From: an uncultured Lachnospiraceae bacterium | GTDB lineage: Bacteria > Bacillota > Clostridia > Lachnospirales > Lachnospiraceae | Direction of reading: 5' to 3' | NCBI GenBank assembly: GCA_902801515.1 | Contig: CADCII010000016.1 | Location: forward strand, 1-36,162 | DNA: 36,162 nt | Part shown: piece after piece, positions 1 through 36,162 of the stretch | How the letters are laid out: every line of letters starts with the position of its first letter | How positions within the stretch are numbered: the stretch's first letter is position 1 | The notes under the pieces: generated by a model | Databases searched by the model: none | Seen by the model: only the letters and a program-made list of their open reading frames with translations | Told to the model about the DNA's origin: nothing | Position numbers and translations under genes: made by a program

Positions 1-345
1 GGAGAATCCGGGTACACAGATCCTATTCCCTGGCAGATCAATGTCCAGTATGCATTGGCTGACACAAAGTTTGTCCTGCTTGGTGAGATTGAGGCGGAGA
101 CAGAAACTGACTGGGACAGACTGCAGGTGACGGAGATAACACTCTCCAGAGCAGAAGGGGTATCGGAGAATTATGTAATCCTCTTTGATCCGGATGCGGG
201 ATATATGGTCATTGTCGCGGGAATGCTGGACACGGGAGAACTTGAGAAGATCGCTAAAGGGCTGGATATCCGTATTACCGATACGCCAGTTTCCACCAGC
301 AGGCTGTATACCGGAATCAATGTGATCAACCTGGGACGTGGGTGA
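1..345 (+). CDS. C-terminal part of an uncharacterised protein (DUF4367-like), open at left edge
   Basis: The reading frame is open from base 1 to a TGA at 343-345, giving 114 residues, so the start lies outside the window; an internal TTG at 55 has no convincing ribosome binding site. The visible part alternates beta-type segments and ends in a stretch reading YMVIVAGMLDTGELEKIAKG followed by a short tail. A hydrophobic strand leading into an 'eLekIA' helix resembles the end of DUF4367 domains, found in extracytoplasmic parts of Firmicutes membrane proteins and anti-sigma-like proteins. That family assignment is from memory of the pattern and is weak. It converges on the next gene with a 9-base gap. 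The true function cannot be told from this fragment. Confidence 0.6.
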   Translation, partial: GESGYTDPIPWQINVQYALADTKFVLLGEIEAETETDWDRLQVTEITLSRAEGVSENYVILFDPDAGYMVIVAGMLDTGELEKIAKGLDIRITDTPVSTSRLYTGINVINLGRG

Positions 346-354
346 TCAGAACCA

Positions 355-678
355 TTAACGCCGATATTTGTTATAGATCTTCCCATACACAAAAACCAGA
401 ACGGGGATTCCGCCCAGACATCCTACCGCTAGAACAATGCCAGCAACACTGACATTGAAGATGCCAAGGATCAGACTCAGCCAGAAGACAGTAGAGTATG
501 CGAGCCACATCCTTCCATTGGCCCTGTTATATGCAGGCACGTCTGTGATCTCATACTCTCTGACTGTGCTTCCGGACCAGAACCACATGGGCTTTTTTCG
601 GGTCCAGGCATAGATTCCAAGCGCGGTAAATGAGACGCTGCAGGGGAGTGTAACGATGATCCATAGGATTGTTTCCAT
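355..678 (-). CDS. Small integral membrane protein of unknown function
   Basis: A 107-residue protein if started at the ATG at 678, which is preceded by GGAGAG at a normal distance; an in-frame upstream ATG at 750 would add 24 polar residues without a binding site. Three hydrophobic stretches are visible: an N-terminal one beginning ILWIIVTLPC, a central one around TVFWLSLILGIF, and a C-terminal one around VAGIVLAVGCLGGIPVLVFV. Between the first two lies a polar loop with Trp-rich KKPMWFWSG and DVPAYNRANGRMW, a layout seen in small uncharacterised membrane proteins of Clostridia. No catalytic motif is visible. It converges with the gene ending at 345. Confidence 0.6.
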   Translation of the reverse strand: METILWIIVTLPCSVSFTALGIYAWTRKKPMWFWSGSTVREYEITDVPAYNRANGRMWLAYSTVFWLSLILGIFNVSVAGIVLAVGCLGGIPVLVFVYGKIYNKYRR

Positions 679-834
679 TTTCCATGCTCTCCATATATAA
701 TGCCATCTTTCAGATACATAAGTTTCCTCCCGGAACGGAATGTTTCGCACCGCGTTATTCCAGGCAGCATGATGGATTCTTTTCTATACCATTTATTATA
801 TACTATTGGACCATACTATATGCTGGAAACAAAA

Positions 835-957
835 TGAACACCAGAAAACTGTTTTGTGAACGCCAGAAAACAAAAACCGCGAAATTTGAACAGATGTGCG
901 CCAAGTTTGAACACAAAAAACTATTTTTATAAGTATAATGGTATTGTGATATTTTAC
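835..957 (+). repeat. Phased repeat block A (TGAAC / GAAAAC units)
   Basis: TGAAC occurs at 835, 857, 887 and 908, and GAAAAC at 844 and 866. The last C of each unit falls at 839, 849, 861, 871, 891 and 912, mostly 10 or about 20 bases apart. The block ends in AGTATAATGGTATTGTGA (932-949). From about 859 onward it aligns with block B at an offset of 157-158 bases, so A and B are diverged tandem copies. Confidence 0.6.
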
Positions 958-981
958 CGAGGAAGAGTCCTCAGCAAAGGT

Positions 982-1115
982 GGAAACAAATGGAAACATA
1001 AAAAAGCATGGAGGAAACGCCAGGAAACAAAAACCATGAAATTGGAAACAAAGTGCCCTCAATCGGAAACACAAAAAAACATTTTCATGGGTATAATGGT
1101 ATTATGATAATTTAC
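982..1115 (+). repeat. Phased repeat block B (GGAAAC units)
   Basis: GGAAAC occurs six times, at 982, 992, 1013, 1023, 1044 and 1065: spacings of 10, 21, 10, 21 and 21 bases, close to whole turns of B-DNA. The block is closed by GTATAATGGTATTATGAT at 1091-1108. It is a diverged tandem copy of block A, with the unit sequence changed in parallel at most positions. Confidence 0.65.
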
Positions 1116-1155
1116 TCACAGAACTCGATATTTTTGACACGGTAGCAGAACAAAA

Positions 1156-1250
1156 TGAAACATGAACCCTGAAAATTGAAACGGAATGAACAGGAAACCC
1201 TGAAATTTGAAACACAATGACACTCTGTTTGGTGTAGAATTGTAAAATAA
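1156..1250 (+). repeat. Phased repeat block C (TGAAAC units)
   Basis: TGAAAC at 1156, 1177 and 1208, TGAAC at 1163 and 1187, and GGAAAC at 1193. The main units end at 1161, 1182, 1191 and 1213, again about 21, 9 and 22 bases apart. The closing AT-rich sequence is GTGTAGAATTGTAAAATAA (1232-1250). It is less regular than block B but has the same architecture. Confidence 0.5.
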
Positions 1251-1262
1251 CCAGTTGGAAGA

Positions 1263-1363
1263 GATACACGCTCGATACATTGCGATACACTTCCGATACA
1301 TACCGGATACATTGTTGCACAGAAAAATGAAAAAACAGTGCTGATAGTCGGCAAGTGGATACA
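1263..1363 (+). repeat. GATACA iteron-like array (block D)
   Basis: GATACA occurs at 1263, 1274, 1284, 1295 and 1306 (spacings 11, 10, 11, 11) and again at 1358. Most copies are followed by C or T. Direct repeats at one helical turn upstream of a primase/RepA operon are the usual look of iterons bound by a replication or control protein. Binding is inferred from layout only. The block leads into GTGTACAATAATATTGTC at 1381-1398. Confidence 0.65.
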
Positions 1364-1366
1364 CCA

Positions 1367-1394
1367 TTGCACATTTTTATGTGTACAATAATAT
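1367..1394 (+). promoter_or_regulatory. Candidate promoter for the primase-repA operon
   Basis: TTGCAC at 1367-1372 and TAATAT at 1389-1394 are separated by 16 bases, an acceptable but imperfect sigma-A promoter. It lies just after the last GATACA unit and upstream of the terminator hairpin at 1436. A transcript from here would have to pass that hairpin to reach the first gene. Confidence 0.3.
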
Positions 1395-1435
1395 TGTCGT
1401 AAACTGAATAATAAGCACGGCAGACAGGATTGAAG

Positions 1436-1462
1436 GATCGCTAAGCACAGCGGTCTTTTTTT
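1436..1462 (+). terminator. Intrinsic terminator / possible attenuator abutting the primase-like gene
   Basis: GATCGCT (1436-1442) pairs with AGCGGTC (1449-1455), with one G-T pair, around a six-base loop. It is followed directly by seven T residues at 1456-1462. The gene's first ATG lies immediately after the T-run at 1463 and the preferred start at 1499. No gene on this strand ends nearby, so premature termination in the operon leader is the likeliest role. Confidence 0.6.
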
Positions 1463-1498
1463 ATGCCCTTCTGCCGGGAAAAGAACTCCGGAATATTT

Positions 1499-2146
1499 AT
1501 GAAAGAAAGCATTTTCACAAAGGTAAAACAGATTGTGACCACCAGATCTGCGGCTGCGTTTTATGGGATCCAGACAAATCGCAGGGGGATGGCCCGATGT
1601 CCGTTTCATGACGATCACACGCCAAGCATGATCTTGGATCAGAACTACTACTGCTTTGGCTGCCAAGCAAAAGGCGATGTGATCGATTTTGTATCAAAGC
1701 TGTTTGGGATCTCACCGATAGAAGCTGTACATAAACTGATCCGGGATATGAATCTTCCGGTTGCAGAAGACAGGAAAAAGGACTCGATAAAACAAAAGAC
1801 TGGATGCCGGGAGATTCCGAATCAGAATGCCGGGAAGCAGCTTCAAGAACTTGAGGAATACTATTATACAGTACTGATCCGATACAGGAACAGGTTACTG
1901 GAGCAGAAAAACAGATACGCGCCTGAAAAAATGGGGGACGATTGGGATCCGCGATTTACGGAAGCACTCTACAACTTGTCCCGGACAGAGTATCTGTTGG
2001 ATCTGCTCCTTTTTGGTGCACCAGATGAAAAGATTGAGATGATGAAAGACCAAAAGAACGAGGTGATTAAACTTGAAGAAGCAGTGCGAAGAATTAACGA
2101 AGACGCAGGAGGCGGATATCCTGACCCTGCATCAGGACCTGATTAA
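1499..2146 (+). CDS. CHC2 zinc-finger primase-like protein of a mobile element
   Basis: A 215-residue protein from ATG 1499; an in-frame ATG at 1463 directly follows a terminator T-run and has no binding site, so 1499 is preferred (weak CCGGA upstream). The N-terminal part shows the DnaG-type zinc finger: CPFHDDHTPSM followed by YYCFGCQAKGDVIDFV, giving a C-x2-H...C-x2-C ligand set. The family uses this to recognise single-stranded template. After it come about 110 charged, helical residues; there is no TOPRIM catalytic domain, so it is not a full primase. Such short CHC2 proteins sit in front of RepA-like ATPases in Clostridia integrative elements. The next gene overlaps its end in another frame by 74 bases, suggesting translational coupling. 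Confidence 0.8.
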   Translation: MKESIFTKVKQIVTTRSAAAFYGIQTNRRGMARCPFHDDHTPSMILDQNYYCFGCQAKGDVIDFVSKLFGISPIEAVHKLIRDMNLPVAEDRKKDSIKQKTGCREIPNQNAGKQLQELEEYYYTVLIRYRNRLLEQKNRYAPEKMGDDWDPRFTEALYNLSRTEYLLDLLLFGAPDEKIEMMKDQKNEVIKLEEAVRRINEDAGGGYPDPASGPD

Positions 2147-3272
2147 AAAGCGGAGTCCCATTCTGTCTATGCAGGTTCCTATGAGAACTCAGACAGGAAG
2201 AACTGATTTGAAAACAATTACACTGACAGCACTGTATGAGATGACATTCGCTCCCAGAACGCCGGTAATCGAAGGCCTGCTTTATTCCGGAACATATCTT
2301 TTTGCCGGCAGCCCGAAGATCGGGAAGTCTTTCCTTATGGCGCAGATCGGCTATCATGTGGCAATGGGAATACCGCTATGGGATTATCCTGTCAGAAGAG
2401 GGGATGTCCTGTATCTTGCACTGGAGGATGACTACTCCAGATTGCAGAGCAGGCTAAACCAGATGTTTGGAGTTGAAACGGTAGACAGGCTTCATCTTTC
2501 AATTCAGTGCAGAACACTGGGAGATGGTCTGGTCGAACAGATGGAGGGGTTTATCAAAAAACATCCTGATACCAGACTGATCATAGTCGATACGTTTCAG
2601 AAGGTTCGGGAAGTGGGAAATGAAAGCTACAGCTACTCCATGGATTATCAGAATATCGCCGCACTAAAGGGAGTCAGTGATGCACACAATCTGGCCATTG
2701 TGATCGTACATCACACAAGAAAAATGGAGGCGAATGACCAGATTGATATGGTCTCCGGTACGACGGCTCTCGTTGGCGCTGCTGATGGAACACTTCTATT
2801 GAAAAAGAAACAACGAACGGACACTGAGGCAAAGCTGCTGATTGTCGGCAGAGATCAGGAGGACCAGGAACTTACGCTGGAATTCAATCGGGAACGCTGT
2901 ATCTGGATGCTGGCCTGTGCAGAGAAAGAACCTCTCCAGAAGCCGATCGAGCCTATCGTCAGGAAGATCGCCGAATTCATGAAAGGACAGACACAGTGGT
3001 CCGGAACTGCATCGGAACTTCTGGAACTTTTGCCGGATCCGGATATGAAAGCGAATATCCTTACCCGGAAACTGAATGTTAATGTTTCAGTCCTCTACAA
3101 TGAATTCGGGATTCTGGTTACGAGGGAACGAAGCAGCTTCAGGCGTGAGATTACGCTTACCAGGATGGAACCGGAAGAAAGGGCATCCGCATACGAAAAT
3201 GACGATATGACGATAAATGACGGTATTTCTGACAGTGGGCATGTCATGGAAAAATCGTCATTTTCGTCATAA
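2073..3272 (+). CDS. RepA-type AAA ATPase (AAA_25 family), mobile-element replication protein
   Basis: 399 residues from a TTG at 2073, supported by GAGGTG eight bases upstream inside the preceding gene; the first internal ATG has no better site. Walker A is GSPKIGKS at about residues 79-86 and Walker B is RLIIVDTFQ at about 168-176, followed by VIVHHTRK and SGTTALVGAADGTLLL, the layout of RecA-fold hexameric helicases of the RepA/AAA_25 group. Residues about 290-370 look like a winged-helix DNA-binding tail. In known elements such ATPases act with a CHC2 primase to unwind an iteron-containing origin. That fits the repeats upstream of the pair, but function here is inferred. The C-terminal tail is rich in Ser, Asp and Met. 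Confidence 0.85.
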   Translation: MKKQCEELTKTQEADILTLHQDLIKKRSPILSMQVPMRTQTGRTDLKTITLTALYEMTFAPRTPVIEGLLYSGTYLFAGSPKIGKSFLMAQIGYHVAMGIPLWDYPVRRGDVLYLALEDDYSRLQSRLNQMFGVETVDRLHLSIQCRTLGDGLVEQMEGFIKKHPDTRLIIVDTFQKVREVGNESYSYSMDYQNIAALKGVSDAHNLAIVIVHHTRKMEANDQIDMVSGTTALVGAADGTLLLKKKQRTDTEAKLLIVGRDQEDQELTLEFNRERCIWMLACAEKEPLQKPIEPIVRKIAEFMKGQTQWSGTASELLELLPDPDMKANILTRKLNVNVSVLYNEFGILVTRERSSFRREITLTRMEPEERASAYENDDMTINDGISDSGHVMEKSSFSS

Positions 3273-3480
3273 CCGTCATATGGAGCCTTATAGGATAGCA
3301 GTCATAAGGATGGTGGTTTTTTTCGAAATTGCAAAAAACTGGCAATTACCAGTTTGGCTGCCATTTATAGAGGGGTCTCAGGGGAATTCCCCTGACAAGA
3401 TGCGTTCGGCTGCCAAAGGCGTATCTTGCAATTCAACCTTAGAAACGATGGAATTCCCGGTATTTGGGAGAGTATATGTG
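3273..3480. other. Non-coding stretch between repA and a doubtful small ORF
   Basis: About 200 bases carrying the putative transfer-origin structure at 3379-3429. An open frame spanning 3217-3636 overlaps the end of repA and reads straight through the palindrome and hairpin. It lacks a ribosome binding site and looks non-coding in its first two thirds. Confidence 0.4.
3379..3429 (+). other. Putative origin of transfer (oriT), MOBP-like
   Basis: A perfect 16-base palindrome, CAGGGGAATTCCCCTG (3379-3394), is followed by an inverted repeat CAAGATGCG (3396-3404) / CGTATCTTG (3420-3428) with one G-T mismatch. The right arm runs into GTATCTTG|C at 3421-3429. This fits the general YATCYTG|C form of nick sites cut by MOBP relaxases, which also lie at the distal foot of an inverted repeat. 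No relaxase gene is in the element, so transfer would need one supplied by another element. The assignment rests on pattern only. Confidence 0.45.
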
Positions 3481-3636
3481 ATGGAGAAGGAGAAAATGGC
3501 AGGGAAAAAGGACAGAGAATTTAGCATGAGATCGCAAGCCAAAAAATCTGGGATCGGAGAAAAGATGGTCTGCAGCCGGCAGAAGCCTGAAACGAACCAG
3601 TTTGCCAAAGAAGCCCGAAGAAGACCAGAAACCTGA
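3481..3636 (+). CDS. Doubtful small basic protein, possibly the remnant of a mobilisation accessory gene
   Basis: A 51-residue frame from ATG 3481 with GGGAG upstream at 3465-3471. The product is very basic, starting MEKEKMAGKKDREF, with no hydrophobic segment and no recognisable domain. Accessory genes such as mobC often lie just after oriT and begin with similar Lys-rich residues, so this may be the stump of such a gene whose remainder, with the relaxase, was lost. It could equally be a chance frame. Confidence 0.25.
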   Translation: MEKEKMAGKKDREFSMRSQAKKSGIGEKMVCSRQKPETNQFAKEARRRPET

Positions 3637-3679
3637 AACGGAACAGGTAGACCGTTGTAAGAAATAATTGTCGATTGTG

Positions 3680-3704
3680 AGAAAGCACCTGCTTTCTTTT
3701 TTTT
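3680..3704 (+). terminator. Intrinsic terminator before the integrase gene
   Basis: GAAAGC (3681-3686) pairs with GCTTTC (3691-3696) around a four-base loop and is followed by eight T residues (3697-3704). It separates the repA/oriT transcript from the integrase, which begins 47 bases later. Confidence 0.6.
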
Positions 3705-3750
3705 ATTGAAAAATTGAAAGAAAGGTGAATTGTCGAAGGAGTAACTCTAA

Positions 3751-4986
3751 ATGGAAAAGACCTCTCTGAAAATGATACTGCATGCACTCCCGCAAGATGA
3801 TATGATGGAGCTGGAGCAGATGATTGACAAAGAAAAGATGAAACGAAGCGATCAACGTTATCTGTCGTATCATCTCGGCAAAATCAGTATTACGAAAGAT
3901 GGGAGGTGGACGACTAACTGCCACACAGGGCATGGTGCAGGAAGAAAGCAGAAAAAGATCACCTGCCGGAACCGGGAGGAATTAGAGCGCCGCATCATTT
4001 CTTTTTATAAGGAAGCAGAGATGCAGGAGTCTGTGACGATCTCGCAGGTATGTACGGAGTGGCTGAATGAAAAGCTGACGTACAAAGAGATAGGCGGACC
4101 GACCTACACACGCTATATGACCGATTATAACCGGTTCCTTAATGGAACACCGCTAGGGAAGCTGCCAGTCATATCGCTCACTTCGCAGGCTCTGCGGCAG
4201 TCAATCAAGGATCAGATTATCGAGCACTCCCTGTCTCGCAAGGCATACAAGCAGTTGCATATTCTTCTGCGCGGTTCACTGCGTTATGCCAGAGAAAATG
4301 GATATACCGAATTCGCAGCCGGAGCATTTTTCGCGGATCTAGTCCTGCCGGACAGAATGTTCTCCCGGCCGCAGCGTCGTGTGGCAGAGAAGGAAACTTT
4401 CAGTGACGATGAGGTACGGCTATTAATGGATTATCTCTGGAAGGAGCAGGATCTGCGGGGGTTAGGGCTGATTCTTATGTTTCAGACGGGTATGCGAGTA
4501 GGTGAACTGGCAGCACTCAGAAGAGACAATGTTCACGATGGAAAGATCTTGATCACAGGAACAGAAGAAGTTTACACTGATCCCGCTACAGGGCGGAAAA
4601 TTTGTGAAGTAGCCGACCATGCGAAGACAGAAGCCGGAGAAAGAACCATTATTCTACCTGCCCAGGCTGAAAGAACACTGAAGGCGATTCGTGTAAAGAA
4701 TCCGTTCGGGGAGTTCCTTTTTATGGATAAGCTTGGACGGATCCGCGGCAAACGGTTTAATACCTGGCTCAAACGCGCCTGCAGAAAGGTCGGGATTCCG
4801 GAGCGGTCAACGCATAAGATCAGGAAAACCTATGCTTCGATGCTGCTTGGCTCCGGCGTTGATGAGAAACTTGTAACGTCTCAGATGGGGCATACAGATA
4901 TTTCATTGACCAAGGGGATCTATTATTACAACCGGGATTCTGAGGAGATAAAGAAGCAGGCGATCACAAGTGCGATTAGTTTCTGA
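3751..4986 (+). CDS. Tyrosine recombinase / phage-type integrase
   Basis: 411 residues from ATG 3751, with AAGGAG eight or nine bases upstream. Residues 40-75 resemble an arm-binding domain (HLGKISITKDGRWTTNCHTG). Residues about 92-190 form the SAM-like core-binding domain (VTISQVCTEWLNEK). The catalytic domain contains the Arg in FQTGMRVGELAAL, the H-x-x-R box in THKIRKTYASMLL, the downstream His in QMGHTDISLT, and the nucleophile Tyr in KGIYYYNRD. Length and domain order match complete integrases of integrative elements. It inserts or excises DNA at an attachment site. The gene points at the 3' end of a tRNA-Met gene about 120 bases further on, a classic target, although no second copy of the tRNA end was found in the window. 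Confidence 0.93.
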   Translation: MEKTSLKMILHALPQDDMMELEQMIDKEKMKRSDQRYLSYHLGKISITKDGRWTTNCHTGHGAGRKQKKITCRNREELERRIISFYKEAEMQESVTISQVCTEWLNEKLTYKEIGGPTYTRYMTDYNRFLNGTPLGKLPVISLTSQALRQSIKDQIIEHSLSRKAYKQLHILLRGSLRYARENGYTEFAAGAFFADLVLPDRMFSRPQRRVAEKETFSDDEVRLLMDYLWKEQDLRGLGLILMFQTGMRVGELAALRRDNVHDGKILITGTEEVYTDPATGRKICEVADHAKTEAGERTIILPAQAERTLKAIRVKNPFGEFLFMDKLGRIRGKRFNTWLKRACRKVGIPERSTHKIRKTYASMLLGSGVDEKLVTSQMGHTDISLTKGIYYYNRDSEEIKKQAITSAISF

Positions 4987-4992
4987 AAAGTA

Positions 4993-5026
4993 TAGCCAGT
5001 TTAGCCAAAATCAGCCATTTTAGCCA
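4993..5026 (+). repeat. TAGCCA direct repeats after the integrase gene
   Basis: TAGCCA or CAGCCA occurs at 4993, 5002, 5012 and 5021, 9 or 10 bases apart, with an inverted TGGCTA at 5030-5035. Regular repeats next to an integrase gene and an expected attachment site could be arm-type binding sites for integrase or an excisionase. This role is inferred from position. Confidence 0.4.
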
Positions 5027-5034
5027 AAATGGCT
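5013..5034 (+). terminator. Hairpin after the integrase gene, weak terminator candidate
   Basis: AGCCATTTT (5013-5021) and AAAATGGCT (5026-5034) form a perfect nine-base stem with a four-base loop. The following sequence is ATTTAAAAAA rather than a long T-run, so termination would be weak. It overlaps the TAGCCA repeats. Confidence 0.35.
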
Positions 5035-5051
5035 ATTTAAAAAATCAGTGC

Positions 5052-5098
5052 AAAGAAAAACCTTGCAAATGTCATTCCACAAACAACATCTGCAAGGT
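5052..5098 (-). terminator. Terminator of the tRNA-Val/tRNA-Met operon
   Basis: Read on the minus strand, CCTTGCAGATGT (5097-5086) pairs with ACATTTGCAAGG (5072-5061), a 12-base stem with one G-U pair, and is followed by TTTTTCTTT. It starts seven bases after the end of tRNA-Met. Because it is intact, the mobile element's right end must lie to its left or have rebuilt it on insertion. Confidence 0.75.
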
Positions 5099-5104
5099 AT
5101 TCAG

Positions 5105-5178
5105 TAGCGGAGAGGAGATTCGAACTCTTGACACCACGGGTATGAACCGTGTGCTCTAGCCAACTGAGCTACTCCGCC
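5105..5178 (-). tRNA. tRNA-Met (CAT)
   Basis: A 74-base cloverleaf on the minus strand. The acceptor GGCGGAG pairs with CTCCGCT, the D arm contains AGCTCAGTTGG, the anticodon stem CACGG/CCGTG holds the loop TTCATAC with anticodon CAT, and the T arm has GTTCGAATC. The discriminator is A and no CCA is encoded. CAT could also be a tRNA-Ile modified to lysidine; the overall sequence looks like elongator Met. Its 3' end faces the integrase gene. Confidence 0.93.
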
Positions 5179-5187
5179 GTATATATA

Positions 5188-5260
5188 TGGGACCAATAGG
5201 GCTCGAACCTATGACCCCCTGCTTGTAAGGCAGGTGCTCTCCCAGCTGAGCTATGATCCC
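5188..5260 (-). tRNA. tRNA-Val (TAC)
   Basis: A 73-base cloverleaf on the minus strand. The acceptor GGGATCA pairs with TGGTCCC, the anticodon stem CTGCC/GGCAG holds the loop TTACAAG with anticodon TAC, and the T arm contains GGTTCGAGCC. No CCA is encoded. It is transcribed before tRNA-Met, nine bases apart, from the promoter at 5294-5322. Confidence 0.95.
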
Positions 5261-5293
5261 ATAATTTGATGAGCCTTTTCGGCTCGCCTTGCT

Positions 5294-5322
5294 ATAATAC
5301 AACGGCAAAAATACCATGTCAA
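5294..5322 (-). promoter_or_regulatory. Sigma-A promoter of the tRNA-Val/tRNA-Met operon
   Basis: On the minus strand TTGACA (5322-5317) and TATTAT (5299-5294) are separated by exactly 17 bases. The tRNA-Val 5' end follows 33 bases downstream of the -10 box. It is a near-consensus promoter, as expected for a stable RNA unit. Confidence 0.75.
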
Positions 5323-5365
5323 GCGAAATTTACGGTTGTTTCACCTTTCCGGACAGCATACCTGT

Positions 5366-5812
5366 TTACAGCCTGGGAAGATCGTCAATACACTGTGCGG
5401 CGAGAAGTGCGCGCTTGATGATATAAGCGCTTTCCGGATCGGTGACTTCCAGTGTGTCGAGGCAGGAACGGTCAAATTCGGTATCTGTAGTAAAGCAGAT
5501 CGACAGATTCAGGATCGCAGCCTCGGCGTCATCGCCGACGTTTTCTGCCGACTGTTCCAGCACTATTCCGTTGTCGACCATCGGTTCCAGATGGTCTGCC
5601 CTTTCGATGGTCATTTCATTCAGAATATCCAGAAGCATTGCAAAATGAACATTGTCCCAGGCTCCGAGATACATGCATTTACACAGTCCTTTTGTAAAGA
5701 AAGGAGCTGCGAAATAGCAGTCCAGAAGGTCCTTGAATCTGGAACGGTGCCCATCGTCCTCAAACAGATTCCGGTGCGTTAATTCCAGCATACATTTATC
5801 GGCCCATCTCAT
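5366..5812 (-). CDS. Conserved hypothetical protein of Lachnospiraceae type
   Basis: 148 residues from ATG 5812, chosen because AGGAGTG precedes it at a normal distance; in-frame upstream codons to 5968 read AT-rich intergenic sequence. The product starts MRWADKCMLELTHRNLFEDD and continues with Cys- and aromatic-rich KGLCKCMYLGAWDNVHFAML, then mostly helical acidic sequence. There is no signal peptide or membrane segment. It looks like a small soluble helical protein; I recall similar unnamed proteins in Lachnospiraceae but no function. It is transcribed divergently from the ABC exporter genes and ends 44 bases before the tRNA promoter. Confidence 0.7.
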   Translation of the reverse strand: MRWADKCMLELTHRNLFEDDGHRSRFKDLLDCYFAAPFFTKGLCKCMYLGAWDNVHFAMLLDILNEMTIERADHLEPMVDNGIVLEQSAENVGDDAEAAILNLSICFTTDTEFDRSCLDTLEVTDPESAYIIKRALLAAQCIDDLPRL

Positions 5813-5988
5813 AGATAACACTCCTCTGCATGACATTTTGAGGGTTTGCAATACTATAGCGATTTTGACACCGCCTGTAAAGTGTCTGTTGAAACCATGT
5901 AGCATTTTTTCTATAATTTTAAAGACATAGCAGGTATTTGTGAACCTGTACATTATAATAATCAGCATAAGCAGAGGAGTTGTCTGAG

Positions 5989-7764
5989 TTGGATCTTAAT
6001 AAGAGGAAAAATAACTTTCATAAGACCATATTCGCCCATGTGGGAGAGTTTAAGGTTCCGTCGATCATGACGCCGACCTTCATGGTGGGAGAGGTTATCA
6101 TGGAGATGGTAATCCCGCTGCTGATGGCTTCCATCATCGATAAGGGCGTTAATGCCGGTGATATGGGTCACATTGTAAGGGTCGGCATGTGGATGGTCCT
6201 TGCCGCAGGAGCCGGACTGCTGTTCGGCCTTGGCGGGGCATGGTGCGGAGCGAGGGCTTCGACAGGCCTTGCGAGGAATCTCAGAAGGGCAGAGTTTGAG
6301 CATATCCAGAAGTTTTCATTTGCAAATATCGACCACTTCGGAGTCAGCGGACTGATCACAAGACTGACGACGGATGTCACGAATATCCAGAATGCGTTTC
6401 AGATGATACTGCGCATCGGTTTCCGCGCTCCGACTTCACTGATTATCGCGATGGGGATGGCGTTTTTCATCAGCCCCAGGCTGGCGAGTATCTATCTGAT
6501 CGCAGTGATCGTACTTGCCATCTTCCTCCTGATTGTCATGCGCAAGGCAATGAAGTATTTCCGCGAAGTCTTTGACCGCTATGATGAGCTGAATGAGAGC
6601 GTCCAGGAGAATGTATCCGCGATCCGTGTGGTAAAGTCGTTTGTCCGTGAGGATTATGAAAATGACAAATTCCGCAAGGCTGTCACAAACCTGTACTCTC
6701 TGTTTGTGAGGGCGGAGAAGACGGTTGTTACGAATATGCCGGTCATGATGGGATCGGTATACGCCTGCATCCTGCTCCTGAGCTGGTTCGGCGCGAAGAT
6801 GATCGTCGCGCGCGACCTGACTACCGGCGAACTGATGAGCCTTCTTGCCTACTGTATGGCGATTCTGATGAACCTGATGTTCCTGTCCATGCTGTTTGTC
6901 ATGTTCACCATGAGTGAGGCAAGCATGAACCGTATCGCCCAGGTCCTGGACGAGGAGATTACCCTGACCAACCCTGAGAATCCGGAGATGGAGGTGGCAG
7001 ACGGATCGATCCGTTTCGATCACGTGATGTTCTCCTATAGCGAGACGGCTGAGAAGCCTGTCCTGAATGATATCTGCCTGGAGATCCGGTCCGGAGAGAC
7101 CATTGGCATTATCGGCGGAACCGGTTCATCCAAGTCTTCTCTGGTCAACCTGATTCCGCGGCTCTACGATGTGACAGGCGGAGCGGTCTATGTGGGCGGC
7201 AAGGATGTCCGCTGCTATGACCTGGATACTCTCCGCAGGGAAGTGGCGGTCGTCCTTCAGAAAAATGTGCTGTTTGCAGGTACGATCTTTGAGAACCTGC
7301 GCTGGGGCAATCCGGATGCGACAGATGAGGAGTGCATCGAGGCATGCCGTCTTGCATGCGCAGATGAGTTCATTTCCCAGCTGCCTGAGGGCTACAACAC
7401 GCATATTGAGCAGGGCGGCACCAATGTGTCCGGCGGACAGAGGCAGAGGCTGTGTATCGCGAGGGCGCTTCTGAAGAATCCGAAGGTCCTGATCCTGGAT
7501 GACTCGACCAGCGCGGTCGACACTGCGACCGACGCTAAGATCCAGGCTGCGTTCCGCGAGAAGATCCCGGGGACAACCCGTCTGATCATTGCCCAGAGGA
7601 TCTCGTCTGTAGAGCATGCAGACCGTATCCTGGTCATGCATGACGGATGCGTGGACGGCTTTGACACGCATGAGAATCTTCTTAAGACAAATGAGATCTA
7701 CCGTGATGTGTATGAGTCCCAGATCAAAGGATCCGGCGACTTTGATAAAGGAGGTGAGGACTGA
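5989..7764 (+). CDS. ABC exporter half-transporter, degenerate-site subunit
   Basis: 591 residues from the TTG at 5989, nine bases after AGAGGAG; a TTG at 5980 is too close to that site. Residues 1-320 form a six-helix exporter membrane domain and 340-591 the ATPase. Walker A reads GGTGSSKSS (about residue 376), with Ser where the family usually has Gly before Lys. The signature is VSGGQRQR (about 480). Walker B is LILDDSTSAVD (about 501), with Asp in place of the catalytic Glu. With the normal motifs of the next gene this is the pattern of heterodimeric exporters such as TM287/288 and BmrCD, where one ATP site is non-hydrolytic. The substrate is unknown: drugs, lipids or peptides. It overlaps the next gene by one base (TGATG). 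Confidence 0.92.
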   Translation: MDLNKRKNNFHKTIFAHVGEFKVPSIMTPTFMVGEVIMEMVIPLLMASIIDKGVNAGDMGHIVRVGMWMVLAAGAGLLFGLGGAWCGARASTGLARNLRRAEFEHIQKFSFANIDHFGVSGLITRLTTDVTNIQNAFQMILRIGFRAPTSLIIAMGMAFFISPRLASIYLIAVIVLAIFLLIVMRKAMKYFREVFDRYDELNESVQENVSAIRVVKSFVREDYENDKFRKAVTNLYSLFVRAEKTVVTNMPVMMGSVYACILLLSWFGAKMIVARDLTTGELMSLLAYCMAILMNLMFLSMLFVMFTMSEASMNRIAQVLDEEITLTNPENPEMEVADGSIRFDHVMFSYSETAEKPVLNDICLEIRSGETIGIIGGTGSSKSSLVNLIPRLYDVTGGAVYVGGKDVRCYDLDTLRREVAVVLQKNVLFAGTIFENLRWGNPDATDEECIEACRLACADEFISQLPEGYNTHIEQGGTNVSGGQRQRLCIARALLKNPKVLILDDSTSAVDTATDAKIQAAFREKIPGTTRLIIAQRISSVEHADRILVMHDGCVDGFDTHENLLKTNEIYRDVYESQIKGSGDFDKGGED

Positions 7765-9701
7765 TGGCTGAGAACCGCCAGAATGTACGTCCGCACGGCC
7801 CCGGCGCAAGGAACAGGGGCAGAGGTCCTCTCCCGAAGGTAGAGCATCCGTGGAAACTGCTTGGCAGGGTCCTTGGTTATGTTATGAAGCGCTATAAGTT
7901 CCAGTTCCTGCTGGTCCTTGTGTGTATCGTGATATCCGTGGCGGCGAACCTGCAGGGAACCTTGTTCACCCGGACGCTGATCGACAGTTATATTATGCCG
8001 CTGCTTGCGTCCCCGGATCCTGATTTCGGTCCGCTGGCAGGTGCGATCGGCAGGGTTGCGCTGTTCTACGGGGCAGGTATCCTGGCGTCCTTTACGCAGA
8101 GCATCATCATGGTCTACGTCACGCAGGGAACCATGAGGGATCTTCGCGAGGATATCTTCACCCACATGGAGACATTGCCGATCTCTTATTTTGACACGCA
8201 TTCCCACGGTGATATCATGTCGATCTATACCAACGACGTTGATACGCTGCGTCAGATGATCTCGCAGTCACTGACCCAGACCTTCAACGCAGCGATCACG
8301 GTCGTGTCTACTCTCACGGCAATGATCATTCTGTCCTGGCCGCTGACGATCGTGTCCCTGCTTATGGTTGGAGTGACGATGCTTGCGACCGCAAAGGCTG
8401 CAGGAGCCTCCGGGAAGTATTTCGTGGCACAGCAGACAAACCTCGGAAAGGTGAACGGCTTTGTCGAGGAGATGATGAAGGGACAGAAGGTAGTCAAGGT
8501 CTTCAGTCATGAAAAGGCAAACCAGAAACAGTTTGACCAGCTCAATGAGGATCTGTTTCAGACTGCCGACAAGGCAACGCGCTACGGCAACTCCCTCGGT
8601 CCGCTGAATGCGCAGATCGGAAATATCAGTTACGTGGTGTGCGCGATGGTCGGCGGCGCGTTGGCGCTGAACGGCTTCGGCGGATTTACGCTGGGAGGCC
8701 TTGCGTCTTACCTGACACTGAACCGCTCATTTGCAATGCCGATCAACCAGATGTCACAGCAGCTGAATTCCATTGTCATGGCTCTGGCAGGCGCGCGCAG
8801 GATCTTTGACCTGCTGGACGAGAAGCCGGAGGAGGACAATGGCTATGTCACCCTGGTCCGCTCAAGGAGAGGCCCAGACGGACAGATCGTGGAGTCAAAG
8901 GAAAGGACCGGAGAGTGGGCCTGGAAGCATACACACCAGGCTGACGGCAGTGTAGAGTACCGTCCTCTTACCGGCAGGATCGTGATGGATCATGTGGACT
9001 TCGGCTATGTGCCGGAAAAGGAAGTACTGCATGACATCACGCTGTATGCGGAGCCCGGCCAGAAGATCGCCTTTGTCGGTTCTACCGGCGCGGGCAAGAC
9101 GACGATCACGAACCTTATCAACCGGTTCTATGATATCGATGACGGCAAGATCCGGTATGATGATATCAATGTAAATAAGATCCGCAAGAGTGACCTTCGC
9201 AGGTCGCTCGGCATGGTTCTTCAGGATACACATCTGTTTACGGGAACCGTCATGGAAAATATCCGCTACGGAAAGCTTGACGCGACGGATAAAGAAGTTA
9301 TCGCGGCCGCGAAGCTGGCCGGTGCCGACGGGTTTATCCGCCAGCTGAAGGACGGTTACCAGACGAAACTGACCGGAGATGGCGGCAATTTGTCCCAGGG
9401 CCAGCGGCAGCTGCTGTCGATCGCGAGGGCGGCGATCGCTGATCCCCCCGCGCTGATCCTGGATGAAGCGACCAGCTCCATCGATACCAGGACAGAGCGA
9501 ATCGTATCGGAAGGAATGGATGCCCTCATGAAAGGCCGCACGACTTTTGTGATCGCACACAGACTGTCCACTGTCCGCAATGCGGACTGCATCATGGTCC
9601 TGGAACAGGGACGGATCATCGAGCGCGGAACACACGACCAGCTGATCGATATGAAGGGAAAGTATTATCAGCTGTATACGGGTAATCAGATCACAGCGTG
9701 A
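7764..9701 (+). CDS. ABC exporter half-transporter, catalytically competent subunit
   Basis: 645 residues from ATG 7764, with a strong AAAGGAGGTGAG eight bases upstream inside the previous gene. A basic N-terminal tail of about 35 residues precedes six membrane helices. Walker A is GSTGAGKTT (about residue 439), the signature LSQGQRQLL (about 543) and Walker B ALILDEATSSID (about 563) with the catalytic Glu present. Between the membrane domain and the ATPase lies an extra charged linker of about 40 residues (around ESKERTGEWAWKHTHQADG). It is the partner of the gene ending at 7764, supplying the consensus ATP site of the heterodimer in the cytoplasmic membrane. Confidence 0.93.
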   Translation: MAENRQNVRPHGPGARNRGRGPLPKVEHPWKLLGRVLGYVMKRYKFQFLLVLVCIVISVAANLQGTLFTRTLIDSYIMPLLASPDPDFGPLAGAIGRVALFYGAGILASFTQSIIMVYVTQGTMRDLREDIFTHMETLPISYFDTHSHGDIMSIYTNDVDTLRQMISQSLTQTFNAAITVVSTLTAMIILSWPLTIVSLLMVGVTMLATAKAAGASGKYFVAQQTNLGKVNGFVEEMMKGQKVVKVFSHEKANQKQFDQLNEDLFQTADKATRYGNSLGPLNAQIGNISYVVCAMVGGALALNGFGGFTLGGLASYLTLNRSFAMPINQMSQQLNSIVMALAGARRIFDLLDEKPEEDNGYVTLVRSRRGPDGQIVESKERTGEWAWKHTHQADGSVEYRPLTGRIVMDHVDFGYVPEKEVLHDITLYAEPGQKIAFVGSTGAGKTTITNLINRFYDIDDGKIRYDDINVNKIRKSDLRRSLGMVLQDTHLFTGTVMENIRYGKLDATDKEVIAAAKLAGADGFIRQLKDGYQTKLTGDGGNLSQGQRQLLSIARAAIADPPALILDEATSSIDTRTERIVSEGMDALMKGRTTFVIAHRLSTVRNADCIMVLEQGRIIERGTHDQLIDMKGKYYQLYTGNQITA

Positions 9702-9778
9702 TGTGATATACTGGCTGTAGATGAACTGCCGGTCATCCGGCCGGATGAAGATGAGATATCAGCAGCGGAGGTTTTGGT

Positions 9779-10837
9779 ATGGGATTCAGTGATCTTGGGA
9801 AAAAACTGTCGAAGCTGGGACAGGACACAAAGAATGGCGTTCAGAAAGTGAGTGATTCGGTGTCCATTTCCAACAGGATATCTGCGGAGAAGAAGTCCCT
9901 GGAGCGGCTGTTCGCCGCAATCGGGGAAACTGTCTATAAGGAGAGTCCGGACGTTCCAAAGGAAGGTCTTGAGGATGAATGGGCAGCTGTGAAGGTCGCG
10001 TATGCCAATATCGCGTCTCTGGGCGAACAGCTTGATCATGTGAAGGGTATCATCTATTGCCCGAACTGCGGCAGGCCTGCCGACAAGGGAGACAAGTTCT
10101 GTGCGAAATGCGGATTCCGCCTGGACAACCTGCAGGAGACACTGGGCGGCAAGATGGCCCAGGATATCAAAGAGGCCGGCCGTGAAGTCGGGAAACTTGC
10201 AGAAGGCGCCGCAGACAAGACCGGGGAGATGGTCGGAGGTGCAGCTGCCGATACGCGTAATTTCTTCGCCAGGCTGAAAGACAATGCCTCCAGGTTTGCG
10301 AAGAATGCGGGCGAGAAGATGAAGTCAAAAGTGACGTCGGAAGACGTGGAGATGGATGACTTCGGCAGACATGCCATGGAAGAAGCCGAAGAGGCAGCGG
10401 CAGCAGCTGCTGCAGAAGCTGCGGAAGAGATGGCCGGAGCTTCTGCAGATGCCGCAGAAGAGATCAGTGAAGCGGGCGAGGCTGACGTTGAATCTTCTGA
10501 GGATATGAACGAAGAAGAGAGCACTGCAGGATCTTCGGAAGACATATACGAAGCAGAGGAAAGTTCCGGCGAATCTGCAGAAGAGTCGGCTGAAGCAGAG
10601 AAAAGTGCTGACGATTCTGCTGAAGAGATGGATGGAAACGACACAGAAGATGCTCCGGTGAAAGAAGCATCAGGAACAGACGCGGAGGATATTACTAAGA
10701 AAACCGAAGAAGATCCGTATAAGGATGAGTACAGGGCTGTGGACGCCATGTTCGGCGAAGCTGAGGAAGATTCCCCGGCAGACGGAGCGGTGCCGGCAGA
10801 ACCCGCAGTTCCAGCGGATACGGAAAATGAACTATGA
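9779..10837 (+). CDS. Zinc-ribbon protein with long acidic Ala/Glu-rich tail
   Basis: 352 residues from ATG 9779, with GCGGAGG upstream. Residues 1-85 are helical (FSDLGKKLSKLGQDTKNGVQ). A zinc ribbon follows at about 94-118: YCPNCGRPADKG, then FCAKCGFRL. Residues about 130-190 form an amphipathic helical region with repeated Ala/Lys/Glu. From about 195 to the end the sequence is very acidic low complexity of Ala, Glu, Ser and Asp. There is no signal peptide. Short zinc ribbons of this type are common in uncharacterised Firmicutes proteins. The function is unknown; the tail is probably disordered. A long Ser-rich frame on the opposite strand is its shadow. Confidence 0.85.
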   Translation: MGFSDLGKKLSKLGQDTKNGVQKVSDSVSISNRISAEKKSLERLFAAIGETVYKESPDVPKEGLEDEWAAVKVAYANIASLGEQLDHVKGIIYCPNCGRPADKGDKFCAKCGFRLDNLQETLGGKMAQDIKEAGREVGKLAEGAADKTGEMVGGAAADTRNFFARLKDNASRFAKNAGEKMKSKVTSEDVEMDDFGRHAMEEAEEAAAAAAAEAAEEMAGASADAAEEISEAGEADVESSEDMNEEESTAGSSEDIYEAEESSGESAEESAEAEKSADDSAEEMDGNDTEDAPVKEASGTDAEDITKKTEEDPYKDEYRAVDAMFGEAEEDSPADGAVPAEPAVPADTENEL

Positions 10838-10861
10838 TAACAGACAGAGGGAGCAGACATC

Positions 10862-11986
10862 ATGAGTAAAAAAGTATATCGAATATTTATCATCAATCCG
10901 GGCTCCACATCGACGAAGCTCTCGCTGTTTGAGAACAGGAAGAATATATTCACCACCGATGTTTTTCACGATTCATCGGTGCTTCTGACATTTCCTACGA
11001 TCAACGACCAGCTCGAATACCGGATGAAGGTCATCCATGAGTTTCTCGAGGAGGACCATATTGACCTGACAGGGATCGATGCAGTTGTCGGAAGAGGAGG
11101 CGGATGCTACGCGGTTCCGGGTGGGATCTATGAAGTCGATGAGAGACTGCTTGAGGACACACGTGTAGTCAAGGGAGGTCTGTACCATGCTTCCATGCTC
11201 GGCGTCCAGATGGCATCCGAGATCCATAAGAAGTATGGCGGTCTGTGTATCATGATGGATCCGCCCATCGTGGATGAGCTGTGTGATGACGCCAGGATCA
11301 CCGGCCTGAAGGGAGTATACCGCAGAGCTGTCTCCCATGCGCTGAATCTGAAGGCGACCGCGCGTCATCATGCGAAGCTGATGGGAAAACGTTATGACGA
11401 GTGCAATTTTATCGTCTGCCACATTGACGGCGGCATCTCCATAACGGCGCATGACCACGGGAAGATGATCGACGGAAATGACGCCGGGGGCGGTGAAGGA
11501 CCGTTCACTCCGACCCGCATGGGCAGCCTGGCGATCACTGACGGGCGCAGAGTCCTCAAGGATCTGAGTGATGAGACGATCCGTGATCTGTGCTCACAGG
11601 CAGGCGGCCTGACAAACTGGTTCGGGACATCCAATTCCGACGCTGTCCACAAGATGGTGGAGGAGGGCGATGAGGTCGCGGTCCGTGTGTGGAATGCCAT
11701 GATCTATCAGGTGATCAAATGGATCGGTATGATGAGTACGCCGCTGAAGGGGAAGGTGGACGCCATTCTTCTGACCGGAGGTCTTCTGAGATTCCCGGAA
11801 GTCGGCGGACGGATCGAAGAGAGCTGCGGCTGGATCGCCCCGGTTTTCCAGTATCCCGGAGAGTTCGAACAGGAAGCAATGGCAGCAGGCGCCATGCGTG
11901 TGCTGACCGGTGAAGAGAAGACGAAGAAATACCCGGGGAAACCTGTGTGGGCAGGTTTTCATTTTGACCAGATTCCGGAGTCCTGA
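10862..11986 (+). CDS. buk: Butyrate kinase
   Basis: 374 residues from ATG 10862, with GAGGGAG upstream. The start IFIINPGSTSTKLSLFEN is the phosphate-binding motif of the ASKHA acetate/butyrate kinase fold. Further marks are VGRGGGCYAVPGG, MMDPPIVDEL, CHIDGGISITAHDHGKMIDG and GGEGPFTPTRMGSL, all typical of butyrate kinase rather than acetate kinase. The enzyme interconverts butyryl phosphate and ADP with butyrate and ATP, the last ATP-yielding step of butyrate fermentation. The usual partner phosphotransbutyrylase (ptb) is not beside it. Paralogues acting on branched-chain acids exist, so butyrate as substrate is probable, not certain. Confidence 0.93.
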   Translation: MSKKVYRIFIINPGSTSTKLSLFENRKNIFTTDVFHDSSVLLTFPTINDQLEYRMKVIHEFLEEDHIDLTGIDAVVGRGGGCYAVPGGIYEVDERLLEDTRVVKGGLYHASMLGVQMASEIHKKYGGLCIMMDPPIVDELCDDARITGLKGVYRRAVSHALNLKATARHHAKLMGKRYDECNFIVCHIDGGISITAHDHGKMIDGNDAGGGEGPFTPTRMGSLAITDGRRVLKDLSDETIRDLCSQAGGLTNWFGTSNSDAVHKMVEEGDEVAVRVWNAMIYQVIKWIGMMSTPLKGKVDAILLTGGLLRFPEVGGRIEESCGWIAPVFQYPGEFEQEAMAAGAMRVLTGEEKTKKYPGKPVWAGFHFDQIPES

Positions 11987-12121
11987 GGACAGGTCCTGCC
12001 TTAGATTCTGCAATCGCTGAACGGTCAATCCCGGCAGCTGGCAACTATGGCAGATCGCAGCTGCTCACAATGGAAGGTATTTTGGAAGAAACAGAAATCA
12101 GTGGAAACGGAGCGGATCAGT

Positions 12122-13165
12122 ATGAGAAAGTTTGAAGGTTTTCAGAAAGGCGTCAATCTCGGAGGATGGATCTCCCAGTTTGATACTTACAGCAAAGAGC
12201 ATTTTGACACTTTCATCACCAGAGATGACATCAAAGATATCGCATCTCTCGGATTTGATCATGTCAGGGTCCCGGTGGACTACGTGCTTTTTGAGGAAGA
12301 GGACGGAACACCTAAAGAAGACGGCTTCCGGTATCTGGAGATGTGCAGGCAGTGGTGCGCGGATTACGGCCTTAAGATGCTGATCGATCTGCATGAATGC
12401 TACGGATATTCATTTGACCCTCTGAAGAAGGATATGGACAGAGAGAAGTTCTTCTATGACGAGGATCTTCAGGCCCGTTTCCTGAACCTGTGGAGCAGGA
12501 TCGCGCACCGGTTCTCGGATTACCAGGACCAGGTGGCGTTTGAGCCGCTCAATGAGGTCGTGCTGAAGGAAGTGGCTGACGCATGGAATAAAGTAGCCTC
12601 TGCGTACATTCGTCTTATGAGATCCATCGTGCCGGACAGTTATCTGATCATCGGCGGTGTGTGTTATAACAGCGTGACAAGCGTGCCGCTTCTGGACATC
12701 CCGCTGGATGATAAGATCGTCTATAATTTCCACTGCTATGAGCCGATCGTTTTCACACATCAGGGTGCGTACTGGGTGGATTCCATGCCGAGTGATTTCA
12801 GGATCGGTTACCCCGGAAAACTGTCGGACTACCTGAATAAGGCGGCGGAGATGGGACTGTCGCCGGACCTTGCTCTTTCCATAGGAGAAGACGCCGGCCG
12901 CGAGACGGGGGAGGAATTCTTTGAATCGATATTTGCTCCTGCCCTGGAGAAGGCTGAAAAAGACCAGGTGCCGCTGTACTGCGGCGAATACGGAGTGATC
13001 GACCTGGCTGAGAAAGGCTCCGTGCTCCGCTGGCTGAAGGATATTCATGCTGTCATGAACCGGTATGGGATCGGGAGAGCCCTGTGGAATTACAAGGAGA
13101 AGGACTTCGGATTCACCGGAGAACATTTCTCTGATATACGGGAGGACTTTATCCGTATTCTCTGA
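12122..13165 (+). CDS. GH5-family glycoside hydrolase (endoglucanase-like), cytoplasmic
   Basis: 347 residues from ATG 12122, preceded by GGAG at a suitable distance; an upstream in-frame ATG at 12047 lacks a site and would add non-conserved residues. The protein begins directly with the TIM-barrel motif FEGFQKGVNLGGWISQF. Other GH5 marks are LGFDHVRVPVDY, LIDLHECYGYSF, the acid/base Glu145 in FEPLNEV, the His/Tyr segment FHCYEPIVFTHQG and the nucleophile Glu289 in YCGEYGV. There is no signal peptide, so it probably acts on imported beta-linked oligosaccharides inside the cell. The exact substrate cannot be read from sequence. Confidence 0.9.
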   Translation: MRKFEGFQKGVNLGGWISQFDTYSKEHFDTFITRDDIKDIASLGFDHVRVPVDYVLFEEEDGTPKEDGFRYLEMCRQWCADYGLKMLIDLHECYGYSFDPLKKDMDREKFFYDEDLQARFLNLWSRIAHRFSDYQDQVAFEPLNEVVLKEVADAWNKVASAYIRLMRSIVPDSYLIIGGVCYNSVTSVPLLDIPLDDKIVYNFHCYEPIVFTHQGAYWVDSMPSDFRIGYPGKLSDYLNKAAEMGLSPDLALSIGEDAGRETGEEFFESIFAPALEKAEKDQVPLYCGEYGVIDLAEKGSVLRWLKDIHAVMNRYGIGRALWNYKEKDFGFTGEHFSDIREDFIRIL

Positions 13166-13328
13166 TCCGGCAGAAATGAATGTGACAAGTTAAAAATGAG
13201 AATTGAGACCGTCTCTGCAGCCTGGAATGCAAGCGCATTCTTCGCTGAGGGGCGGTTTTGGCTTTGGAGCACTTCACAGGCTCGCTTCTGCAGCTCAGAA
13301 TGATGGTAACACATTTTACACAATTTAT

Positions 13329-13355
13329 TTAGCACTCAAGTGTTGACAGTGCTAA
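13329..13355 (+). promoter_or_regulatory. CIRCE operator (HrcA binding site) in front of lon
   Basis: TTAGCACTC (13329-13337), nine bases, then CAGTGCTAA (13347-13355). The CIRCE consensus is TTAGCACTC-N9-GAGTGCTAA, so only one position differs. The operator overlaps the -35 box of the lon promoter, the position expected for repression by HrcA and release on heat shock. Confidence 0.88.
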
Positions 13356-13371
13356 CAAACAGTGCTATGGT
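13343..13371 (+). promoter_or_regulatory. Sigma-A promoter of lon
   Basis: TTGACA (13343-13348), a 17-base spacer, and TATGGT (13366-13371). The -35 box lies inside the CIRCE element. The start codon at 13417 gives a leader of about 40 bases containing AAGGGGGT before the GTG. Confidence 0.8.
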
Positions 13372-13416
13372 TAGTTCACATCACTATTGTCTATATGGGG
13401 AAGGGGGTATTGTCCA

Positions 13417-15915
13417 GTGATTAGTATTCCTGTTTATAATATGATTATTCTCCCGGACATCTCTATGACCTTCAAGAAGGACTTCTTTGATGATGATGTG
13501 TCGGGTACTATCCATGAAGGTGAAAAGATTCTGTTTCTGTTCAAGAAATCTGAAAAGAGCAGACGGAATCTGACCGGCAAGGATTTTTATCCCATTGGTC
13601 TGACCGGCGTGGTTGAGGCTGTGGATGACGACGGAGATATCACGGTGCGTTCTGAGGACCGTATGAATATCGGAGATATCATCGTATCGGAGAAAGAGAT
13701 CTATGCGGATGCCGTGATCCGGCCGGACATCAAAGATGTCAGCGAGGAAGACCGCAAGAAGCTCCTGGAGACGCTGAAGGCGCGTATCTCTGAGTTTGTT
13801 CAGAAGTTTCCGTGGGGACTGATGGTCCGCACCTATATCAACCGTTGGAAGAATCCGGAGGAGTGTGCGACAGCACTCAGTGCTTATTTCTCTATGGATG
13901 CGGACGAGCGGTTTGCGATCCTTGCGGCGGATAAGGAGTCAGAGCGGCTTGAGATGATCGAGAAGGCTGTCTATGGCTTTATCGCTGTTTCGGATGTGAC
14001 CAATGAGGCCCAGGAGCATGCGAAGGAGACCAATGAGAAGCTCTACCGTGAGGACGCGCTCAAGAAACAGATCAGTTTTCTGCAGAAGCAGCTGGATGAG
14101 ATGCATCCGGAAAATGTGTCTGACGTCAGGAAGTTTGAGGAGAAGGTAGCGAAGTCCGGCATGAATGAAACTGCCCGCAGGGAGGCGGACAAGGTTCTCG
14201 GACGTATGAAGCAGGAGGGCAAGGACAGCCATGAGTACGGCCTGCTGTATGACTATCTTGACTTTGTGACTTCTCTGGACTGGAAGAAGGAGAAATTTAA
14301 GAAGATCGATCTTAATAAGGCCCAGGAGGTCCTGGATGAGGATCACTACGGCCTGAAAAAGGTGAAGAACAGGGTCATCCAGCAGCTTGCTGTCATGAGC
14401 CTGAACAAGAAGCAGTCCGGTACGATTCTGCTGTTTGTCGGTGCACCCGGTACAGGCAAGACAAGTATCGGCCAGAGTATCGCGAAGGCGCTTGGGCGTG
14501 AGTATGTCCGGATATCGCTTGGCGGCGTAAGGGATGAGGCTGAGATAAGAGGTCACAGAAGGACCTATATCGGAGCCATGCCGGGCCGTATCATGAACGC
14601 GATGAAGAATGCCGGAACTTCCAATCCTGTCATCGTGTTGGATGAGGTAGACAAGCTGAGCCGGGACTATACCGGAGATCCTTCCAGCGCTCTTTTGGAG
14701 GTGCTGGATCCGGAGCAGAACTTCAGCTTCACCGACCATTATATGAATGTTCCCTATGATCTGTCGGACGTTTTATTTGTCTGTACGGCAAATACCACAG
14801 ATACAATACCGGAACCGCTGCTGAACCGTATGGAAGTGATTCAGTTCCCGGGCTACACAGCGGTTGAGAAGTTCCAGATCGCGAAGCGTCATCTGCTGCC
14901 CAGGGCCAGGAAGGCGACCGGGATCTCGGAAGACGCGCTGGAGGTGAAGGATGATGCGATCCGCGCAGTCATCGACAATTTCACCATGGAGAGCGGTGTC
15001 CGCGGACTGAAGAAGCAGATGGAGACACTGTGCAGGTATGCGGCCGTAGAGATCGTTGAGAATCAGTCCAAGTCAGCGGGAAATGAAAAAGGCGCGAAGA
15101 AGAATGCTGCGGACAGAGATTCAGGAAAAACAACAAAGACGTCCGGAAAATCCGCAAAGGGTAAGACAGTTCCGAAAAAGGTCGTCGTAGGTCCCGATGA
15201 TCTGCGCAAGTATCTCGACCAGAAGCCGATTCGCCATGACCAGGTGAAGGAAGAGAAGAGACCGGGCATTGTGACCGGACTTGCCTGGACTGCGGCAGGA
15301 GGAGAGATCCTCTTTATCGAGACACTGTTCACAAAGGGAACCGGCAAGGTGGTAGTGACCGGACAGCTTGGCGATGTCATGAAGGAATCCGTACAGATTG
15401 CTATCTCTCTGGTAAAAGCGATGTATCCGGACAAGGTCAAACTGTTTGCGGAAAATGACCTGCATATCCATGTTCCGGAAGGTGCGATCCCCAAGGACGG
15501 GCCGTCGGCAGGCATCACGCTGACGACTGCGCTTGCAAGCCTTGTTACTGGACGCGAAGTCAGTCCGCTCTGGGGTATGACCGGTGAAGTATCTCTTCGC
15601 GGCGGAGTGATGCCGATCGGAGGACTTCCGGAGAAACTGATGGCAGCCCAGAGAGCAGGCATCACCCAGGTGTTCATCCCTGAAGAGAATAGAGAGGATC
15701 TGGAAGAGGTCGCTGAAGAGGTGAGGAGTGCACTGAAGATCTTCCCGGTGAAGAAGGTCAGCGATGTTCTGGAGATGCTGCAGCTTCAGCCGCTCGTCTC
15801 GGAGAAGAAGGGCAGGAAGAAGAAGGAAAAAGGGATCGCTGCAGATCCGTTCCACAATGTTGAGGCTTTCTGGGGCGTAAAGGAAAACCCGATCAAGCTG
15901 CGTCCGGTTGAATAA
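13417..15915 (+). CDS. lon: ATP-dependent protease Lon
   Basis: 832 residues from a GTG at 13417, preceded by AAGGGGGT at 13401-13408. The N-terminal substrate-binding domain covers about 1-300 with a coiled-coil around KKQISFLQKQLDEMHPEN. The AAA+ module has Walker A GAPGTGKTS (from 342), Walker B VIVLDEVDKL (about 406) and the box RISLGGVRDEAEIRGHRRTY. A Lys/Ser-rich insert of about 40 residues (549-590) separates it from the protease domain. That domain has the catalytic Ser697 in KDGPSAGI and Lys740 in GLPEKLMAA, 43 residues apart as in E. coli Lon. A basic C-terminal tail follows. Lon degrades misfolded and regulatory proteins in the cytoplasm. The CIRCE operator upstream predicts heat-shock induction through HrcA. 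Confidence 0.97.
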   Translation: MISIPVYNMIILPDISMTFKKDFFDDDVSGTIHEGEKILFLFKKSEKSRRNLTGKDFYPIGLTGVVEAVDDDGDITVRSEDRMNIGDIIVSEKEIYADAVIRPDIKDVSEEDRKKLLETLKARISEFVQKFPWGLMVRTYINRWKNPEECATALSAYFSMDADERFAILAADKESERLEMIEKAVYGFIAVSDVTNEAQEHAKETNEKLYREDALKKQISFLQKQLDEMHPENVSDVRKFEEKVAKSGMNETARREADKVLGRMKQEGKDSHEYGLLYDYLDFVTSLDWKKEKFKKIDLNKAQEVLDEDHYGLKKVKNRVIQQLAVMSLNKKQSGTILLFVGAPGTGKTSIGQSIAKALGREYVRISLGGVRDEAEIRGHRRTYIGAMPGRIMNAMKNAGTSNPVIVLDEVDKLSRDYTGDPSSALLEVLDPEQNFSFTDHYMNVPYDLSDVLFVCTANTTDTIPEPLLNRMEVIQFPGYTAVEKFQIAKRHLLPRARKATGISEDALEVKDDAIRAVIDNFTMESGVRGLKKQMETLCRYAAVEIVENQSKSAGNEKGAKKNAADRDSGKTTKTSGKSAKGKTVPKKVVVGPDDLRKYLDQKPIRHDQVKEEKRPGIVTGLAWTAAGGEILFIETLFTKGTGKVVVTGQLGDVMKESVQIAISLVKAMYPDKVKLFAENDLHIHVPEGAIPKDGPSAGITLTTALASLVTGREVSPLWGMTGEVSLRGGVMPIGGLPEKLMAAQRAGITQVFIPEENREDLEEVAEEVRSALKIFPVKKVSDVLEMLQLQPLVSEKKGRKKKEKGIAADPFHNVEAFWGVKENPIKLRPVE

Positions 15916-15942
15916 GCGGCACATAGAGTATACTTGACACAG

Positions 15943-15988
15943 AGATCCATATATGGTTCAATTAATACAACCATATATGGATCTTTTT
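15943..15988 (+). terminator. Intrinsic terminator after lon
   Basis: AGATCCATATATGGTT (15943-15958) and AACCATATATGGATCT (15969-15984) form a perfect 16-base stem with a ten-base loop, followed by TTTTAT. It is 28 bases after the lon stop codon and separates lon from the next operon. Confidence 0.85.
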
Positions 15989-16034
15989 ATATGTTTAAAA
16001 CCGTATTTGGCTTTTCTGATGGAAGGGGGCTGCC

Positions 16035-16853
16035 ATGACGATCGAGCAGATGCGGGAGAGAAAGAAGGAACTGGGATATACAAATGAGCAGCTGTCACAG
16101 CTTTCAGGAGTACCGATCGGCACGCTTCAGAAAGTCCTGGGTGGCGCAACGCGCTCGCCCAGATACGATACGCTTCAGTGTATAGAGGCAGTACTCTGGC
16201 CGGAAGGAGAGGCGGATTCACGATCTGTGATAAGAGAGGACAGCTCCTGCAGAGTGAAGGATCCGTATGTCTGGGACAGACAGGGAACCTATACGCTCGA
16301 TGACTATTATGCCCTGCCGGATGAGAAGAGGGTGGAACTGATCGACGGGGTCTTCTATGACATGGCTTCACCCAGTGGAGTGCATCAGGAACTCATCGGA
16401 CTGCTGTATCTGATCTATGCAGGTTATGTACGAAGCAGGAAGGGAACCTGTAAGGTATTCCTGTCACCGTTTGACGTGCAGCTGGATTGTGATAACCGGA
16501 CTATGGTGGAGCCGGATCTGCTGGTAATCTGCAGTCGGGAGAAAATCCGGATGCGATGTATATACGGAGCACCGGATCTGGCAATAGAGATCGTTTCTCC
16601 TTCGTCCAGGAGAAAGGACCTGATCCTGAAGACACATAAGTACGAACATGCCGGCGTCAGGGAGTACTGGATCATAGATCCCGGGAAACGTCAGGTCATC
16701 GTCTATGATTTTGCGCATGAGAACTATCCGGTGATCTACGGTTTTGAGGACCGTATTCCTGTTGGAATCTGGGAAGGGGATCTGACAGTGGATTTTGCAC
16801 AGATCAGTGAAGAGATCGCATATCTGTATGAGGAGGGTATGGAGACAGAATGA
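16035..16853 (+). CDS. Uma2-family (DUF820) nuclease-like protein fused to an N-terminal XRE-type HTH
   Basis: 272 residues from ATG 16035, with GGAAGGGGG six bases upstream. Residues 1-55 form a helix-turn-helix of the XRE kind ([34 protein letters not shown]). Residues about 85-262 are the Uma2/DUF820 fold of the PD-(D/E)XK superfamily: [20 protein letters not shown], then [28 protein letters not shown] with the catalytic-type E and K, and [14 protein letters not shown]. These families are predicted endonucleases, but no cellular target is known. The fusion implies sequence-guided DNA binding. Its stop overlaps the ispF start by four bases (ATGA), so the two are probably co-translated. Confidence 0.88.
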
Positions 16854-17398
16854 GAGTCGGAATAGGATATGACGTACACAAGTTTGCCGAAGGGCGGAAA
16901 CTTATCCTGGGCGGAGTGGAGATCCCTTATGAGAAGGGACTTCTCGGACATTCGGACGCAGATGTGATCGTCCATGCGATCATGGATGCATTGCTGGGTG
17001 CCGCTGCACTGGGAGACATCGGACAGCATTTCCCGGATACGGATCCGGAATATGAGGGGATCTCCAGTATTACGCTTCTTGAGAAGGTAGGCGGGCTGCT
17101 GGATGAGCATAATTATGTGGTAGGAAATATCGATTCGATCATCATCGCCCAGAAGCCTAAGATGATGCCTCATCTTCTTAAGATGCGCCAGAATGTGGCA
17201 GATGCCCTGCATATCGATATCGACCGGGTTTCGATCAAGGCGACCACAGAGGAAGGCCTTGGTTTTACCGGCAGAGGGGAAGGTATCGCGGCGCAGGCAA
17301 CATGCGCGCTGGAAGATCTGAGGGATGCGATCGCAGATATGAAGATGCAGGGCGGCTGCGCTGTATGCCCCGGCTGCATAAAGCAGGAGATGAACTGA
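16850..17398 (+). CDS. ispF: 2-C-methyl-D-erythritol 2,4-cyclodiphosphate synthase with a Cys-rich tail
   Basis: 182 residues from ATG 16850. Family motifs are [12 protein letters not shown] (metal ligands Asp8 and His10), [37 protein letters not shown], and [21 protein letters not shown] near the end. The enzyme forms the cyclic diphosphate intermediate of the non-mevalonate isoprenoid pathway. The usual length is about 155-160; here about 25 further residues end in [15 protein letters not shown] with three Cys, unusual for IspF. It is coupled to the upstream HTH-Uma2 gene and precedes cysS by 115 bases. Confidence 0.94.
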
Positions 17399-17513
17399 GC
17401 AGGAGGACCTTTTGTCCCCGGCATCGTGGGCATGAACACAGGTTTGACAAATGGTCTGTCCGTGCATAAACTTGTAGAGAACTGACACAAGGGCAAAAGA
17501 AGGAGAATGTGCC

Positions 17514-18920
17514 ATGCTGTTCTACAATACTTTAAATAAGAAAAAAGAAGAGTTTGTACCGATCGTTCCGGGCAAGGTTTCCATCTATGTCTGCGGACCT
17601 ACGGTATATGATTTTATCCATATCGGAAATGCTCGTCCGATGATCGTATTTGACACACTGCGCCGTTATCTGGAGCACAGGGGATACGAGGTCAATTACG
17701 TATCGAACTTCACCGATGTTGATGACAAGATCATCAAGAAGTCCATCGAGGAAGGGATCACTGCACAGGAAGTTGCCGAGCGCTATATTAAAGAGTGCAA
17801 ACAGGATATGGAGCACATGAATGTGCGTCCCGCTTCTACGCATCCCCGCGCGACGGAGGAGATCGGCGGCATGATCGCCATGATCTCGGACCTGATCGAG
17901 AAAGATTTTGCCTATGAGAAGAACGGAACAGTTTATTTCCGTACCAGAAAGTTCAGAGAGTATGGAAAACTGTCCCACAAGAACCTGGACGATCTGAGGT
18001 CCGGCGGCAGAAGCCTGCTGGTTACCGGCGAGGACGAGAAGGAAGATCCGCTGGATTTCGTTCTCTGGAAGCCGAAGAAGGAAGGCGAGCCTTTCTGGGA
18101 GTCACCGTGGAGCGACGGAAGACCCGGCTGGCACATTGAATGCTCTGTCATGGCAAAGCATTATCTCGGGGAAACCATAGACATCCACGCAGGCGGAGAA
18201 GACCTGGTATTCCCGCATCATGAAAATGAGATCGCGCAGTCTGAATGCTCCAACGGAGTTCCTTTCGCAAACTACTGGCTGCACAATGCGTTCCTGAACA
18301 TTGACAACCGCAAGATGTCCAAGTCTCTGGGCAACTTCTTTACCGTGCGGGAGATCGAGAAGCATTATGATCTCCAGATCCTGCGCATGTTCATGCTGAG
18401 TGCGCATTACAGAAGCCCGCTGAACTTCTCCCACGACCTGATGGAGAGTGCGAAGTCCTCCTATGAGAGGATCTGCAATGCGGTCGACAACCTGAATTTC
18501 CTGATCGGCAGCGCGAAGACAGAATCCATGAGCGAAGCGGAGAAGGAAAAAGCGAAAGCGCTGGATGGCTTCACGAAGCAGTTTGATGAGGCTATGGATG
18601 ATGATATCAATACCGCGGATGCATTTGCAGCGGTATTCGACCTCGTCCGTTTTGCCAACAGCGAGGTGAGCTCAGACAGCTCGAAGGAATTCGCGCAGGC
18701 TGTCAAGGATGAGATCCTGATGCTGGGCGATGTCCTGGGCATGAAGTTTGAGAAGAAGGCAGAGGTCCTGGATTCCGATATCGAAGCACTGATCGAAGAG
18801 AGACAGGCTGCGCGAAAGGCAAAGAACTTTGCCAGGGCAGACGAGATCCGTGATCAGCTTGCCGGCATGGGGATCACTCTGCTTGACACCAGGGAGGGCG
18901 TCAAGTGGAAGAGAGCCTGA
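17514..18920 (+). CDS. cysS: Cysteinyl-tRNA synthetase
   Basis: 468 residues from ATG 17514, with AGAAGGAGAA upstream. The class I signatures are HIGN at residues 36-39 (YDFIHIGNARPMIVFDTLRR) and KMSKS at 267-271. Zinc-ligand segments are CGPTVYD, GWHIECSVMAKHYLG and FPHHENEIAQSE, as in canonical CysRS. It charges tRNA-Cys with cysteine in the cytoplasm. The 115-base leader is too short for a full T-box and none of the T-box core was seen. The gene overlaps mrnC by 16 bases. Confidence 0.97.
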   Translation: MLFYNTLNKKKEEFVPIVPGKVSIYVCGPTVYDFIHIGNARPMIVFDTLRRYLEHRGYEVNYVSNFTDVDDKIIKKSIEEGITAQEVAERYIKECKQDMEHMNVRPASTHPRATEEIGGMIAMISDLIEKDFAYEKNGTVYFRTRKFREYGKLSHKNLDDLRSGGRSLLVTGEDEKEDPLDFVLWKPKKEGEPFWESPWSDGRPGWHIECSVMAKHYLGETIDIHAGGEDLVFPHHENEIAQSECSNGVPFANYWLHNAFLNIDNRKMSKSLGNFFTVREIEKHYDLQILRMFMLSAHYRSPLNFSHDLMESAKSSYERICNAVDNLNFLIGSAKTESMSEAEKEKAKALDGFTKQFDEAMDDDINTADAFAAVFDLVRFANSEVSSDSSKEFAQAVKDEILMLGDVLGMKFEKKAEVLDSDIEALIEERQAARKAKNFARADEIRDQLAGMGITLLDTREGVKWKRA

Positions 18921-19351
18921 GCGGCATGGAACAGACTGCAGGTATCTCTGATTTTGCCCTTATGCTGGATCGGTTTATGGACCTTCCGTCAAGGGACTGG
19001 TCGCAGTACTCGCCTCTGACACTGGCCTGGATCGGAGATACAGTATATGACCTGATCGTCCGCACTGTCTTATTGAAGCGAGCGAACATGCAGACGGATA
19101 AACTGCACCGCATGGCATCAGCACTCGTAAATGCGAGAGCCCAGGCGAAGCGGATGGAAGAGATCCTGCCGTCACTTACAGATCGAGAAACATCGATATT
19201 CAGAAGGGGCAGGAACGCGAGTCCTTCTCATACGGCTAAAAATGCGGAGCGCAGTGAGTATCTGGAAGCGACCGGATTCGAGTGCCTGATCGGATATCTT
19301 TATCTGGAGAGGCAGTATGACCGGCTCCTGGAGCTGGTGGGACCACTCTGA
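18905..19351 (+). CDS. mrnC: Mini-ribonuclease III
   Basis: 148 residues from a GTG at 18905, inside the end of cysS, with GGGAGGG seven bases upstream. It has the RNase III catalytic fold without a dsRNA-binding domain: SPLTLAWIGDTVYDLIVRT with the catalytic Asp, RRGRNASPSHTAKNAERSEY, and ATGFECLIGYLYLERQYDRL with the catalytic Glu. In Bacillus the enzyme matures 23S rRNA. The cysS-mrnC-rlmB order is standard in Firmicutes. Confidence 0.93.
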   Translation: MEESLSGMEQTAGISDFALMLDRFMDLPSRDWSQYSPLTLAWIGDTVYDLIVRTVLLKRANMQTDKLHRMASALVNARAQAKRMEEILPSLTDRETSIFRRGRNASPSHTAKNAERSEYLEATGFECLIGYLYLERQYDRLLELVGPL

Positions 19352-19451
19352 GTGGAACCAGAGTTGTGACGGACTATAACTATAGACAACAAAGAATGTG
19401 TCCTGGCGCTGCGGTGCCGGGCGTATGTCATTCAGGACAGGAATTACGGGA

Positions 19452-20210
19452 ATGGAAACAGGAACAGCACAGAGAAATGAATCCATGATAGAAGGCCGCA
19501 ATGCGGTCCGTGAGGCGTTCAGGGCGGAGAAGACCATTGAGAGGCTGTTCGTCCAGGAGGGTCTGAAGGACGGCTCGGTGATGGACCTGATCCGCAGGGC
19601 TAAGAAGGCAGACGCGCTCGTAGATTATGTCCAGAAGGAGCGCCTCGACCAGATGTCTGAGACCGGACGGCACCAGGGCGTGATCGCGCAGATCGCCGCC
19701 TATGAATATGCTGAGGTGGAGGATATCCTGAAGAAGGCAGCAGATAAGGGAGAAGCGCCTTTTATCTTCCTGCTGGATGAGATATCGGATCCGCATAATC
19801 TCGGTGCGATCATCCGTACTGCGAATCTTTGCGGGGCTCACGGAGTCATCATCCCGAAGCGCAGGGCTGTCGGACTGACTGCTACGGTCGCCAAGGCAAG
19901 CGCGGGAGCGCTGAATTATACGCCGGTGGCAAGAGTGAACAACATGGCCCGGACCATTGAGGACCTGAAGAAGCAGGGAATCTGGTTTGTGTGCGCCGAT
20001 ATGGACGGAGAGGTTATGTACGACCTGAACCTGACCGGCCCCATGGGAGTGGTGATCGGTGCCGAGGGCAGCGGAGTCGGCAGGCTGGTGAAGGAAAAGT
20101 GCGATTTTGTCGCCTCCATACCGATGAAGGGTGATATAGATTCCCTGAACGCGTCGGTAGCGGCAGGCGTGCTTGCCTATGAGATCGTGCGGCAGAGGAT
20201 GAAAAAGTAA
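19452..20210 (+). CDS. rlmB: 23S rRNA (guanosine-2'-O-)-methyltransferase RlmB / TrmH family
   Basis: 252 residues if started at ATG 19452, which follows ACAGGAA by eight bases. Other in-frame starts are GTG 19398, ATG 19425 (no site) and ATG 19485, where the conserved sequence MIEGRNAVREAF begins. The N-terminal substrate-binding domain is followed by the SpoU knot: FLLDEISDPHNLGAIIRTAN, VGLTATVAKASAGALNYTPV, VIGAEGSGVGRLV and DSLNASVAAGVLAYEI, all family motifs. It methylates a ribose in 23S rRNA using S-adenosylmethionine. It is the last gene of the cysS-mrnC-rlmB group, about 100 bases after mrnC. Confidence 0.93.
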   Translation: METGTAQRNESMIEGRNAVREAFRAEKTIERLFVQEGLKDGSVMDLIRRAKKADALVDYVQKERLDQMSETGRHQGVIAQIAAYEYAEVEDILKKAADKGEAPFIFLLDEISDPHNLGAIIRTANLCGAHGVIIPKRRAVGLTATVAKASAGALNYTPVARVNNMARTIEDLKKQGIWFVCADMDGEVMYDLNLTGPMGVVIGAEGSGVGRLVKEKCDFVASIPMKGDIDSLNASVAAGVLAYEIVRQRMKK

Positions 20211-20271
20211 CAGATAAACATATTTCAGGCACATAATCCGGAGAAAGAAGCCATAAAGGCGCAAATTGTGC

Positions 20272-20301
20272 TTGAATGTGTCCTCTGACCTGTGATAGTA
20301 T
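20272..20301 (+). promoter_or_regulatory. Candidate promoter of secG
   Basis: TTGAAT (20272-20277), an 18-base spacer, TAGTAT (20296-20301). A small palindrome, TGCCGTA-CA-TACGGCA (20310-20325), lies in the leader, followed by TTTATTT. AAGGAG at 20341 precedes the secG start at 20359. Confidence 0.45.
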
Positions 20302-20358
20302 GTCATTTGTGCCGTACATACGGCATTTATTTGACATGGATAAGGAGTAATAGAGGTT

Positions 20359-20715
20359 ATGAAGATCTTTCTGACAATTATCTTTCTGGCAGTGTGTATA
20401 GCACTGGTTGTTATTGTACTTATGCAGGAAGGAAAGTCCGCCGGACTTGGTTCGATCGGCGGTATCGGCGATTCTTACTGGGGAAAGAATAAGAGTAGAT
20501 CCATGGAAGGCAATCTTGTGAAGTTTACCAGGATCCTGGCTGCTGCGTTTCTCCTGATCGCGCTTGTGCTGAATATGATCCCTGACAAGACGAAGGTCAC
20601 TACTCCCACAGCAACTGCTGAGACGGAAGCGATGACCGAGGCGTCCACAGCTATGACGGAAGCAATGGCTGCTGCTACGGAAGCAGAGCAGGCTCTTGCT
20701 GAGACAGAAGCCTGA
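20359..20715 (+). CDS. secG: Preprotein translocase subunit SecG with acidic tail
   Basis: 118 residues from ATG 20359. Two membrane segments are present, ILTIIFLAVCIALVVIVLM-like at residues 3-22 and ILAAAFLLIALVLNMI at about 58-73. The conserved loop QEGKSAGLGSIGG between them is diagnostic of SecG. SecG is part of SecYEG and assists protein export. The family is usually 70-80 residues; here about 40 extra residues rich in Thr, Glu and Ala (repeats like TEAMTEAS) follow the second helix. The start is preceded by AAGGAG at a slightly long spacing. Confidence 0.93.
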   Translation: MKIFLTIIFLAVCIALVVIVLMQEGKSAGLGSIGGIGDSYWGKNKSRSMEGNLVKFTRILAAAFLLIALVLNMIPDKTKVTTPTATAETEAMTEASTAMTEAMAAATEAEQALAETEA

Positions 20716-20774
20716 GTCCCGGGACTGTAATGCCTGAGTCTTTATGACGTAGGGCTGTATTCTATAAAAAACAA

Positions 20775-20803
20775 TTGACACGGGTTCTTCGCTGTGATAG
20801 AAT
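20775..20803 (+). promoter_or_regulatory. Promoter of tRNA-Thr within an inverted repeat
   Basis: TTGACA (20775-20780), 17 bases, TAGAAT (20798-20803). The same DNA forms an inverted repeat GACACGGGTTCT (20777-20788) / AGAATCCGTGTC (20799-20810) with one mismatch and a ten-base spacer, covering both promoter boxes. The tRNA starts 28 bases after the -10 box. Confidence 0.75.
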
Positions 20804-20830
20804 CCGTGTCGTTGACGAAATTGTCAATAA

Positions 20831-20903
20831 GCTGCTGTGGCTCAGTCGGTAGAGCGTCACATTGGTAATGTGGAGGTCACCAGTTCGATTCTGGTCAGCA
20901 GCT
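20831..20903 (+). tRNA. tRNA-Thr (GGT)
   Basis: A 73-base cloverleaf. The acceptor GCTGCTG pairs with CAGCAGC, the D arm is GCTCAGTCGGTAGAGC, the anticodon stem TCACA/TGTGG holds the loop TTGGTAA with anticodon GGT, and the T arm is ACCAGTTCGATTCTGGT. The discriminator is T and no CCA is encoded. It is followed by TTTTTT. Confidence 0.95.
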
Positions 20904-20969
20904 TTTTTATTTTGCCTAAAATGAGGCATGAAAGATTGCTGATAACAATATGATATTTGCTTTTCTGTA

Positions 20970-21001
20970 AGCCTTCGACTTCTGTGAGTCGGAGGCTTTT
21001 T
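20970..21001 (+). terminator. Intrinsic terminator downstream of tRNA-Thr
   Basis: AGCCTTCGACT (20970-20980) pairs with AGTCGGAGGCT (20987-20997), an 11-base stem with one wobble and a six-base loop, followed by TTTT. It probably ends the tRNA-Thr transcript. Confidence 0.75.
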
Positions 21002-21116
21002 GCTACTCTCTTAATTCGATTCTCAGGAGTCTTTAACAAAAAGGATACAATTAGAAGCATTGAAAGAAACGCAGGATTCTTCACCAATAAACTGTTTTGT
21101 TGTATACTTAAACTAC

Positions 21117-21145
21117 TTGTTTATACTGCTTTGCGATTTTATATA
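21117..21145 (+). promoter_or_regulatory. Candidate promoter of the surface-protein cluster
   Basis: TTGTTT (21117-21122), 17 bases, TATATA (21140-21145), 78 bases before the first gene. It is the best-matching pair in the AT-rich leader, although overlapping alternatives such as TATACT at 21122 exist. Confidence 0.35.
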
Positions 21146-21223
21146 TGGTCACTGCTGAGTGGTCTGGCAAAGCAGCAATCTGATGATATACAGCTCAAGT
21201 TTTGATTTCCGGAGGAATGATGT

Positions 21224-22510
21224 ATGGCTAATGAGAAAAACAAACATGGAATACAGTGGGTCATTATAGGGATTATTCTGCTGCTGACATTCAGTCAGAA
21301 GAGTTTTGCTGCGGGATTTGATATCTCCGGAGAGTGGACAAACTGCGGAACAACAGCGTATGGACAATGTACACCGGGCAAGACGGTCAACTTTCAGGAT
21401 GGAAAATGTGATCTGAACACATCTTCTGACAGTTACACCCTGGAATCAGGCAAGGCTGGTGATTACACGCTTACGATATCTAATTTCCTGAACGCTTCGA
21501 TAATACTGTCTGTTAAAGTCCTGGACACTGACAATATAGAATTGACTACGCAGGATGGAATCGTTGTGAGCCTGATGCGGAATGGGAGTGGCGCTGCAAA
21601 GGTTGTTTCAAGCAATACCCCGGCAGAAGAAAGCAAGGAAGCGGGGAATAATGGAACTAAAGAAGGCGTCCGGGAAAACAGTTCAGATGTTCCTGCACCA
21701 GTTCAGAGCCCCATACAGGAAGAAACAAGCCTTCCTGAGATGCAGCAGGAGACTGAGCCGGCGCCTTCAGCTCCTCAACCGGAAGGACCAGTAACTCTGC
21801 GGGTTGCAGATCCGGTGGAAAGGTTTAATGAGACCGGAGTTCAGAATGTGGTCAGTTCATTGCCGGATCCGGAATTTCTGTCATTTCCCGGTAAGGATGA
21901 AAAGGCGTTTTACCAGGTTTTGGATGATATGGTGCATCTGTATTCTCTGGGCTTTTCTTACTACGTTGATACTGCAGGTTCAATTCCGGAGTACTCTTAT
22001 CTGACAGGGGTACAGTGGGCTTTGTTTGATGATCTCTCAGGAAACGATGATCCGGAATTTGCAATTCTGTACCGGACTTCCGGTACAGATGGATATTATG
22101 TGCTTGATATATATGATTATCATACAGACGGTCCTGCGTTGATGTATTCCAGGGCACTGGCACCGGGATTTCTCCCCGGATATGTATCTTATGAAGGGTA
22201 TCTGTGTTTATTCGTTCAGGAACTAAGCGGAGATTATAAACTTCTCACGATACGGGACGGAGCAATATCTGAATTACACAGTGCAACGACGGATGGGAAG
22301 ACATGTCTTGTGGACGGCTATACAGTTTCTCAGGATGTCTATCTGAAAACATGTAATACCTGGATCAGTTTGCCAAGAGAGAATTCACAGGAGATCAAGG
22401 TCCTTGCGATCACAGACTCAGCGATAGGGTATGAGGAACGGGATATTTATATCAACCAGGATGTGATCGAAACGATTGAGAAACTGACAGGTATAGAGGA
22501 AACAGAGTAG
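21224..22510 (+). CDS. Exported two-domain protein of unknown function
   Basis: 428 residues from ATG 21224, with GGAGG upstream. Residues 1-29 form a signal peptide (IQWVIIGIILLLTF, cleavage after SFA-A). Residues 30-130 look like a small beta-barrel/lipocalin-like fold (DISGEWTNCGTTAYGQC, YTLTISNFLNASIILSVKVL). A Pro/Glu/Ser-rich linker (about 135-190) leads to an alpha/beta domain (about 195-428) with ALFDDLSGNDDPEFAILYRT and repeated Tyr/Asp-rich strands, a pattern seen in domains that read out scalar 'value' proteins. No catalytic motif was recognised. It opens a run of five exported proteins. Confidence 0.75.
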   Translation: MANEKNKHGIQWVIIGIILLLTFSQKSFAAGFDISGEWTNCGTTAYGQCTPGKTVNFQDGKCDLNTSSDSYTLESGKAGDYTLTISNFLNASIILSVKVLDTDNIELTTQDGIVVSLMRNGSGAAKVVSSNTPAEESKEAGNNGTKEGVRENSSDVPAPVQSPIQEETSLPEMQQETEPAPSAPQPEGPVTLRVADPVERFNETGVQNVVSSLPDPEFLSFPGKDEKAFYQVLDDMVHLYSLGFSYYVDTAGSIPEYSYLTGVQWALFDDLSGNDDPEFAILYRTSGTDGYYVLDIYDYHTDGPALMYSRALAPGFLPGYVSYEGYLCLFVQELSGDYKLLTIRDGAISELHSATTDGKTCLVDGYTVSQDVYLKTCNTWISLPRENSQEIKVLAITDSAIGYEERDIYINQDVIETIEKLTGIEETE

Positions 22511-22576
22511 CATTTTTATGACGAAGAAGATTTCTGTTTGCTTCAATTTCAGAATAAGAGGAACTAAGGAGGCCTT

Positions 22577-24388
22577 ATGAGATATTCTAGATTATTTGGA
22601 ATGGTGACTGCGATAGGTTTGTCCGCCTGTATAATGACTTCTGCCCTTGCCGGGGAACCGGAACAGACGCTGGTCGAAATCGGATCAGAAGAGGAGTTAG
22701 CGGGAAACGAAGAAACGGTTGTCGAATCTGAGAAAGCAACGATAGTTTCCATAGAGACTGAAGAGGCAGCCGAGAATATCGGGAATTCAGATGAAACGGA
22801 AGAACCGGATGTCTGGAATGAGAAAATAGCATCGGAACCACAGAAATCTGGAGATTATTCTTATATTCTGCTGGATGATGGAAGCGCAAAGATTGTGGAA
22901 TATAACGGGTCAGATACGGATCTGGTCATCCCCGATGATGTTGACGGTCATTCTGTTTCCTCCATCGCTGAGGACGCGTTATTGTTCGGTAATAATATCC
23001 GTTCTGTATCTATACCGGACAGCCTGGTGAGTGTTGATGGAAATCCATTTAAGTACTGTATGTCTCTTTCACAGTTTTCCGTTTCCTCAACTCAGCCTGC
23101 ATTTGCCGTGATAGAAAATGTATTGTTTGAGATGGCGGACAAAAAGCTTGTTGCTTATCCGGCAGGCAGCACAGCTGATACTTATGTAGTACCTGATGGA
23201 ATTGAGAAGATAGGAGAAACTGCATTTTCTGTATGCGGGTCTCTGACGAGCGTCACATTGCCGGAGTCTATTATTGAGATTGGAGACTATGCATTCAATG
23301 GCTGTTATACCCTGTCACAGATCACAATTCCCGGAAGTACTGCAGTAATCGGGGCAAATCCTTTTGCAGCATGTGCGTCACTCAAATCAATTCAGGTATC
23401 GCCGGAAAACGAATACTATGCTAACCATGAGGGTGTACTGTTTAACAAGCAGGATCTGATGCTTGTCGCTTATCCGTGTGCGCATGGAGTATCAGAAGAA
23501 GATGTGATTGACATTTCCTTAGGGGATCAGCTTGCTGATACGGAATATGAAGTTCCGAGCGGCATTGTTCATATCGGTGACGGAGCTTTTTATGGGTGCA
23601 CTGATCTGGTCACCGTCACACTTCCGGATACCATCGTATCGATTGGGGAGGCTGCTTTCTTCCAGTGTGAAAATCTTAAAACACTTGATATCCCGGAAAA
23701 GGTATCTGAGATAGGCGCATCGGCTTTTAGCGGCTGCAGCAGTCTTTCCAGCATCAATCTGCCGGAGAATATGACAGTGATCAAAGACAACCTTTTTTCT
23801 TATTGTTCTTCCCTGAAGAAAATTGAATTGAATCCCAAAATCACATCAATAGGAAAATGTGCTTTCTTCTACTGTGAAAAGATGGAGGGGATAGATCTGC
23901 CGGAAAGTCTTACGGAACTTGGAGAGGAGGCTTTCGGATATTGTTCAAAGATTAAGACCGCTGCCATTCCCAATCATCTCGAAATAATAGAGGACAGTAC
24001 TTTTACGGGATGTACTTCATTGTCAGATCTTTCTCTTCCTGATAAATTGCAGTCAATCGGAGACCGGGCGTTTTACGGGTGTACTTCACTTGGCGAGGTT
24101 GCCATTCCAGAGAACTTGAAGCATATAGGAGAAGAAGCTTTTGCGGAGTGTTCACCGTCAGCATCTTTCCTGATCGTACGCGGCAGTTCTGCCAGAGATT
24201 ATTTTGTCAACAGCGGACTGCAGTATTCTTACACAGATGCTATGGACTGGCTGACGAATGCAAACAAAGGGCAGGAGGAAGTGCCTGAAGAACAGGCCGG
24301 AGTTGAAACAGAAGAGCAAACAGAACAGGATGAGACAGAGACGGAATCAGAGACAGAATTTGATGAGCTCGCCTGGTTGAACTCCTGA
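22577..24388 (+). CDS. BspA-like leucine-rich-repeat exported protein (1 of 3)
   Basis: 603 residues from ATG 22577, with AAGGAGG upstream. A signal peptide covers about 1-26 (TAIGLSACIMTSALAGE). An acidic Glu/Thr linker follows to about 90. The cap domain YSYILLDDGSAKIVEYNG then leads into many 23-residue LRR_5 repeats of the form IGDYAFNGCYTLSQITIPGS to about 545. The C-terminus has a shared motif (YSYTDAMDWL) and then an extra Glu/Thr-rich tail ending ELAWLNS. BspA proteins are surface or secreted adhesins that bind host proteins; binding here is not shown. No sortase motif or repeat anchor is visible. Confidence 0.88.
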   Translation: MRYSRLFGMVTAIGLSACIMTSALAGEPEQTLVEIGSEEELAGNEETVVESEKATIVSIETEEAAENIGNSDETEEPDVWNEKIASEPQKSGDYSYILLDDGSAKIVEYNGSDTDLVIPDDVDGHSVSSIAEDALLFGNNIRSVSIPDSLVSVDGNPFKYCMSLSQFSVSSTQPAFAVIENVLFEMADKKLVAYPAGSTADTYVVPDGIEKIGETAFSVCGSLTSVTLPESIIEIGDYAFNGCYTLSQITIPGSTAVIGANPFAACASLKSIQVSPENEYYANHEGVLFNKQDLMLVAYPCAHGVSEEDVIDISLGDQLADTEYEVPSGIVHIGDGAFYGCTDLVTVTLPDTIVSIGEAAFFQCENLKTLDIPEKVSEIGASAFSGCSSLSSINLPENMTVIKDNLFSYCSSLKKIELNPKITSIGKCAFFYCEKMEGIDLPESLTELGEEAFGYCSKIKTAAIPNHLEIIEDSTFTGCTSLSDLSLPDKLQSIGDRAFYGCTSLGEVAIPENLKHIGEEAFAECSPSASFLIVRGSSARDYFVNSGLQYSYTDAMDWLTNANKGQEEVPEEQAGVETEEQTEQDETETESETEFDELAWLNS

Positions 24389-24405
24389 TTAGGAAAGGAA
24401 AAGCC

Positions 24406-26769
24406 ATGAAAAGAAGAATAGCATATCTGATACTCCTGGGAGCAATGCTGATCCTTTCGATTCTCTGCGTTGCAGTTGTATACGGGACTGAGGGCATATA
24501 TGTTGAGGCAGACACAGAGACGCAAACGGAAGTGGAGACGGAAGCAGAGATCAATGAAATGACAGAGGCTGCTCCTGAAGACAACTTTACATATCTTGTT
24601 GATGACGATGGAAACGCCCGAATAGTCGGTTGCAGCGGGGCTTCATCTGAAGTTTCTATACCTGCTGAAATTGACGGGCATCCGGTCACAACCATCGGAG
24701 AGAATGCATTTTTATATTGCTATAATGTGAAGAAGATTCGGATCCCTTCTTCCGTTACTGTGATTGAAGCAAATCCATTCATTGGATGTGAGGAACTGAC
24801 TGAATTTGAAGTGGATAAAGAGCAGGAGAACTTTGCCGCCATTAATGGAGCTTTGTTTGAGAAGAGCAGCAGGTCTCTGATTGCCTGCCCGGGTGGCTTC
24901 TCCGGAACGTTCGAAGTTCCTGAAGGGATTCTGTCTATTGGAGATTCTGCTTTTGAGGAGTGTGCGCTTCTGGAGGAAGTCCTGATTCCGAATACGGTTA
25001 CATCAATTGGGAAAGGGGCTTTTTCATCCTGCGCTGCATTAGCGTCAGTCACAATCCCGGAAAGTGTTGCAACGCTGGGCGAAAGTGCTTTCTACGACTG
25101 TGAAAATCTTTATGAGGTTGATATGCCTGACTCTGCTTCTGCAGCAATAAAAGAAATCAGCGATGGCCTTTTCTATGGGTGTGGCAGTCTGTATTCAATT
25201 GAGCTGCCTCCTTCTGTCACACGGATCGGAGAGGGTGCATTTTCTTACACAGGACTATCCGAACTGATGCTTCCGGATGCGGTCGAAGAGATAGGTGCAT
25301 CAGCATTTTCTAATTGTTACGATCTTTACTCGATTGTAATTCCTAGTCATGTAAAGAAAATCGGTCCCCATGCATTCGAGGGATGTCAGAGTGTTGAAGA
25401 AATTACCATGGAAGAAGGTATTGCTGAGATCGGGGATTATGCTTTCAAGGAAACAGCTATTTACGAAGTGTCAATACCTCTGTCGGTGAAGACAATCGGG
25501 AATAATCCTTTCGCACTCTGCGGGAATCTTACGGAGATTTCCACCTCTGTCGAGCAGCGTTTATTCTCAGTAGTAGATAATGCCTTATATGATACAGAAT
25601 CCAAAAAACTGGTTAGCTACTGTGCTGGCATATATGACGAAGACATAGTAGTACCTGAGGGAGTTGAGAGTATTGGTGCTTCTGCGTTTAATTCCATGGA
25701 ACAGATAACTTCTGTTGATCTTCCGTCCACTCTGAAAGTGATTGAAGATGAAGTGTTTGCATATTGTACACAGCTCAGAAGTGTATCATTTACCGGTAAC
25801 GGCCTGACTTCAATTGGAAGTGAAGCTTTCAGGGGATGTTCTTCTCTGGGGGAGATCAGAATACCGAACAGCTGCTCTTTTATTGGTGATTTTTGCTTCG
25901 GTGATTGTACAGATCTATATAGTGTACGTCTCCCACTGTCACTGAATAAAATTACTATGGGACTATTTGAATATTGTGAAAACCTGAGCAGGGCGAATCT
26001 GCCGGAAGTTACTGAGATCGAGGACTGGGCATTCAATGGCTGTGAGAGCTTAAGGACAGTAAATATGCCTGAAACAGTTCATGCGATCGGATTATATGCC
26101 TTCTGTGAATGTCCCATAACGGAAGTGACGATTCCTTCCAGTGTTTCTTACATCAATGCATATGCATTTTCCAGATGTGAATCTCTGAGCAAAGTAACTC
26201 TTCCGGAACAATTGAAAATGATCTGTGAAGGGGCTTTCTCAGACTGCTCTTCATTGAGCGAGATCATCATTCCGGAAGGGGCTGTTGCTATAGAGGACTA
26301 TGCTTTTTCAGGATGCGGGAGCCTTCATTCTGTCAGTGCTCCTGATTCCATGAAGTACATCGGATCACTCGTATTCGAAGACTGTAATGAGCTTTATCAT
26401 ATGAATCTGTCGGATTCAATTACTTCCCCCGTTCAGTTTACAGAGGAGGAACTGTTGATTCTGAAAGGATTATATGATCCGTATTCTCCAGACGCAGGTG
26501 AGACGGAAGCCGGGGATGAGACGGAAGCGGAAGCTGAGACAGAATCCGAGCAGAGAATGGAAGATATGATTGACGTGGCAGGAGATCAGCCGGTTTATGA
26601 TGAGTTTGATGAAAGTATTCTGGAAGGTCCCGGTATTCAAGAAGATACTTTTAAAGGCTGCGAAGATTTGACACTTACAGTAGGCGAGGAATCATATGGA
26701 AAACAATATGCCATTACGCATGGGTTCGATTACAACTATCCTGATTCCAATGATTGGTTAAATATGTGA
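24406..26769 (+). CDS. BspA-like leucine-rich-repeat exported protein (2 of 3)
   Basis: 787 residues from ATG 24406, 17 bases after the previous gene. The signal sequence is MKRRIAYLILLGAMLILSIL, ending about residue 28. An acidic Thr/Glu stretch precedes the same cap (FTYLVDDDGNARIVGCSGAS). LRR_5 units such as IGDSAFEECALLEEVLIPNT run to about 675. A Glu/Thr-rich segment (DAGETEAGDETEAEAETESE) interrupts before a last repeat-like piece and the terminal motif FDYNYPDSNDWLNM. It is the largest of the three paralogues, probably by repeat expansion, and has the same likely role at the cell surface. Confidence 0.88.
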   Translation: MKRRIAYLILLGAMLILSILCVAVVYGTEGIYVEADTETQTEVETEAEINEMTEAAPEDNFTYLVDDDGNARIVGCSGASSEVSIPAEIDGHPVTTIGENAFLYCYNVKKIRIPSSVTVIEANPFIGCEELTEFEVDKEQENFAAINGALFEKSSRSLIACPGGFSGTFEVPEGILSIGDSAFEECALLEEVLIPNTVTSIGKGAFSSCAALASVTIPESVATLGESAFYDCENLYEVDMPDSASAAIKEISDGLFYGCGSLYSIELPPSVTRIGEGAFSYTGLSELMLPDAVEEIGASAFSNCYDLYSIVIPSHVKKIGPHAFEGCQSVEEITMEEGIAEIGDYAFKETAIYEVSIPLSVKTIGNNPFALCGNLTEISTSVEQRLFSVVDNALYDTESKKLVSYCAGIYDEDIVVPEGVESIGASAFNSMEQITSVDLPSTLKVIEDEVFAYCTQLRSVSFTGNGLTSIGSEAFRGCSSLGEIRIPNSCSFIGDFCFGDCTDLYSVRLPLSLNKITMGLFEYCENLSRANLPEVTEIEDWAFNGCESLRTVNMPETVHAIGLYAFCECPITEVTIPSSVSYINAYAFSRCESLSKVTLPEQLKMICEGAFSDCSSLSEIIIPEGAVAIEDYAFSGCGSLHSVSAPDSMKYIGSLVFEDCNELYHMNLSDSITSPVQFTEEELLILKGLYDPYSPDAGETEAGDETEAEAETESEQRMEDMIDVAGDQPVYDEFDESILEGPGIQEDTFKGCEDLTLTVGEESYGKQYAITHGFDYNYPDSNDWLNM

Positions 26770-26779
26770 GGATATCAAC

Positions 26780-28288
26780 ATGAGAAGAAAACCATTTTGC
26801 GAAGTTCTGGCTGCCGCCATTGTCCTTGGCCTGAGCGGCGTGGCCTGTGTCCATGTACGTGCAGAAGAAAACAGCATTGCGGCCGGATGGGAATACACCT
26901 ATAAGGTTCTTGAAGATGATACAGCCCAGATCACCGGTGCTGCATACAGGGAAGATGAGGACTATTCGGAAAGTGACGAATCACAGCTTTATTCAATAGA
27001 GATTCCTGAGGAGATCGACTCTCACACTGTTACAGGAATCGCAAAGGAAGCATTTCGTTATTATGACTCCGTTACAGACGTAAGTATACCTGCAAGCGTT
27101 AAATCGATTGGCGAGAGGGCATTTGAAAGCTGCAGTGACATCTCGACTCTTAAGATTGCTGATGGGGTAGAAACGATAGGCAAGCATGCGTTTGCATATT
27201 GCGATGGTTTGAGTTCAGTTCAATTGCCGGACAGTGTTGTGAAGATTGAGGGAAATGCGTTCGAGCACTGTGAAGGTCTGACGGATTTTTATGTGACACC
27301 GGATCATCCTGTCTATGCAGTACTGGATGGCGTGCTGTACGAGAAAGATGGGAAGAAGCTTTGCATTTATCCGTACGGAAGAAGCGAATCCACTTATAAA
27401 ATACCGGAAGATGTGCAGGAAATCGGCAGCTATGCTTTTTCCGGATGTGATGATCTTAATTCAATTGAACTATCTTCCACAGTGAAGAAAATCGGATCAG
27501 GAGCTTTTGCCGGCTGTAGTTCTCTGACTGAATTTACGATTCCGGATTCCGTTGAGGAGATAGGCAGCAATCCGTTCCGCAACTGTACATCACTGAAGAA
27601 GTTCCATGTTTCACCGGATCAGCCGAAATTCATCGATATTGATGAGGTGCTTTTCGATAAGACAAAGAGTTTATTAATCGCTTTTCCTTACAATTACAGA
27701 TCCAATCAATATGAAATACCGGAAGGAGTAAAGGAAATTGGCGCATATGCGTTTGAGGGCTGCAATAATATCAATAAGATAGAGATCGCGTCAACAGTCC
27801 AGGTAGTCGGAGACCATGCATTCGAATATTGTGATTATCTGTCGACACTTGTCTTCCCGGAGGGTCTGATCAGTATCGGAAAGTCAGCGTTCGCCTGGTG
27901 TACAGGATTTGAACGATTTTCAATTCCATCAACGGTACAGACAATCGGAGCGGCGGCATTTGACGAATGCTATAATCTGAAAAGCATAGAAGTGCCATCC
28001 GGTGTGGAAGATATAAGTGAGAATCTTTTCCGCTCATGTTCGTCTCTTTCGACGGTGATCATATCTGATGGAGTGAAAACAATCGGAAAAGATGCGTTCA
28101 GGTATTGTTATGGAATTGATGAGCTTGAGATTCCAGATAGTGTAAAAGAGATTGATGAAGATGCTTTTGAAGATTGCAACGCTTCCATGATGCTGATTGT
28201 CGGACGCAAATCGATAGCAAGAGAATACGCAAGAGAGCACGATATATTATATACATACACAGATGCGGACAGCTGGCTGCATAAATAA
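26780..28288 (+). CDS. BspA-like leucine-rich-repeat exported protein (3 of 3)
   Basis: 502 residues from ATG 26780, ten bases after the previous gene. The signal peptide runs to about residue 28 (LAAAIVLGLSGVACVHVRAE). The cap YTYKVLEDDTAQITGAAY leads directly into LRR_5 repeats (IGERAFESCSDISTLKIADG and similar) to about 465. The end, ILYTYTDADSWLHK, matches the ends of the other two. It lacks the Glu/Thr-rich linkers of its neighbours, so it is the most compact form. Confidence 0.88.
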   Translation: MRRKPFCEVLAAAIVLGLSGVACVHVRAEENSIAAGWEYTYKVLEDDTAQITGAAYREDEDYSESDESQLYSIEIPEEIDSHTVTGIAKEAFRYYDSVTDVSIPASVKSIGERAFESCSDISTLKIADGVETIGKHAFAYCDGLSSVQLPDSVVKIEGNAFEHCEGLTDFYVTPDHPVYAVLDGVLYEKDGKKLCIYPYGRSESTYKIPEDVQEIGSYAFSGCDDLNSIELSSTVKKIGSGAFAGCSSLTEFTIPDSVEEIGSNPFRNCTSLKKFHVSPDQPKFIDIDEVLFDKTKSLLIAFPYNYRSNQYEIPEGVKEIGAYAFEGCNNINKIEIASTVQVVGDHAFEYCDYLSTLVFPEGLISIGKSAFAWCTGFERFSIPSTVQTIGAAAFDECYNLKSIEVPSGVEDISENLFRSCSSLSTVIISDGVKTIGKDAFRYCYGIDELEIPDSVKEIDEDAFEDCNASMMLIVGRKSIAREYAREHDILYTYTDADSWLHK

Positions 28289-28337
28289 TGAACCTTTTCT
28301 AAAGCAGTTTAATAAATTAATATAGGAGGAATGAGAA

Positions 28338-29666
28338 ATGCGAAGGCATTACACAGTTGCACTATGGATCGTGATGTCTCTCATAGTCAGCATTGTAAAT
28401 CAGGCTTTTGCTGCAGATCTTGACAACATGTCAACGGATGACATGATAACCTATATACGTCAGCTGGAGTCTGAAAATAACGATCTGAAAGCACAGTTGG
28501 GTGCTGCCGGAACCAATCCTTCACTCTCAGAGTCTCAATCCGGTACAGTGGCTTCAACAGATGTTCAGGCGGCTGATGAGAAGGACGTAGAGTTTAAAAA
28601 ACCGGAAAGCGGTGAGAGTGAGCTGAAAGTAAATACTTTATATCAGGACTCCCTTTCTTCTGGAGAGGATGAAAACTGGTATTTGTTTAATCTCTCCGCC
28701 CCCGGATATATCTATCTGACGTTTGGTCATGATTTGATCGAAGATGACAGTGCTTTCTGGAGAACAACATTCTGTTTTTCAGACAAAACAGAAATAACAT
28801 GGGTTGATCATACTGGCAGAACAACAGAGGATTCCAGTATGGAAATTGGCCTTCCGGCAGGTTCCTACTATATGAAGGTCATCCCAGGGTACAGGTATTC
28901 GGAGAATAACTATACGTTTAGCATTCACTATTCTGCTGCCTCAGATTGGGAATTAGAATTTAATAATGAGATTACACAGGCAAATATCATTCCTGTCAAT
29001 CAGGAAATACACGGAACTTTGCACAATGGAGAGGACGCAGACTGGTATCAGTTTTCCAGGGAAAAAGAGGGCTTTATTAAACTTCATTTTCTCCATGATT
29101 ATATAGAAGACGGCGACAGTTACTGGTTTATAACATTGTATAACCAGGATAAGCAGGAACTGACGTCTTACGATATACCAGGAAACAAGGTGGACTCATG
29201 GACCGGAAGTGTTGGCCTGCCGGCCGGGACCGGTTATATAAAGGTAATTACGCACAGAGATTATTCCGGTGCTGATTACTCCATTATGGTACAGGATACT
29301 CCTTCTGAGGAGTGGGAGAAAGAATTCAATGACAGCTATGATACTGCGACGCCCTATACGTTGGGCAATTACATGAACGGCTCTATTTGCCGCACTAACG
29401 ATAAGGACTGGTATAAAGTTAACATAGAACAATCTGGCTTATTAATTCTGTCTTTCCATAATGAGTATATTGAAAACGGGGCTAACTATTGGAGAGCAGT
29501 AATTTTTGATCCGACAATGAATGAGATGGCATCCTATCATTTCTCCGGAGATGCTGTTGACACGTCAACTGAGCCTATTGAGTTCCCGGCAGGAGATTGC
29601 TACATCAAGGTGGAATGCTCTTCTTATTATTCCAATGCAGATTATAGCTTCAGTCTCCATGGATAG
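28338..29666 (+). CDS. Exported protein with three PPC-like beta-sandwich repeats
   Basis: 442 residues from ATG 28338, with AGGAGGAATG upstream. The signal peptide covers about 1-29 (SLIVSIVNQAFAAD). A short coiled coil (YIRQLESENNDLKAQLG) and a Ser/Thr linker follow. Three tandem units of about 110 residues then contain DENWYLFNLSAPGYIYLTF, DADWYQFSREKEGFIKLHF and DKDWYKVNIEQSGLLILSF. Each ends in GSYYMKV- or GYIKV-like strands and Y-S/A-x-x-(N/D)Y-(S/T). The 'EfN...A...D-W-Y' layout is that of pre-peptidase C-terminal (PPC) domains, which are often accessory or sugar-binding. No protease domain is attached. It is the last intact gene of the island. Confidence 0.8.
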   Translation: MRRHYTVALWIVMSLIVSIVNQAFAADLDNMSTDDMITYIRQLESENNDLKAQLGAAGTNPSLSESQSGTVASTDVQAADEKDVEFKKPESGESELKVNTLYQDSLSSGEDENWYLFNLSAPGYIYLTFGHDLIEDDSAFWRTTFCFSDKTEITWVDHTGRTTEDSSMEIGLPAGSYYMKVIPGYRYSENNYTFSIHYSAASDWELEFNNEITQANIIPVNQEIHGTLHNGEDADWYQFSREKEGFIKLHFLHDYIEDGDSYWFITLYNQDKQELTSYDIPGNKVDSWTGSVGLPAGTGYIKVITHRDYSGADYSIMVQDTPSEEWEKEFNDSYDTATPYTLGNYMNGSICRTNDKDWYKVNIEQSGLLILSFHNEYIENGANYWRAVIFDPTMNEMASYHFSGDAVDTSTEPIEFPAGDCYIKVECSSYYSNADYSFSLHG

Positions 29667-29684
29667 ACACCATGTACAGCTGAC

Positions 29685-29729
29685 ATTCAGGCAGGTTCCG
29701 GACAGGAGCCTGCCTGAATCTTCATTTAA
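29685..29729 (+). terminator. Terminator closing the surface-protein cluster
   Basis: ATTCAGGCAGGTTCC (29685-29699) pairs with GGAGCCTGCCTGAAT (29705-29719), a 15-base stem with one wobble and a five-base loop, followed by CTTCATTTAA. The U-tract is interrupted, but the stem is strong and lies 18 bases after the last stop codon. Confidence 0.6.
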
Positions 29730-29812
29730 TCTTGAAGAGACAGTTTTCGGCATGGTACTAACAGACTAAGGGATGTTTCTGGTTAATGGATGAGTGAGGG
29801 GAGGGTGACAAT

Positions 29813-30170
29813 ATGAGAAACGTGTTTGCAACCACGTCAATTATGATCATAGCTCTCTTGCTATACCTGTATTAACCTGCTATGGATGAATCCGACACAG
29901 ATGTCCAATGCTTTCAATTTCAAGGTTGAAGGGGATGCGGTGACAAATGTTCCGCCACATATAGGATCTACAACCTATGGCAAGGATTTATTGTGTAAAG
30001 TCAGTCTAATGAGCAACAATATTTTTAAGGAGTTATTTACGGATGCAGAAGCAGATACTTTGGATGAAGCGGTCAGTGTCAGCGGACACGGTGATATATA
30101 TGGTTTACATGATACATGTCTGGGATTGATAGTTCTCATGGATATAGTTGAAAAAATAAAAGCGAATTGA
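29813..30170 (+). pseudogene. Broken gene for an exported protein (signal peptide plus displaced remainder)
   Basis: GAGGGGAGGGTG is a strong ribosome binding site for ATG 29813, which encodes MRNVFATTSIMIIALLLYLY, a signal-peptide-like start, and then hits TAA after 20 codons. A second frame, open from about 29853 to a stop at 30168-30170, carries about 94 residues after ATG 29886 (starting MNPTQMSNAFNFKVEGD), with no binding site of its own. A single frameshift before the stop would join them into one protein of about 115 residues. The body has no recognised domain. The alternative is a real small gene starting at 29886. Confidence 0.45.
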
Positions 30171-30256
30171 AATCTGAAGGATATACCATCATGGACAATT
30201 TGACTATATCAAACTGCAAAGAATGAAGCTATGAAGATATTAAGGGGGAAGGCGAA

Positions 30257-31414
30257 TTGAAGTTTTTACATCTGGGAGATCTGCATCTTGGAAAGTCTCT
30301 CGGGGATTTCGACCTGATCCGCGATCAGAGATACGCACTGGAGCAGGTTCTGAAGATTGTGCAGGAGCAGAAGGCTGACGCGGTGCTGATCGCCGGTGAC
30401 GTCTATGACAAGGCGGTTCCCAGTGAGGCGGCGACGAGGCTTCTTGACTGGTTTTTATCTGCGCTTGCCGAAATGAATATTCAGGTATTCATGATCAGCG
30501 GCAATCATGATTCGGATGAACGCCTGAATTACGGGAGCAGTCTGTTTGAGGAAAATAAGATATTCATTTCCGCAGTGTTTGACGGAACGCTGCATGGAAG
30601 AAAGGTCACGGACGCAGATGGCGAGGTGTGTGTCTGGATGCTGCCTTTTGTGAAGGCTTCACAGGTGAGGCATTTTTATCCGGATGAAAAGATTGAATCC
30701 TATGAGGATGCTGTCCGGGTGATTCTTGCGCACGCTGATATCGATTCCTCACAGCGCAATGTTCTCGTTGCCCACCAGTTTGTCGCAGGAAGCGGTGCAG
30801 ACCCGGAACTTGCCGGATCGGAAGGCGTTGCGGTGCAGAGTGTAGGCCTGGTCGAGAAGATAGGGGCAGACTGTTTTGATGCGTTTGACTACGTTGCGCT
30901 TGGCCATATCCACTCTCCGCAGAAGATCGGAAGAGAGACGGTACGCTACAGTGGGTCGCTCCTGAAATACTCGCTCAGTGAGGCGATGAACACAAAATCT
31001 GTGCCGGTCATTTCACTGGGGGCGAAGGGGAATGTGACAGTAGAGACCATCCCGCTTCATCCGATGCGGGATCTGCGTCATATCAGAGGTCCCATGAAAA
31101 AACTGCTCTCTCCGGAGAATGTAGAGTCACCGGGAGATTTCATCTATGTGACACTCACAGATGAAGATATCATCAATGACGCAATGCAGATCTTTCAGCA
31201 GGTCTATCCAAACACAGTGAAGATCGAATTCGATAATTCGCATACGAGGCAGATCGAGCACGTGGACCTGTCTGAGATTGGGAACCACAGGTCATTTTCG
31301 GAACTGATCTCTGACTTCTACATGCAGATGTACGGATCAGCGATCAGTGATGAGGAGATGGAGATTATGCGGCGGGCGGCAAAGGAGGCGGGAGTTATCG
31401 ATGAGACCGGTTAA
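30257..31414 (+). CDS. sbcD: Exonuclease SbcCD, nuclease subunit D
   Basis: 385 residues from TTG 30257, preceded by AAGGGGGAAGG. The Mre11-type metallophosphoesterase motifs are in order: HLGDLHLGKSLGDFDL, IAGDVYDKAVPS, ISGNHDSDERL, VAHQFV and ALGHIHSPQ. A C-terminal capping domain follows. With SbcC it forms the ATP-dependent nuclease that opens hairpins and removes protein-blocked DNA ends. The end overlaps sbcC by 14 bases. Confidence 0.95.
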   Translation: MKFLHLGDLHLGKSLGDFDLIRDQRYALEQVLKIVQEQKADAVLIAGDVYDKAVPSEAATRLLDWFLSALAEMNIQVFMISGNHDSDERLNYGSSLFEENKIFISAVFDGTLHGRKVTDADGEVCVWMLPFVKASQVRHFYPDEKIESYEDAVRVILAHADIDSSQRNVLVAHQFVAGSGADPELAGSEGVAVQSVGLVEKIGADCFDAFDYVALGHIHSPQKIGRETVRYSGSLLKYSLSEAMNTKSVPVISLGAKGNVTVETIPLHPMRDLRHIRGPMKKLLSPENVESPGDFIYVTLTDEDIINDAMQIFQQVYPNTVKIEFDNSHTRQIEHVDLSEIGNHRSFSELISDFYMQMYGSAISDEEMEIMRRAAKEAGVIDETG

Positions 31415-34400
31415 ACTGATCATTAGTGCCTTCGGCCCGTATGCGGACACGATGCCGGAGATCGATTTCACACAGTTTGAAGAGAAAGGCCTGTTTTTGG
31501 TATCCGGGGATACCGGAGCAGGGAAGACAACGATTTTTGACGCAATCTGTTTTTCCCTGTTCGGCAAGACCAGCGGCAGCTGGAGAGATACGAAGAATCT
31601 TCGAAGTGAATACGCCAAAGACGACACCCCCAGCTTTGTGGATTTTTATTTCTCACATCAGGGAAGGCAGTACCATATCTGGAGGCAGCCGTCTTATGAG
31701 AGAAAAAAACTCAGGGGCAGCGGGGTTATCAAGGAAGATGAGAAAGCCATCCTGTATGAGGAGGGAAAGAATCCGGTTGAAGGACTGACGAAAGTCGATC
31801 GTGCGGTGAAGGAACTTCTGCATATCGATGACAAGCAGTTCAAGCAGATTGCGATGATCGCACAGGGTGAGTTCTGGGAACTGCTCAATGCCAGAACAGA
31901 TAAGAGAACCGAGATACTCCGGACGATCTTTATGACGGACGGGTATAAAGCCATTGAGTACCGGCTCAAGGACAGGATGGACTCCAGCTTTGGCCGGAAG
32001 AAAAATGCGGAGATCAGCATCCTGCAGTTTTTTGGCGGTATCCTGACCGGTCCGGAGGGAGAGGCGAATGAAGCATATCAGGCCGCGAAGGCCCGGGCAG
32101 AAGGTGCCGGAAGTGCCTGGAACCTGGATGAGCTTCTGGGAATCGTGCAGAACCTGATCGGATTCGATGAGGAGCATCTTACCCAGGAAGAGGAGAAACT
32201 GGATGCTCTGGAGACGGATCTTAAGAAGAATGATGAAAAACTGACGCTGGCGCAGAGTACAAACGAAAGCATTCTCAGACTGGAGAGACTGCGGCAGCAG
32301 AAGGAGAAACTGGATGCCCAAAAGCCTTTGATCGAAGAGGAGCAGTCTGTGCTGAAACGCCGCAAAAGCGCTGTGTACACAGTCAATCCTGTCTATCTGA
32401 ACTGGAAGGATAAGGTCCAAAAGAAAACTGCGACGCAGCAGCAGATCCGGGAAGCAAAAGCAGCGCTGCTTAAGGCCGCAGAGGAGGCTCAGACAGCGGC
32501 AGCTTCTCTGCAGGAGAAAGAGGGAATGCAGCCTCAGGCCGATGCATATGGCAGGGAAGCTGACCAGATAGCGAAAGAGAGAGAAAAGTACCAGCAGAGA
32601 GATGAGCTTGTCTCGACCATGCGCAGACTGGATCTGGAGAAGAGTGCAATTAAGGAAGAGGAAGAGAGACTGCAGGCAGAAGAAAAGGAACTGCGGAATC
32701 GGATCGATTCCTTAAAAGAGACGGTCGGCTCCTTAAAAGAGAAACCGGCGGAACTGGAGAAAGTAAGGACGCAGGAAGAGCGCCTGGAAGAACTGGACCA
32801 GGATATCAAAACAATCCTTGAGATAAAGATTCCGGATCGAAGACTTCGGAAAAATGAACTCGTGGAGAAACAGAAGATTTTTGAAAAAGCGAGGGATGAG
32901 TATGCCAGGGCCAGGACAGCGAGGGAGGAGACGGAGGCTTTACTTGAGAACGTCCGTGCAGGCATACTCGCCCGTGGACTGAAGGATGGAGAGAAGTGTC
33001 CGGTATGCGGCTCTGTCCACCATCCGCAGCCGGCAACTCTTCCGGAGAACTCGGTGGATGAAGCTGCCCTCGAGGTCTGCAGGAAGGCGGAAGCGGAAAA
33101 GAATGATGCTAAATCGGCCGCACTTGCTGATGCCGAAGGGTGCAGATCGGCCCTGGAACAGATGGAGCGCCAGCTGAGAGAAGCTGTTCTTATCTGCCTG
33201 AAGAAGGCTGCCTGCGATCAAGGGAGTCCGGAAGAAGACCTTGACAGTCTTGCAGTCAGGCTGGAGACTGCCGGGGACCGCATATGTGAGGATCTGAAGG
33301 ATAATAAGAGGGTTCAGGAAGAGCTCGGTTCTGTATGCCGGACTTTAAAGCAGGCTGAAGAAAATCTGGAGAAATCGCAGGGGAAGGAGACGCAGGATCT
33401 GGCACTAAGGCTGCAGAATCTTGCAGAGAAGAGACAGAAAAACGTAGCGGAAGCTGCGAGAGCCTCAGCCTCATATGAAGCCCTTAAGGAACTGAAGTTC
33501 GCGGACTGGAAGAGTGCGGAAACTGCGAAGAAAAAAGCTGAGGATGCGGCAAGAGCGATCATAGACGCTATTGGCCTGGCACGCAGCATCAAAGAGACGG
33601 CAGAGAAAAATGCAGCCGGGATCGCAGCATCGATTACGACTTTAGAGCAGACACTTGGCGGGCAGGAAGAGGAAGAAACCTCAATTCATACTCATTTCCT
33701 GAATATACTGCAGGAGCAGCAGTTCAATACGCAGGAGGAGATGCTTTCTTATGTCGTCGATGAGTCTGTCATTGAAGAGTCGGAGAGGAAGATCCGGGAG
33801 TATGAGCAGGAGACCGCAGCCAATGCCCTTCAGCTGGAACAGGCACAGAAGGAAGCCGCAGGGAAGACTCTCGTAGACATAGATCTGCTGCGGCAGGAAA
33901 ATGAAGAAAAACGCGAGTATGTCAAAACCGCCCGGGAAGGCGTCAATACCATCCGCTACCGGATACAGTCCAATACTGAAAAACTGGATGGGATGAGATC
34001 ACAGAGAGATCATTTTGAAAAGGCAGGCAGGGAATATGCTGTCTGTGCAAAACTGTACAACCTGGTCAAAGGACAGACAGGAAACGGGAAGATCACGCTG
34101 GAGCAGTATATTCAGGCAGCAGGCTTTGACGGGATCATCCGGGCGGCGAACCGCAGGCTGATGCCGATGAGTGATCAGCAGTATGAACTGTACCGTCAGG
34201 AGGATTCTCTGGGAAAGAGAAGCAATACATTCCTGGACCTGGAGGTGAAGGATAATTATACCGGGCGCAGAAGACCGGTCGGCAATCTGTCCGGAGGAGA
34301 GAGCTTTAAGGCTTCACTAAGTCTTGCACTGGGGCTTTCGGATACGGTATCATCCAATCTCGGGGGGATCCAGATGGACGCCCTGTTTGTAGACGAAGGC

Positions 34401-34583
34401 TTCGGCACTCTGGACCGCAGATCGATCGACAATGCGATGGATACACTGCTGCATCTGTCAGGCAGCGGCAAACTGGTGGGGGTGATCAGCCACCGGGAGG
34501 AACTGATCGAGAACATACCTCAGCAGATCCGCGTTACCAAAGGAAAAGACGGAAGCCGGATACAGATTGAGAACGGATTGTGA
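31401..34583 (+). CDS. sbcC: Exonuclease SbcCD, ATPase subunit C
   Basis: 1060 residues from ATG 31401, just after GGAGGCGGG within the sbcD end; an upstream in-frame ATG at 31347 would encode Arg-rich shadow sequence and is rejected. It is a Rad50/SMC-type protein. Walker A is GDTGAGKTT (36-44), the Q-loop region is IAMIAQGEFWELLNA, two long coiled-coil arms are rich in Glu, Lys and Ala, and the zinc hook is CPVC at 533-536 (GEKCPVCGSVHHPQP). The signature is NLSGGESFKASLSLALGLSD (about 961) and Walker B ALFVDEGFGTLD (about 993). It partners SbcD in DNA end processing. Confidence 0.95.
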   Translation: MRPVKLIISAFGPYADTMPEIDFTQFEEKGLFLVSGDTGAGKTTIFDAICFSLFGKTSGSWRDTKNLRSEYAKDDTPSFVDFYFSHQGRQYHIWRQPSYERKKLRGSGVIKEDEKAILYEEGKNPVEGLTKVDRAVKELLHIDDKQFKQIAMIAQGEFWELLNARTDKRTEILRTIFMTDGYKAIEYRLKDRMDSSFGRKKNAEISILQFFGGILTGPEGEANEAYQAAKARAEGAGSAWNLDELLGIVQNLIGFDEEHLTQEEEKLDALETDLKKNDEKLTLAQSTNESILRLERLRQQKEKLDAQKPLIEEEQSVLKRRKSAVYTVNPVYLNWKDKVQKKTATQQQIREAKAALLKAAEEAQTAAASLQEKEGMQPQADAYGREADQIAKEREKYQQRDELVSTMRRLDLEKSAIKEEEERLQAEEKELRNRIDSLKETVGSLKEKPAELEKVRTQEERLEELDQDIKTILEIKIPDRRLRKNELVEKQKIFEKARDEYARARTAREETEALLENVRAGILARGLKDGEKCPVCGSVHHPQPATLPENSVDEAALEVCRKAEAEKNDAKSAALADAEGCRSALEQMERQLREAVLICLKKAACDQGSPEEDLDSLAVRLETAGDRICEDLKDNKRVQEELGSVCRTLKQAEENLEKSQGKETQDLALRLQNLAEKRQKNVAEAARASASYEALKELKFADWKSAETAKKKAEDAARAIIDAIGLARSIKETAEKNAAGIAASITTLEQTLGGQEEEETSIHTHFLNILQEQQFNTQEEMLSYVVDESVIEESERKIREYEQETAANALQLEQAQKEAAGKTLVDIDLLRQENEEKREYVKTAREGVNTIRYRIQSNTEKLDGMRSQRDHFEKAGREYAVCAKLYNLVKGQTGNGKITLEQYIQAAGFDGIIRAANRRLMPMSDQQYELYRQEDSLGKRSNTFLDLEVKDNYTGRRRPVGNLSGGESFKASLSLALGLSDTVSSNLGGIQMDALFVDEGFGTLDRRSIDNAMDTLLHLSGSGKLVGVISHREELIENIPQQIRVTKGKDGSRIQIENGL

Positions 34584-34601
34584 TCCGGGAGGAGAAAAAG
34601 T

Positions 34602-35828
34602 ATGAAAAAAGAAGGCATTCTGAACAGCCTGCCATTCAGGCTTCTGGTGGCGCTCGCTGCCGGTATTATCGCCGGACTGGCGCTGAGCGCGGCGGATGGA
34701 ACTACAATATCTGCTGCGCTGATCAATATTATCGTGACCGTGAAATACATCGCAGGTCAGTTTATTTCTTTCTGTGTTCCGCTGATCATCATCGGCTTTA
34801 TCGCACCGTCTATTACCAGGCTGGGCAATAACGCATCCCGCATGCTGATCGTTGCACTGAGCATTGCCTATATCTCTTCGATCGGTGCTGCATTTTTTGC
34901 GACAGGGACCGGCTTCTCGATACTTCCATTTCTTAATATCAGTCCTGAGGTGGACGGACTGAAGGAACTGCCTGCAGTTGTATTTGAACTGTCGATCCCG
35001 CAGATCATGCCGGTCATGTCAGCACTGTTCTTCTCTGTTATGATAGGACTTGCCGCGGCATGGAATTCCAGCAAACTGATCACGGGCATACTGGAGGAAT
35101 TCCAGAAGATAGTCCTCAGCATCGTCACAAAGATGGTGATCCCGGTACTGCCGGTCCTGATCGGCTGCACCTTCTGCACCCTGGCATATGAGGGGAGCAT
35201 CACAAAGCAGCTGCCGATCTTCCTGATTATCATCGTAATTGTAATGATCGGTCATTATATCTGGCTGGCTCTGCTGTATGGGATAGCAGGAGTGTATTCC
35301 GGAAGGAATCCATTTAATATCATCAGAAACTACGGACCGGCCTATATGACAGCAGTCGGAACCATGTCCAGCGCGGCAACACTCTCCGTAGCACTGGAGT
35401 GCGCGAAGAAATCAGAACCGCCACTGCGCGATGACCTGGTCAATTTCGGAATCCCGCTGTTTGCCAATATCCATCTGTGCGGTTCTGTTATGACCGAGAC
35501 ATTCTTCGTCATGGCAGTATCCAAGATGCTCTACGGAGAGTTTCCGTCACTTGGCAAGATGATCCTGTTCTGCCTGCTCCTTGGCGTATTCGCGATCGGA
35601 GCACCCGGCGTTCCCGGAGGAACCGTCATGGCCTCCCTGGGACTTATCACCGGTGTACTTGGATTCGACGAGACAGGGACCGCCCTGATGCTGACTATTT
35701 TCGCACTGCAGGATTCCTTCGGAACCGCCTGCAACGTCACCGGCGACGGAGCACTGACACTGTTCCTGACCGGTTACGCAGAGAAACACAACATCAAAGA
35801 AGCCTCGCTTGGGGATATACTTGGCTGA
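34602..35828 (+). CDS. Dicarboxylate/amino acid:cation symporter (DAACS/GltP family)
   Basis: 408 residues from ATG 34602, with GGGAGGAG upstream, 18 bases after sbcC. It is a hydrophobic protein with about eight membrane segments plus two re-entrant loops. Family signatures are the serine-rich hairpin TMSSAATLSVALECA, the segment GIPLFANIHLCGSVMTETFF, the second hairpin GAPGVPGGTVMASLGLITGVL and DSFGTACNVTGDGALTLFLT with the substrate-binding Asn and Asp. Members import glutamate, aspartate, dicarboxylates or serine/threonine with Na+ or H+. The substrate here is undecided. It has its own hairpin downstream. Confidence 0.92.
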   Translation: MKKEGILNSLPFRLLVALAAGIIAGLALSAADGTTISAALINIIVTVKYIAGQFISFCVPLIIIGFIAPSITRLGNNASRMLIVALSIAYISSIGAAFFATGTGFSILPFLNISPEVDGLKELPAVVFELSIPQIMPVMSALFFSVMIGLAAAWNSSKLITGILEEFQKIVLSIVTKMVIPVLPVLIGCTFCTLAYEGSITKQLPIFLIIIVIVMIGHYIWLALLYGIAGVYSGRNPFNIIRNYGPAYMTAVGTMSSAATLSVALECAKKSEPPLRDDLVNFGIPLFANIHLCGSVMTETFFVMAVSKMLYGEFPSLGKMILFCLLLGVFAIGAPGVPGGTVMASLGLITGVLGFDETGTALMLTIFALQDSFGTACNVTGDGALTLFLTGYAEKHNIKEASLGDILG

Positions 35829-35846
35829 AAGTGAACAAGTGCATGA

Positions 35847-35899
35847 TGAACAAGTGCCTGTCACTCGTTTAGAACGAGTGACAGGCACTTGTTCAATTT
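35847..35899 (+). terminator. 23-base perfect hairpin after the symporter gene
   Basis: The arms 35847-35869 (starting TGAACAAGTGCC) and 35873-35895 (ending TTGTTCA) are perfectly complementary around the loop TAG and are followed by ATTTT. The first part of the left arm, TGAACAAGTGC, is also directly repeated at 35832-35842. It would act as a terminator in either direction, but its length and perfection also suit a dispersed palindromic repeat element. Confidence 0.6.
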
Positions 35900-35958
35900 T
35901 ACCATGCTTTTATGAGGAATTCCTGTATGCAGAAGCACATAATCAACATAACGGCTGG

Positions 35959-36050
35959 AAGTGTTGTATAAACAACTAATTACACCGGATTTGATGCTAG
36001 TTAATACAACGTGTGGCTGATAAAATAAATAAAAGTTGTTTAATACACTT
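35959..36050. repeat. Three related operator-like repeats
   Basis: AAGTGTTGTATAAACAAC at 35959-35976 (plus), GTTAATACAACGTGT at 36000-36014 (inverted form of the core TTGTATTAAC) and GTTGTTTAATACACTT at 36035-36050 (inverted form of the first, with a two-base gap). They are 35-41 bases apart, and the last ends at the -35 box of the promoter below. They look like binding sites for a regulator of the next gene. Confidence 0.45.
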
Positions 36051-36079
36051 TTGTGCTTTGCTTTTTGATAACGTATAAT
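36051..36079 (+). promoter_or_regulatory. Sigma-A promoter reading out of the window
   Basis: TTGTGC (36051-36056), a 17-base spacer, TATAAT (36074-36079). No gene starts before the window ends at 36162, so the transcript has a leader of at least about 75 bases or the gene begins just outside. Confidence 0.55.
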
Positions 36080-36162
36080 TAGTTTCGCAAATTCATAAAA
36101 ACATAGACATGGTCTATCACCACTCGGTAAAATTTAAGTTACCACACAAAAACAAACCGAGG

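Follow-up and report, generated by a model that had tools for sequence, protein, structure and literature searches.

Four blocks of short repeats in front of a primase-type gene are probably four tandem, activator-dependent promoters of the sigma-A type; a small integrative element would carry them at its left end and would use them as an OR gate responsive to helper elements. They were found in the window, that is, the whole stretch of 36,162 nucleotides from an uncultured Lachnospiraceae bacterium that was analysed, which makes up all of contig 16. Each promoter would consist of a -10 hexamer without a good -35 box and of an upstream operator array that repeats one word on one face of the helix, with the last operator copy touching the -35 position. 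The four promoters, all in the same direction, would feed a single leader with a terminator-like hairpin and then the CHC2/AAA_25 operon. A promoter region is more likely than iterons bound by RepA or by the CHC2 protein, because each block has a fixed 21-nt link to its -10 hexamer and the leader is conserved.

Anatomy and phasing of the four blocks

The arrays and their hexamers are the following:
825..912, plus strand: operator array of block A (TGAAC at 835, 857, 887 and 908; GAAAAC at 844 and 866; GGAAAC at 825)
934..939, plus strand: -10 hexamer of promoter A (TATAAT); the last unit ends 21 nt upstream
982..1070, plus strand: operator array of block B (GGAAAC at 982, 992, 1013, 1023, 1044 and 1065)
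1092..1097, plus strand: -10 hexamer of promoter B (TATAAT)
1147..1213, plus strand: operator array of block C (TGAAAC at 1156, 1177 and 1208, with degenerate copies between)
1235..1240, plus strand: -10 hexamer of promoter C (TAGAAT)
1263..1363, plus strand: operator array of block D (GATACA at 1263, 1274, 1284, 1295, 1306 and 1358)
1384..1389, plus strand: -10 hexamer of promoter D (TACAAT)

Every block has its own main unit: TGAAC in A, GGAAAC in B, TGAAAC in C and GATACA in D. An earlier note on this DNA had placed GGAAAC at six positions in block B, and all six were found again; it had also described A and B as tandem copies offset by 157-158 bp, and the offset measured is 158. Its view that the units have shifted together within each block agrees with the unit counts, with few exceptions. 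Block A contains four TGAAC, one GGAAAC (825) and two GAAAAC; block C has three TGAAAC accompanied by two TGAAC and one GGAAAC (1193), while blocks B and D carry six copies each of GGAAAC and GATACA, so that GGAAAC occurs outside block B at 825 and 1193. The units share a common core, GA(A/W)AC or GAAC, and the geometry of the blocks is identical: when these are aligned on TANAAT, units fall near -22, -43, -53, -64, -74, -85, -95, -106 and -117.

The helical phasing proposed in the same note was borne out by period analysis and by comparison with shuffled sequence. The best period of the unit positions is 10.5 bp, both for the 19 units of the window (R 0.96) and for 61 units in 13 blocks of four elements (R 0.92). 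Over the 125 bp that precede the hexamer, no other word of equal length is better phased than the block's own unit, and at most 5 of 1000 dinucleotide shuffles reach its phase score; this holds for all 13 block instances. Cruder measures are less distinctive. Copy number alone is unremarkable in four of the six A and C instances (P 0.036-0.134), which makes four of 13 overall, and single-base autocorrelation gives z values of only about 2.6-3.2 at 21, 52 and 73.

A fixed link to a promoter-like hexamer and a conserved leader

The distance from the last GAWAC or GAAC to TANAAT is exactly 21 nt in 13 of 13 blocks from the four elements. In the window, the plus strand has four instances of the pattern (GAWAC or GAAC)-N21-TANAAT, each at the end of a block, and the minus strand has none. 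A hexamer does follow each block, as noted earlier, at positions one to three bases away from those given then (934, 1092, 1235 and 1384 instead of 932, 1091, 1232 and 1381); the likeness among the four holds for A and B, while the hexamers of C and D fit the A/B sequence loosely. The best match to TTGACA with spacers of 15-19 has 3 of 6 bases in 12 blocks and 4 of 6 in one; because these -35 matches are poor, the promoters are probably activator-dependent. A plain sigma-70 scan of 600-1700 gave two sites, compared with 2.7 in shuffles, and none at the four hexamers. Transcription itself, activation rather than repression, and the class of activator are inferred.

Downstream of block D lie the leader and the genes of the element:
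1396..1462, plus strand: leader, whose terminator-like hairpin pairs 1432-1442 with 1449-1459 and is followed by a T run
1499..2146, plus strand: CHC2 zinc-finger (primase-type) gene, the first gene downstream of the array; the ORF list opens it at 1463, and 1499 is a judgement from relatives
2073..3272, plus strand: AAA_25 ATPase (RepA/helicase-like)
3751..4986, plus strand: the element's tyrosine integrase, whose gene stops some 118 bp short of tRNA-Met

The hairpin sequence of the leader is conserved in an alignment of the four elements, two of which were folded; the window leader (1395-1462) folds with a z of -3.2. At the T run, the sequence is TTTTTTTATGCCC in the window and CTTTTTCTATGCCC in the second element of the same genome, described below. 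The hairpin is absent from the list of a simple terminator scan, and Rfam gave no match there.

The CHC2, AAA_25 and integrase genes make up the small element of the window, near tRNA-Met. The array (825-1389) precedes the CHC2 gene in DNA without an evident gene, and appears to occupy the left end of the element. We infer the ends of the element because repeat searches at the window element and at two of its relatives (L057 and G397) yielded no convincing attachment sites. Between the integrase and tRNA-Met, at 4994-5030, there is a 19-bp direct repeat (AGCCAGTTTAGCCAAAATC, 94% match), possibly the recombinase sites of the right end. Elsewhere in the window, at 22577-28288, three large BspA-type leucine-rich-repeat proteins are encoded in succession.

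Related elements that carry the blocks

A second element of the same genome, L057, carries the blocks in the order B-A-C-D, followed by the leader, DUF3847, a MobA/MobL relaxase, CHC2, a DUF5906 helicase and an integrase that is 39% identical to that of the window. Its exceptions to the block units are one TGAAAC in A and one TGAAC in B. A gene with a Nudix domain (4620-5003) lies between blocks B and A (L057:4374-5122), as a cargo gene placed behind one promoter. Beyond the element, a second integrase gene and a convergent DUF5906 helicase gene were seen (L057:11550-14942, and L323, reverse complement, 13386-16778); this could be a head-to-head insertion of two elements.

In G374, the genome of another species of the genus, blocks A-B-C-D precede DUF3847-like and relaxase-like genes, with one GGAAAC in block A as the exceptional unit; the ORFs after this element resemble those of L057 in their first residues. 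In a third genome, G397, a conjugation operon is preceded by a lone B block with the same leader. This operon encodes a 2187-aa surface protein with SpaA domains, a T4SS-pilin-like and a TrbL-like protein (both assigned below the Pfam cut-off), a VirB4-like ATPase with a TraG P-loop, an NlpC/P60 protein and a relaxase. An integrase gene at 157 kb may be part of this conjugative element. The leader follows block D, or block B in the case of G397, and the genes downstream of the array vary: CHC2/AAA_25 in the window, DUF3847/relaxase in L057 and G374, conjugation genes in G397. A remnant of block D is also present on contig 56 of the window's own genome (L111/L071, about 2842-2945, minus strand), where by eye it adjoins a piece of a MobA/MobL-type relaxase gene.

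When the window blocks were compared with their nine counterparts, identity reached 257/268 in the units, 436/553 in the spacers and 333/412 in the hexamer-proximal part; these figures are slightly biased toward the units, which were defined on the window, and the comparisons are non-independent, block D of G374 being almost identical to that of the window. Although the block order changed in L057, the window, L057 and G374 each keep the four unit types distinct, which argues against simple drift.

The blocks have a narrow distribution. DNA search detected them in three of 19 genomes of the genus (the window genome, G374 and G397), and a model search of the same 19 returned these three at E < 1e-18; in 397 sampled genomes of the family, strong matches were limited to the window genome and G374. 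By blastn in 299 family genomes, the matches beyond the own genome were three of 31-40 bp, with no array by eye. The L057 array had no blastn match in plasmids or phages, and window positions 800-1500 had no megablast match in E. coli genomes.

Loci that share genes with the element were viewed as well. Twenty loci with AAA_25 relatives, some of them cut short, gave no block with model R1. By eye, no such array was present in 11 CHC2 loci of other genomes viewed on the array side (of 29), in nine of 29 DUF3847 loci viewed likewise, or in two more elements of the own genome. The earlier note had proposed that absence of the arrays from homologous elements would speak for chance or drift. The outcome is divided: the closest relatives have arrays, while the AAA_25, CHC2 and DUF3847 loci checked are without them.

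Weak model matches were also viewed by eye. Of 24 R1 matches outside the genus, one is the phage locus considered below, and none of the other 23 had a convincing array; no convincing array was seen in four of ten weak R2 matches outside the genus, nor in three of eight weak R1 matches within the genus that were viewed together with the contig-56 remnant. Types A, C and D were seen in no conjugative element or phage among the sequences searched.

In viral contigs, exact patterns for the leader, the D promoter and the B promoter had no occurrence. TATAATGGTATTRTGATA occurred in five stretches, two of them with TTGACA 17-18 bp upstream, and no array was seen there. Array patterns gave at least 120 stretches for GATACA and 71 for GGAAAC, from which the 40 best arrays with at least five units were singled out. 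Five viral contigs (L234, L271, L253, L285 and L291) carry several GGAAAC, mostly at multiples of 11 bp and followed by AT-rich DNA; these are perhaps phage replication origins.

Comparison with phage late promoters

One of the weak R1 matches is a promoter-like pair in a prophage, located between a phrog_36 regulator and the terminase small-subunit gene (phrog_51). Its E value was 2.7e-4 for its genome, with 397 genomes searched, and an equally weak match in G210 (E 1.9e-4) lies inside an apparent coding sequence. When the prophage locus was rescored with its flanks, two adjacent matches were obtained (E 1.5e-5 and 0.0013 over 151,614 bases). The regulator is sigma-region-4-like (phrog_36 E 1.2e-17), with Pfam Sigma70_r4 just below the cut-off. 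A blastn search of phages with the phage promoter produced weak matches only, the best E being 0.1 among the matches listed.

A tblastn search with the regulator returned 26 phage records, and 11 of these (28-36% identical) plus the first prophage locus were taken as a set of 12 loci. In nine of the 12, within 110 bp upstream of a leader hairpin, identical hexamers are spaced by 10 or 20-22 bp (ATGAGA, TGATAC, ATGATA, TGAGCA, AGTTCC, CAGAGT, AAGCCA, TAACAC and AATGTC), and the other three have no on-grid repeat. Ten of 20 repeat distances fall on the helical grid, compared with 1.6 ± 1.2 in 500 shuffles (maximum 6), on a grid that was fixed after the loci had been viewed. Two loci have GATAC-type units, like block D. 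With the exception of L392, which lacks TTTT there, every locus has a hairpin with T run as detected by script, and in five of these 11 the bases after the T run are TATGCC, as in the window.

Phage late promoters of the Ltr/RinA type are the closest working analogues of the blocks. These promoters are marked by a -10 box without a good -35 box, a trait shared with the window blocks, and those of TP901-1 (Alt) and phi13 (Ltr) have in common with them several direct repeats upstream of the -10/TATA box. For the most part, the 12 phage loci also share the hairpin leader with the window and have one private repeat type per phage. As described in PMC13123087, repeats upstream of the TATA box are required for activity of Ltr promoters, and Alt of TP901-1, in a study cited there, binds four imperfect repeats at -76 to -32. 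By analogy, the blocks would be served by Ltr/RinA-type activators with a sigma-region-4-like domain. The differences are threefold: a regulator gene lies beside the phage array and none beside that of the window; the window stacks four promoters of four types in tandem; and the phage promoters precede packaging and late genes, whereas replication, mobilisation or conjugation genes are found downstream here.

Search for an activator

No activator of the Ltr/RinA class was found among the window ORFs scanned (Pfam, PHROGs, NCBIfam) or among those of L057 (Pfam only). The only candidate is a 170-aa protein encoded about 5.4 kb from the G397 block (L354:1592-2104, minus strand), perhaps outside the conjugative element. 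It is weakly phrog_36-like (E 2.9e-5) and RinA-like (0.013), with no Pfam match. Among the 19 genomes of the genus, near-identical copies (95-99%) were detected only in G397 and G374, weak matches (22-26% identity) in three more, and no match at E 0.01 in the window's own genome. The G374 copy, at 95%, is weak evidence, with a chance of about 2 in 18, because the candidate was picked for its nearness to the G397 block. BLASTP between the candidate and the phage regulator was not significant; plasmids, phages and viral contigs contained no relative, and a PDB search gave nothing of use.

A response-regulator gene beside block B of L057 was considered as regulator and dropped, as the other elements have other neighbours there. 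Near a Tn916-type integrase, at L386:11225-11743 and its neighbour (minus strand), a gene for a protein with an HTH and an MntA-type antitoxin domain (NCBIfam) adjoins a small ORF that looks HEPN-like; the pair resembles a type VII toxin-antitoxin pair.

Weighing the explanations

With four different operator types and no activator found among the scanned ORFs of the element, the likeliest use of the blocks is as an OR gate, in which the element would be woken by any one of several activators that conjugative or other mobile elements bring in. The possibility that the four tandem promoters answer to one regulator, encoded by the element or the host or belonging to the BvgA/OmpR type of response regulators, strikes us as unlikely, though it deserves attention. 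The types would then be affinity variants or products of local homogenisation, which would suit the shared GA(A/W)AC or GAAC core and the identical geometry. Weak sites for response regulators can be helically phased. A promoter with several weak sites for a single response regulator is described in PMC7250471. Against one regulator stand the distinctness of the types in three elements, in one of which the block order changed, and the phage promoters of similar build, most of which have units of their own. Of the earlier proposals, a separate or co-evolving binding protein for each array fits best, given that the types are kept apart, that units are more conserved than spacers and that phage units are mostly private; distinct activators for distinct blocks would follow. 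It is possible that a repressor acts at the arrays.

The proteins named earlier as candidate binders, RepA and the CHC2 protein, are not supported by the contexts of the arrays. Plasmid iterons, too, are short repeats in direct orientation, spaced by one or two turns of the helix, and the window array, with its repeats on a helical grid, precedes replication-type genes; its AT-rich, -10-like sequences could then be unwinding sites. Still, what follows is a DUF3847-relaxase operon in L057 and G374 and, after the single block of G397, a conjugation operon, so that in these relatives the array is not tied to a cis replication initiator, nor are replication genes directly downstream; the fixed polarity, the exact spacing to the -10 hexamer and the leader hairpin set the blocks further apart from the iterons of plasmid replicons. 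We regard an origin as improbable. Even less probable are arm-type integrase sites beside attL. The array does appear at the left end of each element, next to unrelated flanking genes, but it spans 560 bp with hexamers at a fixed distance, and by eye none of the units occurs at 4987-5103, between the integrase and the tRNA. In addition, the integrase nearest the G397 operon, which may belong to another element than the operon, is 23% identical to that of the window over 182 residues and has a Tn916-type DNA-binding domain that the latter does not have. Chance or microsatellite drift, which would sit well with the weak autocorrelation and with the blocks of unremarkable copy number, is already contradicted by the phase tests, by unit conservation across elements and by the spacing found in every block; we give it practically no weight.

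Possible helper activation and its meaning

Islands of the SGI1 and MGIVflInd1 type are known from Gram-negative bacteria. Like SGI1 with AcaCD and MGIVflInd1 with SetCD, the elements described here show one promoter type both in an element of the mobilizable type and before a conjugative transfer operon, a sharing that concerns type B and the leader in one element (G397). Those islands live in other bacteria and are driven by one known activator, while here there are four site types and putative activators. SGI1 and related islands are presented as precedents for the use of a helper's activator in PMC7826253 and PMC5704250, and the latter, a review, considers it highly probable that most mobilizable elements use their helpers' regulators. 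We found no published description of stacked arrays of several types among the open-access PMC papers listed, which is not proof of novelty.

It is plausible that each promoter is tuned to a different helper element; by extension from the one shared type, four types would mean four different helpers. A more specific scenario, which we offer tentatively as something less than an even bet, is that a hitchhiking element has stacked the transfer-operon promoters of several unrelated helpers before its own operon, so that any one of a number of foreign activators wakes it. To our knowledge, helper sensing by the mobilizable elements of gut Firmicutes has been little studied. If the operator types match helpers, sequence alone could predict which helpers an element answers.
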